The position numbers were made by a program, and so were the translations under genes. Of a stretch of 64,000 nt of DNA, positions 1-64,000 are shown in pieces (within the stretch, counting starts at the first letter, position 1; each line of letters starts with the position of its first letter). This DNA is from Betaproteobacteria bacterium HGW-Betaproteobacteria-6. Its GTDB lineage: Bacteria > Pseudomonadota > Gammaproteobacteria > Burkholderiales > Rhodocyclaceae. The stretch lies in contig PHCF01000001.1 of the NCBI GenBank assembly GCA_002842145.1, forward strand, positions 18,903 to 82,902, written 5' to 3'. The notes beneath the pieces are model-generated. The model was not told the origin of the DNA. It was given only the letters and a program-made list of their open reading frames with translations, and did not search any database.

Positions 1-184
1 TGCGCAAGGCTACCCGGGCCGGTTCGAGGCGGTCGGCGAGGACCAGCCGGTAGCGCTTGTCGTCCGGAATGTTGGTGAGGTGCTCGACGCCCTCGTCATC
101 GACAAAACCGAAAATGCCCCCGGCCGCCTGGGCCGGGACCGAGGTGGCGATGGCTAGGCAGAGGAGAAGAGGGCGCAGGGGCAT
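1..184 (-). CDS. N-terminal part of a secreted protein with a DUF4124-like start (probably a lytic transglycosylase), truncated by the window edge
   Basis: Reverse strand from ATG at 184 reads MPLRPLLLCLAIATSVPAQAAGGIFGFVDDEGVEHLTNIPDDKRYRLV: signal peptide plus DUF4124-like motif. Confidence 0.6.
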   Translation of the reverse strand, partial: MPLRPLLLCLAIATSVPAQAAGGIFGFVDDEGVEHLTNIPDDKRYRLVLADRLEPARVALR

Positions 185-314
185 CGACGGCAGAAGTGGG
201 AGCAAGGCGCCCAGACTACGGGCCGAGTGTTACAGGAGATTGACCGCGCCGTCATGGTTCTGTAACGCTGAATGCATACCATCGCCGATACCCTCAACCA
301 ACCTTGGCGACCCT

Positions 315-770
315 GTGCTGCGCAATCCGCTATCCCGTCTTGTCGACCGACCGAATGTTTGCCGACCGCGTCAGCGCGGCTTCACCCTGCTTGAACTGCT
401 CGTCGTCATGGTCATCATCGGCCTGCTCGCCGGCTATGTCGGCCCGAAGTATTTTTCGCAGATCGGCAAATCGGAAATCAAGGCGACGCGAGCCCAGATC
501 GATGGTCTGGAAAAGGCGCTCGACCAGTATCGGCTCGATGTCGGCCGCTACCCGAACAGCGAGCAGGGGCTGGCGGCGCTGACCAAGCGCCCGGCTGGCG
601 AAAGCCGCTGGCAGGGGCCCTACCTCAAGAAGGAGGTGCCGGCCGACCCGTGGGGCGCCTCCTATCAGTACGCCCAGCCCGGCGAGCACGGCGATTTCGA
701 CCTTTTCTCGTTCGGCAAGGATGGCAAGGCCGGTGGCGAGGGCGAAAACGCCGACATCACCAACTGGTGA
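315..770 (+). CDS. gspG: Type II secretion-like major pseudopilin (GspG family)
   Basis: Prepilin motif RGFTLLELLVVMVIIGLLAG and GspG C-terminal pattern (YPNSEQGLAAL...DPWG..Y.Y..PG..G.FDLFSFGKDG); GTG 315 is a better start than ATG 57. Confidence 0.85.
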   Translation: MLRNPLSRLVDRPNVCRPRQRGFTLLELLVVMVIIGLLAGYVGPKYFSQIGKSEIKATRAQIDGLEKALDQYRLDVGRYPNSEQGLAALTKRPAGESRWQGPYLKKEVPADPWGASYQYAQPGEHGDFDLFSFGKDGKAGGEGENADITNW

Positions 771-783
771 ACCGGGCATAGCA

Positions 784-1968
784 ATGGACTACGACGTGAT
801 GGCCGTTTTCCCCGGTCGGGGCGTAAGCCGACTGACGGTTTCGGCCGAATCGCCCGACTTGGTCGCGGCGATGCCGGCGCTGCAGGGCGGCGTCATCGTT
901 TCGCAACGCCCGCTTGGCCGACGCCAGGCGCGCGGGCGAGGCGGGAAGTTTCCGCTGCCGCTGTTTACCCGTCAGCTGCTGTCCCTGCTCCAGGCCGGGC
1001 TGACCGTGGTCGAAGGTCTGGAAACGCTGGCCGAGCAGGATCGCGGCTCGGCCACTTCCGAAGTGTTGAGCAGCCTGCTCGCCCATCTGCGTGAAGGACA
1101 GTCGCTATCGGCGGCCCTCCAGCGCCATCCTGAAGCCTTTCCCGATCTATACGTGGCGACGGTCAGGGCCAGCGAGCGGACCGGCGACATGCCCGAAGCG
1201 TTGGAGCGCTACCTCGTTTTTCACGAAAAGCTGGCCGAGCTCAAGAAAAAAATCGTCAGCGCCGCCATCTATCCGGTCTTGCTGATGTCGGTCGGCGCCC
1301 TGGTCACGCTCTTTCTGCTTGGTTATGTCGTGCCCCGCTTCGCGCTGGTCTTCGCTGACAGCGGGCGCGATCCGGAGGGCATTTCCAGTTTGCTTTTCGC
1401 CTGGGGCGGCTTCATCAATCACCACGCCGGCGAGTTGGCCGTCGGCGCCGGGCTCGCCGTAGCCGGCCTGATCGGGCTGTTTTCCCTGCCCGCCGTACGC
1501 GCCGCGGTGGCCCGTGCCGCCTGGCGTGTCCCGGCGCTGGGCGAGCGCATCCGGCTGGTCTTCCTGGCCCGTTTCTACCGCACCACCGGCATGCTGCTGC
1601 GCGCTGGCATTCCCCTCAAAACGACGCTGGGCATGGTCGCCGACATCCTCCCCGTTGCCCTGCGCACCGGCCTGCTACGGGCGATCGCCGACATCGAACA
1701 AGGACAGCCGTTTTCAGCGGCGGCGGAAAGCGGCGGGCTGACCACGCCGGTGGCGCTGCGCATGATCGCCGTCGGCGAGCGCAGCGGCCAGCTCGGCGAC
1801 ATGATGGAGGCGGTCGCCACCTTCTACGACGAGGAAATCAATCGCCTCGTCGACATGTTCACCCGTTTGTTCGAACCCCTGCTCATGACGGTGATCGGCT
1901 GCGTCATCGGCGGCATCGTGTTGCTGCTGTACATGCCGATCTTCGATCTGGCCGGCAATTTCCAGTAG
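784..1968 (+). CDS. gspF: Type II secretion-like inner membrane platform protein (GspF family)
   Basis: FTRQLLSLLQAGLTVVEGLETL and repeated T2SSF domains; ATG 784 follows gspG. Confidence 0.9.
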   Translation: MDYDVMAVFPGRGVSRLTVSAESPDLVAAMPALQGGVIVSQRPLGRRQARGRGGKFPLPLFTRQLLSLLQAGLTVVEGLETLAEQDRGSATSEVLSSLLAHLREGQSLSAALQRHPEAFPDLYVATVRASERTGDMPEALERYLVFHEKLAELKKKIVSAAIYPVLLMSVGALVTLFLLGYVVPRFALVFADSGRDPEGISSLLFAWGGFINHHAGELAVGAGLAVAGLIGLFSLPAVRAAVARAAWRVPALGERIRLVFLARFYRTTGMLLRAGIPLKTTLGMVADILPVALRTGLLRAIADIEQGQPFSAAAESGGLTTPVALRMIAVGERSGQLGDMMEAVATFYDEEINRLVDMFTRLFEPLLMTVIGCVIGGIVLLLYMPIFDLAGNFQ

Positions 1969-1976
1969 GAGCCGCG

Positions 1977-3674
1977 ATGAACTCACCAAGGGATGCCTGT
2001 TTGCCGATGGAGCACGATCTCCTGCTCGGCGAGGCCCGCCGGCTGGCCGCGGCCGGTCGTGGCCTGCCGGCGGTGATGGCCGCGCTGCAGGCCGATTTTG
2101 GCCAGAGCGAAGAGGCGGCCGGCGAGTTGACGGCAATGGCCTTCGGCCTCAGGGCGATCAGCCTGGCTGAGCTTTCCGAACACGCCCTGGTGCTCTCCCT
2201 GGCGCCGTTTGCCGAGTTCATCCGGCGTCAGGCGCTGATCCTCGAGGCCGGCGCGGCATATCTGATCGCCACGCCCAACCCCTTCGACGTTACCGTGCGC
2301 GACTGGCTGGAAGGTCTGGTGCCGCTCGACAAGCCGTTGCACTGGCGCCTGGCACCGCCTTCGGTGCTCACCGCCTTCCTGGCCCGCGAAGAAACCCGGG
2401 TCCGGGCGCTCGACGGCAGCCTGAGCGGCGAGGGCGGCCAGATCGCCATCGGCTCGGTGGCCGAAGATCTTTCGCTGCAACGCATTTCCGAAGACGGTAG
2501 CGCCGTCGTTCGCCTGCTGCGGTCGACCCTGCACGATGGCCTGAAAGCCGGGGCCAGCGACATTCACGTCGAGGCCAACAATCGCGGCCTGGCCATCAAG
2601 TACCGCATCGATGGCGTACTCAATTACGCCGGGGCTATCGATGGCGTCGACACCGCCGAGCAGATGATTTCGCGCGTCAAGGTGCTATCCGAACTCGACA
2701 TCTCGGAACGTCGCGTGCCCCAGGACGGCCGCTTCAAGGTCAGCTGGCAGGGGCGTGAAATCGACATCCGCGTCTCCATCATGCCCAGCATCTGGGGCGA
2801 GGATGCCGTGCTGCGCGTGCTCGACAAGCAGGCGCTGACCGATCATCTGCAGGGCCTGCGTCTCGATGCCATGGGCTTCGACGCCGACATCATGGGGCGC
2901 ATCCGCCGGCTGTCCAGCGAACCCTACGGCATGGTGCTGGTGACCGGCCCGACCGGCAGCGGCAAGACGACGACGCTCTACGCCGCGCTGACCGAGATCA
3001 ACCACGGCGAAGACAAGATCATCACCATCGAAGACCCGGTCGAATACCAGCTTTCGGGCGTCCTGCAGATTCCGGTCAACGAGAAAAAGGGCCTGACATT
3101 CGCCCGCGGCCTGCGCTCCATCCTGCGCCACGACCCGGACAAGATCATGGTCGGCGAAATCCGCGATGCCGAAACGGCGCAGATCGCGGTCCAGGCCGCG
3201 CTGACCGGTCACCTGGTATTCACCACGGTGCACGCCAACAATGTGTTCGACGTCATCGGCCGCTTCCTGCACATGGAGGTCGATCCCTACAACCTGGTCT
3301 CGGCGCTCAATGGCGTCGTCGCCCAACGGCTGATCCGCACGCTGTGTCCATCCTGTCTGCAGCCGGCGACCCCGAGCGCGGAAGAGCTGACGGTCGCCGA
3401 TATCAGCGATGTTGGCGCCGACTGGAAATTCCGCCGCTCGGTCGGCTGCGGTACCTGCCGCGGCACCGGCTATCGCGGCCGCAAGGCCATCGCCGAACTG
3501 CTCGTCCTCAACGACGAAATCCGCGAACTGATCATCAGCCGCGCTCCGATCCGCCAACTCAAGGAGGCGGCCCGCCGTAACGGCACCCGTTCGCTGCGCG
3601 AAAGCGCCCTCGACCTCGTCCGCGACGGGATAACCAGTCTGGAAGAAGCCAATCGTGTCACTTTCGTGGCTTGA
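1977..3674 (+). CDS. gspE: Type II secretion-like ATPase (GspE/PilB family)
   Basis: Walker A GPTGSGKTTTLYA, Asp box, His box, C-terminal Cys motifs (CPSC...CGTCRGTGY). Confidence 0.92.
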   Translation: MNSPRDACLPMEHDLLLGEARRLAAAGRGLPAVMAALQADFGQSEEAAGELTAMAFGLRAISLAELSEHALVLSLAPFAEFIRRQALILEAGAAYLIATPNPFDVTVRDWLEGLVPLDKPLHWRLAPPSVLTAFLAREETRVRALDGSLSGEGGQIAIGSVAEDLSLQRISEDGSAVVRLLRSTLHDGLKAGASDIHVEANNRGLAIKYRIDGVLNYAGAIDGVDTAEQMISRVKVLSELDISERRVPQDGRFKVSWQGREIDIRVSIMPSIWGEDAVLRVLDKQALTDHLQGLRLDAMGFDADIMGRIRRLSSEPYGMVLVTGPTGSGKTTTLYAALTEINHGEDKIITIEDPVEYQLSGVLQIPVNEKKGLTFARGLRSILRHDPDKIMVGEIRDAETAQIAVQAALTGHLVFTTVHANNVFDVIGRFLHMEVDPYNLVSALNGVVAQRLIRTLCPSCLQPATPSAEELTVADISDVGADWKFRRSVGCGTCRGTGYRGRKAIAELLVLNDEIRELIISRAPIRQLKEAARRNGTRSLRESALDLVRDGITSLEEANRVTFVA

Positions 3675-4422
3675 CCGCCTGACCCTCTTCATCCACCCGC
3701 AGCGCGTCGTTCTCGAACGGCAGCCGTGGCGCGGCGCGCGCTCCCGGCAATTGAGCGAGGTGGCGCCGCCGGCTGCCGGTGAAGCCGACTGGCAGCCGGT
3801 GCTGGCCGTCGCCGAAACGCTGCTCAGGAGCACCGGCAAGGGCGCGTCCCTGCATATCGTCGTCGCCGACCATCTGGTCCGCTACGCCTTGCTGCCGTGG
3901 AGCGAGATGCTGACCGGCCAGTCTGCACGCCTCGACATGGCCCGCGCCCTGTTCCGCAATGCGCTGGGCGAACGGGCGGCGACGCTGGATATTGCGCTCG
4001 ACCGTCCGGTCTTCGGCAAGAGCGGCGTTGCCGCCGGTATCGATCGCCAGTTGCTGGACGGCCTGCGCGCCGCCGCCAAGGCCCGGCGCCTGCGCCTGAA
4101 CAGCGTGCAACCGCGCCTGGTCGCCGAACTGGCAGCGCAACAGAAGCAATTGAACGATGGTTGGCTGGCCTGTCTCGACCTTGGCTGGCTGACGCTGGCC
4201 GGCATTCGCGACGGCGAGATTGCCAGCCTGCGCAATCACCGCGCCAGTACCGCCGAGCCGGATATCCAGGCCGGCGAACTGGCCGGCTTGCTGGCCGCCG
4301 AGTCCGCTACGGTCAACGGGAAAAAAGTGCTGATTTCAACTTCTGCCGGCGCTGCCCCGGCGCTGGCTGGCGGCTGGGAAACGACCCTGGTCGCGCCGGT
4401 TGCCGGAGGTGCCCATGCGTGA
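3655..4422 (+). CDS. PilM/GspL-like cytoplasmic assembly protein (putative)
   Basis: Overlaps gspE; position and composition as in secretion system clusters. Confidence 0.45.
   Translation: MSLSWLDRLTLFIHPQRVVLERQPWRGARSRQLSEVAPPAAGEADWQPVLAVAETLLRSTGKGASLHIVVADHLVRYALLPWSEMLTGQSARLDMARALFRNALGERAATLDIALDRPVFGKSGVAAGIDRQLLDGLRAAAKARRLRLNSVQPRLVAELAAQQKQLNDGWLACLDLGWLTLAGIRDGEIASLRNHRASTAEPDIQAGELAGLLAAESATVNGKKVLISTSAGAAPALAGGWETTLVAPVAGGAHA
4306..4340 (+). repeat. Dispersed GGTCAACCGG motif (in CDS)
   Basis: GCTACGGTCAACGGGAAAAAAGTGCTGATTTCAAC. Confidence 0.6.
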
Positions 4423-4942
4423 TTTGGGCCTCGATTTTCAGCCGCGCCGCCCCGGCCTGCTGACGGTTGTCCTGCTTCTCGCCGGCGTGCTGCTTTGCGC
4501 CGACGCCTGGCTGGAGGATCGTGCACTGCTTGGCCAGCAGGAAGACGTCGAAGCCCGGCTGGCCCAGGCCAAGCGCCGGGCCGACCGGGTTGATGCCGGC
4601 CGTCGCGACAGCCGCCCGGAAAATGTCTTTTCGGCCGAAGAGGGCAAGGCCCTGCGCCAGACCATAGCCCTCATCCGCATCGACTGGGAGCAGCTCTACC
4701 GCAGCATCGACGCCGCAACCAGCGAGGACGTCGCACTGCTTGCCATCCGCCCCGGCGCGGCCGGCAAGGCGGTGCAGATTTCCGGCGAGGCGCGCAACAT
4801 GGCGGCAGCGCTGGCCTTCGTCGAAGCCCTGCGCCGCGAACCGCTGGCCAACGCCGTGCTGCTCTCGCACCAGGTCAAGCGCAGCGACCCGCAACAACCC
4901 ATCCTCTTCGAGATCGCCGCAACATGGCTGACCGGTTCCTGA
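4415..4942 (+). CDS. PilN-like single-pass membrane protein (putative)
   Basis: N-terminal TM segment plus coiled coil; overlapping gene order. Confidence 0.5.
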   Translation: MRDLGLDFQPRRPGLLTVVLLLAGVLLCADAWLEDRALLGQQEDVEARLAQAKRRADRVDAGRRDSRPENVFSAEEGKALRQTIALIRIDWEQLYRSIDAATSEDVALLAIRPGAAGKAVQISGEARNMAAALAFVEALRREPLANAVLLSHQVKRSDPQQPILFEIAATWLTGS

Positions 4943-5493
4943 ACCTCCTGCTCGCCCGCCTGCGCTTTACCGCGGCCAATCTGCCGGTGCTGCCGCTGAT
5001 CGCCTTCCTGCTGGTTGTGGCCGCCGCGCTGATCCACCTGGTCGTCTTGCCCGGCCGGGAGGCCGCTATCGAGGACGGCGAGCGTCGTCTGGCCCGCCTC
5101 GAACGCAGCGCCCGCCGGGCCGCGCTGGAGCGCCAGACCGAGCGGGTGACGCCGGAAGATACGCGACAGCGCCTGCTCGAGCGTTTCCCGAGCGAGGACC
5201 AGCTCAACGCCGAACTCGGCCGTCTGCTTGACTTGGCGAGCAAGGAAGGCCTGCAAGTGCCAACCGGCGACTATCGTCTGGTGCCGGGCAAGGACGGTCT
5301 TTTCGACCGCTACGTGTTGAACCTGCCGGTCAGCGGCAGCTACCAGACCATACGCCGCTACGTGGCAGCGGTGCGCCGGGAATTCCCCGATCTCGCCGTC
5401 GAGGACATCAGCCTGCGTCGTGAAAGCATCGACAGCGCCGAAGTCGAGGCGCAATTGCGCTTCATCCTGTTCGGCCGGAGGAGCGCGGCATGA
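4924..5493 (+). CDS. PilO/GspM-like protein (putative)
   Basis: N-terminal TM, coiled coil, small ferredoxin-like domain pattern; overlapping gene order. Confidence 0.5.
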   Translation: MADRFLNLLLARLRFTAANLPVLPLIAFLLVVAAALIHLVVLPGREAAIEDGERRLARLERSARRAALERQTERVTPEDTRQRLLERFPSEDQLNAELGRLLDLASKEGLQVPTGDYRLVPGKDGLFDRYVLNLPVSGSYQTIRRYVAAVRREFPDLAVEDISLRRESIDSAEVEAQLRFILFGRRSAA

Positions 5494-6029
5494 CGCCGAA
5501 GCAACGCTGGATCATCCTCGGCAGCCTGCTCTCGGCCACCCTTGTTGCGGGCTATCTGGTTGACGATGAAGTCGCGCCAGAAACGAGCAAGCGCAAGGGT
5601 TCCGCCGCCCGCCAGTCGGCACCTTCATCGCCGGCCGACAGTCGGCGGGCCGGGCCGAGGGAGCGGACGACCGGGCTGGCCGTCGCCCCACTCAGTTTTC
5701 CCGAGCCGGCGCCGCTTGATGAGAACCAGATAGCGGCTGGCGAGACGCGGATCGACCCGTTCCGCAACAAGAACTGGTATGTCGCGCCGCCTCCGCCGCC
5801 AGCACCCAGGCCGACAGCGCCGCCGCTGCCTTTCAAATACCTGGGAAAGCTCAAGGAAGACGGGGAGATTCGCGTCTTCCTGAGCCATCAGGGCAAACAC
5901 ATCATTGCCAGGGTCGGCGATGTGATCAACGGCAGCTACAGCGTCGAGGAAATTTCCGGCGGGCAGATGACCTTGCTCTACCAGCCGCTCAAGGAAATCC
6001 AGATGCTGGCCATCGGCGCTGACAAGTAA
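5490..6029 (+). CDS. PilP/GspC-like protein (putative)
   Basis: Pro-rich linker followed by PFKYLGKLKEDGEIRVFLSHQGKHIIARVGDVI. Confidence 0.5.
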   Translation: MTPKQRWIILGSLLSATLVAGYLVDDEVAPETSKRKGSAARQSAPSSPADSRRAGPRERTTGLAVAPLSFPEPAPLDENQIAAGETRIDPFRNKNWYVAPPPPPAPRPTAPPLPFKYLGKLKEDGEIRVFLSHQGKHIIARVGDVINGSYSVEEISGGQMTLLYQPLKEIQMLAIGADK

Positions 6030-6073
6030 GGCTAGCCGGCCGAGCGCAGGTTTCATGTCCGCCCCGGCGGGTG

Positions 6074-6173
6074 AATGACAATGGAACTTTTGTGCAATCC
6101 CATTGTCATTATTTTCCGGCGCTCGAAATTGTAGCGCCGGCCCGTTCGGAATGAGCCGAACGGCTCATTTCCG
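6074..6173. repeat. Three consecutive inverted repeats upstream of the esterase gene
   Basis: AATGACAATGG(6074-6084)/CCATTGTCATT(6100-6110); CCGGCGC(6116-6122)/GCGCCGG(6134-6140); CGGAATGAGCCG/CGGCTCATTTCCG (6148-6173). Confidence 0.75.
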
Positions 6174-6250
6174 TGACGATGAATTGAAACAATTGGCGTC
6201 AATGATCGTTCTGACGTGACGAGGTTCATCCGGCGTTTTTTGGGTGGCAC

Positions 6251-6287
6251 GTTGTTACGGTCAACCGGCAATTTTCCCCAAAATCAG
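6251..6287 (+). repeat. Dispersed GGTCAACCGG motif (intergenic)
   Basis: GTTGTTACGGTCAACCGGCAATTTTCCCCAAAATCAG. Confidence 0.75.
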
Positions 6288-6300
6288 AAGGAGACAAAAC

Positions 6301-7812
6301 ATGAAAATTCAAAAAAAGGTGCCGCCGCTACCCGCCGTGCGCTGCCTCGGCGCGCTGCTCATGCTGCTCGGTGCCGGCGCTGCCCAGGCCGACCGCTGTG
6401 CCAATCTGGTCCAGGCTTTCGGCAATCAACTGGCCGACGTCAGTTGCGTCGACAGTGCCGACCTGACCACGGCCAACCCGGATACGACCCCGGCCAACAA
6501 TTCGCTGCCCGGCCTGCCGCCCTTTGCCTTCACCCCGCAGACCGACCGCGCGACGATCTCGCCGGATGCCGCCAATCGTCCGCCGATCACCAGCCCGGTG
6601 CCCGGCGTCCAGCTCAATGCGCGGATCGCCAGCGACCCGACCGGGCAGGCCCGCTTCCTGCTGCGGCTGCCGGCGAAATGGAACGGTCGCCTCGTCGTCG
6701 CCGGTGCTTCCGGTACGCGCAGCGAATTCAACGGCGATTTCGCCTGGAGCGATTACGTCATCCAGAAAGGCTACGCCTACGCCTCCCAGAACAAGGGGGT
6801 GCTCAACCTCAAGTTGAGCGACCCCAGCGATCCGCTGGCTTGCCGCCTCAACCCGGATTCGCAGCTATGGGTCCAGTTTTACGATAACGGCCCGGGCCAG
6901 GAGTTCACCCGCTGGCGCGACTACATGGTGCTCGCCTCCAAACTCGCCCACAAGGGCGCGGCCGCCAACTACGGCAAGAAGCCGCGCTACACCTACGCCG
7001 TCGGCACTTCGAACGGCGCCTACCAGGTGCGGCGGGCCGTCGAGTCGGCGCCGGAATGGTTCGATGGCGGCGTCGATTGGGAAGGGACTTTCGTCGATGA
7101 AAAGGCCCCCAACCTGCTGACCGATTTGCCCACTGCGATCCTCAATTTCCCGGACTATGTGGCCAGCGGCGGCGACGCGGGCAGCACCGCCGCCAAGAAT
7201 ATTCGTGGTGCCGGCTATCCGCCCGATCTGAAGGCCGGCGCCAGCTCGCTGTGGTCGATGAATTCCGCCTCGTTCTGGGAGGTGACGCTGTGTCAATGGC
7301 AGAAGCGCCTCGACCCGAGCTACGACACTTACAGCAGCGGACCGGAGAACTACAACTACTTCGCCCGTCTGCCGGTCTCCGGGGCCGACGGCAATATCGC
7401 TGATTTCGCCACCACCGGCCGCATCCAGCGCCCGCTCATCACCGTCGCCGGTACCATGGACGCGCTGCTGCCGATCGATCACCATGCCCGCGCCTACGCC
7501 CGCAAGGTGGTGGCACACAGTAGCGAGCGGATCGATGACGATGATCATGATCGGCGTCGTCACCATCACCATGATCGCAACCCGGCTTACCGGCTTTACG
7601 AGGTGCAGAATGGCAACCACATCGAAACCTACAAGCTGAGCCTGCCGCAATTGGAGTTCATCCAGCCGCACGCCCAGCGCGCTTTCGATTTGCTGGTCAG
7701 CCACGTCGAGCAGGGTACGGCACTGCCGCCCGACCAGTGCATAGCCCGCGGTGCCGCCATTGCCGACGAACCTGCCCAGCCAGGACACTGCGCCGAACTG
7801 CTGGCACCCTGA
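6301..7812 (+). CDS. Secreted tannase/feruloyl esterase-like or 3HB-oligomer hydrolase-like alpha/beta hydrolase
   Basis: Signal peptide; nucleophile motif VGTSNGAYQVRRA; VAGTMDALLPIDHHARAY near C-terminus. Confidence 0.6.
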   Translation: MKIQKKVPPLPAVRCLGALLMLLGAGAAQADRCANLVQAFGNQLADVSCVDSADLTTANPDTTPANNSLPGLPPFAFTPQTDRATISPDAANRPPITSPVPGVQLNARIASDPTGQARFLLRLPAKWNGRLVVAGASGTRSEFNGDFAWSDYVIQKGYAYASQNKGVLNLKLSDPSDPLACRLNPDSQLWVQFYDNGPGQEFTRWRDYMVLASKLAHKGAAANYGKKPRYTYAVGTSNGAYQVRRAVESAPEWFDGGVDWEGTFVDEKAPNLLTDLPTAILNFPDYVASGGDAGSTAAKNIRGAGYPPDLKAGASSLWSMNSASFWEVTLCQWQKRLDPSYDTYSSGPENYNYFARLPVSGADGNIADFATTGRIQRPLITVAGTMDALLPIDHHARAYARKVVAHSSERIDDDDHDRRRHHHHDRNPAYRLYEVQNGNHIETYKLSLPQLEFIQPHAQRAFDLLVSHVEQGTALPPDQCIARGAAIADEPAQPGHCAELLAP

Positions 7813-7886
7813 TCTGACGTTTCCTCTTCAAGGGGCATTGGTTGCGGCACGTCCTCCGGCCGGAGGAGGTGCCGTTTTCAATCGAT

Positions 7887-7905
7887 TGTCATTTTTTGTT
7901 CACCG
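7887..7905 (+). promoter_or_regulatory. Putative Pho box
   Basis: TTGTCAT-TTTT-TGTTCACC resembles CTGTCAT-N4-CTGTCAC; 53 bp before the 7958 ORF in a phosphatase cluster. Confidence 0.35.
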
Positions 7906-7957
7906 GGAGGTAACGGGGACGCCCTATATTCGAACTGCTTGAGCGAAGGAGAACGCC

Positions 7958-8254
7958 ATGACGCGTGACGAAATGATTCGATTGCTGGTCCTTGACCGCC
8001 TTGAATACAGCGACGACCTGGCGCGCTATCTGCATCTGCAAGGCGTGCTCGAGAACGGCTTTCGCGGCTTCCGGGCGTTGTCGGACCATGAACTGGCCGC
8101 CGAGATTCAGGCGCTCGGATTGGACCGCCGACTCGACGCCGCCGATGGGCCGGACGATGACCTCGACGCCTTTGCCGACGACAACCTGTTTGACGCCAGC
8201 CTGTCGGTCGGCCACGTCTTCATCCTCGAGCAGTCTGCCGACTTCTCGCAATAA
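7958..8254 (+). CDS. Small hypothetical protein (98 aa)
   Basis: RBS-like GAAGGAGA upstream; acidic C-terminus. Confidence 0.6.
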   Translation: MTRDEMIRLLVLDRLEYSDDLARYLHLQGVLENGFRGFRALSDHELAAEIQALGLDRRLDAADGPDDDLDAFADDNLFDASLSVGHVFILEQSADFSQ

Positions 8255-8401
8255 GGCTGCGCTCCGGGCGGGTCTTCCCGCAGCGAAAAACGCGCCAAGT
8301 CTCACATTGTTAGCCGCCCGTTTCACTGACATTTTCCGGCAATGCTGTTGTAATTCTCCGCCGCTAGGCTGGGCTACCTTCATCTCTTCCAGGCAGCCCA
8401 C

Positions 8402-10153
8402 ATGTCCACTCGCTCTCAGACCCAACGTCGCCGTTTTCTCCGTCATTTCGCCATGGGCAGCGTTGCTGCCTCGGCCGGCAGCCTGCTGCCATTGCGCGCC
8501 ATGGCCCACGGTGTCGATGCCGACGACCGGCAGTTCGATGAACTACGCGCGCTGGCCCATTTTCCTCATCGGCACAAGGTCAGTTTCGCGCATGGCGTGG
8601 CCAGCGGCGACCCGCTCGCCCGCAAGGTCATCATCTGGACGCGTGTTACCAGCGAGCGCGGCGGCGTCGTTCCGGTCAAGTGGGAAATGGCCCTCGATGC
8701 GGCATTCCGTCGTGTCGTCCGGGCAGGCGTTGCGCTTACCGATGGCCGCAAGGATCACACTGTCAAGGTTGATGTCAGCGGCCTGAAACCGGACACCATC
8801 TATCACTATCGCTTCGCCGTCGGCCATACGGTCTCGCCGGCCGGTCGCACGCGCACCTTGCCGGTGGGCAGCGTTGCCCAGGTCAAACTTGCCGTGTTCA
8901 CCTGCTCCAACTTTCCGGCCGGCTATTTCCACGCCTACCGCGAAGCAGCAAAGCTTGAAGGCATCCATGCCGCCGTCCATCTCGGCGACTACATCTACGA
9001 ATACGGCCGCGATGGCTACGCTTCGACCGATGCCGCCGCGCTCGACCGCGAAGTGTTGCCGGCCGGCGAACTGCTGACACTCGACGACTATCGCCAGCGC
9101 TACGCCCAGTACCACACCGATGCCGACCTGCAGGCCGTGCACGCCGCCATGCCCTTCATCAACGTCTGGGACGACCACGAAATCGCCAACGACACCTGGA
9201 AGGACGGCGCGGAGAACCACGATCCGGCGACCGAGGGCGATTTCACCGTCCGCCGTGCCGCCGCGTTGCAGGCTTTCCACGAATGGCTGCCAATTCGCAC
9301 CCCCGACCCGCGTCGACCGCAGCAGATCAACCGCAGCTTCGCCTTCGGCAATCTGCTCGCCCTGCACATGCTCGATACCCGCGTCATCGCTCGCAACCGG
9401 CAGATGGAGTACGCCAACTATTTCGTCAGCGATGGCAGCTTCGACGGCGTACGCTTCGCCGCCGATCTGGCCGATACCGAGCGCCAGTTGCTCGGGGCCG
9501 AGCAACTGCTCTGGCTGCAACAACAGCTTTCCCGCTCAAACGCTACCTGGCAGCTACTCGGCCAGCAGGTGCTGATGGGCCGCATGAACATCCCGGCGCC
9601 GCTGGTTCTCGGCCAGATCGGGTTCTCCGCCTATTCGGCGCTGCTTGCCAAAGCGCAGACGGCGCCATCCACGCTGACCCCGCAGGAGCAGTTCATCCTC
9701 GCCCAACCGGCCATCCCGTACAACCTCGATGCCTGGGACGGTTATGCCATGGCCCGCGAAACCGTGCTGGCCATGGCCAGGGGAATGGACAAGAATCTCG
9801 TCGTGCTGGCTGGCGACACCCACAATGCATGGGCGAGCGATCTGCTGGACTACCAGGGCAACGCGGTCGGCGTCGAATACGCAGTCGCATCCGTCTCCTC
9901 GCCGGGGCTTGAGGAATATTTCCCGAGCGAAAACCCGCTCGCCGTGGCGGCCGGTCTGGAAGCCATCATCGGCCCTCTCAAGTACGCCAACACGGGCGAT
10001 CGCGGCTACATGGTAGTTACCGCCACGCCGGGCGAATGCCGGGCCGACTGGCACTACGTCAGCACCGTCAAGGCCGAGGAGTACACCACCCTGGCCGGCA
10101 AGTCGCTGCGTACCTTGCCCGGGGCCGCCAATCGTCGCCTGCTGCCGGTGTGA
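8402..10153 (+). CDS. phoD: Alkaline phosphatase D family protein, Tat-exported
   Basis: QRRRFLRHFAMGSVAASAG Tat signal; FAHGVASGDPLARKVIIWTRV; HLGDYIYEYG; NVWDDHEIAND; VLAGDTHNAWAS. Confidence 0.92.
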   Translation: MSTRSQTQRRRFLRHFAMGSVAASAGSLLPLRAMAHGVDADDRQFDELRALAHFPHRHKVSFAHGVASGDPLARKVIIWTRVTSERGGVVPVKWEMALDAAFRRVVRAGVALTDGRKDHTVKVDVSGLKPDTIYHYRFAVGHTVSPAGRTRTLPVGSVAQVKLAVFTCSNFPAGYFHAYREAAKLEGIHAAVHLGDYIYEYGRDGYASTDAAALDREVLPAGELLTLDDYRQRYAQYHTDADLQAVHAAMPFINVWDDHEIANDTWKDGAENHDPATEGDFTVRRAAALQAFHEWLPIRTPDPRRPQQINRSFAFGNLLALHMLDTRVIARNRQMEYANYFVSDGSFDGVRFAADLADTERQLLGAEQLLWLQQQLSRSNATWQLLGQQVLMGRMNIPAPLVLGQIGFSAYSALLAKAQTAPSTLTPQEQFILAQPAIPYNLDAWDGYAMARETVLAMARGMDKNLVVLAGDTHNAWASDLLDYQGNAVGVEYAVASVSSPGLEEYFPSENPLAVAAGLEAIIGPLKYANTGDRGYMVVTATPGECRADWHYVSTVKAEEYTTLAGKSLRTLPGAANRRLLPV

Positions 10154-10170
10154 TTGGCGCCGGATATCGG

Positions 10171-10187
10171 TGACACATGCGTGACAT
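10171..10187 (-). promoter_or_regulatory. Putative Pho box upstream of phosphatase (reverse orientation)
   Basis: Reverse strand TGTCACGCATGTGTCA: two TGTCA half-sites with an 11-bp period. Confidence 0.35.
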
Positions 10188-10291
10188 CCCCGCGAAATAA
10201 TTGCGCACTAGACTCGGACGTACGGACATGCACCTTGCTGGATGTCCTGTCCGATGCTCACCTCAACCCCAGCTAACGGAGCTTTTCAAGA

Positions 10292-11839
10292 ATGTCCAAT
10301 AATATTCAACGGACGGTGATCGCCAGCGCGCTGACCGCCATCTTTGCCCTTGGTGGCGCCATGTCGGCCCAGGCCGCCGAACCGGTCGTGCAGGGACCGG
10401 AGTCGGTTCAGGACTGGTACAAAAACGGCCAGCGCTTCATTCATCAAAGCAATCATCTGCGCGCCGAACACCGCCGTGCCAAGAACGTCATCCTTTTCGT
10501 CGGTGACGGCATGGGCATCTCGACGTTGACTGCCGCCCGTATCCTCGAAGGCCAACTTAACGCCAAGCCAGGCGAGGAAAACCGCCTTTCGTTCGAAAAA
10601 TTCCCGTACGTCGCGCTTTCCAAGACCTACTCCTGGGATCAGCAGACATCTGACTCCGCGCCGACGATGACGGCCATGATCACCGGCTACAAGGCTCGTG
10701 AAGGCCAGCTGTCGGTCAATCACCTGACGCCGCGCGGTGAGTGTTCGGCCGCCGTTATCGCTGCCAATTCACTGCCGACCATGCTCGAACAGGCTGCTGC
10801 CGCGGGCAAGGCGACCGGTGTCGTTTCCACCGCCCGCCTGACCCACGCCACGCCGGCCGCTACCTATTCGCACACCTCGGTCCGCGACTGGGAAGCCGAC
10901 TCCAACATTCCGGCATCCTGCGGCACGACCGGCGTGGTCAAGGATATCGCCCGCCAGCTGATCGAAGTATCGCCGGTCGTCAAGCGCAGCCTGAAGGTTG
11001 CCCTCGGTGGCGGTCGTTCCTACTTCATGCCGAAAACTGCTTTCGATCCGGAATACGCGACGACCAAGGGGCGTCGTAACGACGGTCGAGACCTGACCGC
11101 AGAATGGGTCAGCACGCGCGGCGCCAAGGCTGCCTATGCCTGGAACAAGGCCCAGTTCGATGCGGCCGACCCGGCTTCCACCGATTTTCTGCTCGGCCTC
11201 TTCGAGCCGTCGCACGTCCAGTACGAAGCTGACCGTGCCAACGACCCGGCCGGCGAACCGTCGCTGAGCGAGATGACCGAAAAGTCGATCAAGATGTTGC
11301 AGAAGAACCGCAAGGGCTTCTTCCTGCACGTTGAAGGTGGCCGTATCGACCACGCTCACCACGCCGGCAACGCCAATCGCGCCCTGCTCGACACCATCGA
11401 GATGGCCAAAGCCGTCAAGAAGGCGGTCGACATGACCGATCCGGAAGAGACGCTGATCATCGTCACCGCCGACCACAGCCACGTCTTCACCATCGCCGGT
11501 TACCCGCATCGCGGCAACGACATCCTTGGCCTGACCAAGGAAGTGCCGGCTGTCGATGGCAACCCGACGGCACCGAGCAAGGCCGGCGACGGCTTGCCCT
11601 ACACCACGCTGGGTTACCAGAATGGTCCGGGTGCGGTTAGCGGCGCGCGCGCCGACCTGACCAGCGTCGATACCACGGCCCTCGGCTACCGGCAGCAAGC
11701 CGTCGTGCCGATGGGGTCGGAAACCCATGCCGGTGAAGATGTCGCCATCTACGCCACTGGCCCGAAGGCCTATCTGGTTCATGGTTCGATGGAACAGAAC
11801 TGGATCTACCACGTGATGAAGGAAGCCTTCGGCTTCTGA
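10292..11839 (+). CDS. phoA: Alkaline phosphatase (PhoA superfamily)
   Basis: Signal peptide; NVILFVGDGMGISTLTAARI; SDSAPTMTAMITGYK; HVEGGRIDHAHHAGN; VTADHSHVF. Confidence 0.88.
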   Translation: MSNNIQRTVIASALTAIFALGGAMSAQAAEPVVQGPESVQDWYKNGQRFIHQSNHLRAEHRRAKNVILFVGDGMGISTLTAARILEGQLNAKPGEENRLSFEKFPYVALSKTYSWDQQTSDSAPTMTAMITGYKAREGQLSVNHLTPRGECSAAVIAANSLPTMLEQAAAAGKATGVVSTARLTHATPAATYSHTSVRDWEADSNIPASCGTTGVVKDIARQLIEVSPVVKRSLKVALGGGRSYFMPKTAFDPEYATTKGRRNDGRDLTAEWVSTRGAKAAYAWNKAQFDAADPASTDFLLGLFEPSHVQYEADRANDPAGEPSLSEMTEKSIKMLQKNRKGFFLHVEGGRIDHAHHAGNANRALLDTIEMAKAVKKAVDMTDPEETLIIVTADHSHVFTIAGYPHRGNDILGLTKEVPAVDGNPTAPSKAGDGLPYTTLGYQNGPGAVSGARADLTSVDTTALGYRQQAVVPMGSETHAGEDVAIYATGPKAYLVHGSMEQNWIYHVMKEAFGF

Positions 11840-11921
11840 TGCAGGACCGGGGGGCGGCCTGGCCGTCGCCCCGGCTGACGTGATGAAATGCCGGAGCGCC
11901 TGCGGGCGCTCCACTCGTTTG

Positions 11922-12665
11922 ATGAGGAATCCTGCGGTGAACGCAAAAAAAACCCCGTTTTTCGCCAGCCTCCTGCTGGCGCTATCGCTTTCCGGCCATG
12001 TCGTGGCTAACGAAGCCCGCCACGATCATGCCGCGCCGGTCGCCAAAATGACGCCTTCCCAGCAAGTCGTCCCGGTGCCCGTTGCCGCCCGCTTCGATCT
12101 CAAGGTGAACCAGACGCAAACCGACTGGTACCTCTGGCGCGAAGCCGACAGCATCGAAACGGCCAGTGCCGCGGTCGGCCAGAACGATATCTGGCGCCGT
12201 GTCAGAGGCAACGAATACAACTACCGTCGCGTTTTTCATAACGACCAGCGGGTGGTCGACTACACCTCCGGTGAAATCAAGACTCGCCACGCCGAACCTG
12301 ATTGGTCAAAACTTGCCTCGGTAATCTCGCCGCAACTGCTTCGGGAACTCAAGCGCGGCGCCAGCAAGACGTTGTTCGGCGAGAAGGCCGTGCGCTACAC
12401 CGGCAAGCTTGGCGGCCAGACTGTCGACCTGTGGTGGCTGGAAAAGTCGCAGCTCCCGGCCAGTCTGCAAATGGCCAGAACCGGTCAGCGCATGACCCTT
12501 ACCCTCAAGGAGTTGCACAGCACGGCGCCTGCTGCCTGGCCGCGCGCTACTGAAGAGCGAATCGCTGATTACGGGCTGATCGATGCCGCTGATTTTGGCG
12601 ACATGGAAAGCGATCCGTTTGTGGCTCGTATCCTGCGCCAGGATGGTCACAGTCATTCGCATTGA
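11922..12665 (+). CDS. Hypothetical exported protein
   Basis: Signal peptide; downstream of phoA; His-rich C-terminus DGHSHSH. Confidence 0.6.
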   Translation: MRNPAVNAKKTPFFASLLLALSLSGHVVANEARHDHAAPVAKMTPSQQVVPVPVAARFDLKVNQTQTDWYLWREADSIETASAAVGQNDIWRRVRGNEYNYRRVFHNDQRVVDYTSGEIKTRHAEPDWSKLASVISPQLLRELKRGASKTLFGEKAVRYTGKLGGQTVDLWWLEKSQLPASLQMARTGQRMTLTLKELHSTAPAAWPRATEERIADYGLIDAADFGDMESDPFVARILRQDGHSHSH

Positions 12666-12960
12666 CCTGCGGTGCTGGCTGCGTGCCATGCTTGTCGCCG
12701 CTGCCGCGATGTTCCTGCCTGCAGTGCACGGTGCCGAAGCCGATATCTATGTCACCACCGGACCTGACGGGATTGAGATATTTTCTAATCTGCCTCGTGG
12801 TCCGGTCGCTGCGCCGGGCAAAGCGGCAAGCGTAACGAAGAGCGGCACTGTGGCCGTGGCCTTGCCGTCAGAAACGCTTTCCTCGCCCTTGGCCGAGATG
12901 TCGAGTGGGCAGGGCAGTGAGGCTGAAGCCACTGGAAAATCTTTTTTGGTCGATGACTGA
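12643..12960 (+). CDS. Hypothetical exported protein with DUF4124-like N-terminus
   Basis: AEADIYVTTGPDGIEIFSNLPRGP; start uncertain. Confidence 0.5.
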   Translation: MVTVIRIDLRCWLRAMLVAAAAMFLPAVHGAEADIYVTTGPDGIEIFSNLPRGPVAAPGKAASVTKSGTVAVALPSETLSSPLAEMSSGQGSEAEATGKSFLVDD

Positions 12961-12990
12961 AGGAGACCTGATGTGATGGCGCTCGCTGTC

Positions 12991-13030
12991 ATTTCAAAAT
13001 TGGCCATTTTTTCCGGTTGACCGTAGGTAA
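12991..13030 (-). repeat. Dispersed GGTCAACCGG motif (abuts intI relic)
   Basis: ATTTCAAAATTGGCCATTTTTTCCGGTTGACCGTAGGTAA. Confidence 0.9.
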
Positions 13031-13038
13031 TGACCGAT

Positions 13039-13251
13039 ACCGTCAGGAGTGATGGTACGGGCTACCAGATTGATATCCCTGACCCGCAAAGCGACGCATG
13101 CGTGGCCTCGCAGCCCCGCGCCGTAAATCAACTCGGCCATTAGCTGGCCAGTCCCTTCAGTTGCGGCCGGTACCGGCCGCGCTTCTTCGCTCTTCTGGCT
13201 GAAATGTCGGCGATGGCAGACGATCGAGATCTGGTCGAGAAGGCGGGGAGG
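13039..13251 (-). pseudogene. intI: Degenerate integron integrase (intI) remnant, internally deleted and 3' truncated
   Basis: PPRLLDQISIVCHRRHFSQKSEEA (IntI N-terminus) joined to GTGQLMAELIYGAGLRGHACVALRVRDINLVARTIT (IntI patch/box region), lost after TIT. Confidence 0.75.
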
Positions 13252-13403
13252 GGAGGTAGCGGCATTACCCCAAACGGGTCGCTTCTGGGACAAAACGCGC
13301 CAACATGAAAGCATGGACGCCTCCTGCCAAACCGTCCGTACCATTGAAGTTGTTATGCGGATCTTGTCACGCCTCTTTCCTTGCCCTGTGGTCAATTCCG
13401 ACG

Positions 13404-13469
13404 GCATAATAAGCGCATGAACATCAATTCATATACGGTTCCAGTAGGCCCGTTTAATAGCTGTTAGAG
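13404..13469 (+). repeat. Putative attC-like site A (weak)
   Basis: GCATAAT...GTTAGAG; left element nearly complementary to GTTATGC at 13352; poor internal pairing by eye. Confidence 0.35.
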
Positions 13470-13474
13470 GTCGC

Positions 13475-13570
13475 ATGTCTCTCTTCGACCTAGTTGTTGT
13501 CGGTGCACTGATTGCTATCGTTCTCGCGCTCCTCCGTGCGAACGATATCCTCGGCGAACTTGGTGGCTAG
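13475..13570 (+). CDS. Small hydrophobic cassette ORF (31 aa)
   Basis: MSLFDLVVVGALIAIVLALLRANDILGELGG, starts 6 bp after GTTAGAG core. Confidence 0.4.
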   Translation: MSLFDLVVVGALIAIVLALLRANDILGELGG

Positions 13571-13621
13571 CTGTCACAATCGTTCTCCTTTTTCTTCTCA
13601 TGCTATCGCTTCAACAATGAC

Positions 13622-13717
13622 CTCTAACGCTACAGTCGAGGCGCTGCTTCGCCGCTGGGACGCAGTACCGACGATGCCGGCCCGTCGTCCTTCGCTTTCA
13701 CGGTGGGCGGCATAAGA
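13622..13717 (+). repeat. Putative attC-like site B (degenerate 3' end)
   Basis: R'' CTCTAAC exactly complementary to cassette start GTTAGAG at 13463; 3' end reads GCATAAG, eroded. Confidence 0.45.
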
Positions 13718-14178
13718 TGCAGCACTTGGAGCTCCTTGCAGGACCTCTGCTTGCACTGGGTGGGGCTACTCTGGTCCGCAAGGCGAACTCGTTGCTTTCA
13801 CTTCACAGGAGCATCACTTCCTGGCCAACTGTTCCGGGTATCGTTGTTCGGAGCGAACTCCATGAAGACACTGACGCTGATGGTGCGTCTTTTCGCGTTG
13901 AAATCTCCTGTTCGTATGTGGCAGAAGGAAATACCTGTTTCACGTCACGCCATACCGACGGCAGATCATTCGCTCACCCTGAACAATCGGCCAAGGCGTT
14001 GGTTTCGGCCTTCCCGGTCGGCCGGTCCGTTTTGATTTCTGTCGATCCTGCAAACGCGGCTATGGCCGTGCTGAACACAGGCAAGCCACAGTACGCCGTG
14101 GTCATTCAGCGAATTGGCATGGTCGCCCTGGCGGCCGGCATCGGACTTGCCGCGTATGGCATGTTGGTGGCTGTATGA
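13717..14178 (+). CDS. DUF3592-like membrane protein, probable gene cassette
   Basis: Two TM segments flanking SWPTVPGIVVRSELHEDTDADGASFRVEISCSYV; stop 8 bp before attC-like site C. Confidence 0.65.
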   Translation: MQHLELLAGPLLALGGATLVRKANSLLSLHRSITSWPTVPGIVVRSELHEDTDADGASFRVEISCSYVAEGNTCFTSRHTDGRSFAHPEQSAKALVSAFPVGRSVLISVDPANAAMAVLNTGKPQYAVVIQRIGMVALAAGIGLAAYGMLVAV

Positions 14179-14185
14179 GCAAGCC

Positions 14186-14290
14186 GCCCAACCCCTCTGG
14201 CAACCGGGCACCCGGTAAGCAGCGCTTCCCTTGCTTGGCGAATACCTGCGGCCTGCGGCCTCCGGTCCCCGGTTTTCTTGAACGTTGTGC
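14186..14290 (+). repeat. Putative attC site C
   Basis: GCCCAAC ... AACCGGGCACCCGG / CCGGTCCCCGGTT ... TTGAACGTTGTGC; arms self-complementary with small bulges. Confidence 0.65.
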
Positions 14291-14328
14291 GCCATGAAGC
14301 ATTCGCATTTTCTTTCACGAGGCACATT

Positions 14329-14703
14329 ATGAAATTTGCAAGGCGTGTTTTTCTTTGGGCGGGGATTTACGGGATTCTTGTCCTGCTTCCGATGTTTTTT
14401 CTGGAGCACAAGATTGGCGTTGATTTTCCACCGGCGACCAATCATCCGGAACAGTATTACGGGTTCATTGGCGTGGCATTGGCGTGGCAATTCGCATTCC
14501 TGCTGATCGCGAGTGATGTACATCGATATCGTCCGCTCATGCTGCCCGCGATGGCTGAGAAGTTCCTGGCTGCCGGTGCGGCAATATGGCTATTTGTACT
14601 TGGTCGTATTGACGCTTTGACGGTCGCGCCATTTCTGGTTGATGTTGTCCTTGGCTTCCTTTTTGTTGTCAGTTATGTCCGTAGCGGCGACCGTTCTTCC
14701 TAG
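14329..14703 (+). CDS. Small membrane protein, probable gene cassette
   Basis: MKFARRVFLWAGIYGILVLLPMFF..., several TM segments; flanked by attC-like sites C and D. Confidence 0.65.
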   Translation: MKFARRVFLWAGIYGILVLLPMFFLEHKIGVDFPPATNHPEQYYGFIGVALAWQFAFLLIASDVHRYRPLMLPAMAEKFLAAGAAIWLFVLGRIDALTVAPFLVDVVLGFLFVVSYVRSGDRSS

Positions 14704-14728
14704 CGGACTGCTGTACGCATGAATTTCA

Positions 14729-14795
14729 GCCCAACCTGCCATTCCGCCTGACCTGAGCAAAAAGCCGCGCAGGCCGCCCAATTCGGACGTTATGC
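14729..14795 (+). repeat. Putative attC-like site D
   Basis: GCCCAAC...CCCAATTCGGACGTTATGC shortly after cassette stop; a second end-like CCGAATCCGGGCGTTAGGT at 14818-14835. Confidence 0.5.
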
Positions 14796-14889
14796 CCTAT
14801 GAATTCTGCGTGCTCTCCGAATCCGGGCGTTAGGTTCGTCCTGCAACGCTGGAGGCTTTAGTTCAAGTGCTTGGTTGGGGCGCAAATCC

Positions 14890-15087
14890 TGAACGATCAC
14901 CGCGCTCCTGCAAGCAAATTGCGGAGTGGCGCGCTCGACGAGGTGTTGCATACAGCCCATTCTGCAAGCGGAGCGGCCGGAAGTTGTCTTCGCCGAGACG
15001 TCCTTCGACAAAACGCGTCATCTGCCTACGAAACTGGGCGACCCGGTCATCCACCCGTTGTTGGTCTAAGTCGTTGTGGATGAACAT
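14890..15087 (-). pseudogene. Truncated N-terminus of a CysI-like sulfite reductase hemoprotein subunit
   Basis: MFIHNDLDQQRVDDRVAQFRRQMTRFVEGRLGEDNFRPLRLQNGLY resembles CysI N-terminus; homology ends after QNGLY. Confidence 0.65.
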
Positions 15088-15112
15088 GGTTGTCAGTGAA
15101 TCCGGACTGGGG

Positions 15113-16504
15113 TCAAGGCAGGACAAAGCTGCTTTTTTCCATGACCGAAGTCGACGCGTCATGCGTGGCTGATATCTGAAAATGAATGGGCTGGATGCCT
15201 TTGGCTTCGGTATCGCTGGGCATGGCAACGGTCAGTGAAAGTGGCCGGATGCTGCCGGCATCTACCGAGAACTCACGCTCACCAACTATCCCAATGCCTG
15301 GTAGTCCGGTGACCTCAACCTTGAAACTGCGCGCCGTCTCATCGAGGTTCAACAGTTTGACCGTGTAGGCATTCTCAATCGTCCCTTCGGCCGTTTCGCG
15401 ATGCAGCGCGCCGCGGTCACGCAGCACATCGACGAGCAGCAGCGAACGGTCGGAGAGCGTCCAGGCGCCCAAGAGAGTAAACACGACCAGCAAGCTGGCG
15501 TAGATAGCGACGCGCGGTCGTCCGACAAGCCCCTTCGGTGGCGCCTCCCCAGCCAGTTCCTTCTCCGACTTGAAACGGATGAGTCCGGTTGGCGCACCCA
15601 CCTTGGCCATCACCTGGTCGCAGGCGTCGATGCACAGGCCGCAATTGATGCACTGATATTGCAAACCATCGCGGATGTCGATCCCGGTCGGGCAAACCTG
15701 CACACAAATCCCGCAGTCGATGCAGTCACCGGAATTACCTGCCTGGAGACGTGCGTTGCGCGGCTCACCCCGCTGGCTATCGTAAGCAACGTTCCTTGTC
15801 GTCGGGTCGAACATCACCCCCTGAAATCGCGAATAAGGGCACATGTGCTGGCAGACAGCCTCTCGCGCCAAGCCGGCCTGAACGTAGGTGAAGGCGCAGT
15901 AGAAGATGAGCCAGAAGCCTTCCCAAGGGCCAACGCTCCAGTCCGGCAAGGTGGGGAGCAGTTCGCGGATGGGCGTGAAGTACCCGACGAAGGTGATTGC
16001 TGTCCAGGCGGCGAAAATGAACCACAGGCCATGTTTGATGGTTTTGAGGCCAAGCTTGCGCGCATTCATGGGGCTCTGGTCGAGTTTCAAGCGCGCCAGA
16101 TGGTCCCCTTCAACCTTGGCTTCAATCCAGGTGAAGATCGATGTGTAAACCGTTTGCGGGCAGGCGAAGCCGCAAAACAGCCGCCCGGCCAGTGCCGTGG
16201 TGAAGAACAGGGCCGTCGCCGCCAGAATGAGGACGAATGCCATCAGCAAGGCATCCTGGGGCCAAAGGACCAGTCCGAACAAATAGAACTTCTCGTGCGC
16301 GATATCCAGCAGGACAGCCTGCCGGGTGAGTCCGTTGACATCCCAGGTCAGCCAGACGGTGCCGTAGAAAATGAGCTGGGTGAACCAGACCATGGCCCAG
16401 CGCAGCGTGTTGAACTTCCCGCTCGTCGCTTTCGCGTGAATGTTCCCCTTCTTGCGGTAAAGCTCCAGCTTGGCTTCCCTTACCTTGTTGATCGGTTTGC
16501 TCAT
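15113..16504 (-). CDS. ccoG: Cytochrome c oxidase accessory protein CcoG (RdxA/FixG family)
   Basis: CPQTVYTSIFTWIEAKVEGD; ferredoxin motifs CIDCGICVQVCPTGIDIRDGLQYQCINCGLCIDACD. Confidence 0.93.
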   Translation of the reverse strand: MSKPINKVREAKLELYRKKGNIHAKATSGKFNTLRWAMVWFTQLIFYGTVWLTWDVNGLTRQAVLLDIAHEKFYLFGLVLWPQDALLMAFVLILAATALFFTTALAGRLFCGFACPQTVYTSIFTWIEAKVEGDHLARLKLDQSPMNARKLGLKTIKHGLWFIFAAWTAITFVGYFTPIRELLPTLPDWSVGPWEGFWLIFYCAFTYVQAGLAREAVCQHMCPYSRFQGVMFDPTTRNVAYDSQRGEPRNARLQAGNSGDCIDCGICVQVCPTGIDIRDGLQYQCINCGLCIDACDQVMAKVGAPTGLIRFKSEKELAGEAPPKGLVGRPRVAIYASLLVVFTLLGAWTLSDRSLLLVDVLRDRGALHRETAEGTIENAYTVKLLNLDETARSFKVEVTGLPGIGIVGEREFSVDAGSIRPLSLTVAMPSDTEAKGIQPIHFQISATHDASTSVMEKSSFVLP

Positions 16505-16586
16505 TTCTGTTTCCCTCCTGTCACGATGGCGAGGGGTGAAATTCCCTGCCGACCACGGGAGCACAGTAAATCACCTGTTCCTTGAT

Positions 16587-16630
16587 GGAAACAGATTCAG
16601 AATTTTGGTTTTTCTATAGGAACAGATTCA
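16587..16630. promoter_or_regulatory. Direct repeat, candidate MocR operator upstream of ccoG
   Basis: GGAAACAGATTCA (16587-16599) and GGAACAGATTCA (16619-16630), 31 bp apart. Confidence 0.5.
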
Positions 16631-16668
16631 CGAGCCAGAAGCGTGATCACGTCGCGCGATGGGCTGCG

Positions 16669-18081
16669 CTAGAGCTGTTGGCTGATCAGTTGCCCCAATG
16701 TCGCCATGGCGGCATCCAAGCGACCGGAGTCCGGATGTCCGAAGTTGAGTCGCAGGTGATGGCTGAATTCTCGTTTGGCCGAGAAGATGGGGCCCGGGGC
16801 GATACTGATGCCTTCGCCAAGTGCCTGCTGATGCAACAACAACGTATCGACTTTGGATGGCAACTCCAGCCAGAGGAAATAACCCCCCTGCGGCCGGGCC
16901 AGTTTCGTTCCGGGCGGGAAGTAACGCTCAATGGCTTGAACGAGTGCGACCTCCTGCGCGGCAAGCCTATTCCGCAAATGGCGGAGATGGTTTTCGTAGC
17001 CGCCATGCTTGAGGTAGTCAGCAACGGCAATCTGAACGGGGATGGTTGTTGCCAGACTCAACGAGAGTTTTTGCCGTTGGATATCGCGCGCATAACGCCC
17101 CGCTGCCACCCAGCCGAGACGGTAGCCAGGCGCCAGACTCTTCGAGAACGAAGAGACATGCATGACCAGGCCGGTCCGGTCCTCTGCCTTGCTACAAAGA
17201 GGTGCCTGTTGGCAAAAATACAGTTCGTTGTATACATCGTCCTCAATGAGCGGAACGTCGTGGCGTCCGAGCAGTTCCAGCAAGGCCATTTTGTTCTCAT
17301 CCGATACCCTGCTGCCTGTCGGATTGGCGAAGTTGAGCATGAACAGGCAGGTCTTGATGGGGTGGTGCCGTAGGGCATCCTCCAAGGCTGACAAACTGAC
17401 CCCTTCTCGGGGATGACTCGGGATTTCGATGACCTTGAGGCCCAGGCGTTCACTTGCCTGCAAGCCGGCGTAAAAAGTGGGTGATTCGATGGCGATCAGA
17501 TCGCCGGGGCGGGTGACTGCCTGGAGGCATAAGTTGAGTCCCTCCATGGCGCCAGAGGTGATGACGATTTCCTGCGGGGAGACATTCGCTCCTTGCGCCA
17601 GGTAGCGTAAAGCCAATTGACGGCGTAATTCTTCGTTGCCAGGGGGCAGGTCCGTTACCGTTGCCAACGGGTCAAACTTGCGCGCTGCCTGGGCGAGATA
17701 GCGTCCGAGCTTGTCGAGCGGGAACAGATAGGGGCTGGGAAAGCTGGAGCCGAGCGGTACAACAGAAGGGTCGCGAACGCTATCCAGTATCTGGAAAATG
17801 AAATCGCTGACCCGAAGATCAGTGGAGCCGCCGACCGGGTGCGTCATTTCAGGCTCTGGTAAGTTTTGCCCCAAACGAGCCCGCACGAAATAGCCTGATT
17901 TCGGCCGTGCTTCTATCAGTCCTCGGCTCTCCAGCAGGTAATACGCCTGAGTGACGGTTATCGGGCTTATGTCGTGAATTCGACACGCATTTCGAACGGA
18001 TGGAAGTTTTTCACCTGGGCGCAGAACGCCCTCAAGAATCAGCTTTTCGGTTTGGTCGGCAAGCTCTTGGTAGCGGCTCAT
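16669..18081 (-). CDS. MocR-type regulator: GntR HTH fused to class I aminotransferase fold
   Basis: GVLRPGEKLPSVRNACRIHDISPITVTQAYYLLESRGLIEARPKSGYFV plus NFANPTGSRVS and SFSKSLAPGYRLGW. Confidence 0.9.
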   Translation of the reverse strand: MSRYQELADQTEKLILEGVLRPGEKLPSVRNACRIHDISPITVTQAYYLLESRGLIEARPKSGYFVRARLGQNLPEPEMTHPVGGSTDLRVSDFIFQILDSVRDPSVVPLGSSFPSPYLFPLDKLGRYLAQAARKFDPLATVTDLPPGNEELRRQLALRYLAQGANVSPQEIVITSGAMEGLNLCLQAVTRPGDLIAIESPTFYAGLQASERLGLKVIEIPSHPREGVSLSALEDALRHHPIKTCLFMLNFANPTGSRVSDENKMALLELLGRHDVPLIEDDVYNELYFCQQAPLCSKAEDRTGLVMHVSSFSKSLAPGYRLGWVAAGRYARDIQRQKLSLSLATTIPVQIAVADYLKHGGYENHLRHLRNRLAAQEVALVQAIERYFPPGTKLARPQGGYFLWLELPSKVDTLLLHQQALGEGISIAPGPIFSAKREFSHHLRLNFGHPDSGRLDAAMATLGQLISQQL

Positions 18082-18159
18082 GAAGGCATGGTATCAGGCT
18101 GTGTTCCGTGGCGATTGGGTGGGCATCAAGGAACAGGCCGTATTGGACGACCGGGCAAC

Positions 18160-18187
18160 AAAAAACCCCGCACTGGCGGGGTTTTTG
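18160..18187 (-). terminator. Rho-independent terminator downstream of tRNA-Val
   Basis: AAAAAACCCCGCACTGGCGGGGTTTTT. Confidence 0.8.
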
Positions 18188-18219
18188 GGGACTACCGTGG
18201 ATCACGATAGTTGAGAATC

Positions 18220-18295
18220 TGGTGCGTCCTGACGGGCTCGAACCGCCGACATTCTGCGTGTAAGGCAGACGCTCTACCAACTGAGCTAAGAACGC
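18220..18295 (-). tRNA. tRNA-Val (anticodon TAC), CCA encoded
   Basis: Reverse strand GCGTTCTTAGCTCAGTTGGTAGAGCGTCTGCCTTACACGCAGAATGTCGGCGGTTCGAGCCCGTCAGGACGCACCA folds as a cloverleaf. Confidence 0.95.
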
Positions 18296-18433
18296 TTGGG
18301 CGCGCATTATAACGAATTAAGCGCGTTGCGCCAGTGTTCCGGATGAGGTTGAGCTGTTTGGCGCTTCGCCCGGGCGTGTGGAAATCGTTGTGCGGCGAGA
18401 GAACTTCGTTATTTGTTGGTAATCTACGAGTCG

Positions 18434-19807
18434 ATGCCCGCCAATTCTCCAGTTCAATTTACCTTGCCCGCCCTGGCTGGCTTGAAACTCTCCGAATTGA
18501 TCTCGGCGCTCAGTCACGCGCTCGACATTACCGAAGGGCAGCCGGAAGGCCACTGCGTGCGTTGTTGCTGGATCGGCATGCACATAGGCCGTCGCCTCGG
18601 TCTCGGTGACGACGATCTGTGGAGTCTCTACTACACCTTGCTGCTCAAGGATCTGGGCTGCAGCAGCAACGCGGCGCGCATCTGCGAGCTGTACCTGACC
18701 GACGACCTGAGCTTCAAGCGCGATTTCAAGAAGGTCGGCGACAGCCTGCCCAGGGTGCTTCAGTTCGTGCTCAGCCATACCGGGCTCAGGGCGCCGCTGG
18801 CCGAACGTTTCCGCAGCGTCATGACGATCATGCGCGATGGCGAACAGATCGCCACCGAGCTGATCGCCACGCGCTGCCAGCGCGGTGCCGAAATTGCCCG
18901 CCTGCTGCGTTTTCCCGAAAGCGTCTCGGCTGGCATCTACAGTCTGGACGAGCATTTCAACGGTCAGGGCAAGCCGCAGGGCCTGGCCGGCGAGGCGATA
19001 CCGCTCTATTCGCGGATAGCGCTGCTGGCTCAGGTGATCGATGTCTTTCATACCTCCGGCGGCCCGCTGGCGGCTTTCGACGAGGTTCGGCAGCGCGCCG
19101 GTGGCTGGTTCGATCCCGATCTGGTGGCGGCATTTGAGCAATTGGAGGGCGATGACGCCTTCTGGAAAATCCTGGCTTCACCCGATGTCATGATGGCGGT
19201 GCTGGCACTTGAGCCGGCCGGTCATGTCGTGGCGCTCGATGATGATTATCTCGACGACATCGCCGCCGCCTTCGGGCAGGTCGTTGACTCGAAGAGCCCC
19301 TATACCAGCGGGCACAGCACACGGGTTGCGCTTTACGCCGACTTGATCGCCGAAGCGCTGGGCTTGGCGGCGGACCGTCGGCGCTGGCTGAAGCGGGGCG
19401 CGCTGCTCCACGACGTCGGCAAGCTCGGTGTCAGCAACAGCGTGCTCGACAAGCCCGGCAAGCTCGACGATGAGGAGTGGGAGGCGGTCAAGGCGCACGC
19501 CATGTACACCGAGACAATCCTCTCGCGCATCGACGCTTTTACCGAGCTGGCGCAGGTGTCGGCCGCCCACCACGAGCGCTTCGACGGCAAGGGCTATCCG
19601 CGCGGCGTGACCGCGAAAGATATCTGCCTCGAAACGCGGATCATCACGACGGCCGATATTTTCGACGCGATCACCGCCGAACGCCCGTATCGCGGCGCTG
19701 TGCCGATTCCCAAGACGCTGGAAATCATGGCCGAGAATGTTGGCACGGCCATCGACGCGAAATGTTTTGACGCGCTGAAACAGGCACTTGCCCGCCTGCC
19801 GGCCTGA
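18434..19807 (+). CDS. HD-GYP domain protein (putative c-di-GMP phosphodiesterase)
   Basis: SGHSTRVALYADLIAEALG...LLHDVGKLGVSNSVLDKPGKLDDEEW...AAHHERFDGKGYPRG. Confidence 0.85.
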   Translation: MPANSPVQFTLPALAGLKLSELISALSHALDITEGQPEGHCVRCCWIGMHIGRRLGLGDDDLWSLYYTLLLKDLGCSSNAARICELYLTDDLSFKRDFKKVGDSLPRVLQFVLSHTGLRAPLAERFRSVMTIMRDGEQIATELIATRCQRGAEIARLLRFPESVSAGIYSLDEHFNGQGKPQGLAGEAIPLYSRIALLAQVIDVFHTSGGPLAAFDEVRQRAGGWFDPDLVAAFEQLEGDDAFWKILASPDVMMAVLALEPAGHVVALDDDYLDDIAAAFGQVVDSKSPYTSGHSTRVALYADLIAEALGLAADRRRWLKRGALLHDVGKLGVSNSVLDKPGKLDDEEWEAVKAHAMYTETILSRIDAFTELAQVSAAHHERFDGKGYPRGVTAKDICLETRIITTADIFDAITAERPYRGAVPIPKTLEIMAENVGTAIDAKCFDALKQALARLPA

Positions 19808-19864
19808 ATCCCCCGTAAAATACGCCCTTTGTTTGCCGGCCCGTCCGGATAAGGTTTCCATCGC

Positions 19865-21196
19865 ATGACTATTCAGCAAAAAGTGCCGACCGTCGGCTTC
19901 GTTTCCCTCGGCTGCCCGAAGGCTTCTTCCGATGCCGAGCGCATCCTGACCAAGCTGCGCGCCGAAGGCTACGAGATTTCGCCGAGCTACGACAATTCCG
20001 ACCTGGTGATCGTCAATACCTGCGGCTTCATCGACGCCGCCGTCGAGGAGTCGCTCGATGCCATCGGCGAAGCCTTGAACGAGAACGGCAAGGTCATCGT
20101 CACCGGCTGCCTCGGCGCCAAGGGCGATATCGTGCAATCGACGCACCCGGCCGTGCTCGCCGTCACCGGCCCGCATGCGGCCGATGAGGTCATGGGCTAC
20201 GTGCACACGCACCTGCCCAAGCCGCACGACCCGTATTCCGACCTGGTGCCGCCGCAGGGCGTGCGCCTGACGCCGGACCACTTTGCCTACCTGAAGATTT
20301 CCGAAGGCTGCAACCACAGCTGCACCTTCTGCATCATCCCGTCGCTGCGCGGCCCGCTCGTTTCCCGCCCGGTCGGCGATGTGCTGGCCGAAGCTGAAAA
20401 CCTGGCCCGGGCCGGCGTCAAGGAGATTCTGGTTATTTCGCAGGACACCAGCGCCTACGGCGTCGATCTCAAGTACCGCACGGCCTTCTGGGGCGGAAAG
20501 CCGGTCAAGTCCCGCCTCAAGGAGTTGTGCGAGGCGCTGGCCAGCTTCGGCATCTGGGTCCGCCTGCATTACGTTTACCCGTACCCCTCGGTCGATGACG
20601 TTATCCCGCTGATGGCCGAAGGCAAGATCCTGCCTTACCTCGACGTGCCTTTCCAGCACGCCAGCCCGACCATTTTGAAAGCGATGAAGCGCCCGGCCTC
20701 GGCCGAAAACACGCTGGAACGCATTGCCAAGTGGCGGGAGATCTGCCCGGAAATCGTCATCCGCTCGACCTTCATCACCGGCTTCCCCGGCGAGACCGAC
20801 GAGGATTTCGATCAACTGATCCAGTTCCTCGAGGATGCAAAACTCGATCGCGTCGGCGCTTTTGCCTATTCGCCGGTCGAAGGGGCCAAGGCCAACGAAC
20901 TGGGCGAACTGCTGCCCGAGGACGTGCGCGAAGATCGCCGGCGCTGGCTGATGCAGGTCCAGGAAGATATTTCCGCCGCCAAGCTCGAAGCCAAGATCGA
21001 CACGGTCATTCAGGTGCTGGTCGACGCTGTTGATGAGGAAGGCACGATTGCCCGTTCCAAGGCCGACGCGCCGGAAATCGATGGCGTGGTGTACATCGAT
21101 GGTCACTTCGACGCCCAGCCCGGCGATTTCATGCAGGTCAAGGTCATCGACGCCGACCACCACGACTTGTACGCCCAGCCGGTCGGGCAGGGCTAA
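19865..21196 (+). CDS. rimO: Ribosomal protein S12 methylthiotransferase RimO
   Basis: [18 protein letters not shown]; radical [18 protein letters not shown]. Confidence 0.95.
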
Positions 21197-21202
21197 ACTG
21201 CC

Positions 21203-22069
21203 GTGGCCCGGCCGCGTCTCGGTATCGCGCTCGGTTCCGGCTCGGCGCGTGGCTGGGCTCACATCGGCGTGTTGCGCGCCCTGCAGGAGGCCGGCATCGA
21301 GCCGGACGTCGTGTGCGGCACCTCGATCGGTGCCTTTGTCGGTGCCGCCTACGCCTCGGGCGATCTCGACAAGCTCGAGTCCTGGGTGGGCGGACTGAGC
21401 CGGAGCGATGTGCTCGGCTTCTTCGATGTCAGCCTGACGGGCGGGTTGATCAAGGGCGCAAAGTTGCTCGACTTTGCCTCGACCTCCTTCCTTGACAACA
21501 CCTTTGCCGATCTCGACCGGCCCTTTGCCTGCGTTGCCACTGACCTGGCTACGGGGCGCGAAATCTGGTTGCGCGAGGGATCGGTCGCCGACGCGGTACG
21601 TGCCTCGATCGCGCTGCCCGGTCTGTTTTCACCGCAATTGCTCGACGAGCGTTTCCTGGTCGATGGCGGCCTGGTCAATCCAGTGCCGGTTTCGCTGTGT
21701 CGGGTGCTTGAGGCCGAAGTGGTGATCGCCGTCGATCTCGGCATGGACATGCTGACCACGCTGCAGCGCCGCAACGGCAAGCCGGCGGCAGACGGTGGCG
21801 GCTGGCGCAATGCCGTCGGTCGCTGGTTTGGCGGCGGCGAGGCGACGCCGGTCCTGCCTTCGCTGGCCGATGTGGTGAGCAACAGCATCGCCATCATGCA
21901 GGGCCGTATCTCGCGTTCGCGCCTGGCTGGTGAGCCGGCCGACGTGCTCATCACGCCGCGTCTCGGGCAACTCAACCTGCTCGACTACCATCGTGCCGGC
22001 GAAGCCATTGCCGCCGGGCGCAAGGCTGCTGAACACATGCTGCCGCTCCTCCACTCCCTGCTCGATTGA
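21203..22069 (+). CDS. Patatin-like phospholipase (RssA-like)
   Basis: GSGSARGWAHIGVLRAL; GTSIGAFVGA; DGGLVNPVPV; GTG/ATG start uncertain. Confidence 0.85.
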   Translation: MARPRLGIALGSGSARGWAHIGVLRALQEAGIEPDVVCGTSIGAFVGAAYASGDLDKLESWVGGLSRSDVLGFFDVSLTGGLIKGAKLLDFASTSFLDNTFADLDRPFACVATDLATGREIWLREGSVADAVRASIALPGLFSPQLLDERFLVDGGLVNPVPVSLCRVLEAEVVIAVDLGMDMLTTLQRRNGKPAADGGGWRNAVGRWFGGGEATPVLPSLADVVSNSIAIMQGRISRSRLAGEPADVLITPRLGQLNLLDYHRAGEAIAAGRKAAEHMLPLLHSLLD

Positions 22070-22076
22070 CGACGCC

Positions 22077-23468
22077 ATGCCTGATTCCCTGATCGCTCGC
22101 CTCGTTGCGCTGGTCGGACCGGCCCAGGTGCTGACCGAGCCGGCCGACATGGCGCCCTTCGTCACCGACTGGCGCGGCCGTTATCGCGGCGCCGCGCAAT
22201 GCGTCGTTCGTCCCGGCAATAGCACCGAGGTGGCGGCGGTCGTCAAAGCCTGTGCCGAAGCCGGTGTGGCCATCGTCCCGCAGGGCGGCAACACCAGCCT
22301 GTGCGGCGCGGCAACGCCGGACGACTCAGGCGGCGCGGTGGTCGTCAGTTTGAGCCGTCTCAATCGCATTCTTACGGTCGACCGGGAAAACAGCACGATT
22401 TCAGTCGAGGCCGGCTGTACGCTGGCCGCTGTCCAGGAGGCTGCGCGCGCCGCCGACCGGCTCTTTCCGCTGGCCCTGGCGTCGGAAGGGACGTGCCAGA
22501 TCGGTGGCAACCTGTCGACCAATGCGGGGGGGGTCCAGGTTCTGCGTTATGGCAACACCCGCGAACTGACGCTCGGCCTTGAGGTGGTCCTGCCTAACGG
22601 CGACATCTGGAACGGCCTGCGCGGTCTGCGCAAGGACAACACCGGCTACGATCTCAAACAGCTATTTATCGGCGCCGAAGGCACGCTGGGCATCATCACT
22701 GGCGCCGTGCTCAAGCTTTTTCCGCTGCCCAAAAGGCTGCTTACCTGCTGGCTGAACGTCGTTTCGCCGGCTGCTGCGGTCGACCTGCTGAATTCGGCAA
22801 AAACCGATTTTGACGCGCAACTGACGGCCTTCGAGCTGGTTTCGGAAACGGCGCTCGGGCTGGTCCTCGAGCACATTCCCGATACGATGCGGCCGTGCGA
22901 ACCCTCGCCATGGTACGTCCTGGCCGAGTTTTCAGATGCCGAGCCGGCCGCCGTCGAAGCCTGGCTGGCCGGGCGAATCGATAGCGGAGACGTCTCCGAC
23001 GGCGTCGTCGCCCAGTCGGAAACCCAGGCCAAAAAGCTGTGGGCGCTGCGCGAGAGCATTTCGGAGGCGCAGAAGATCGAGGGCATCAGCATCAAGCACG
23101 ACATTTCAGTGCCGGTGTCGCGTATTCCCGAATTTCTGGCGACGGCGGATGCGGCGCTGGCCAGCGCGTTTCCCGGTATCCGCGTGGTTGCCTTTGGCCA
23201 TGTCGGCGACGGCAATCTGCATTACAACCTGTCGCAGGCCGATGCCCACGATAACGCCGCTTTCCTCGCCAGCGAGTCCGAGGTGCATCGTATCGTTCAT
23301 GATGCGGTGCACGCCCTGAACGGTTCGATTTCGGCAGAACACGGCATCGGCCAGCTCAAGCGCGAGGAGATCCTGCGTTACAAGAGCGCTGTCGACGTGG
23401 CGCTCATGCATTCGCTCAAGCAGGCGCTCGATCCGCGCGGCCTGATGAATCCCGGCAAGGTGCTTTGA
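22077..23468 (+). CDS. FAD-linked oxidase (GlcD / D-2-hydroxyacid dehydrogenase-like)
   Basis: VVPQGGNTSLCGAATP; GTCQIGGNLSTNAGGVQVLRYGNTRELTLGLEVVLPNG; SAEHGIGQLKR. Confidence 0.88.
   Translation: MPDSLIARLVALVGPAQVLTEPADMAPFVTDWRGRYRGAAQCVVRPGNSTEVAAVVKACAEAGVAIVPQGGNTSLCGAATPDDSGGAVVVSLSRLNRILTVDRENSTISVEAGCTLAAVQEAARAADRLFPLALASEGTCQIGGNLSTNAGGVQVLRYGNTRELTLGLEVVLPNGDIWNGLRGLRKDNTGYDLKQLFIGAEGTLGIITGAVLKLFPLPKRLLTCWLNVVSPAAAVDLLNSAKTDFDAQLTAFELVSETALGLVLEHIPDTMRPCEPSPWYVLAEFSDAEPAAVEAWLAGRIDSGDVSDGVVAQSETQAKKLWALRESISEAQKIEGISIKHDISVPVSRIPEFLATADAALASAFPGIRVVAFGHVGDGNLHYNLSQADAHDNAAFLASESEVHRIVHDAVHALNGSISAEHGIGQLKREEILRYKSAVDVALMHSLKQALDPRGLMNPGKVL
22371..22404 (+). repeat. Dispersed motif (in CDS, variant GGTCGACCGG)
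   Basis: CTTACGGTCGACCGGGAAAACAGCACGATTTCAG. Confidence 0.55.
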
Positions 23469-24815
23469 TCAGAGCTCGGTGAGTTCGAAGGGCAGCGTGA
23501 AGCTGAAGCAACTGCCGACGCCGACCTCGCTTTCGATTTTGAGCGTGCCACCCAACAGTTGAATCAGTCTGCGGGCAATCGGAATGCCGATGCCGGTGCC
23601 GCCATGGCGGCGGATTATCGAGCTGTCGACCTGGACGAACAGTCCGTTGAGGGTGCTGATCTTCTCGGCCGGGATGCCCGGGCCGGTGTCGCTTACGGCG
23701 AATTCGATGGCGATGGTTTTTTCTGCAAGGCTGTGGATTTTTGCCGACACGGTGATGCTGCCACGCTCGGTGAATTTGATGGCGTTGCCGATCAATTGGG
23801 CAAACGCCTGCTGCAGCAGGGAAATATCGCCCTTGACGATGGGTGGCAGGTCAGCAGCAAAGCGCTCCAGCAAGTCGAGTCCCTTGCTCATGCTCGGTTT
23901 GAAATAAGTGGCGAGCAGCGTATTGCCAAAGTCGTTTATGGCGAAAGGTGTCGGAATTGCCTTGATGTGCCCGGCCTCGAGTGCCGAAAGCTGGATCAGG
24001 TCGTTGATCAGCGCCATCAGGTCCTCGGCCGAGTCGCGCAAGGGCTTGAGCAACTCTTGTTGGGTTTCGCTGAGGGGTTCCTGCTCAAGCAATTCCGAAA
24101 AGCCGAGAATGCCGTTCATCGGCGTACGCAATTCGTGGCTGATGTTGGCCAGGAACTCGGTTTTGGCCCGGTTCGAGCATTCGGCTACTTCGCTGGCTTG
24201 GGCCAGTTCTTTGAGCAGGCCATCTTTTTCATGCTCAAGCCGGAAGGTGTCCTGCAGTGCGCTGTGGAAAAAATCGGCGCTGCGCGTCACCGCCAGCAGG
24301 AGGATCAGCGACATGGCGGTGAAGGCGATGTGCAACGGGTCGTTGCCGAGTGTGCCGAAAGCCACGGCGAGGGCGACTGGGATCGCGTAGCAGCGGAAGA
24401 TGAAACGGTCGGCCGCCAGGATCGGTACGGCGCCGGCGACCATGCCGGACATGACCAGGCCGGTCAGCAGTTGTAGATGGGTGTTGCCTTGCAACATCAG
24501 CAGCAAGGCGCCGCCAGCCCAGACGGCGCCCGCTCCGCACGCGCTGAGCAGGGCGCGCTGCCGCCACAAATGGGCGTCGGCCAACTTGTCCGCTGGCCCG
24601 GCGCGCCGATAGCTGACGGCCTGGCTGATGCGCAGGCTGGCGATCACGATGGCAGTCAGCCACCAGCCATAAACGGCTGAGTTGTCCACCAGCGAAACGG
24701 CGACCCAGACCAGGATGGTCGAATTGACGATCGAAACAATCTGCCCGAGCAGGACGTTTCGGTAGAGCAGCTCGACCCTGCGGCCGAGTACGAAAGCGTC
24801 AGTCGGCGCTGTCAA
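23469..24815 (-). CDS. Membrane sensor histidine kinase
   Basis: N-terminal TM segments; [23 protein letters not shown]; HATPase [23 protein letters not shown]. Confidence 0.88.
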
Positions 24816-25690
24816 TGTAGTGCCTTGCCTTCGCTGGCGGCAAACAAGGCGGCGACATCCTCGGCGCTGAAGCGGTAATCGCGGTTGCAGATGTCGTCGC
24901 GGATGACGATTTCGCCGTGTTCGGCGAGGATAGTCTCGGCATCGGCATGGCCCAGGCTACGGATCATGTCGGCGACCTTGTTGCGGTCCTCCGGGCAGTG
25001 ATAGGCCACCGGGCGCGGGTCGTAGAGACGGATGCCCCGTTCGCTCATATCTTCGTGGAAGAGGCGGCCGAGCAGGCTTTCGCTGTCGAGTTCGAGCAAT
25101 TCGGCCGGCTTGACCGTGGCCGCCAGCTGGGTGATGCGCTGCCAGCCATCCTCGTCGTGGTGATCGGCGGCGGGCATTTTTTGCAGGAACAGGCAGGCTG
25201 CAGCCTCCAGACTGCAGGCAGCGAACAGGCGCGACGGTTGCTGCTCGGACTGTTCGAGATAGTGTTCGAAAATCGCCGCGATGCTGTCGCCGACCATCGG
25301 CACGAAGCTCTGATAGGGCTGGCGGGCTTCCGGCATGTCGAGGCTCATCATGAGCTGGCCGCCCTGGTGGGCGCCAAGCAGGTCGGGAACCGGGGCAGCC
25401 AGCACGACCGGGTTGCTGCGTGCCATGCCGCGCATTTGCAGCTGTTCGTTGCAGTCCATGACCAGCAACTGGATCGGGCCATTGCCGCGCAATTGCAGGG
25501 TCAGGCGGCCGGGCTGCTTGAGCTGGCCGGCGATGAGGGCGGTGACGGCAGCCGTCTCGCCTAGCAACTGGGCAACGGTCGGCTGGTAGTCGCGACCGGC
25601 CTGCATCTGCTGCCAGGCGTCGCCGAGATGAACGACGGCGCCGCGAATGTCGAGGCCTTCGAAAATGAAGCGCTGAATGGTGCTGCTCAC
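24812..25690 (-). CDS. hslO: Hsp33 redox-regulated chaperonin
   Basis: [22 protein letters not shown]...[16 protein letters not shown]...[21 protein letters not shown]. Confidence 0.9.
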
Positions 25691-26031
25691 TTCAGTTTTT
25701 CCGCGTAGTTTTCCGGCGCGAAGCCGACGATGAGCTGGCTGCCGGTGTCGAGTACCGGACGTTTGATCAGGCTCGGGTATTGCGCCATCAATTTGAGGGC
25801 TTTTTGCTCGTCGACCGCGGAACGTTCCTCGTCGCTGAGCTTCTTCCACATCAGGCCGCGCGTGTTGAGCAGCTTTTCCCAGCCGGCTCGGGCGTTCCAG
25901 TCGGGCAGATTGGCCTCGGCGACGCCGGCCTTCTTGTAGTCGATGAATTCGTAGGCGACACCATTTTCAGTCAGCCAGTTCATGGCTTTCTTCATGGTGT
26001 CGCAGTTCTTGATGCCGTAAACCTTGGTCAT
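25687..26031 (-). CDS. ArsC/Spx-like thioredoxin-fold reductase
   Basis: MTKVYGIKNCDTMKKAMNWLTENGVAYEFIDYKKAG. Confidence 0.88.
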   Translation of the reverse strand: MTKVYGIKNCDTMKKAMNWLTENGVAYEFIDYKKAGVAEANLPDWNARAGWEKLLNTRGLMWKKLSDEERSAVDEQKALKLMAQYPSLIKRPVLDTGSQLIVGFAPENYAEKLK

Positions 26032-26081
26032 GACTGCGTATGTTCGTTGCGGAGTGCGAATCATACCAGCCGATGCCGGAC

Positions 26082-27419
26082 CTATCTGAACTCGAAGGCC
26101 TCCTGGTGGAACGCGGCGCGCGACAGGCCGCTGGCCTGTAGTGCCTGGCCCAAAGACCTGCCCCAGGCAGCCGGGCCGCAGAACCAGACGGTGCTGTCAG
26201 GCCGGAGCGTAGAGGCGACTTCCTGCGGCGTAAGCGGGCCGGTGTTGTCGGTCTGGCGGCGGTGCAGGCGGACGCCGGCGGCGTCGCAGAGGGCTTCCAG
26301 ATGTTCGGGGAAATCGCCGGGAGCGGCGTTTGGCGTGCAGTAGAACAGATCGGCAGTAGCTTTCGTTGGCGCCGGGGCGGCTGCCAGTTGCTCGAGGCGG
26401 GCGAGGAAGGGCGTAATGCCAATGCCGCCGGCGACCCAGACCTGATGAGCCGCATTCCCACGGTCAACCGGAATTTTTGGCGAAAAATCAAATGCGCCGT
26501 AGGGGCCTTCGAGGGTGATCGTCTGGCCGGCCTCGATCAAGGCGGGGAGCTGGGCGGTGAAATCACCGAGCGCCTTGATGGCCAGGGTCAGCGTGCCTTC
26601 CTGCGCGTTCCAGGCCGAGGCGATGGTGAACGGGTGGGCACCTTCGCCGCGCGAGCCGAAGTTGGCGAAGAGGAATTGTCCGGCCTTGTGACCGGGCCAG
26701 TTCTTTTCGGGACGGCAGACCATTTCAAGCAATTTGCCGTCGTGCTGGCTGATTGAAACGATCTGGGCCGAGTGCTGGCGCTTGCGGCCGATGCGATTCG
26801 ATAGCGAAAGCAGGGCGGGCACAAGGCCGGCAGCGGCGAGCGCGGCGGTCAGCCAGCCGAGCGGACTTTGCCAGAAAGTCGTCGGCATGAGCATCAGGCC
26901 GTGGAAGGCGCCGGCCAGGAAAACGGCGCCAAAGGCCTTGTGCACCCAGCGGAAATAGCGGTAGGGAATACGTTTGACGAGGGCGACGACGACCAGGGCG
27001 AGCAGGATGTACCCGGCCCATTCGCCGACATCCTTGGCCAGATCGATCCACATGTCGGGTTCGCCACGTGGTCCGCGCGGGCCGCGTGGACCGGTGATCA
27101 GGCCGGCCTTGGACAGATTCTTGGGCAGCCATTCAATCATCCAGTGGGTGAAGACGAGCAAACCGGCGCCGATGCCGATGTTCTTGTGCAGGCGGTAAAG
27201 TTTATCGAGGCCGCCGAAGCGTTGTTCGAGCCAGGGCGAACGCGTGGCGAGCAGGATGCCGGCGCTCATCCACCACAGGGCGAGCAGTCCGGACAGGATG
27301 ATCAGTGGCTTGCGCCAAGCCCAAGGGCCCTCAGGGTTGGCGGCAAGTACGTCGGGCAGCGCGAAAACTCCCCACAGAGTGAGGGGGATGAGGGCCAGGA
27401 AAAGCAGGGGGCGTTTCAT
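26082..27419 (-). CDS. Ferric reductase-like transmembrane protein with FNR-type oxidoreductase domain
   Basis: Multiple TM segments; FLFANFGSRGEGAHPFTIAS; GPYGAFDF; VAGGIGITPFLARLE. Confidence 0.85.
   Translation of the reverse strand: MKRPLLFLALIPLTLWGVFALPDVLAANPEGPWAWRKPLIILSGLLALWWMSAGILLATRSPWLEQRFGGLDKLYRLHKNIGIGAGLLVFTHWMIEWLPKNLSKAGLITGPRGPRGPRGEPDMWIDLAKDVGEWAGYILLALVVVALVKRIPYRYFRWVHKAFGAVFLAGAFHGLMLMPTTFWQSPLGWLTAALAAAGLVPALLSLSNRIGRKRQHSAQIVSISQHDGKLLEMVCRPEKNWPGHKAGQFLFANFGSRGEGAHPFTIASAWNAQEGTLTLAIKALGDFTAQLPALIEAGQTITLEGPYGAFDFSPKIPVDRGNAAHQVWVAGGIGITPFLARLEQLAAAPAPTKATADLFYCTPNAAPGDFPEHLEALCDAAGVRLHRRQTDNTGPLTPQEVASTLRPDSTVWFCGPAAWGRSLGQALQASGLSRAAFHQEAFEFR
26455..26492 (+). 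repeat. Dispersed GGTCAACCGG motif (antisense within CDS)
   Basis: TTCCCACGGTCAACCGGAATTTTTGGCGAAAAATCAAA. Confidence 0.75.
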
Positions 27420-27518
27420 GATGGCAGCGGAATAGTGTTTTGATGACATCAGTCTAGTCCGCAAGTTGCCATCCCGCTGTCAGCAGCGTGTTTCAGGTTG
27501 TAAGCAAATGAAACTGCC

Positions 27519-27558
27519 TTTTCAATTTTGGCCTTTATTTCCGGTTGACCGTGGCAAT
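27519..27558 (-). repeat. Dispersed GGTCAACCGG motif (abuts tex stop)
   Basis: TTTTCAATTTTGGCCTTTATTTCCGGTTGACCGTGGCAAT. Confidence 0.9.
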
Positions 27559-29879
27559 CATTTGCGCAGCTTGGCAAAGGCCGAGGCCATTGCATTGCCG
27601 GCCGGAGCCGGGCCGGTGCTGCGCTGCTGGGGGTGAACCGGCGCATTGCCACGGCTGCTCGGGGCGTTGTCGTGGCGCTTGGCCTGGCTCGGCTCGTCGC
27701 CCATGCGCATGGTCAGCGCGATGCGCTGGCGCTGCAGGTCGACTTCGAGCACCTTGACCTTGACGATCTGGCCGGCCTTGACCACCGTGTGCGGGTCCTT
27801 GACGAAGGTGTTGGAGAGCGCCGAGACGTGCACCAGGCCGTCCTGATGCACGCCGATATCGACGAAGGCACCGAAGGCGGCGACGTTGGTCACGACGCCT
27901 TCGAGGATCATGCCCGGGCGCAGGTCGCCAACCTTTTCAACGCCGTCGGCGAAGGTCGCCGTCTTGAACTCGGGGCGCGGGTCGCGGCCGGGTTTTTCCA
28001 GTTCCCTGAAAATGTCCTGCACGGTCGGCAGGCCGAAGCGTTCGTCGGTGTATTTCGACGGGTTGATGCCCTTGAGGGCGCGGCTGTCGCCGAGGATTTC
28101 CTTGATCGACTTGTTGAGGTCGACAATGATTTTCTCGACCACCGGGTAGGCTTCCGGGTGCACCGACGAGCTGTCGAGCGGGTTGTCGCCGTTCGGCACG
28201 CGCAGGAAGCCGGCCGCCTGTTCGAAGGTCTTGTCGCCGAGGCGCGGTACCTTTTTCAGTTCGTCGCGCGAACGGAAGGCACCGTTGGCATCGCGGTAGC
28301 TGACGATGTTGGCGGCGAGCCCGGCGGTCAGGCCCGAAATGCGGGCGAGGAGCGGCACAGAGGCGGTATTGACGTCGACACCGACGGCATTGACGCAGTC
28401 TTCAACCACGGCATCGAGATTGCGTGCCAGTTTGGTCTGCGAGACGTCGTGCTGATATTGGCCGACGCCAATGGATTTCGGGTCGATCTTGACCAGTTCG
28501 GCCAGCGGATCCTGCAGACGGCGGGCAATGGAGACGGCGCCGCGGATCGAGACGTCGAGATCGGGGAATTCCTTGGCCGCGAATTCGGAGGCGGAATAGA
28601 CCGAGGCACCGGCTTCGGAGACGACAATCTTCTGCAACCGGGCTTCCGGATAGCGCTTCATGACGTCCTGGACCAGCTTGTCGGTTTCCCGGCTGGCCGT
28701 GCCGTTGCCGATGGCGACCAGGCTGACCTGGTGCTTGGCGGCCAGGCGGCTGATGGTGGCGATTGAGCCGTCCCAGTCGCAGCGCGGCTCATGCGGGTAG
28801 ATGGTGGCGTGGTCGAGCATCTTGCCGGTGGCGTCGACGATGGCGATCTTGCAGCCGGTGCGGATGCCCGGATCGATGCCCATGGTGACGTGCTGGCCGG
28901 CCGGGGCGGCGAGCAGCAGGTCTTTGAGGTTGCGCCCGAAGACGCGGATGGCTTCTTCCTCGGCGCGCTCGCGCAACTCGTTCATGAGTTCGAGCTCGAG
29001 ATGGGTGTAGACCTTGACCTTCCAGGTCCAGCGCACGGTGTCGGCCAGCCATTTGTCGGCCGGGCGGCCCTGCGACTTGATGCCGAAACGGACGGCGATA
29101 CGCTGTTCGCAGGGGTTCTGCGTGCCGGGTTTGACGGCCTCCGGGTCGAGTTCGGAGTCGAGGACCAGCGCGACCTGCAGCATGCCTTCGTTGCGGCCGC
29201 GGAGCAGGGCCAGGGCACGGTGCGAGGGCATCGTGGCAATAGGTTCGGCGAAGTCGAACCAGTCGCGGAACTTGGCGCCTTCGGTTTCCTTGCCTTCGAC
29301 GACGGTCGAGCGGACATGGCCGTGCTCGCTGAGGTAGGCGCGCAGGCCGCCGAGCAGTTCGGCATCTTCGGCGAATTTTTCCATGAGGATCTGGCGGGCG
29401 CCGTCGAGCACGGACTTGGCGTCGGCAAAACCGGCGTCGGCGTTGATGAACTTTTCAGCTTCGTCGTCCGGCGTCAGGTTCGGGTCTTCGAGCAGACCGA
29501 GGGCGAGCGGCTCAATGCCGGCTTCGCGGGCGATCTGCGCCTTGGTGCGGCGCTTTTGCTTGTACGGCAGGTAGAGGTCTTCGAGGCGCTGCTTCGTTTC
29601 GGCATCGCTGATCTCGGCCTTGAGCTCCGGCGTCAGCTTGCCTTGTTCCTCGATGCTGGCGAGGATGGCGGTGCGGCGTTCTTCGAGGTCGCGCAGGTAG
29701 GTCAGGCGTTCTTCGAGGTTGCGCAGTTGGGTGTCGTCGAGGCCGTCGGTCGCTTCCTTGCGGTAGCGCGAGATGAAGGGCACGGTGGCGCCTTCGTCAA
29801 GGAGGGCGATGGCGGCGTTGACCTGGGCCGGGCGGACGCCGAGTTCGGCGGCAATGCGGTGTTCAATGGGTGGCAGCAT
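27558..29879 (-). CDS. tex: Tex RNA-binding transcriptional accessory protein
   Basis: [39 protein letters not shown]1 domain [31 protein letters not shown]. Confidence 0.95.
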
Positions 29880-29997
29880 GGGTGCGGCAGTGCAGCAAAA
29901 ATGGGGGGTGCACTATGCGCAATAGTGGTGGAAAATACAACCATCGCCGCTGGGTGTAGGATATGTTATATGCATTCAAATTGAGAGGAGAACAAGA

Positions 29998-30441
29998 ATG
30001 AAAATTGAAACCTATTTGTTTGGCGCAGTTGAGGTCAGCCCGGAAAAAATCATCAATTTCCCGAATGGCCTGGTTGGTTTTGAGAACAACAAGCGTTTCA
30101 TGCTGGCCCATGAAGAAGGCAAGGAGCATCCGGCCAGTTTTACGTTGCAGTCGCTCGACGACCCAACGCTGGCTTTCCAGATTGTCGACCCGTCGACACT
30201 GGGGTTCAATTACGAACTGGTGTTGAGCGATGCTGAAAATGCCCTGCTACAGTCGCCGGCCCCGGAGGATGTGGCCGTTATGCAAGTGTTGTTCAAGCAG
30301 GATGAAGGCGGCAAGCCGACCATTACGCCGAACCTGCGCGCGCCGTTGCTGATCAATACCAGGGCACGGGTCGGTCTGCAGAAGATCATGGAAAACATGC
30401 GCCCGAATATCACGCTGTCGAATCTGGCCAGCGCCGTCTAG
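29998..30441 (+). CDS. fliW: Flagellar assembly factor FliW
   Basis: [50 protein letters not shown]. Confidence 0.9.
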
Positions 30442-30532
30442 ATTACTTCGCCCTCGGAGTGTCAGCCACTGTCCGTTGGATGGTGGCTTTTTTTATGCCT
30501 CGATATTCTCGAGCCAGGGGGCATACCGACGC

Positions 30533-31198
30533 TCATGACTTGCCGCGCAGCACCTTGCCGATTGCGCCTTCGCAGGCATTGGCGACGCGCTCGTATTCTT
30601 CGGCGGTATCGATCCTGGCCTGGGCTTCGTCGACCAGCTTGATCTGTCGCTGGACGTAGGGCGCCCAGCGCGTATCAAGTTCCTGGCGGAGCCGGGCGGC
30701 GGTCTGACCGACCGGGCCGCGCCAGATGGACCCGGTGGCAAAACGGGCATTGAGGGATTCGGTCAGCCCCTTCTCGATACTGGCGATGTGCTTCTGGTAA
30801 GCCTCGACGTGGCGCATTTCATGTTCGTAAATTTCCTTGTAGGCGCAACTACCTGCGGGAAATTCGCGGGCGACGTAGACGGTCATCGGGCTGAAGCCGA
30901 AGCTCAGCGTGATCTGCGGGCTGGCGCATTCCCAGCGTCCGCTCGGGTCTGTGATGGCCGGCGTATGCGAGGCGAAGCTGACGGTCGCGCTGCCGCGGGT
31001 CAGGCCGAGTACCTGTTTGCCGGGGCGGGCCAGGGCGGCGCCGATGTTTGTCAGCGACTTGTAGCTGTACTCGGTGTTGGTGCTCAGGCGCTCTTCAATG
31101 CGCTTGATCGTGACCGATGGCTTGGGCAGCGCGTCGCACGGGTCGGCCCGGCTCGGACTGGTCATGAGCAGCAGGGGAAAAATGAGCAGAAAACGCAT
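30533..31198 (-). CDS. Exported DUF922-like putative Zn-dependent protein
   Basis: Signal peptide; HExxH in YEHEMRHVEAYQKH. Confidence 0.6.
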   Translation of the reverse strand: MRFLLIFPLLLMTSPSRADPCDALPKPSVTIKRIEERLSTNTEYSYKSLTNIGAALARPGKQVLGLTRGSATVSFASHTPAITDPSGRWECASPQITLSFGFSPMTVYVAREFPAGSCAYKEIYEHEMRHVEAYQKHIASIEKGLTESLNARFATGSIWRGPVGQTAARLRQELDTRWAPYVQRQIKLVDEAQARIDTAEEYERVANACEGAIGKVLRGKS

Positions 31199-31210
31199 TG
31201 GCTGGCCGGT

Positions 31211-31732
31211 TTACAGCGGCTTCAGCGTATCGCGATAACGACGGGCGTTGGCCACGTAATGTTCGGCCGATTTCTGCAGGTTGGCGACATCCTGGTCGCT
31301 CAGTTCGCGCACCACCTTGCCGGGCGAGCCGACGATCAGTACGCGGTCGGGGAAGACCTTGCCTTCGGGAATCAGCGTATTGGCGCCGACGATGCTGCCT
31401 TTGCCGATGACCGCCCGGTTGAGGATGACCGAGCCGATGCCGATCAGGCTGCCGTCGCCGACGGTGCAGCCGTGCAGCATGACGAGGTGGCCGACGGTGA
31501 CGTTGTTGCCGATGTGCATCGGGACGCCTTCGTCGGTATGCAGCACCGAGCCATCCTGAATGTTGGTGTTGTCGCCGATGTGGATCGGGTCGTTGTCGCC
31601 GCGCAGCGTGGCGTTCCACCAGATCGAGCTGTTGGCGCCGAGGCGGACGTCGCCGATGACCGTGGCGTTGGGGGCGATCCAGGCGTTGTCGCCGAGTTGG
31701 GGCTGTTTGTCGGCGAGGCGGAAGAGGGACAT
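31211..31732 (-). CDS. Gamma carbonic anhydrase / PaaY-like hexapeptide protein
   Basis: Left-handed beta-helix hexapeptides; [34 protein letters not shown]. Confidence 0.9.
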
Positions 31733-31748
31733 GCGGACTCCTTGGGTC

Positions 31749-31788
31749 ATTTCAATTTTGGCCATTTTTTCGGGTTGACCGTAGCAAC
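31749..31788 (-). repeat. Dispersed GGTCAACCGG motif (intergenic)
   Basis: ATTTCAATTTTGGCCATTTTTTCGGGTTGACCGTAGCAAC. Confidence 0.9.
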
Positions 31789-31837
31789 GCCGGCGAACGG
31801 CGAGATCGGCCAATTTTACCTGCCCGGCGGCGGCAAA

Positions 31838-33082
31838 CTAACCGCAATACTCCCGCCAGGCTCCCCGGCCCGAGCGCTTGACCTGATATAGCGCCTCATC
31901 AGCCTGGCGGATCAAGGCCGGCACATTGTCGGCATGTTTCGGATAATGGCTCCAGCCCAGGCTCAGGCCGACGCAAACAGGCTCGTTCAGGCCGAGGTCG
32001 AAGGGGGCGCCGATCCGTTTGATCAGTTGCTCGGCCAGCGCGACGATTTCATCGCGCCCGACATCTTCGAGAACGATCAGGAATTCGTCGCCGCCGAGTC
32101 GGGCGATGGTGTCCGTTTCGCGCATGTTCTCGCGCAGGCGGCTGGCAACGACCTTGAGCAGCTCGTCGCCGACCGGGTGGCCGAGCTTGTCGTTGATTGC
32201 CTTGAAGCCGTCGAGGTCGAGGAACATCACGGCGAACGGCTTGCCGTCGCGGTGGGCGCGCTCCCAGGTTTTCTGGATGCGCGAATTGAGCAGCAGGCGG
32301 TTCGGCAGCCCGGTCAGCGCATCGTAGTGGGCAAGGCGCTCGACGGCGGTCTCGACGTGATTCATCCGGCCCATGTCGGTGGTGATCCCGACATACTGGA
32401 CCGGCTGACCATCGCGGTCCCTGACCGTGCTGATCGACAGCCACTCGTGATAAATCTCGCCGCTCTTCCGCCGATTCCAGATCGCGCCCTGCCATTCGCC
32501 GGTGCTCAGAATGGCGTCCCACATCCGGCGGTAGAAAAATTGGTCGTGCCGACCCGAGCGCAGCACGCGCATGTGCTGGCCGAGCACTTCCTTCTCGGTA
32601 TATTCCGTGGCCGTCTCGAAAGCCGGGTTGACGGCCACGATGCGGCAATCGACATCGGTTACCACGATGGCTTCCTGGGTCGACTGGAACACCGTGCTGG
32701 CGATGTGCAGCTTGGCCTCAACCTCCTTGCGTGCGGTGGCATCACGCACGACGCACAGCGTTTGTTTCTGGCTGCCGATGTCGAGGGGGGAGAGCATGAT
32801 GTCGACCGGAAACAGGCTGCCGTCCTTGCGGCAACCGAGCAGGTCGTTGCTCGCGCCCATCGCCCGTGCTTTTGGTGCCGCCTGGTATTGCTCACGATAA
32901 GTGGCATGCGCCGAGGCCAGTTGCCGTGGCGTCAGGCGCTCCACCGGCTGGCCGACAAGTTCGTCCGGAAGGTAGCCGAACAGACGTCCCAGTGCGCCAT
33001 TTACATACAGAATCAGGCCTGCTGCATCGACCACCAGCAAGCCATCGGGAACCGCCTCGAATATTTTCTCAAAGACTTGCAT
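31838..33082 (-). CDS. PAS-PAS-GGDEF diguanylate cyclase
   Basis: PAS motifs; DALTGLPNRLLL; ARLGGDEFLIVLED. Confidence 0.88.
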   Translation of the reverse strand: MQVFEKIFEAVPDGLLVVDAAGLILYVNGALGRLFGYLPDELVGQPVERLTPRQLASAHATYREQYQAAPKARAMGASNDLLGCRKDGSLFPVDIMLSPLDIGSQKQTLCVVRDATARKEVEAKLHIASTVFQSTQEAIVVTDVDCRIVAVNPAFETATEYTEKEVLGQHMRVLRSGRHDQFFYRRMWDAILSTGEWQGAIWNRRKSGEIYHEWLSISTVRDRDGQPVQYVGITTDMGRMNHVETAVERLAHYDALTGLPNRLLLNSRIQKTWERAHRDGKPFAVMFLDLDGFKAINDKLGHPVGDELLKVVASRLRENMRETDTIARLGGDEFLIVLEDVGRDEIVALAEQLIKRIGAPFDLGLNEPVCVGLSLGWSHYPKHADNVPALIRQADEALYQVKRSGRGAWREYCG

Positions 33083-33273
33083 CAGTCGTGACCATGCAAT
33101 GCCTCTTACTTCTCCCGGATGATTCTGTTGAAACGCCGAATCCGCGACAAATACGTTGAATTGGATTGCTATCCGCCGCCGAAGGTTCCCCGGTTGCCCG
33201 CTCAAGCCGACCGTGAGCGGAGCGCATTGCCGCGGCCCGGCCGGGCTGGCATGATCGCCGTTCTACCCAAAGG

Positions 33274-33312
33274 ATTTCAAAATGAGCGATTTTTCGGCGT
33301 TGACCGTGGCAC
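33274..33312 (-). repeat. Dispersed motif (spans mazG-like start codon)
   Basis: ATTTCAAAATGAGCGATTTTTCGGCGTTGACCGTGGCAC. Confidence 0.65.
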
Positions 33313-33638
33313 TGCGGGCGTTTCGCGATGCCCGCAACTGGCAACAGTTTCACACCCTGCGCAATCTGATCACCTCGCTCAACCTCGAAGCGGCTGAGTT
33401 GCTCGAATTGACGCAATGGAAAAGCGACGCTGAAGTCGAGGCGCTGCCAGCCGATCCGCAAGCTGGCGAGGCCCTGCGCGACGAATGCGCCGACATCCTG
33501 CTCTACCTGCTGCTCATTGCCGATACAGCGGGCATCGATCTCGCCGCTGCCGCCCGCGCCAAACTGGCCAAAAACGCCGAGAAATACCCGGTGGACAAAG
33601 CCTACGGTTCGCGGGCCAAATACACCGAGCTAGGTTGA
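33282..33638 (+). CDS. MazG-like nucleotide pyrophosphohydrolase
   Basis: NLITSLNLEAAELLEL...DECADILLYLLLIADTAGIDL. Confidence 0.85.
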   Translation: MSDFSALTVALRAFRDARNWQQFHTLRNLITSLNLEAAELLELTQWKSDAEVEALPADPQAGEALRDECADILLYLLLIADTAGIDLAAAARAKLAKNAEKYPVDKAYGSRAKYTELG

Positions 33639-34475
33639 TTCGCTTTCCAGCGTGTATTTCGCACCCTCGCCCTGGGCGAGCAGCCCGGCCAGCGTCGGCA
33701 GCGAGTCGTGCAAGGTTTTTTCCAGCGTCCATGGCGGATTGATGACGAACATCCCGCTGCCGTGCATGCCGAAACCATCCCTGGCCGGTGCCTTGACCTC
33801 CAGCGTCGCATGCAGCCAGTTGGCCGCCCCCAGTCGCTTCAGCTTGTCCGGCAACTGGCGCGATTCCGGTTTGCCGAGCATCGGATACCACAGCGCGTAA
33901 GTGCCGGTGGCGAAGCGTTTGAGCGAATCCTGCAGGGTCTTGACGACAGCCGTGTAGTCGCCCTTCGTCTCGTAGGACGGGTCGATGAGAACCAGCGCCC
34001 GGCGGGGCGGCGGGGGCAGGATGGCCTTGAGGCCGGCAAAACCGTCGCCCTCAGTGATGGCAACAGCGCGGCCGGCGCCCTTGAAGCATTCGGTCAGCAG
34101 CTTGCCGTCGGTGCTGTGCATTTCATAGAGGCGCAGACGGTCGCTGTCGCGCAGCAGTTGGCGGGCCAGCCACGGTGAACCGGGGTAATGGCGCAACTGG
34201 CCGTCCGGGTTCAGCATCCTGACGAAATCGAGGTAGTTGAGCGCCGCCTTGGGCAAGCCCTTGGCTTCCCAGAGTCGACCGACGCCGTCGCGGTATTCGC
34301 CGAGTTTGCTGGCGTGAGCCGATTCAAGCGCGTAACGCCCGGCCCCGGCGTGGGTGTCGATGATCCAGAACGGCGCCGGCTTTTCAGCCATGTATTGCGC
34401 GATCTCGATCAGGATGAGGTGTTTCAGCACGTCGGCGTGGTTGCCGGCGTGAAAGGCATGGCGGTAGCTGAGCAT
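33630..34475 (-). CDS. rlmJ: 23S rRNA (adenine2030-N6)-methyltransferase RlmJ
   Basis: MLSYRHAFHAGNHADVLKHL; DTHAGAGRY; ALVLIDPSYETKGDY. Confidence 0.92.
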   Translation of the reverse strand: MLSYRHAFHAGNHADVLKHLILIEIAQYMAEKPAPFWIIDTHAGAGRYALESAHASKLGEYRDGVGRLWEAKGLPKAALNYLDFVRMLNPDGQLRHYPGSPWLARQLLRDSDRLRLYEMHSTDGKLLTECFKGAGRAVAITEGDGFAGLKAILPPPPRRALVLIDPSYETKGDYTAVVKTLQDSLKRFATGTYALWYPMLGKPESRQLPDKLKRLGAANWLHATLEVKAPARDGFGMHGSGMFVINPPWTLEKTLHDSLPTLAGLLAQGEGAKYTLESEST

Positions 34476-34497
34476 TTTGGGGAGGCCTGTCTGGCCC

Positions 34498-36024
34498 TTA
34501 ATCCGGGAGTCGGTCGAGGGCGAAGAATTCTAGCCCCTCGTTGGCTTCCATGCATGTTCCGATTTGACGGTGCAGGGAACGTCCGGGCAATTTGACCATG
34601 ATTTTCTGGCCCGTACGGAATGTGCCGGGTGCCGTGATCAGCCCGGAATGCTTGCCGAAGGCCGGCAGGGTGTGCAGGAAAACAGCCCGCTGCTCGGCAA
34701 CTTCCTCCGCCACGACATCGACCACACTGACCTGCGGCGACATGAGCTGCAAACCGAGTTCGAGCCGAATCTGCGAAGAGGAAATACGACGTACGAGGCA
34801 GACGTGAATCTTGCTCGACTCGCGCGGCTGCAGGGCGACGATGTCGCCGGCACCCAGATTGCGCTTCTCGCCCTTGATGAAACGCAGGAGGAAACCGTCC
34901 GGACTTTCGTCGACCATGGCCCATTCGCTCGACGAGTGATCGCGGCCATCGTAGCGCGAGGCCGAATCAACCGACCGGCGCGAGAACGTGTTGCCGTCGA
35001 GGAAACTGAGGACCGGCCCGAATCCGCTGACCAGGTCGCCGCGTGGGCGAAAGCGGGTGCGGTTGAAGCGGCGGGCGCTCTTGCCGCCAATGGCGACGCG
35101 CAGGGTCTGGAGCAGGGCCGGGGTCGCATCGAGATCAGGGTCGATGGTCTTGCCCGGGCGCCGGGTGATGTTGCGGTCGATGGCCGCGATGATCTGCGTG
35201 CAGTCGATGAGCAGGCTGCCGAAAGTCGAGGTCCCCGCGGGCAGGCGGGAGATTGGGTAGCCCGGATTGCCTACGTCCGGGCGAACGAGGATGCAGGGGT
35301 CGCTGGTCTTGCCGCTGCCGGTTTCTGGCGTAACTTCGCCGATCAGCGCGTAGGCGGCGAGTTGCCGGGTGCAGGTGTTGATGATGTCGATCTCGGCCCG
35401 GGGCAGCTTGGTCGGCTCCAGGTGGGCGAAGAGCAAGGCGCCGAGGTATTCGTGCTCAATCGGTGCGGTTTCTCCGTTGAGCGGCTTCGAGCGTTGGCCG
35501 CGAACCATCTGATAGAGGTCGTGCAGGGCCTGCCATGAGCTCGCCGAGGGGGCGGCATAGGCGCGGTAGGCGAGCAACTGACGGCGGCTGATCATGGCCA
35601 TGGCACGGCTCACGCTGCGATGCATGAGGTGGCTGAGTCCGTCGTTGAGATGGCCCTTGTTGATGCTGCGAGCAATGCCGGCGTAGGCGATGGCCAGGCC
35701 CTTGAGCAGGTTGTCTGCGTGCAGCGCGGAAGTGGATGTGCTGAGCGGCAAGGGCAGGACAGCTTGACCGATCAGTTTTTCGAGAACGGGGAGGGCTTCT
35801 TCGGCCTCGAGCCTGACGTCTTCAAGCAGCTTGAAGCGCATGTGCAGGTTTGCTTGCCCGTTGATGCTGGGCAGGACGCTGCCGGCCAGCTTGGCGATGG
35901 TTTCCTGCGGCGACAGGCCGGTCACCGTATCGAGCAGACCGCGAACTGCGGCTGCGCTTTTCTGTTCGGCCGCATTTTGGCCGAACGGAAACAGGTCGCG
36001 TAGCAGTTGCAGGGGTGATTCCAT
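34498..36024 (-). CDS. Hypothetical protein, PilZ-like C-terminal region possible
   Basis: Long ORF with coding-like content; family not recognised with certainty. Confidence 0.5.
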   Translation of the reverse strand: MESPLQLLRDLFPFGQNAAEQKSAAAVRGLLDTVTGLSPQETIAKLAGSVLPSINGQANLHMRFKLLEDVRLEAEEALPVLEKLIGQAVLPLPLSTSTSALHADNLLKGLAIAYAGIARSINKGHLNDGLSHLMHRSVSRAMAMISRRQLLAYRAYAAPSASSWQALHDLYQMVRGQRSKPLNGETAPIEHEYLGALLFAHLEPTKLPRAEIDIINTCTRQLAAYALIGEVTPETGSGKTSDPCILVRPDVGNPGYPISRLPAGTSTFGSLLIDCTQIIAAIDRNITRRPGKTIDPDLDATPALLQTLRVAIGGKSARRFNRTRFRPRGDLVSGFGPVLSFLDGNTFSRRSVDSASRYDGRDHSSSEWAMVDESPDGFLLRFIKGEKRNLGAGDIVALQPRESSKIHVCLVRRISSSQIRLELGLQLMSPQVSVVDVVAEEVAEQRAVFLHTLPAFGKHSGLITAPGTFRTGQKIMVKLPGRSLHRQIGTCMEANEGLEFFALDRLPD

Positions 36025-36112
36025 GATGACCACAGATAATTCGACAGGCGAATTATCGGGGAATTTTCCGGGAATATCTGTGTGTTATTTCCGCATTACG
36101 TATACTCCGGCC

Positions 36113-36454
36113 ATGAATTTGAGCGAAATCCTGTTTCTTGCCCTGATCGGGCTCGGCGTCTGGTTCTGGCTGGATAGCCTGAAAACGAGGGAAATTGGTG
36201 TCAGGGCAGCCCGCCAGGCCTGCCAGGACGACCATCTCCAGTTCCTCGACGAAACCGTCGTTGGCACCTCGGTGCGCCTGGCGCGCGACGGGGCCGGGCA
36301 ACTCAGGCTGCGCCGAATTTACTCCTTCGAATACAGCGACACCGGTAACGACCGTAGTTCCGGCAGCGTGACGCTGCTTGGCCATGAAGTCGAGATACTG
36401 CATGTTCGCCCCCACCTTTATGTGATTCCGAATCCCCATGAAACTGTCCATTGA
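36113..36454 (+). CDS. DUF3301-like membrane-anchored protein
   Basis: MNLSEILFLALIGLGVWFWLDSLKTREIGVRAARQACQ...LRRIYSFEYSDTG. Confidence 0.75.
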   Translation: MNLSEILFLALIGLGVWFWLDSLKTREIGVRAARQACQDDHLQFLDETVVGTSVRLARDGAGQLRLRRIYSFEYSDTGNDRSSGSVTLLGHEVEILHVRPHLYVIPNPHETVH

Positions 36455-37283
36455 AACCATTGATTTCCACGGTATCGAAGCCCTCCGCCTGAACGGCCCG
36501 CGCGGCGCCAGCGCCATCATCAGCAAGCAGGGGGCACAGGTGTTGTCCTGGGTGCCGCCGGACGGCAAGGAACGCCTGTTCCTGTCCGACAAGGCGATTT
36601 TCGATGGCAGTGTCGCCATTCGCGGCGGCGTTCCCGTCTGTTTTCCGCAATTCGCCGAACGCGGCGATCTACCCAAGCACGGCTTTGTGCGGACCCGCGA
36701 ATGGACGGTCAGCAGCCAGCGCACCGGCGACAATTTCGCCCTGGTAACGATGGAGCTGACCAGCGACGCGTCCACGCTGGCACTCTGGCCGCATGCCTTC
36801 GTGGCTGAATTGACCTTGATGCTGGAAGCCGACCGCATTGACGTCGAGTTGTGCATCACCAATACCGGCGGCACGCCGTTTTCCTTTACCGGCGCGCTGC
36901 ACACCTACCTGCGCGTCGACCAGGTGGAGGAAGCCGTGCTGGAAGGCATGGACGGACTGGAGTATTGCGATGCGCTGGACAACGACCGAATCGCCCGCGA
37001 AGCCCGCTCGGAAGTGACAGTCGACAGCGAAGTTGATCGCGTCTATTTCAATGCCAAACGCCCGCAATTGCTGCACGCCGGAAAAGTGAGCATCGCCACC
37101 CAGAACCAGGGCTTTCCTGATGTTGTCGTGTGGAACCCCTTTGTCGACCGCTGTGCCGAACTCAAGGACATGCCGGCCAACGGCTGGCGCCACATGCTCT
37201 GCGTCGAGGCGGCTGCCACCCGGCCGATTACGCTGCCGGCCGGCGAGGAATGGTACGGGCGGCAGACGCTGGTTGTCGTTTGA
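36438..37283 (+). CDS. D-hexose-6-phosphate mutarotase (YeaD-like)
   Basis: GGVPVCFPQFAERGDLPKHGFVRTREW; ALHTYLRV; VVWNPFVDRCAELKDM. Confidence 0.88.
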   Translation: MKLSIETIDFHGIEALRLNGPRGASAIISKQGAQVLSWVPPDGKERLFLSDKAIFDGSVAIRGGVPVCFPQFAERGDLPKHGFVRTREWTVSSQRTGDNFALVTMELTSDASTLALWPHAFVAELTLMLEADRIDVELCITNTGGTPFSFTGALHTYLRVDQVEEAVLEGMDGLEYCDALDNDRIAREARSEVTVDSEVDRVYFNAKRPQLLHAGKVSIATQNQGFPDVVVWNPFVDRCAELKDMPANGWRHMLCVEAAATRPITLPAGEEWYGRQTLVVV

Positions 37284-37410
37284 TCGCTTGGCGTTTAAAC
37301 CCGCCCGGCAAATTTGATTTGCATTAGAGCGGTGCCCGGCGGCTTTTCGCTAGTCTTGGTCATTAACGCAGCCATCCAGTCCGGATGGCTGTCTTTTGAT
37401 CGGACTGACG

Positions 37411-38142
37411 ATGACCCTTTCCCCGCTGACGGCCGGCAGCCTGCGCCGCGCTCTGGCTGAAGGCTGGCGTATCGCCGGCGCTACGCGCGGTATCAGTACC
37501 GGCTATGCCCTCATTTTTTCGCTCGGCGGCCTGGCGATCATGGGCGGTCTGCTGGCCCAAGGCTGGACGCCATTCATCATCGCTGCGGCCGGCGCTTTCA
37601 TGCTGGTTGGCCCGGTCGCGCTGGCCGGATTTTTCGGCATCGCCGGGGCGTATGAGGCTGGTGAGCCAGTCGGGCCGGGCAGCATCGTCAACGGCTTTTC
37701 CCGGGCATCCCGGGCCCTCTTGGCGCTGTCGCTGGTCTGCGCGCTGCTCTTCATGATCTTCGTCACCGACGCGGCGATTCTCTACGCCTACATGGTCGGG
37801 GCGACGCCGGTATGGCTCGACAGGTTGCTGCCGGCTTCGGCCAATATACTGTCGTTCGTGCGCTGGGCCGGCGTTTCCGGCCTGGTCGTCGCGCTGCTGC
37901 TTTACTGCGTCGCGGCCTTTTCCGTGCCGTTGCTTTGCGAGCGCCGGGCCGGGCTGGTCGAGGCTGTCGTGCTGAGTGTTCGCGTCGTTTTCACCAATTT
38001 CCTGCCGTCCATTTTTTGGGCTTTTTTCCTGTCGACCGTAACAATCGGCAGCGTCCTGCTCTTGCCGCTCCTGCCGCTGACCCTGCCGTGGCTGGCCTAC
38101 GCCAGCCGGGCGGTGTACCGGCAAGCGCTGCCCGTTTCCTGA
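37411..38142 (+). CDS. DUF2189-like integral membrane protein
   Basis: Multiple TM segments; family assignment from overall pattern. Confidence 0.65.
38009..38047 (-). repeat. Dispersed motif, degenerate (in CDS)
   Basis: CCATTTTTTGGGCTTTTTTCCTGTCGACCGTAACAATC. Confidence 0.45.
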
Positions 38143-38206
38143 TCGCCGGTGCTTGCCGGGTGGCAAAGGTATAATTGCCGCCTTTCCGTATTTCCCAAGC
38201 CCAGCC

Positions 38207-39781
38207 GTGACTCCCCTCGATACTGAAATTGCCCGCCGGCGTACCTTCGCCATCATTTCCCACCCCGACGCCGGTAAAACGACACTGACCGAAAAGCTGC
38301 TGTGGTTCGGTGGCGCCATCCAGGTGGCCGGCGAAGTCCGCGCCCGCAAGGCATCGCGCCACGCGACTTCCGACTGGATGGAGCTGGAAAAGCAGCGCGG
38401 CATTTCGGTGACCTCGTCGGTCATGCAGTTCCCCTATCGCGAGTGCATGATCAACCTGCTCGACACGCCGGGCCACGAAGACTTTTCGGAAGACACCTAC
38501 CGCACGCTGACGGCTGTCGACTCGGCAACCATGGTCATCGACTCGGTGAACGGCGTCGAGGCGCAGACGATCAAGCTGCTCAACGTTTGCCGCATGCGCG
38601 ATACGCCGATCCTGACTTTCATCAACAAGCTCGACCGCGAGGGCAAGGAACCGATCGACCTGCTCGACGAAATCGAGTCGGTGCTCGGCATCCAGTGCGC
38701 GCCGATGACCTGGCCGATCGGCATGGGCAAGCGTTTCCGCGGCGTCTATCACCTCTACGACGACGCCATCGCCTTCTTCGATCCGCAGGCCGAGAAGGGT
38801 ACGGCCGAGATCATCCAGGGGCTCGACAACCCCCGTCTCGACGAACTGATCGGCGCGCAGGCCGACGAGTTGCGCATGGACATCGAACTGGTTCGCGGTG
38901 CTTCGCACGCCTTCGATGCCGAGGCTTACCTCAACGGCAAGCAGTCGCCGGTCTTCTTCGGTTCGGCGGTCAACAACTTCGGCGTGCAGAGCCTGCTCGA
39001 CGCCGTCGTCGATCTGTCGCCGGCGCCGATTGCCCGGCCGGCGGTAACCCGTCAGGTACTGCCGAACGAACCGAAATTCTCCGGTTTCGTGTTCAAGATC
39101 CAGGCCAACATGGACCCCAAGCACCGCGACCGCATCGCCTTCCTGCGTGTCTGCTCCGGCCGCTTCGAGCGCGGCATGAAGGTCAAGCAGGGCGCCGGTG
39201 GCAAGCTGCTGTCGGTCAACAACGCCATCACCTTCATGGCGCGCGACCGCAGCACGACCGACGAAGCCTATCCGGGCGACATCATCGGCATTCCGAACCA
39301 CGGCACCATCCGTCTCGGCGAAACCTTCACCGAAGGCGAAGAACTGCGCTTCACCGGCATCCCGTCCTTTGCGCCGGAACATTTCCGTCTTGCCCGCATC
39401 GCCAATCCGCTCAAGATCAAGCAACTGCAGAAAGGTTTGCAGCAGTTGGCCGAAGAGGGCGCAACCCAGCTGTTCCGGCCGCTCTCGGGAACCGACCTGA
39501 TTCTCGGCGCGGTGGGTACGCTGCAGTTCGACGTGGTGGCCAGCCGTCTGGAAAACGAATACGGCGTACAGGTCATTTTCGAGCACTACAACTGCGCCAC
39601 GGCGCGCTGGATTCAGGGCGATGCCGGCGAGCTGCGCCAGATTTCCGACCGCTACAGTGCCAACGTCGCGCTCGACGGGGCCGATGATCCAGTCTATCTG
39701 GCGCCGAACAATGTCTATCTGAACATGGTCAAAGAGAAGTATCCCAAGCTACGTTTCATGGAAGCACGCGAGGTAATCTGA
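38207..39781 (+). CDS. prfC: Peptide chain release factor 3
   Basis: [49 protein letters not shown] start. Confidence 0.95.
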
Positions 39782-39783
39782 GC

Positions 39784-40236
39784 ATGACCGTCCGGGTCCA
39801 GGAAGCCGATTTCGACCTTGGCGCCGAGTTGCTGGCGCTGCGGGCGGCTGACCCCCGGGTTGGCGCATTGGCCAGCTTTCTCGGGCTGGTCCGCGACATG
39901 AACGATGGGACCAGCGTTGCGGAAATGACCCTGGAACACTATCCCGGCATGACCGAAAAGGCACTCGAGGCAATCGTCGCCGAAGCCAAGGGCCGCTGGG
40001 ATATTTATGACGCGCTCGTCATCCACCGCGTCGGCCCGCTCAAGCCCTGCGACCAGATCGTGCTCGTCGCCGTGACCAGCGCCCATCGCGGCGAAGCCTT
40101 CGCTGCCTGCGAATTCATCATGGATTATCTGAAGACCCGCGCCCCGTTCTGGAAGCGCGAAGCGACGCCGCAAGGCGCGCGTTGGGTCGACGCCCGCGAT
40201 GCCGACGACAGCGCTGCAGCGCGCTGGCAGAAATAG
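39784..40236 (+). CDS. moaE: Molybdopterin synthase catalytic subunit MoaE
   Basis: GALASFLGLVRDMNDG; LEHYPGMTEKAL; RVGPLKPCDQIVLVAVTSAHRGEAFAACEFIMDYLKTRAPFWKRE. Confidence 0.93.
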   Translation: MTVRVQEADFDLGAELLALRAADPRVGALASFLGLVRDMNDGTSVAEMTLEHYPGMTEKALEAIVAEAKGRWDIYDALVIHRVGPLKPCDQIVLVAVTSAHRGEAFAACEFIMDYLKTRAPFWKREATPQGARWVDARDADDSAAARWQK

Positions 40237-40299
40237 CGCATTCACCGTGCCGCAGCGACGCTTGTTCGCTACGGCCGGGGCGACTGTTTTCGACTAATT

Positions 40300-40893
40300 C
40301 TAAATTCCCGACATCGGGATGAAGCCGGGCAGGGCCTTGATGCGTGCTATCCAAGCCCCGATATTCGGGTAAGGCTGGAGCGAGATGCTGCCTTCGTGGG
40401 CCAGTGCGATGTAAGGCATCACCGCGCAGTCGGCAATCGTTGGTCGATCGAGTGCCAGCCATTGATGCTTGGCGAGATGGGCTTCGATGACCGGCAGGAT
40501 GTTGCCGGCGCGCTTCACGGCATCGGCCTTGTCGATGGCGTAGCCGAATTTGTCGACCAGTCGGGCGGCGCCCGGACCATTCTGGATTTCATTGGCCGCG
40601 GTCGACAGCCATTGCATGACCTCGGCCATGCCGGCCGGGTCGCGCGGCAGCCAGCTTTCGTCGGCATATTTGCTGGCCAGGTAAACGAGGATAGCCTGTG
40701 AGTCGCGCAGTACCACCGGGGCATCGTCGAGGATCGGAACCTCGCCCAGCGGGTTGAGGTCGATGAGGGGCGCGCGCTTGTGCTCGCCGCCCATGAAATC
40801 GACTGGAACGATGTCCAGCGGAATGTTCGTCAATGCGGCAAACAGCCGAACCTTGTAGCAGTTACCAGAGGGTTCAAGATCGTACAGTTTCAT
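40300..40893 (-). CDS. Glutathione S-transferase family protein
   Basis: MKLYDLEPSGNCYKVRLFAAL; NPLGEVPILDDAPVVLRDSQAILVYLA. Confidence 0.88.
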   Translation of the reverse strand: MKLYDLEPSGNCYKVRLFAALTNIPLDIVPVDFMGGEHKRAPLIDLNPLGEVPILDDAPVVLRDSQAILVYLASKYADESWLPRDPAGMAEVMQWLSTAANEIQNGPGAARLVDKFGYAIDKADAVKRAGNILPVIEAHLAKHQWLALDRPTIADCAVMPYIALAHEGSISLQPYPNIGAWIARIKALPGFIPMSGI

Positions 40894-40896
40894 GTC

Positions 40897-41481
40897 TTAC
40901 TCCTTGGTGATGGATGTTGCGGAGAGCGGCGAAGAGCGGCTTTGCCACTCGCTTTCGGTAAAACGCGGAGTGATGTGGCGGGAGCAGTTCCAGTCGAAAG
41001 CGGCGATCCGGATGAGCATGATGCGCTCGACGTTGCTCCCGGGGAATTTCATTTTTGCCAATAATTTCGGGTTGACCGTAGCAAGCTCGACCATCTCGAC
41101 GTGACCCAATAATTTCAGGCGGCGCCGGTTCGGGTAATCCATCAGGATCAGCGCCGCTCGGTCATTTTTGGTCAGGTTGCCGACGCTGACGTACTGGCGG
41201 TTGCCGGATAAATCGGCAAAGGCCAGCGTGGTTGGGTCTAGTACCTGGAGAAACCCTGCCTGTCCGCCGCGATGCTGGACATGCGGCCAGCCGCTTTCGC
41301 CGACGGTGGCCAGGTAAAAACTGTCGCGGGCAGCAACGAATTCGCACTCGCGCGGGCCGAGTTCGACGACCGGTGTTTCGCTGATCTCTTCCAGTCCTTC
41401 ACCGAGGTCGCGTCCGCCATGGAGGCGCTGGCTGGCCCGGACGCTGGGCGTGTAGGCGATGGTGGCAAAGTGGCGGGACAC
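40897..41481 (-). CDS. Pyridoxamine 5'-phosphate oxidase-related FMN-binding protein
   Basis: DSFYLATVGESGWPHVQHRGG...RAALILMDYPNRRRLKLLGH; GTG start. Confidence 0.85.
   Translation of the reverse strand: MSRHFATIAYTPSVRASQRLHGGRDLGEGLEEISETPVVELGPRECEFVAARDSFYLATVGESGWPHVQHRGGQAGFLQVLDPTTLAFADLSGNRQYVSVGNLTKNDRAALILMDYPNRRRLKLLGHVEMVELATVNPKLLAKMKFPGSNVERIMLIRIAAFDWNCSRHITPRFTESEWQSRSSPLSATSITKE
41046..41084 (-). repeat. Dispersed GGTCAACCGG motif (in CDS)
   Basis: ATTTCATTTTTGCCAATAATTTCGGGTTGACCGTAGCAA. Confidence 0.85.
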
Positions 41482-41592
41482 GGCAGGTTTCCTTTTTGAT
41501 GCGGGAAAGCGGCAATCATCGGCTATGCAGCAATCGCAATAAATAGACTTATAGTTAGAATACTTATGCAAATAACGGTTTAATCTCGCCCA

Positions 41593-42531
41593 ATGGATAA
41601 ATTGCATGCCATGACCACCTTCGTGCGCATCGTCGAGGCCGGCAGTCTGACGGCCGCCGCCGATCGCCTGGGAACTTCGCCAACCTCGGTGGTGCGCAGC
41701 CTGTCTGGGCTCGAACGGGCGCTCGGGGTTCGCCTGCTCAATCGCACGACGCGACGCATGGCCTTGACCGACGAGGGGCGCGACTATTTCGAGCGTTGCC
41801 GGCATCTGCTGCAGGATGTCGAGGAGGCTGAAGCGGCCCTGCTCGCCCGTCAGGTCAAGCCGGCCGGACGCCTGGTCATCACCGCGCCGGTGATGTTCGG
41901 GCGCTTACATGTCGGTCCGGCCGTCACCGATTTTCTTGCCGCGTATCCCGAGGTGCGCATCGAGTTGTTGCTACTTGATCGCGTCGTCGATCTGATTCAT
42001 GAAGGCATAGACCTCGCCGTACGCATTGGTACGCTGCCTGAATCTTCGCTGGTCGCCGTGCCGCTCGGTACGACCGGCCGGGTTGTCTGTGCCAGCCCGG
42101 AATACCTGGCATTCCACGGTCAACCGGAAAATCCGGCCGAATTGCAAAAGCACCGGGCGATCCGAATTACCGGATCGAGTCTTGAACCGGACTGGTCGTT
42201 TCAGGAAAACGGGCGCCCGCTACGGGTGACAATGCCCGAGAACCTGAGCACCAATCACATCGATTTCGCCATCGACGCCTGCCTGAAAGGGCTTGGTTGC
42301 GGGCGATTTCTTGCCTACCAGGTACGCGAGCAACTGGCGGCCGGCAAGCTGGTTCGTTTGCTGAGCGCCTACGAGCTGCCACCGGAGCCGGTCAATTTCG
42401 CCTATCCCCACGCCCGTCTTTTATCGTCCCGGGTTCGCGCCTTTATTGATTGGGCGGCCCCGCAGCTCCGGGAAAAACTCATCGAAGCCCGCGATGTGGG
42501 CGACAGCGCCGTGGCGCGCTGGCAGAAATAA
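41593..42531 (+). CDS. LysR-family transcriptional regulator
   Basis: MDKLHAMTTFVRIVEAGSLTAAADRLGTSPTSVVRSLSGLERALGVRLLNRTTRRMALTDEG. Confidence 0.93.
   Translation: MDKLHAMTTFVRIVEAGSLTAAADRLGTSPTSVVRSLSGLERALGVRLLNRTTRRMALTDEGRDYFERCRHLLQDVEEAEAALLARQVKPAGRLVITAPVMFGRLHVGPAVTDFLAAYPEVRIELLLLDRVVDLIHEGIDLAVRIGTLPESSLVAVPLGTTGRVVCASPEYLAFHGQPENPAELQKHRAIRITGSSLEPDWSFQENGRPLRVTMPENLSTNHIDFAIDACLKGLGCGRFLAYQVREQLAAGKLVRLLSAYELPPEPVNFAYPHARLLSSRVRAFIDWAAPQLREKLIEARDVGDSAVARWQK
42111..42148 (+). repeat. Dispersed GGTCAACCGG motif (in lysR)
   Basis: ATTCCACGGTCAACCGGAAAATCCGGCCGAATTGCAAA. Confidence 0.65.
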
Positions 42532-42535
42532 AAAC

Positions 42536-42553
42536 GGGGAGCCAAGGCTCCCC
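42536..42553. terminator. Bidirectional hairpin between convergent genes
   Basis: AAAAACGGGGAGCCAAGGCTCCCCGGAAAAATATTT. Confidence 0.75.
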
Positions 42554-42573
42554 GGAAAAATATTTCCTTCTGA

Positions 42574-44208
42574 TCAGGTCTTGAACTGAGCCACCATCTG
42601 CCGCAACGAGGTGGACAGCTCCTGCATCTGGCGTGCCGCATCGGCCGTATGGCGAACAGCGAGAGCACTTTCCTCGGACATCTGGGCGATGACTTCGAGC
42701 TTCTGGGCGATTTCGTTGCTGGCCATGCTCTGTTCCGAAATCGAGTCGGAAATGCCGTTGACCACGACCGTCACGCGTAGCGCGCCGTCGCGAATGCGGT
42801 TGATCGAGTCGCCGGCCTGGTTGGCCAGTTCGACACCGTTGCTGACCTGACGGACGCCGTCCTGCATGCTGCTGACAGCGCTGCGTGTCCCGTTCTGGAT
42901 CTTGGCCACCATCTCGCCGATTTCCTTGGTCGAGTTTCCGGTGCGCTCGGCCAGCTTGCGCACTTCGTCGGCCACCACCGCAAAGCCGCGCCCCTGTTCG
43001 CCGGCGCGGGCAGCTTCGATGGCGGCATTGAGTGCCAGCAGATTGGTCTGGTCGGCAATTTCCTTGATGGTGTTGACGATGGACGTAATCTGATCGGACT
43101 GGTGTCCGAGATCCTCGATGATCTGTGAAGACGCCTGCACCGCATCGGAAATCTTGCGCATCTCGCTGGCCGCATTGTGAATGACAGATGCGCCATCTTC
43201 CGAGATTTCACCGGCGGTTTGCGAAATGCTGTGGGCTTCGCTGGCGTTTTCCTTGACCTGATCGATGCTGACCGCCATTTCCTCGACCGAGGCTGCCATC
43301 GAAGAAGCGGCGTCGCTCTGTTGGCTGGCTCGCACGGCAACCTGCTCGGATGCGCTAAGGAGCTGGGTGGCGGCAGTGGCCACCTGCTCGGCGTTGGCGA
43401 TGATGCTCGAGATCATGAAGCGCAGGGTTTCCTGCATGCTGCGGATGTTGGCGAGCAGGCTGTCCTTATCCTCGGGAGGACAGTCGACGGGCGTCGCCAG
43501 GTCTCCGGCGGCGATGCGCTTGGTGATGGCCGAGGCTACTGCCGGGTCGCCGCCCAGAGTCTTGACGATGTTGTTGGAGAGCACGAGCAGCGAGACGGTG
43601 ATGAAGCCGGCGATACCCAGCCCCCAGAGCAGAAGCTTGATGGCATCGCTACGGAACTTGGCATCGACATCGTCAATGTAGATGCCTGAGCCAATCACCC
43701 ATCCCCAGGGTTCAAAGCCCATGACAAAGGAAATCTTCGGAACGCCTTCTTCGGAGCCCGGCTTCGGCCATAGATAGTCGACAAAGCCGGAACCGTTGGC
43801 CTTGACCATCTTGTTGAATTCCTGGAACAGGAACTTGCCGTTCTTGTCCTTGATCTGGTCGAGCTTCTTGCCCTCAAGTTCGGGCTTGATCGGGTGCATG
43901 ACCATGGTGTCCTGCAGGTCATTGATCCAGAAATATTCAACCTTGTCGTAGCGCAGCGTACGGATGGCCGCAGCGGCGAATTTCTTGGCGTCGTCTACGG
44001 ACATTTGCCCGTCATGGGCGGATTTTTCGTAGAAAGTCAGAATGCCATGCGTGGATTCGACCAGATTGCGCACCTTGGCTTCACGGTCTTCCAGCATCTG
44101 ACTCTTGCCGTTGATCAGTATTGCCGAGAGCAAGGCAGTAAGTGCGATGACTGTGATGGCGGTCATGGCGAGCAACTTGCCGCGTAGGGTCATTCCTTGA
44201 TTGGCCAT
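42574..44208 (-). CDS. Methyl-accepting chemotaxis protein with periplasmic Cache-like domain
   Basis: sCache pattern [29 protein letters not shown] hairpin [47 protein letters not shown]. Confidence 0.92.
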
Positions 44209-44336
44209 TTTTTCATCCTCCGCGTGTCATTTTTATCGAATACTTCAAAAGTATCATTATAAGCGTATCACCAATGTGTGATGCTAATGGTATTTTTTTG
44301 GTGGTGTCGGTACAGAAAATCAACCTCGGGCTGTGG

Positions 44337-44364
44337 GTTGAAATTCATGAAAAAATCCTCATCT
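44337..44364 (+). promoter_or_regulatory. Sigma-32-like heat shock promoter of clpB
   Basis: GTTGAAA-N13-CCTCATCT, 36 bp before ATG. Confidence 0.55.
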
Positions 44365-44400
44365 GCTGGGTATTGGATATTCCGTACCAGGAGAACTTAG

Positions 44401-46992
<2,592 letters not shown>

Positions 46993-47005
46993 TATTCGCG
47001 TGGTT

Positions 47006-47047
47006 AACGACAAAGGGCGGGGCCGGAAGGCCTCGCCCTTTGTCGTT
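47006..47047. terminator. Long inverted repeat/terminator after clpB
   Basis: AACGACAAAGGGCGGGGCCGGAAGGCCTCGCCCTTTGTCGTT. Confidence 0.85.
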
Positions 47048-47065
47048 GGCGGGTGCTGAACGGGG

Positions 47066-47365
47066 TCAGCAGTTGCCTTTTTTGGCCTGACCGGGCGGGC
47101 AATGGCCGCCACCCTGATGAGGAACGCCGTTGTTGCCGCGGCCCGTGTAGTATTTTTCGCCGCGCGGGCCGTTGTGCCGTTTCCAGTAGGCCGGTTCGCG
47201 CCAGTCGTAGCCGTCCCAGTAATAGCCGCGGTCGTTGCGTGAGCCGAAAGTGATGCTGACACCGGGGGCATCGACCCGGACGTTGCCGAGATTGACGTTG
47301 ATATCAACGGCGCTGGCCATCATCGGGGCGGCGGCGACCAGCACGGCCAGAATGATTTTTTTCAT
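47066..47365 (-). CDS. Small exported protein (DUF2502-like)
   Basis: Signal peptide MKKIILAVLVAAAPMMASA; VSITFGSRNDRGYYWDGYDWR. Confidence 0.65.
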   Translation of the reverse strand: MKKIILAVLVAAAPMMASAVDINVNLGNVRVDAPGVSITFGSRNDRGYYWDGYDWREPAYWKRHNGPRGEKYYTGRGNNGVPHQGGGHCPPGQAKKGNC

Positions 47366-47452
47366 GTGCTATTTTCCTTTCAGCAGGCGTGGATGAAACA
47401 GTTGAAACCTTATAACGGATTAACGTCGGCGTGGATAACGAGGATCTAAAAA

Positions 47453-48232
47453 ATGTCGGATGACCTGAAAGCATGGCAAGCCAGGCGCCATCTCGAACTG
47501 GCCGGGGCAGAAAGCTGGCTGGGCATGCGCGGGCTGTTCTGGCTGGAGCCGGGGCTGAACAGCGTCGGCAGCGGCGCAGGATCGGTTGTTCTTTTGCCCG
47601 GCGGGCCGGCGCATCTTGGCGATCTGTTCTGGCAGGGTGGAAAGGTCGTTTGGCAGTCGGTGGATGGTGAAACGCTCGAACTGCAGACCGATGTCGCCGG
47701 CCAGCCGAGCGTGGTCGATTTTCAAAATTGGTCGTTTTTTCCGGTTGACCGTGAGAGTCGCATTGCTGTGCGTCTGCGCGACCGTAACTGGGCGGCGAGC
47801 CAGTCGTTCGACGGCCTGGACTATTTCGACTTCGACCCGGCGTGGCAGATCGAGGCCGAATGGCAGGCGCTGTCGCCGCCGCTGAAAATGGAAGTGCCCA
47901 ATGTCAGCGGCGATCTGAAAATGGTTGAAGTCGGCCATCAGGCCGTGTTTGAAGTCGCCGGGCAGACGGTGGTGCTGTTACCCATGGCGGTCAACGACAA
48001 GGAGATTTTCTTCGTTTTTCGAGACCGGACGAGCGGCAAGGAGACTTACGGCGCGGGCCGTTTTCTCAAGGCTGCTCCTGCGGTCAACGGGAAAATTTGC
48101 CTGAATTTCAATTTTTCCTTCAATCCGCCGTGCGCCTTCACGCCCTTTGCGACCTGCCCGTTGCCGCCGCCGGAAAACTGGTTGCCCTTTGCCGTTCCGG
48201 CCGGGGAGCGCAAGTGGGTCAAGCCTGGCTGA
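47453..48232 (+). CDS. DUF1684 family protein
   Basis: ESWLGMRGLFWLEPGLNSVGS...RNWAASQSFDGLDYFDFDPAW...NFNFSFNPPCAFTPFATCPLPPPENWLPFAVPAGE. Confidence 0.85.
   Translation: MSDDLKAWQARRHLELAGAESWLGMRGLFWLEPGLNSVGSGAGSVVLLPGGPAHLGDLFWQGGKVVWQSVDGETLELQTDVAGQPSVVDFQNWSFFPVDRESRIAVRLRDRNWAASQSFDGLDYFDFDPAWQIEAEWQALSPPLKMEVPNVSGDLKMVEVGHQAVFEVAGQTVVLLPMAVNDKEIFFVFRDRTSGKETYGAGRFLKAAPAVNGKICLNFNFSFNPPCAFTPFATCPLPPPENWLPFAVPAGERKWVKPG
47719..47758 (-). repeat. Dispersed GGTCAACCGG motif (in DUF1684 gene)
   Basis: TTTTCAAAATTGGTCGTTTTTTCCGGTTGACCGTGAGAGT. Confidence 0.88.
48074..48111 (+). repeat. Dispersed motif (second copy in DUF1684 gene)
   Basis: GCTCCTGCGGTCAACGGGAAAATTTGCCTGAATTTCAA. Confidence 0.65.
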
Positions 48233-48440
48233 ACCGCCGTGGGTGAAGCGCAAACTTTGTTTTTGCCGTTTTGATGAGTTTGATTTTTTTTAAGTTTGGA
48301 TTGGGAGATTACGACTTTTTGACTACGCCAATTGGCGTAGCGGTGGGATAATTATTCCCACTTAAAATTCAGCCCGGATTGCGGTGCGATGCGGATGGCC
48401 GCCTCTCTGCAAGCTTCGGTACACAATCGGAGACAAATCG

Positions 48441-49550
48441 ATGGCGTGGTTTGGAAATAGCGAACTGTCCAGCCTTAAATTGGCGCATGAAGCTTTGCGG
48501 CAGCGTGAGGCGAGCCTCCAGCAGGAACTCGAGGCAGCAAAATGGGCGTTGGTTGAGCAGCAAAACGCCGCCGCAGCCAAGAACAAGGAGTGCGAGACGC
48601 TCAAAAGCGTGGTGCAAAGCCTGTCGAGTTTCAGCGCGACGCTGGCCGGTTCGCAAGGTAGTCTGGGCAACATGGCCAACGTGCTGCATGAAGAGAAATT
48701 GCAGGCGGTCGAAGCGGCAGAAGTGGCAAAACTGAGCGGTCAGGCAACGACGGAAATTGCTACCAATCTTCACCAGCTGGCGCAGGACTCGGCGAAATCC
48801 GCCCATGAAGTCGAATCGCTGGCGATTCAAGCCGACAAGATCGGTTCGATTGTCCAGCTCATTCACGAAATTGCCGACCAGACCAACCTGCTCGCACTCA
48901 ACGCGGCAATCGAGGCGGCTCGGGCGGGTGAGTCGGGGCGCGGATTCGCGGTCGTCGCCGACGAGGTTCGCAAGCTGGCCGAGCGCACATCAAAGGCAAC
49001 GCAGGACATCGACGGCCTGGTCAACGACATCCGCCACAATTCGACGAATGCCAAGGAGGCCATGGAACTTCTCTCGTCGTCAGCTGACGATTTCAGCCGG
49101 CGGGGCGGCAAGTCGACTGAAGACATGCGCCGTCTCATGGACATGTCGCAGAAAATGGAGCACGTCATCGCGGCCAGCGCCCTGAGCAGCTTTGTCGAAG
49201 TCGCCAAGGTTGATCACCTGGTTTTCAAATTCCGCATCTATATGGCGCTGTTCGACCTTGAAAGCCTGGATGCCGATAGCGTCGCTGCCCACACCGGCTG
49301 CCGGCTCGGCAAGTGGTACTACGAAGGCGAAGGAAAGTCGCTATTCAACCAGCTGCCGGGCTATCGCGAGATGGAAGCGCCGCACGTCGTGGTTCATAAC
49401 AGCGGCAAGGCAGCCCTGCAAGCCAAGGCCTCGGGCGACATCGAGGCCATGCTCAAGCATGTTCAGGCCATGGAGCAGGGCAGTATTGGCGTCATCGACA
49501 ACCTCGAACGCATGGCGAACTCGGTTGCCGTCGACGTAATACGTTTTTGA
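48441..49550 (+). CDS. Soluble chemoreceptor with C-terminal CZB (zinc-binding) domain
   Basis: MCP hairpin [58 protein letters not shown]...[16 protein letters not shown]...[14 protein letters not shown]. Confidence 0.9.
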
Positions 49551-49566
49551 TCAGACTTCCGGGGCA

Positions 49567-50736
49567 TTAGCCCCGGCTTGCTGCGGCCAGTGCCGTGGCA
49601 AAATTTTCAACCGTCTGCGCCGGATTGTGCAGCTTTTCCAGACCGAACAGGCCGATCCGGAAGGTGCGAAAATCGGCCGGTTCGTCGCATTGCAGCGGCA
49701 CTCCGGCAGCGGTCTGGACGCCTTGGGCGATGAATTTCTTGCCGGTGTGGATGTCCGGGTCGGTGGTGTAGCTGACTACCACGCCGGGCGCCTGGAATCC
49801 TTCGGCGGCGACGCTGGGGAAGCCGTTGGCGACCATCAGTTCGCGGATGCGGCGGCCGAGTTCAATTTGTTCCTGGCATACCTTGTCGAAGCCATAGGCT
49901 TCGGTTTCCAGCATGACGTCGCGCAGGGTGGCCAGGGCATCGGTCGGCATCGTCGCGTGGTAGGCGTGGCCGCCGTTCTCGAAGGCTTCCATGATCTGCA
50001 GCCACTTCTTGAGGTCGCAGGCAAAGCTTGTGCTGCTCGTCGCGTCGATGTGGGCGCGGGCGCGTTCACCGAGGGCGACCATGGCGCAGCACGGCGAGGC
50101 ACTCCAGCCTTTTTGCGGGGCGCTGATCAGGATGTCGACATTGTTGGCGATCATGTCGACCCAGACGGTGCCGGAAGCAATGCAGTCGAGTACGAAGTAG
50201 CCACCGACGGCACGCACGGCCTCGCCGACCGCGCGGATATAGTCATCGGGCAGGATCATCCCCGACGAGGTTTCGACGTGCGGTGCGAAAACCACTTCCG
50301 GTTGCTGCTGGCGGATGGCCGCGACGACCTCGGCGATCGGCGGTGGCGCAAACGGTGCCTGCGCACCGCTGCCGACTTGGCGAGCCTTGAGGACAATGCT
50401 GTCCGACGGGATCCGGCCCATGTCGAAAATCTGTGTCCAGCGGAAGCTGAACCAGCCGTTGCGGATGACCAGCACCTTGCGATGCGTGGCGAACTGGCGG
50501 GCAACGGCTTCCATGCCGAAGGTGCCGCTACCGGGCACGATGATGGCCGCCTTGGCGTTGTAGGCCTTCTTGATCAGCCGCGAGATGTCTTTCATGACGC
50601 CCTGGAAGCGTTGCGACATGTGATTCAGGGCACGATCGGTGTACACCACCGAATATTCGAGCAGGCCGTCGGGATCGGGTTGGGGCAGCAGTGCGGGCAC
50701 AGAGTCTCTCCTGTTGATCGTTATTGAGTGGAGCAT
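49567..50736 (-). CDS. Class V aminotransferase (alanine-glyoxylate/serine-pyruvate type)
   Basis: IIVPGSGTFGMEAVARQFA; FVLDCIASGTVWVDMIANNVDILISAPQKGWSASPCCAMVAL. Confidence 0.88.
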   Translation of the reverse strand: MLHSITINRRDSVPALLPQPDPDGLLEYSVVYTDRALNHMSQRFQGVMKDISRLIKKAYNAKAAIIVPGSGTFGMEAVARQFATHRKVLVIRNGWFSFRWTQIFDMGRIPSDSIVLKARQVGSGAQAPFAPPPIAEVVAAIRQQQPEVVFAPHVETSSGMILPDDYIRAVGEAVRAVGGYFVLDCIASGTVWVDMIANNVDILISAPQKGWSASPCCAMVALGERARAHIDATSSTSFACDLKKWLQIMEAFENGGHAYHATMPTDALATLRDVMLETEAYGFDKVCQEQIELGRRIRELMVANGFPSVAAEGFQAPGVVVSYTTDPDIHTGKKFIAQGVQTAAGVPLQCDEPADFRTFRIGLFGLEKLHNPAQTVENFATALAAASRG

Positions 50737-50817
50737 ACCGCCAAGCTGTGACGGCGCGCTAGTCAGAAAGTCCGTGTTGCGCGACACTGGCAGAAAACCA
50801 GCCCGAAAGGAATCGAC

Positions 50818-52101
50818 GTGAGCACACCTCAACTGCCTTCCTACCTGTCCAAGGAAAACATCGGTCCCTGGCATATCTTCCTGCAGCAGGTCGATCAGGT
50901 CGCTCCCTTGCTCGACAAGGCGCTGTGGTCGTGGGTGGAAACGCTGCGCCGGCCGAAGCGATCGCTCATCGTCGATGTGCCGATCCGCCTCGACAACGGC
51001 GTGGTCGAGCATTTCGAAGGCTACCGCGTGCATCACAACACCTCGCGCGGGCCGGGCAAGGGCGGCATCCGTTTTCACCAGGATGTGACGCTGTCCGAGG
51101 TCATGGCGCTGGCCGGCTGGATGACCATCAAGAACGCTGTCGTCAATGTGCCGTTCGGCGGCGCCAAGGGTGGCGTGCGCGTCGATCCGCGGCAACTTTC
51201 CCTGACCGAGCTGGAGGGGCTGACCCGTCGCTACACCAGTGAAATCAGCTCGATGATCGGCCCGGACAAGGACATTCCGGCGCCGGACATGAATACCAAC
51301 GCCCAGGTCATGGCCTGGATGATGGACACCTACTCGATGGGCGAGGGGCGCACGGTGACCGGCGTCGTCACTGGCAAGCCGCTGTCGCTTGGCGGCTCGC
51401 TCGGGCGGCCCGATGCGACCGGGCGCGGGGTTTTTGTCACGGCGCGCGAGGCGGCGCGCAAAATCGGCCTGCCCGTCGATGGGGCGAGGGTAGCCGTGCA
51501 GGGATTCGGCAATGTCGGCGAGGCCAGCGCGCGGATGTTCGCCCATGCCGGGGCCAGGGTGACCGCCGTGCAGGATGTCAGCGGCACCGTGTTCAACGGC
51601 GCCGGACTCGATGTGGCTGCCCTCAAGCGCTATCTGGGCGAGCACAAGACGTTGCTCGGCGCCCCCGGCACCGAGACCATCACGAACGACGATTTCTGGT
51701 CCGTGCCCTGCGAATTCCTCGTGCCAGCTGCGCTCGAGTCGCAGATCAACCGCTACAACGCCGAGCGCATCGCCGCCCGCATCGTCGTCGAAGGCGCCAA
51801 CGGGCCGACCACGCCGGAGGCCGATGCCATCCTCGCCGAGCGCGGCATCGTCGTCGTGCCCGACGTGCTGGCCAATGCCGGCGGCGTCACGGTCAGTTAT
51901 TTCGAGTGGGTGCAGGATTTCTCGAGCTTCTTCTGGAGCGAGGACGAGATCAACGCCCGCCTCGAACGGATCATGGCCGATGCCTTCAACGCCATCTGGC
52001 AGATGGCCGAAGAACGCAAAATGCCGCTCCGTTCAGCCGCCTTTGTCATCGGTTGCAGCCGGGTCCTCGAAGCGCGGGCGACGCGCGGTCTGTATCCCTG
52101 A
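50818..52101 (+). CDS. gdhA: Glu/Leu/Phe/Val dehydrogenase
   Basis: [56 protein letters not shown] start. Confidence 0.95.
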
Positions 52102-52109
52102 TTGGGCGA

Positions 52110-52149
52110 TTCCTACGGTCGACCGGGAAAAACGGCCAAAATCGGAATT
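52110..52149 (+). repeat. Dispersed motif (intergenic, between convergent genes)
   Basis: TTCCTACGGTCGACCGGGAAAAACGGCCAAAATCGGAATT. Confidence 0.9.
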
Positions 52150-53699
52150 CAGCGCCGGGCCAGGATCAGCGAGCCTTTTTCGCGGGGTTCGAGGTCGATC
52201 CGTTCGATCGCCGAAAATCCGGCGGCCAGTAGCCAGGCGCAATAGTCTTCGTGGCGGTGCGTCTGGGTTCCGGTTTCCAGCAGCAGGGTCAGGCGAAATG
52301 CGGCATTCAGGGCGTCCAGCGAGGTTTCGGCCAGATACTCGTGAATGACCAGCAGGCCGCCCGGGCTCATCGAATCGCCAATTTGCCGGATGGCCAGGCG
52401 ATTCTCTTCGGCCGAATGGTTGTGGGCGACCGAAAGGTAGAAGACCAGGTCGTTGGCCTCGCCCCACTCGTGTTCCTGCAAGGTGCCCGGACTCAGGCTG
52501 ATGCGCTGGCTCAGGCCGGCTTTCTCGATCTCCGGCCCGGTCTCGGTCAGGGCGCTCGGCATATCGACGATGACCGCGGCAAGTTGCGGGTAGCGCTGGC
52601 AGAAACGAATCGAGTGCAGGCCGTGCGAGCCGCCGAGGTCGAGCAGGCGGCGATACTCCGGCAACACCGGCACGTGCTTGAGCAGGTCTGGCCCGAGATC
52701 GGCGGCGAAGGCGCCCATGTAGGACGAGAAGAGCGGGCCGAGATGCGGCTTTTCGATCATCGCCTCCCACAGCGTCTGCTCCGGCTCGCCCTTGCGCACT
52801 GTTTCCGCCAGGCTGCCCATCATTGACCACGCTTCGTGGGTCCACAGCAGGCCGGGCGTGTAATCGACCTGGCCGGCACTGGTGAACCAGCGTTGGGTGC
52901 TCGCCGTGTTGGCAAAAGCGTCATCCTCTTTTTCCAGGTAGCCGATGGCGACCAGGAAATCGACCAGCGTTGCCGTGCCGCGCAGGCTCGAATCAATCTT
53001 GGTGGCGAGTTCTTCGGCGGTCAGCGGACCATCGACCAGTGCCTCGAAAAGGCCCAAACGACCGGCAGTAATGATCGCCGACGACTTCATCATCGGCATG
53101 TAAACGTCGAGCATGGCGAGTTCGGCCGAGCCGGTCGGCTGGCAGACATCCGGTTTGCGTGTGCGGGGAATCGCGGCGACCAGGCCCGGGTCGTCCGGCG
53201 TCGTGTCCGGCGAAAAACGCTGGAGAATCCGACCATCACGCCCGATCAGGAATTTCTCGAAGTTCCACAGCACGTCGCCAGCCCGCTTGGGCGAACAGCC
53301 GTAACCGGCCAGCTTTTCGCGGAAATCGCTGCCGCTCGGGAAAACCGCTTCCGGCAGCGCGCCGATCAATTGCGCGTAGAGCGGATGGCGCGGCGCGCTG
53401 TTGATGTTGAGCTTCTCGAACATCGGGAAATCGACGCCAAAATTGGTCGTGCAAAAACTGGCGATTTCGTCAGCCGACCCCGGCTCCTGCGCCGCAAAGT
53501 CGTTGCACGGAAAGCCCAGCACCTGCAAACCGCGTCCGCGATACTGACGGTAGAGGCTTTCCAGCCCGGCGTACTGCGGCGTCAGTCCGCACTTGGAGGC
53601 AACATTGACGACGAGCAATACCTCGCCCCGGAACTCGCCCAGTGTCAGGGCGCGGCCATCGAGGCGTTTGAGGGGAATGTCATAGAGGGAGTCGGTCAT
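52149..53699 (-). CDS. Fusion: glutathione peroxidase (N-term) and SAM-dependent O-methyltransferase (C-term)
   Basis: N-term VNVASKCGLTPQYAGLE, FPCNDFAAQEPG, WNFEKFLI; C-term LLDLGGSHGLHSIRFCQRYPQLAAVIVDMPSAL; uninterrupted 516-aa ORF. Confidence 0.85.
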   Translation of the reverse strand: MTDSLYDIPLKRLDGRALTLGEFRGEVLLVVNVASKCGLTPQYAGLESLYRQYRGRGLQVLGFPCNDFAAQEPGSADEIASFCTTNFGVDFPMFEKLNINSAPRHPLYAQLIGALPEAVFPSGSDFREKLAGYGCSPKRAGDVLWNFEKFLIGRDGRILQRFSPDTTPDDPGLVAAIPRTRKPDVCQPTGSAELAMLDVYMPMMKSSAIITAGRLGLFEALVDGPLTAEELATKIDSSLRGTATLVDFLVAIGYLEKEDDAFANTASTQRWFTSAGQVDYTPGLLWTHEAWSMMGSLAETVRKGEPEQTLWEAMIEKPHLGPLFSSYMGAFAADLGPDLLKHVPVLPEYRRLLDLGGSHGLHSIRFCQRYPQLAAVIVDMPSALTETGPEIEKAGLSQRISLSPGTLQEHEWGEANDLVFYLSVAHNHSAEENRLAIRQIGDSMSPGGLLVIHEYLAETSLDALNAAFRLTLLLETGTQTHRHEDYCAWLLAAGFSAIERIDLEPREKGSLILARR

Positions 53700-53968
53700 G
53701 GTGATCTCTTTTTTTTGGCTGTTTGGGGGGTAAAACAGGCAGTCCAGCGGGTAAGCATTTTACGTGTTGATCGGTTGGTGGGGGGGCTGTATCGAGTAAA
53801 TGGAAATCGCGCCGAGTGGCGATTTTATCAATGCTTGTCGGCACTGAACGGAAACGCAGGAAAGCTGCCAATGGCTTGTCTATAGAGGAATTGTGGAAAT
53901 TTGAATTAATGATACTGATATAATTTTGGCCCGTATTGAACAAACCATCACTTTTGCGAGGCACCCGT

Positions 53969-54643
53969 ATGAAGAGAAAACTCGTTCCCGTGTTTGTCGC
54001 CATCGCCATGCTTGGCGCATTGGGCGGTTGTGCGACGGAGGATTCACGCAGCCTCGCCGTTGCAAAGTCGGTTTCATCGACGCAGCCGTACAACGGCATG
54101 CGCCATTCCATTTCGATCGGCAAGTTCGACAATCGGTCGAGCTTCATGCGCGGCATCTTTACCGATGGCGTCGATCGTCTGGGTAGCCAGGCCAAGACCA
54201 TCCTGATCACGCACCTGCAGCAGACCAACCGCTTCATCGTCCTTGATCGGGAAAACATGTCCGAGATCAAGCAGGAAGCCACGCTCGCCAAGACCGGACA
54301 GGCGCTCAAGGGCGCCCGCTACGTGATCACGGGCGACGTCGCCGAGTTCGGTCGCAAGGAGGTTGGCGATCACCAGCTTTTCGGCATTCTCGGTCGCGGC
54401 AAGCAGCAGATTGCTTATGCCAAGGTGGCTTTGAACGTGGTCGATGTGCAAACCTCGGAAGTCGTCTATTCGGCGCAGGGCGCCGGCGAATACAGCCTGT
54501 CGAACCGCGAGGTGATCGGCTTCGGCGGCACGGCGAGTTACGACTCCACCCTGAATGGCAAGGTGCTTGATCTGGCCGTTCGCGAGGCCGTTGATTCGCT
54601 GGTGTCCGGGATCGATTCCGGCGCCTGGCGTCCGGCCAACTAA
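53969..54643 (+). CDS. CsgG/LpoB-like lipoprotein
   Basis: Lipobox LGALGGC; HLQQTNRFIVLDRENMSEIKQEATL; ARYVITGDVAEFG. Confidence 0.85.
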   Translation: MKRKLVPVFVAIAMLGALGGCATEDSRSLAVAKSVSSTQPYNGMRHSISIGKFDNRSSFMRGIFTDGVDRLGSQAKTILITHLQQTNRFIVLDRENMSEIKQEATLAKTGQALKGARYVITGDVAEFGRKEVGDHQLFGILGRGKQQIAYAKVALNVVDVQTSEVVYSAQGAGEYSLSNREVIGFGGTASYDSTLNGKVLDLAVREAVDSLVSGIDSGAWRPAN

Positions 54644-54663
54644 GTCCGGCTGGGCGCTCGATC

Positions 54664-55050
54664 ATGAACATTCTTCCAAAGCCGGCCCGCCTGTGCGGCG
54701 TGGTCATCCTGTCGACGATGCTTCTCGCCGGATGCGTCTCCCGGCCCCAGCCGCTTTATTACTGGGGCGATTATCAGGCCCAGGTATACGGCCACTTCAC
54801 CGGTGAAAAAGGCCCCGAGGAGCAGATTGCGGCGCTGGAGGCCGTGCGCGAGGAAGCCCTTGCCGAGGGCAAGGCGCTGCCGCCCGGATTCCAGGCACAT
54901 CTGGCCATGCTCTATGGTCGGACCGGGCGTTCCGAACGTCTGGTCGAGCAGCTTGAGGCCGAGAAGAAGCAATTCCCCGAAAGCACGACCTTCATGGATT
55001 TCCTGCTCAAGAAGTTTTTGCCGCAGGTGGATGCCAAGGTGAGCCAATGA
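54664..55050 (+). CDS. DUF4810 lipoprotein
   Basis: Lipobox MLLAGC; PLYYWGDYQAQVYGHF. Confidence 0.8.
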   Translation: MNILPKPARLCGVVILSTMLLAGCVSRPQPLYYWGDYQAQVYGHFTGEKGPEEQIAALEAVREEALAEGKALPPGFQAHLAMLYGRTGRSERLVEQLEAEKKQFPESTTFMDFLLKKFLPQVDAKVSQ

Positions 55051-55724
55051 AACAACTTATCTCGATCAAATGGCTGGTGCTGGCGGTGGGTTTCCTGCTC
55101 CTGAGCGGTTGCGCGACGCAAGCCAAGTACGACTATTCCGCCTTTCGCGAAAGCCGCCCGGCGTCGATTCTCGTCCTGCCGCCGCTGAACGGTTCGCCGG
55201 ATGTCAACGCCACCTACAGCATGCTGGCGCAGGCGACCTTGCCGCTGGCCGAGTCGGGCTACTACGTCCTGCCCGTGACCCTGGTCGACGAAACCTTCAA
55301 GCAGAACGGCATGACGACGCCGGCTGATATCCATCAGCTTCCCGTCACCAAACTGCGCGAAATTTTCGGAGCCGATGCCGCCCTGTACATCAACGTCAAG
55401 CAGTACGGCACTACCTACGCCATCGTGATGAGCGAAACGCGGGTGACGGCCGAAGGCCGGCTGGTCGATTTGCGCAATGGCCGGGTTCTCTGGGAAGGCA
55501 GCGCTACGGCGTCGAGCAACGAAGGCAACAACAACTCGGGGGGCGGCCTCATCGGCCTGCTGGTCAAAGCGGTCGTCAGCCAGATAATCGACAGCCTCAG
55601 CAACCGGGGACATGCCATCGCCGGTATGACCAGCAACCGCTTGCTGGCAGCCGGGCGTCCGAACGGGATTCTTTACGGGCCACGCTCGCCGCGTTATCTC
55701 AAGGATGGTTCGCCGACGCCCTGA
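55047..55724 (+). CDS. DUF799 (GNA1162-like) lipoprotein
   Basis: Lipobox LLLSGC; YDYSAFRESRPASILVLPPLNGSPDVNATYSML. Confidence 0.82.
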   Translation: MKQLISIKWLVLAVGFLLLSGCATQAKYDYSAFRESRPASILVLPPLNGSPDVNATYSMLAQATLPLAESGYYVLPVTLVDETFKQNGMTTPADIHQLPVTKLREIFGADAALYINVKQYGTTYAIVMSETRVTAEGRLVDLRNGRVLWEGSATASSNEGNNNSGGGLIGLLVKAVVSQIIDSLSNRGHAIAGMTSNRLLAAGRPNGILYGPRSPRYLKDGSPTP

Positions 55725-55741
55725 TTTCATCCGAGCAGCCG

Positions 55742-55770
55742 AAAATGGGGCGTTCGCGCCCCATTTTTTT
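55742..55770 (+). terminator. Rho-independent terminator of lipoprotein operon
   Basis: AAAATGGGGCGTTCGCGCCCCATTTTTTT. Confidence 0.85.
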
Positions 55771-55875
55771 GCCAGCTCTCCATCTGTTTGCGTGTGCGAA
55801 TTGGTGAGAAACAGGTGCGGGCATCCATTGCCGGTTACTATCCGCCTTCGCCGAATATAGAAAAGCAATTCAAGA

Positions 55876-57234
55876 ATGCAGATGGAAGTTGAACAAAAGC
55901 TCAGGGTCGCCGTTGCCGCGTCCGTACAGCTACCGAATGTGAGCGACATGGAGTTTGAAGCGTCGCTGACCGAACTGCGTGAACTGGCCAAGACGCTGGG
56001 TTTCAAGGTGATCCATAGTTTCGTGCAGAAGCGCACCAGCTTCGATACGACGGGTTATCTGGGCGTCGGCAAGCGCCAGGAAATACGCGCTTTCGTGCAT
56101 GGCGAGCCGGTATTCGACGAAGAGGGCAATGCACTGCCTTCGCTGGCCGAGGCCAATCTGCCGGAGATCGACGCGATTCTCGTCGATCACGAGATTTCGC
56201 CGTCGCAGGCGCGCAATCTGGAAATCGAGGCTGGTTGCGAGGTGATGGACCGGACCATGGTCATCCTCGAAATCTTCCATCGCAACGCCCGCTCGCGGGC
56301 GGCCAAGGCGCAGGTCGAAATCGCCCGCCTCGGCTACATGGCGCCGCGCTTGCGCGAAGCGGCCAAGCTGGCCGGGCCGCAAGGTCGCCAGCGTAGCGGT
56401 GTGGGTGGCCGCGGGGCGGGCGAGTCGCATACCGAACTCGACAAGCGCAAGATACGTGACCGCATCGCTGAACTGCAGCTCGAAATCCTCGCCATGGAAG
56501 CGGAGCGCAAGACGCAGCGGGCAAGGCGCCAGGAGCGCCAAAGCCAGGCGGCCGTCGCGCTGGTTGGTTACACCAACGCCGGCAAGTCCACCCTCATGCG
56601 GGCGCTGACCGGCAGCGAGGTGCTGGTCGCCAACAAGCTGTTCGCGACGCTCGACACCACCGTGCGCGCCCTCTATCCGGAAAGTGTGCCGCGGGTGCTG
56701 GTCAGCGACACGGTCGGCTTCATCAAGAATCTGCCGCATGGCCTGGTGGCGTCGTTCAAGTCCACGCTCGACGAAGCCCTCGATGCCTCCTTGCTGCTCC
56801 ACGTCATCGACGCCAGCGACCCCGGTTTCGAGCGTCAGTTGGAAGTGACCGACAAGGTGCTCAAAGAGATCGGCGCCGATGTCGTGCCGCGTCTGCGCGT
56901 CTTCAACAAGATCGATCACGTTGGCGATGCAGCGGCACAGGCCGAGTGCGAAGCGGTGCTGCGGGACAAGTATCCCGGTTGCGTCGTGATGAGCGCCCGT
57001 CGCCCCGAGGAAGTCGCCGCGTTGCGCCTCCAGATCGTCGCCTTTTTTCAGCGCGATCACGTTGAGGCGGAGCTGTTCCTTCCGTGGTCGGCGCAACAGT
57101 TGCGCAAGGAGATCTTTGCCCGTTGCGAAGTACTCGAGGAGAGGGCTGATGCCGATGGCGCCATCTTCACGGTACGTGGCGAAAGCGTTGTCCTCGACGG
57201 CTTGCGCGAGCAATTCGCGCAGGTTCAGGACTGA
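55876..57234 (+). CDS. hflX: GTPase HflX
   Basis: VGKRQEIRAFV; GVGGRGAGESHTELDKRKIRDRI; VALVGYTNAGKSTLMRAL. Confidence 0.93.
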   Translation: MQMEVEQKLRVAVAASVQLPNVSDMEFEASLTELRELAKTLGFKVIHSFVQKRTSFDTTGYLGVGKRQEIRAFVHGEPVFDEEGNALPSLAEANLPEIDAILVDHEISPSQARNLEIEAGCEVMDRTMVILEIFHRNARSRAAKAQVEIARLGYMAPRLREAAKLAGPQGRQRSGVGGRGAGESHTELDKRKIRDRIAELQLEILAMEAERKTQRARRQERQSQAAVALVGYTNAGKSTLMRALTGSEVLVANKLFATLDTTVRALYPESVPRVLVSDTVGFIKNLPHGLVASFKSTLDEALDASLLLHVIDASDPGFERQLEVTDKVLKEIGADVVPRLRVFNKIDHVGDAAAQAECEAVLRDKYPGCVVMSARRPEEVAALRLQIVAFFQRDHVEAELFLPWSAQQLRKEIFARCEVLEERADADGAIFTVRGESVVLDGLREQFAQVQD

Positions 57235-57256
57235 GGCGCCCGGTCGATTTTGAGCT

Positions 57257-57294
57257 TGCTACGGTCAACCGGGAAAAAAGGCCAAAATCGAAAC
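57257..57294 (+). repeat. Dispersed GGTCAACCGG motif (after hflX)
   Basis: TTGCTACGGTCAACCGGGAAAAAAGGCCAAAATCGAAA. Confidence 0.92.
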
Positions 57295-57417
57295 CGACCA
57301 TCGCGCCCGGCCAGCCACATTTAGAAAGTTCTGATGCTGAACGAGGGGGGCAAACATGAGGCGTATAATCGATTCCTTATGTAGCCAAGAGCCATTGCGG
57401 GGCTTCTGGAGAACACC

Positions 57418-58395
57418 GTGTTCAAGCTTTTATCCCTTCTTTCAAAGAATCTGATCCTTGCCATTCCCGTCATGATGGTGCTCGGTTTCGGCTTTGGCCT
57501 GCTGGCGCCGACCGCGTGGCTCAAGTTGCTGATCGTGCCGCTGACCTTCCTGATGGTCTATCCGATGATGGTGACGCTCAAGCTGACCAAGGTGCTCGAA
57601 GGCGGCGACAGCAAGGCGCAACTGCTCGCCCAACTGATCAATTTCGCCATCATCCCCTTCGTTGCCTTTGGCCTTGGCCAAACCTTTTTCCCGACCCAGC
57701 CGTATTACGCCATGGGCCTGCTGCTTGCAGCGCTGCTGCCGACCTCGGGCATGACCATTTCATGGACCGGCTTCGCTGGCGGCAACCTCGGCGCGGCCGT
57801 CAAGATGACCGTGCTCGGCCTGATCCTCGGTTCACTGGCGACGCCGTTCTACGTCCAGTGGCTGATGGGTGCGACGGTGCCGGTTGATCTGTGGGCGGTC
57901 TTTTCGCAGATCTTCTTCATCGTTTTCCTGCCCATGGTGGCTGGTCATTTCACCCAAAGCTACCTGCTCAAGAAATATGGACAGAAGGCTTTTCAGGCCG
58001 AATGGGGGCCGAAGTTCCCGCCCTTCTCGACGCTCGGCGTGCTCGGCATCGTCTTCGTCGCCATGGCGCTCAAAGCCCAGCAACTCGCTACCCAGCCGGC
58101 CGAACTGCTGCACCTCGTCGGCCCGCTGCTTGCCCTCTACGGCATCAACTTCCTGCTCAGCACCTTGGTCGCCAAGATCTTCCTGCCGCGCGGTGACGCC
58201 ATCGCGCTGGTTTACGGCACAGTCATGCGCAACCTGTCGATCGCATTGGCGCTGGCCATGAACGCCTTCGGCAGCGCGGCCTCCGATGCGGCCCTGGTCA
58301 TCACGCTGGCCTATATCGTTCAGGTCCAGTCGGCGGCTTGGTACGTCAAACTGACCGATAGGCTGTTCGGGAAGAAGTCGGTGCAGGCTGATTAA
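57418..58395 (+). CDS. BASS/ACR3-like bile acid:sodium symporter family transporter
   Basis: About ten TM segments; LLLAALLPTSGMTISWTGFAGGN. Confidence 0.75.
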   Translation: MFKLLSLLSKNLILAIPVMMVLGFGFGLLAPTAWLKLLIVPLTFLMVYPMMVTLKLTKVLEGGDSKAQLLAQLINFAIIPFVAFGLGQTFFPTQPYYAMGLLLAALLPTSGMTISWTGFAGGNLGAAVKMTVLGLILGSLATPFYVQWLMGATVPVDLWAVFSQIFFIVFLPMVAGHFTQSYLLKKYGQKAFQAEWGPKFPPFSTLGVLGIVFVAMALKAQQLATQPAELLHLVGPLLALYGINFLLSTLVAKIFLPRGDAIALVYGTVMRNLSIALALAMNAFGSAASDAALVITLAYIVQVQSAAWYVKLTDRLFGKKSVQAD

Positions 58396-58501
58396 CGGGC
58401 TTGGCCAGCGGTAGGGGCAGGGAACGTCCCGTTGGCTAGCGTTCGGTGATCATTGGTCCAGACCCGCCGGCCGGATTCGTCGAATGGTCCGGTTTCGGTG
58501 G

Positions 58502-60367
58502 TTATCGCGGGCTGGATGTGGCCAGCCAGGTTGCGAGAATTCGCTCAAGTTCGGCGGCTTCGATGGGCTTGCTGATGTAGTCGTCCATGCCGGTAGCCAA
58601 GCAGCGCTGGCGGTCGCCTTCCATGGCGTTGGCCGTCATGGCGACGATACGGATATCCGGATTGATGTTTGCGGTGCGCGACTCGCGAATATGCTGGGTG
58701 GCCGCGAAACCGTCCATGACCGGCATCATGCAATCCATCAACACGATTTCTGCATCGAAAGTAAGTAATTTGGCGATCGCCTCCTCGCCATTGGTGGCAA
58801 ACTCGACCTGGCAGCCTTTCCTCTCGAGCATCATGCCGACGACCTTGCGATTTACTGGCGTATCGTCGACGACCAGAATGCGGTGGCCATCCCATCTGCG
58901 TTCGATGATTTCGACCGATTTTTGATCGAGATCGCCAGCCTCCTGGTAATCGACGGTGATCTCGAAGTGGATCGTTGTTCCCTCTCCTTCCCGTGATTCG
59001 ACATCGATCCTCCCGCCCATCAATTCGACCAACTGTCGGGTGATCGATAGCCCGAGACCGGTGCCGCCGAAGCGCCGGGTGTTGCTTTGGTCGGCTTGAA
59101 AGAAAGGCGCGAAGAGGCCGGCGACAACCTCGGGCGACATACCAATGCCGGTGTCGCGAACAGTGAATTCAAGGTGCAGGCGATCGTCGGCTCCTGGCCG
59201 GCTCCTGGCGCTGAGTGATACCGAGCCTCGCTCGGTGAACTTGATGGCATTGCCGAGCAGGTTGAGCAAAACCTGGCGTAAACGGACGGAGTCGCCGAGA
59301 ACCCTGGCCGGGAAGTCGGCAGCGATATCGTTGCTGAAACTGAGCCCTTTGCTTTCTGCGGATGGCGAAAGCAGGGCGACGACATCGCCGACGACTGCGT
59401 CCGGGGAGTAGCTGTCATACTCCAGTTGCAGCTTGCCAGCGTCGATTTTCGAGAAATCCAGGATATCGTTGAGGATGCTTAACAGGGCGGTGGCGTTTCG
59501 CTGGATGGTTTCGGCAAAATCGCGCTGCTGATCGTCAAGCTTGGTTCTCTGCAACAGATAGCCCATGCCGATCACGCCGGTCATCGGGGTACGTAGTTCG
59601 TGGCTCATATTGGCGAGGAACCGGCCCTTCGCGGCGTTGGCTGCTTCGGCTTGTTCTTTGGCCTGACGCAGCGTCACCTCGTTATTGCGCAACTGGGCAA
59701 TGCTGTCAGCCACGCGTTCAACCATCTGATTGAAGGCATGAGCCGTCTCGGCCAGCTCATCGTTGCCGGTGAAGGTGAGTGGCTGGTCAAAGCGTCCCTC
59801 GGCAATTTCCCGGCTAGCGTTGCGTAATGCCGTCAGTTGGCGTGTCAGGTACGTGCCAAGGATTAGCGAGAAGAAGGCAACGAGGGCCATTTCCAATCCT
59901 GAAAGCAGCAGAAACCTTTGTCGGGTCTCGGCCAGTGCGGCCGTGAAGGGCGCGATGTCAATGCCGAACTGGATACGCCCGAAACTCTCGCCTGATACGG
60001 TAATGGCATCGTCGCGGTCGAAAATCCCGTCATCGACGCTGGAAATCGATTCGTCGGCTTGTTGTGCTTGTTGCGGCAACTTCCCGCGTTCGACCATGAC
60101 CCGGTTTTCCACATCGAGGAAGCGGATATAGCTGACTTCACCTGTCGCCAGCACATCCGTGGCGATGCCGTCGATGGTTGCCAGGTCGTAACTGAGTATC
60201 GCGTCACGGGCGCTGGCCACCAGGAGACGTCCCGTGATCGCGGCTCGCCGGGTAATTTCCTGCTCGTTTGAGTTGCGGAACAGGCTGAGCATGTTGAGGC
60301 CAAGAATGGCCAGCAAAACCCCTTCGATCAGGGCTACACCAAGAATGGTCTTGGTTCTGAATTTCAT
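58502..60367 (-). CDS. Hybrid sensor histidine kinase (HAMP-HisKA-HATPase-REC)
   Basis: [59 protein letters not shown]. Confidence 0.92.
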
Positions 60368-61224
60368 CAGCGATCCGATGCGCTGGCTTTTCCTACCGGG
60401 AGCGTGATGCGGAGCTGGCGAATTTCGTCCCAGTCTTTGTCGATGGCGGGCTCGATGCCTTTGAAGCTGAGTGGCTCAAGCAAATGGCGGCCGACATCGT
60501 CCTTGTCGAGAGATTGCATGGCAGAGACGATTTTGTTCAGGGTCTCCTCCGGGAGGTTTGCATGGGCAGCGAAGGCATGCGGAACATAGGCCGGCGTCGT
60601 AGCGAGGATGCGCAACTGGCTCGCGATGGCCGGATCCATGGCTTCCAGCGTGCGCTTGATGCCGCCGCCGGCGGCGAAGGTGCCTTGCGCTACACCGCGG
60701 TAGACCGAATCGTGCGAATTGACGAAACGGGCATCGATGGCTATGTCCTGACGCGAGAATTCGCCGCGGGGCAGAATGCTGGCTGCAAAGGCTGCTGGCG
60801 CCGGGAAAGCGACGAGCTTGCCGGTCAACTCGCTGAGCGATCGGAACGGCGCATTTTTGTGAATGACGATGATACCGACCAGCTTGCGGCCCTTTTCGCG
60901 GGAAAAGGCGCGATAGCCGGCCTGCTTGCTGAACACGGTGTAGTGATAGGGATTCATGTAGGCGATGGTGTACTCGCCATTTTTCATCCGCTCTTCGAAA
61001 GTGGGAATATCCGGGGCGGTCCTGAAGTTCAAGCGAACGCCGGCGCGCTGCGAAATTTCGGCGAGCAGCGGAACCCAAACCTTGGCCAGGGCTGTCGCGG
61101 CCTGTTGTGGCACGACGCCGACCGTGATTTCGTCCGGCTGCACGGCCGCCTGCGTCGCGATGGAAAAGAGGAAGAGGGATATCCCTGCTATCCGGCGAAA
61201 AATGTACTTAACTGAAAAATTCAT
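60367..61224 (-). CDS. PhnD-like phosphate/phosphonate-type periplasmic binding protein
   Basis: Signal peptide; [69 protein letters not shown] overlap with the kinase. Confidence 0.85.
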
Positions 61225-61465
61225 CAAAACCACCTCCCGCCCCGATTCTGCGGCCGAGCGATCATAAAGACAAGCGAACGACCAGCCAACGGCATGGGCG
61301 TTCTCGTTCGGTTTCCGCTGGAGCAGCAGCTCGCTGAAACCGAAAATGCTAGCCAGTGGTGTACGTAACGCGTGGGCCGCAGGCGCAAGGAAGTCGCCCT
61401 TTGTGTGGTTTAGTTCTGTTTCCTTGGCGATGTCGCGCCAGAAGAGGATGCGGAAAATGCCGGAT
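61225..61465 (-). pseudogene. Histidine kinase remnant (PAS end plus HisKA fragment)
   Basis: ASGIFRILFWRDIAKETELNHTKGDFLAPAAHALRTPLASIFGFSELLLQRKPNENA. Confidence 0.7.
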
Positions 61466-61467
61466 GC

Positions 61468-61507
61468 GTTGCTACGGTCAACCCAAAAAAATCCCCAAAA
61501 TTGAAAT
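61468..61507 (+). repeat. Dispersed motif (abuts kinase relic)
   Basis: CGTTGCTACGGTCAACCCAAAAAAATCCCCAAAATTGAAA. Confidence 0.85.
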
Positions 61508-61558
61508 GCCAAAACCCCGGCCAGACAGCGCCGGAGCTTATGTTTGTAGCTGGTTTGT

Positions 61559-61948
61559 TCAGGCGTCGCGCAGAGCCAGGGTCCAGGCTTCCATGGCTTC
61601 GTTGGCCGGTTGCATCGGGGCTTCCATGAAGCTGACCACGTACTTGTCACCCATGTCCGCGATGCCGACGGAGCGGGGGCGGACGGCGAGCATTTGCGGG
61701 TTCGGGATGGCGAAGCCGAAGCAGAAAATGATGTCGACTGCGGCCTTCATGCCTTCGACGATCGGGCCGCCGATCTTGCTGGTGTGCGCGTAGTGGTCGA
61801 AGACGCCAATGAACTGGACCTTCGGGTTCTCGGCGATTTTGCCCTTGTAGTAGGCGATGAGTTCATCGACGGTGTTGTAGGTGGTTTCGGTCTTGGCGAT
61901 CTCGGCGACGAAAACGGGATATTTTTCCTGGAGCATGGTCTGTTTCAT
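61559..61948 (-). CDS. Conserved hypothetical protein (129 aa)
   Basis: Compact ORF with coding-like composition, MKQTMLQEKYPVFVAEIAKTETTYNTVDELIAYYKGKI; family not certain. Confidence 0.7.
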   Translation of the reverse strand: MKQTMLQEKYPVFVAEIAKTETTYNTVDELIAYYKGKIAENPKVQFIGVFDHYAHTSKIGGPIVEGMKAAVDIIFCFGFAIPNPQMLAVRPRSVGIADMGDKYVVSFMEAPMQPANEAMEAWTLALRDA

Positions 61949-62170
61949 GGGTTTTACCTTTTGGGGTGAGTAAGCAAGCTTGATGTCGATGGCGGTTTCC
62001 GGTCCGGCCAGGTCGAAGGCGACGTCGACCCATTTCAGCGGTACCGTGACTTTAGGGGGACGGGCCGTGGCCTGCGGTCTGGAACATGCAGGGCTTGTCC
62101 GGTGTGCCTGATTGCACTTCAGTTTGGCATGTCATCGGGGATGGCCGGGGGGAAGCGAGGTGAAACAGGC

Positions 62171-62254
62171 TTAGTCGTTGACTCCACTGAGGGCATTGAG
62201 GATGGTGAGCTGTGCGGCGAAGCCGATGCCAGACGCCCAAGCGAAATTCCTCAT
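62171..62254 (-). CDS. Possible 27-aa small ORF directly downstream of Rieske gene
   Basis: MRNFAWASGIGFAAQLTILNALSGVND; starts 12 bp after the Rieske stop, GAGAGA upstream. Confidence 0.3.
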   Translation of the reverse strand: MRNFAWASGIGFAAQLTILNALSGVND

Positions 62255-62266
62255 GGCAAATCTCTC

Positions 62267-62887
62267 TCAGGCCTGGTTCTGCTCGTCGGCGCCGATGATC
62301 AGGCGGGTGTCGGTCAGGTACTGGTGGGGCGGCACTTCGAGGTTGGTTGGGGCGGGTTTGTTCTTGAAAACACGGCCTGCGAAGTCAAACGTCGAGCCGT
62401 GGCAGGGGCAAAGAAAGCCACCCGGCCAGTCGGCGCCGAGCGCCGCGTCGCCGGGCGTAAAGGCCGGCGAGGGCGAGCAGCCGAGGTGGGTGCAGATGCC
62501 GACGGCGACAAGTATTTCCGGTTGCCGCGAGCGGGTTTCGTTGGTGGCGTAGGCGGGCTGCTGGTTTTTCTCGGAGGCCGGGTCGACCAGCATGGGTTCG
62601 GCTTTTTTCAGGGCGGCCAGCATTTCCGGGGTGCGCTTGAGAATCCACACCGGCTTGCCGCGCCATTCGACGATCATCATGTTGCCGGGGAGGAGCTTGC
62701 CGATGTCGACTTCGACCGGGGCGCCGGCTGCCTTGGCCCGCTCGGATGGCATCAGACTGGCGATAAAGGGCACGATGGCCGTGATGGTGAGGGCGCCGCC
62801 GACGCCAACGGTGGCCATCATCCATTGACGGCGGGCCGGGCTTTCGGCAGTGGTGAAGGATGGACCCTGGCAGGCGCATTCAGACAT
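62267..62887 (-). CDS. petA: Rieske [2Fe-2S] protein, ubiquinol-cytochrome c reductase type
   Basis: CTHLGCSPS and CPCHGSTFDFAGRVF; Tat/TM-like N-terminus RRQWMMATVGVGGALT. Confidence 0.88.
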   Translation of the reverse strand: MSECACQGPSFTTAESPARRQWMMATVGVGGALTITAIVPFIASLMPSERAKAAGAPVEVDIGKLLPGNMMIVEWRGKPVWILKRTPEMLAALKKAEPMLVDPASEKNQQPAYATNETRSRQPEILVAVGICTHLGCSPSPAFTPGDAALGADWPGGFLCPCHGSTFDFAGRVFKNKPAPTNLEVPPHQYLTDTRLIIGADEQNQA

Positions 62888-63229
62888 GGAAGACTCCCTG
62901 GCAAGCGGCATGTTCGTTTTCGTGGATGTTGGCGGCGGTTGCCTTGCCGGCCATCACCTTGCAGGCCCAGCTGGTGTGGGAAATGATGAATGGCATGCGG
63001 GGCATCGGACGTAGTTGGGATAGAAATATCAGTAGTTGCTTATCAAGACTCGTGCCAACCGTTATCTCAAAATAATTTACTTTTTGATCAATGAGATGGG
63101 AAGGTGGCAGCATTCGGTCGCGGGGGCGTTTCGGCTGCTTATTGGGGTTTCGTTGCCGAATTTGGCGGAGGGGCGCCATTATTGGCAGGGAAGCGATGCT
63201 AGTCCCGGGCGCCCTTTGTCAATCTGCCA

Positions 63230-63269
63230 TTGCTACGGTCAACCGGGAAAAAGGCCAAAAATGGAAACC
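63230..63269 (+). repeat. Dispersed GGTCAACCGG motif (intergenic)
   Basis: TTGCTACGGTCAACCGGGAAAAAGGCCAAAAATGGAAAC. Confidence 0.92.
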
Positions 63270-63351
63270 GGGCAGCGCACGGTTAGGGCGCCCTGGACAA
63301 AAAAAGGGCGGAGACTAACTCCGCCCAAAACGCATGTTATTGCCGGAGTGG

Positions 63352-63960
63352 TCAGTGCCGTTCGTTAACCTCCTCCCAGCCGGTGATCATCGCCTTGATG
63401 TGGGCGAAGACGGTGTGGCCGGTGGTCGTCAGATAAACGTGGATGAAGAAGAAAGCCGTGATCATGTAGGCGCCGAGCGTATGCAGGACGGCTACCGTTT
63501 CCAGCGACAGGCTCTGGTCGATGCCCAGTCGTGCCCAGTCACCGTAGAACAGGTAGAAGATGCCGGTGCCCCAGATCAGCGGTGAAATGAAGGCGAGCAG
63601 CGCAAGGTAGGCCAGGCGTTGCAGCGGGTTGTGCTTTTGCACCACGGTCTTGTGGAACGGATGTGGCGCGTTGGTGAAAATGCCCACCGTGTAGTACTTG
63701 ATCATCGCTCCGACATTCTTCAGCGAAGGCAGGTATTGCCGCCATTCGCCGGTGGTGAATTGCCAGAAGATGGTGAAGGCCCACAGGGTAAGCAGTGTCC
63801 AGGCCGCCAGGCTATGCAGTTGCACCGCTTTATTGAAGCCGAGCAGCAGGTAGCTGCCATGGACCTCGAAGCCGGTGATCATCATGACGATGATCAGCAG
63901 TGCCTGCGACCAGTGCCAGAAACGCTCGTAGCGCTTGTAGATGTAGATGCGTTCGCTCAT
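63352..63960 (-). CDS. Cytochrome b561/formate dehydrogenase gamma-type membrane cytochrome
   Basis: RYERFWHWSQALLIIVMMITGFEVHG; four TM segments with conserved His. Confidence 0.82.
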   Translation of the reverse strand: MSERIYIYKRYERFWHWSQALLIIVMMITGFEVHGSYLLLGFNKAVQLHSLAAWTLLTLWAFTIFWQFTTGEWRQYLPSLKNVGAMIKYYTVGIFTNAPHPFHKTVVQKHNPLQRLAYLALLAFISPLIWGTGIFYLFYGDWARLGIDQSLSLETVAVLHTLGAYMITAFFFIHVYLTTTGHTVFAHIKAMITGWEEVNERH

Positions 63961-64000
63961 TTTGCATTCTCCTTGCGGCGGCTGAGGATACGGACGATGC

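Follow-up and report, generated by a model that had tools for sequence, protein, structure and literature searches.

The 3' end of moaE repeated at a neighbouring lysR gene: a probable scar of cassette insertion into the moaE/MCP gap

In homology-facilitated illegitimate recombination (HFIR), incoming DNA is anchored by homology at one end and sealed by an illegitimate joint at the other, usually at 3-10 bp of microhomology; the resulting exchanges are kilobase-sized and have been described in the naturally transformable bacteria Acinetobacter baylyi, Streptococcus pneumoniae and Pseudomonas stutzeri (PMC3240628). In Vibrio cholerae, effector modules of the type VI secretion system (T6SS) are displaced and orphan immunity genes and 3' ends remain, and orphan 3' tips are likewise known for rhs genes (PMC5361080). 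A literature search returned nothing specific to the locus described here, which lies within a stretch of 64,000 nucleotides (hereafter the window) and in which moaE and a neighbouring lysR gene end in nearly the same sequence. Comparison with related genomes points strongly to an insertion scar: a three-gene cassette would have entered the gap between moaE and a chemotaxis gene, leaving the tip of the resident moaE at its far side.

The left homologous flank of the locus is prfC (38153-39781, plus strand; Pfam RF3_C and GTP_EFTU), encoding peptide chain release factor 3, whose position upstream of moaE is conserved across the genus, with most relatives matching it from about codon 14. The complete moaE (39784-40236, plus strand; Pfam MoaE, E 4e-39), encoding the large subunit of molybdopterin synthase, lies left of the cassette and its product is 97-99% identical to MoaE of the nearest relatives. 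The moaE-GST spacer (40237-40299) forms the left junction and aligns over its whole length with that of genome G090. The cassette itself is composed of genes encoding (i) a glutathione S-transferase-like protein (GST; 40300-40893, minus strand; Pfam GST_N and GST_C), (ii) a PNPOx-like flavin-binding protein (40897-41481, minus strand; Pfam PNPOx_N, E 5.7e-10), and (iii) a LysR-type regulator, whose body common to orthologues (residues 1-299; 41593-42489, plus strand) contains an N-terminal HTH_1 domain (E 3.6e-19) and a C-terminal LysR_substrate domain (E 5.2e-40). The PNPOx-like gene probably starts with the GTG at 41481, preceded by AAAGGAAA; the longest open reading frame (40897-41805), which overlaps lysR, is probably not real. 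Both minus-strand genes are divergent from lysR, and we infer that LysR probably controls them.

To the right, a stretch of microhomology identified by sequence comparison (TCGAAGCC at 42482-42489, plus strand; TTGAAGCC in the LysR orthologue and TCGATGCC in moaE) is followed by the relic left by the 3' end of the resident moaE (42490-42531, plus strand), which adds 13 in-frame residues, RDVGDSAVARWQK, and a stop codon to LysR. The next segment (42532-42573) corresponds to the native spacer between moaE and the gene of a methyl-accepting chemotaxis protein (MCP), the same spacer being present in the cassette-free genomes G053, G082 and G012; it carries a hairpin, CGGGGAGCC-AAGG-CTCCCCG (42535-42554; z = -4.4), with a terminator match on the MCP strand. 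The MCP gene (42574-44208, minus strand; Pfam MCPsignal and sCache_2) is the right homologous flank and is convergent to moaE and lysR, with clpB beyond it, downstream of the locus.

A repeat search of the window revealed a 49-nt direct repeat (40187-40235 and 42482-42530; 86% identity, spacing 2295), both copies of which reach a stop codon, that of moaE and that of lysR: MoaE (39784-40236) terminates in VDARDADDSAAARWQK and LysR (41593-42531) in IEARDVGDSAVARWQK. In a blastn search of the whole genome of origin (4.3 Mb) the moaE 3' end matched two places only, the second being the lysR end (E = 1.3e-9), which excludes chance similarity and bears out the resemblance reported in the first-pass annotation. 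The first 8-9 nt of the right copy, (A/G)TCGAwGCC, also belong to LysR itself, an orthologue lacking the tail having ATTGAAGCC at that position; the transplanted piece is therefore shorter than the repeat and comprises 42 nt (42490-42531), i.e., 13 codons and a stop. Of its 42 positions, this relic shares 35 with the window's own moaE and 37 with the end of moaE in a relative whose site is empty. The majority sequence of the relics from three genomes is slightly closer to empty-site moaE ends (37-38 of 42, TAA stop) than to moaE of the window itself (36 of 42, TAG stop).

Close LysR orthologues, defined by an E value below 1e-100, are present in 14 of 77 genomes of the genus. All 312 residues of the protein were matched only in the window genome, G074 (97% identity) and G075 (96%), the alignment with G076 extends to residue 307, through a stop codon, and alignments with the remaining orthologues end at residues 296-300. 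The orthologous proteins are 12-13 residues shorter and have stops of their own, after LIEAG in G017 and after LLESS in G003 and G090, which rules out the tail as the native LysR C-terminus. It had been proposed from the sequence alone that the tail is native to MoaE and foreign to LysR; this holds, as does its restriction to one lineage, since it occurs in three of the 14 orthologue genomes and moaE adjoins in each of them. An orthologue carrying the tail away from moaE was found in none of the 14 genomes. The same junction is present in the window genome, G074 and G075, and an assembly chimera is ruled out by its occurrence in the two further genomes, G074 being a single-contig assembly.

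The origin of the tail is indicated by empty sites. Across the genus, prfC and moaE are usually followed by a short terminator spacer and then by MCP, and 23 related genomes lack the cassette and have MCP as the immediate downstream neighbour of moaE. The moaE-to-MCP gap is 48-186 nt in the 16 genomes measured; in nine of these it spans 48-53 nt and in most cases contains the hairpin seen in the window, where the LysR tail likewise stands 48 nt from MCP. In G053, window blocks 38285-40235 and 42482-44028 map to one unbroken stretch and overlap by exactly the 49-nt moaE end, and the same overlap is found in G082, where prfC, moaE and MCP are continuous. Beyond the LysR stop, the sequence TAAAAACGGGGAGCC..GGCTCCCCG is that of the native moaE-MCP spacer and hairpin of the empty-site relatives, and the intact moaE of the window is now followed by TAGCGCATTC, which is cassette-side sequence. 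Since the LysR-side tail continues unbroken into the native terminator spacer and MCP, it is what remains of the 3' end of the resident moaE. The right-hand repeat is thus the resident moaE tip and the left-hand, complete moaE lies on the cassette side.

These observations bear directly on the idea, put forward in the first-pass annotation, that the moaE end was copied locally onto the lysR 3' end by a short gene conversion or by slippage. The 86% identity and the short distance between the copies would suit such copying, which should however have left LysR's own 3' flank in place, and the DNA past the LysR stop matches neither that flank nor the sequence that now follows moaE. It is instead the native moaE-MCP spacer, whose bases stand directly 3' of moaE in cassette-free genomes. 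Local duplication or gene conversion therefore fails as an account of the tail, and we regard it as extremely improbable.

The joint can be placed by comparing three sequences: the LysR orthologue of G017 reads ATTGAAGCC-GGGTGA, moaE reads GTCGATGCC-CGCGATGCC and the window reads ATCGAAGCC-CGCGATGTG, which locates the crossover within the 8-9 nt microhomology (TCGAwGCC). LysR has thereby exchanged its last codon or codons and its own stop for 13 moaE codons and the moaE stop. The microhomology between moaE and the end of the LysR orthologue is of the length typical of HFIR joints (3-10 bp). On the left side, prfC and moaE are continuous and homologous in filled and empty genomes. We lean, with modest confidence, towards HFIR as the founding event, since it gives the best mechanistic fit. 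The incoming DNA would have carried prfC/moaE, GST, PNPOx and LysR genes and paired with the resident chromosome at prfC/moaE, while the other side would have been sealed at the microhomology between the lysR end and the resident moaE end. The intact moaE would then derive at least partly from the incoming DNA, the resident moaE would have been lost except for its tip, and LysR, deprived of its own stop at the joint, would read 13 residues into the relic. The window's intact moaE groups in the moaE tree with cassette-free neighbours and not with G003/G090, which implies either a left crossover close to the moaE stop or a transfer among close relatives. Families DprA and ComEC are encoded in the genome; because they are found as well in bacteria for which natural competence is not known, they support competence only weakly, as a permissive trait.

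A different founding mechanism with the same relic anatomy is a tandem duplication of prfC-moaE, or of its 3' part, together with the cassette, arising by Campbell-type single-crossover integration or by unequal crossover. Later deletions would have cut the right copy down to the moaE tip in the window lineage and to a prfC fragment in G003/G090. The second moaE is reduced to 42 nt at the joint, which HFIR would predict, but a later deletion would give the same picture. This scheme accommodates the finding of two different relics, a moaE 3' end and a prfC 3' end, in lineages sharing the moaE-GST junction, but two separate joints explain the relic positions equally well. It also requires a longer intermediate and a subsequent deletion whose end fell in frame precisely at the microhomology; a complete duplicated prfC-moaE pair on the right side was not found in any of the genomes compared. 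We consider duplication a possible route, though a less probable one than HFIR.

In G003 and G090 the order prfC-moaE-GST-PNPOx-LysR is the same, LysR has its own stop, and it is followed directly by a decayed prfC 3' fragment (L095 10269-10433 in G090; L033 8107-8272 in G003) covering about codons 483-540 and 78-82% identical to intact prfC. Both filled lineages thus retain leftovers of the prfC-moaE pair at the right end of the cassette, and, as the moaE-GST spacer of G090 is homologous to that of the window, the linkage of moaE with the cassette probably arose once. Between LysR and the prfC relic of G090, a search for a moaE tip gave a few fitting bases (GACAGCGC), too short to decide.

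A precisely placed 2.3-kb insert between direct repeats, and the presence of the cassette at other loci in G017, G018 and G064, could suggest a mobile element, with the 49-nt repeats as attachment sites of a site-specific insertion or as the target duplication of a transposon. The Pfam assignments, however, place only GST, PNPOx-like and LysR genes in the insert, with neither recombinase nor transposase; G003/G090 are different at the right boundary, with a prfC fragment instead of a moaE tip after LysR, and the right repeat opens with 8-9 nt that were LysR's own already. An element of this kind is accordingly very unlikely. The GST/PNPOx/LysR trio was also observed as a group elsewhere in the chromosomes of nine further congeners (L034, L096, L035 and L097-L102), and in being kept together at such sites it behaves as a unit.

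Other insertions were seen in the moaE-MCP gap: L095 10480-13745 (G090), L124 6566-7390 on the reverse complement (G061) and L125 6041-7474 (G059). Judged from reading of the translations, these inserts contain PepSY-type and TonB-receptor-like genes, a PEP-CTERM-type VWA protein gene and an IS1182-like transposase gene; in G090 the PepSY-type and TonB-receptor-like genes, named in the same way, stand between the prfC relic and MCP. Changes in the gap seem to be frequent. A bolder proposal, which we put forward only tentatively and consider rather doubtful, is that the prfC-moaE/MCP gap is a recurrent Dechloromonas landing site for prfC-moaE-anchored DNA, where each arrival would leave a different resident relic and sometimes provide the incoming gene with a new C-terminus, stop codon and terminator. 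A motif like GCTACGGTCGACCGGAAAAANGGCCAAAATTGAAAT was noticed in several intergenic regions, namely after moaE (L103, L127), at about 8300 of L033 and near the GST end (L097, L098). When the window's genome was searched for it as a dispersed repeat, allowing at most 3 mismatches, one match was obtained; the motif is possibly a degenerate intergenic repeat.

The later history of the cassette is recorded in a mosaic pattern of divergence. Between the window and G074 divergence is 4.3% from moaE through the relic, compared with 10.4% in the upstream region and prfC, 13.3% in MCP and 8.8% in part of clpB (Fisher p = 9e-12 for the contrast), while between the window and G075 it is 6-7% throughout. 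The low divergence of cassette and relic relative to their surroundings indicates that they moved between lineages by homologous recombination, the breakpoints of the transferred tract lying near the 3' ends of prfC and of the MCP gene. The MCP tree unites the window with G075 and G057 and places G074 together with the cassette-free G053, G061 and G082; in the tree of the cassettes, the five that are linked to moaE form one fully supported group, apart from cassettes at other loci. The moaE tree sets G003/G090 apart from the window, as the MCP tree does G090. G057 is cassette-free yet sister to G075 in the MCP tree, so that a loss or a transfer is needed.

The 13-residue tail seems to be under little constraint. 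Across the three genomes its codons contain 3 nonsynonymous and 1 synonymous changes, compared with 11 and 47, respectively, in the body of LysR (p = 0.033); the corresponding moaE codons show 0 and 4, and the LysR and moaE tails differ with p = 0.14 on small counts. An AlphaFold model built from 14 sequences (mean pLDDT 86) predicts the tail to be unstructured, residues 302-312 being the only segment with pLDDT under 50, a weak prediction as the tail occurs in only two of the 14 sequences. The tail might nevertheless be a selected addition conferring a new property on LysR, e.g., the ability to contact MoaD or to respond to molybdopterin synthesis, and the reading frame is indeed kept in three genomes. 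The divergence time is short, however, which makes frame retention uninformative, and the mostly nonsynonymous changes at residues that MoaE keeps, together with the predicted disorder, speak against selection, which we judge to be very unlikely. In all likelihood the tail has no function of its own and is tolerated, giving LysR a stop codon together with a convergent terminator.

The event is ordinary and known in kind, and the evidence for it is unusually clear. With its empty sites, its relics of two kinds and its mosaic tract of transfer, the locus is a well-resolved natural example of a regulator and operon moved as a unit without a transposase or integrase, and of how such an insertion can at once create a chimeric protein end. 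For annotators, a C-terminal tail common to unrelated neighbours may be the relic of a resident gene and not a duplication or a functional motif.

Among described systems, the locus resembles HFIR in its short microhomology joint on one side and the kilobase scale of the insert, and on our reading it would also share the homology anchor on the other side and the replacement of resident DNA; it differs from the HFIR studies in being deduced from an old natural scar and in having a joint that fuses a reading frame to the tip of a resident gene. With the LysR-type regulators that have a divergent target operon it shares the HTH_1 and LysR_substrate domains and the divergent GST and PNPOx-like genes, but the LysR of the window bears 13 foreign C-terminal residues. 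As in the Vibrio T6SS and rhs loci, a new module stands beside a conserved anchor and the resident 3' end has been pushed downstream, and, as in the T6SS arrays, later spread by homologous recombination is seen, here in G074. Unlike those loci, which consist of competition genes, this one combines the housekeeping gene moaE with a metabolic and regulatory cassette, and its leftover is a 42-nt piece that is now a protein terminus.
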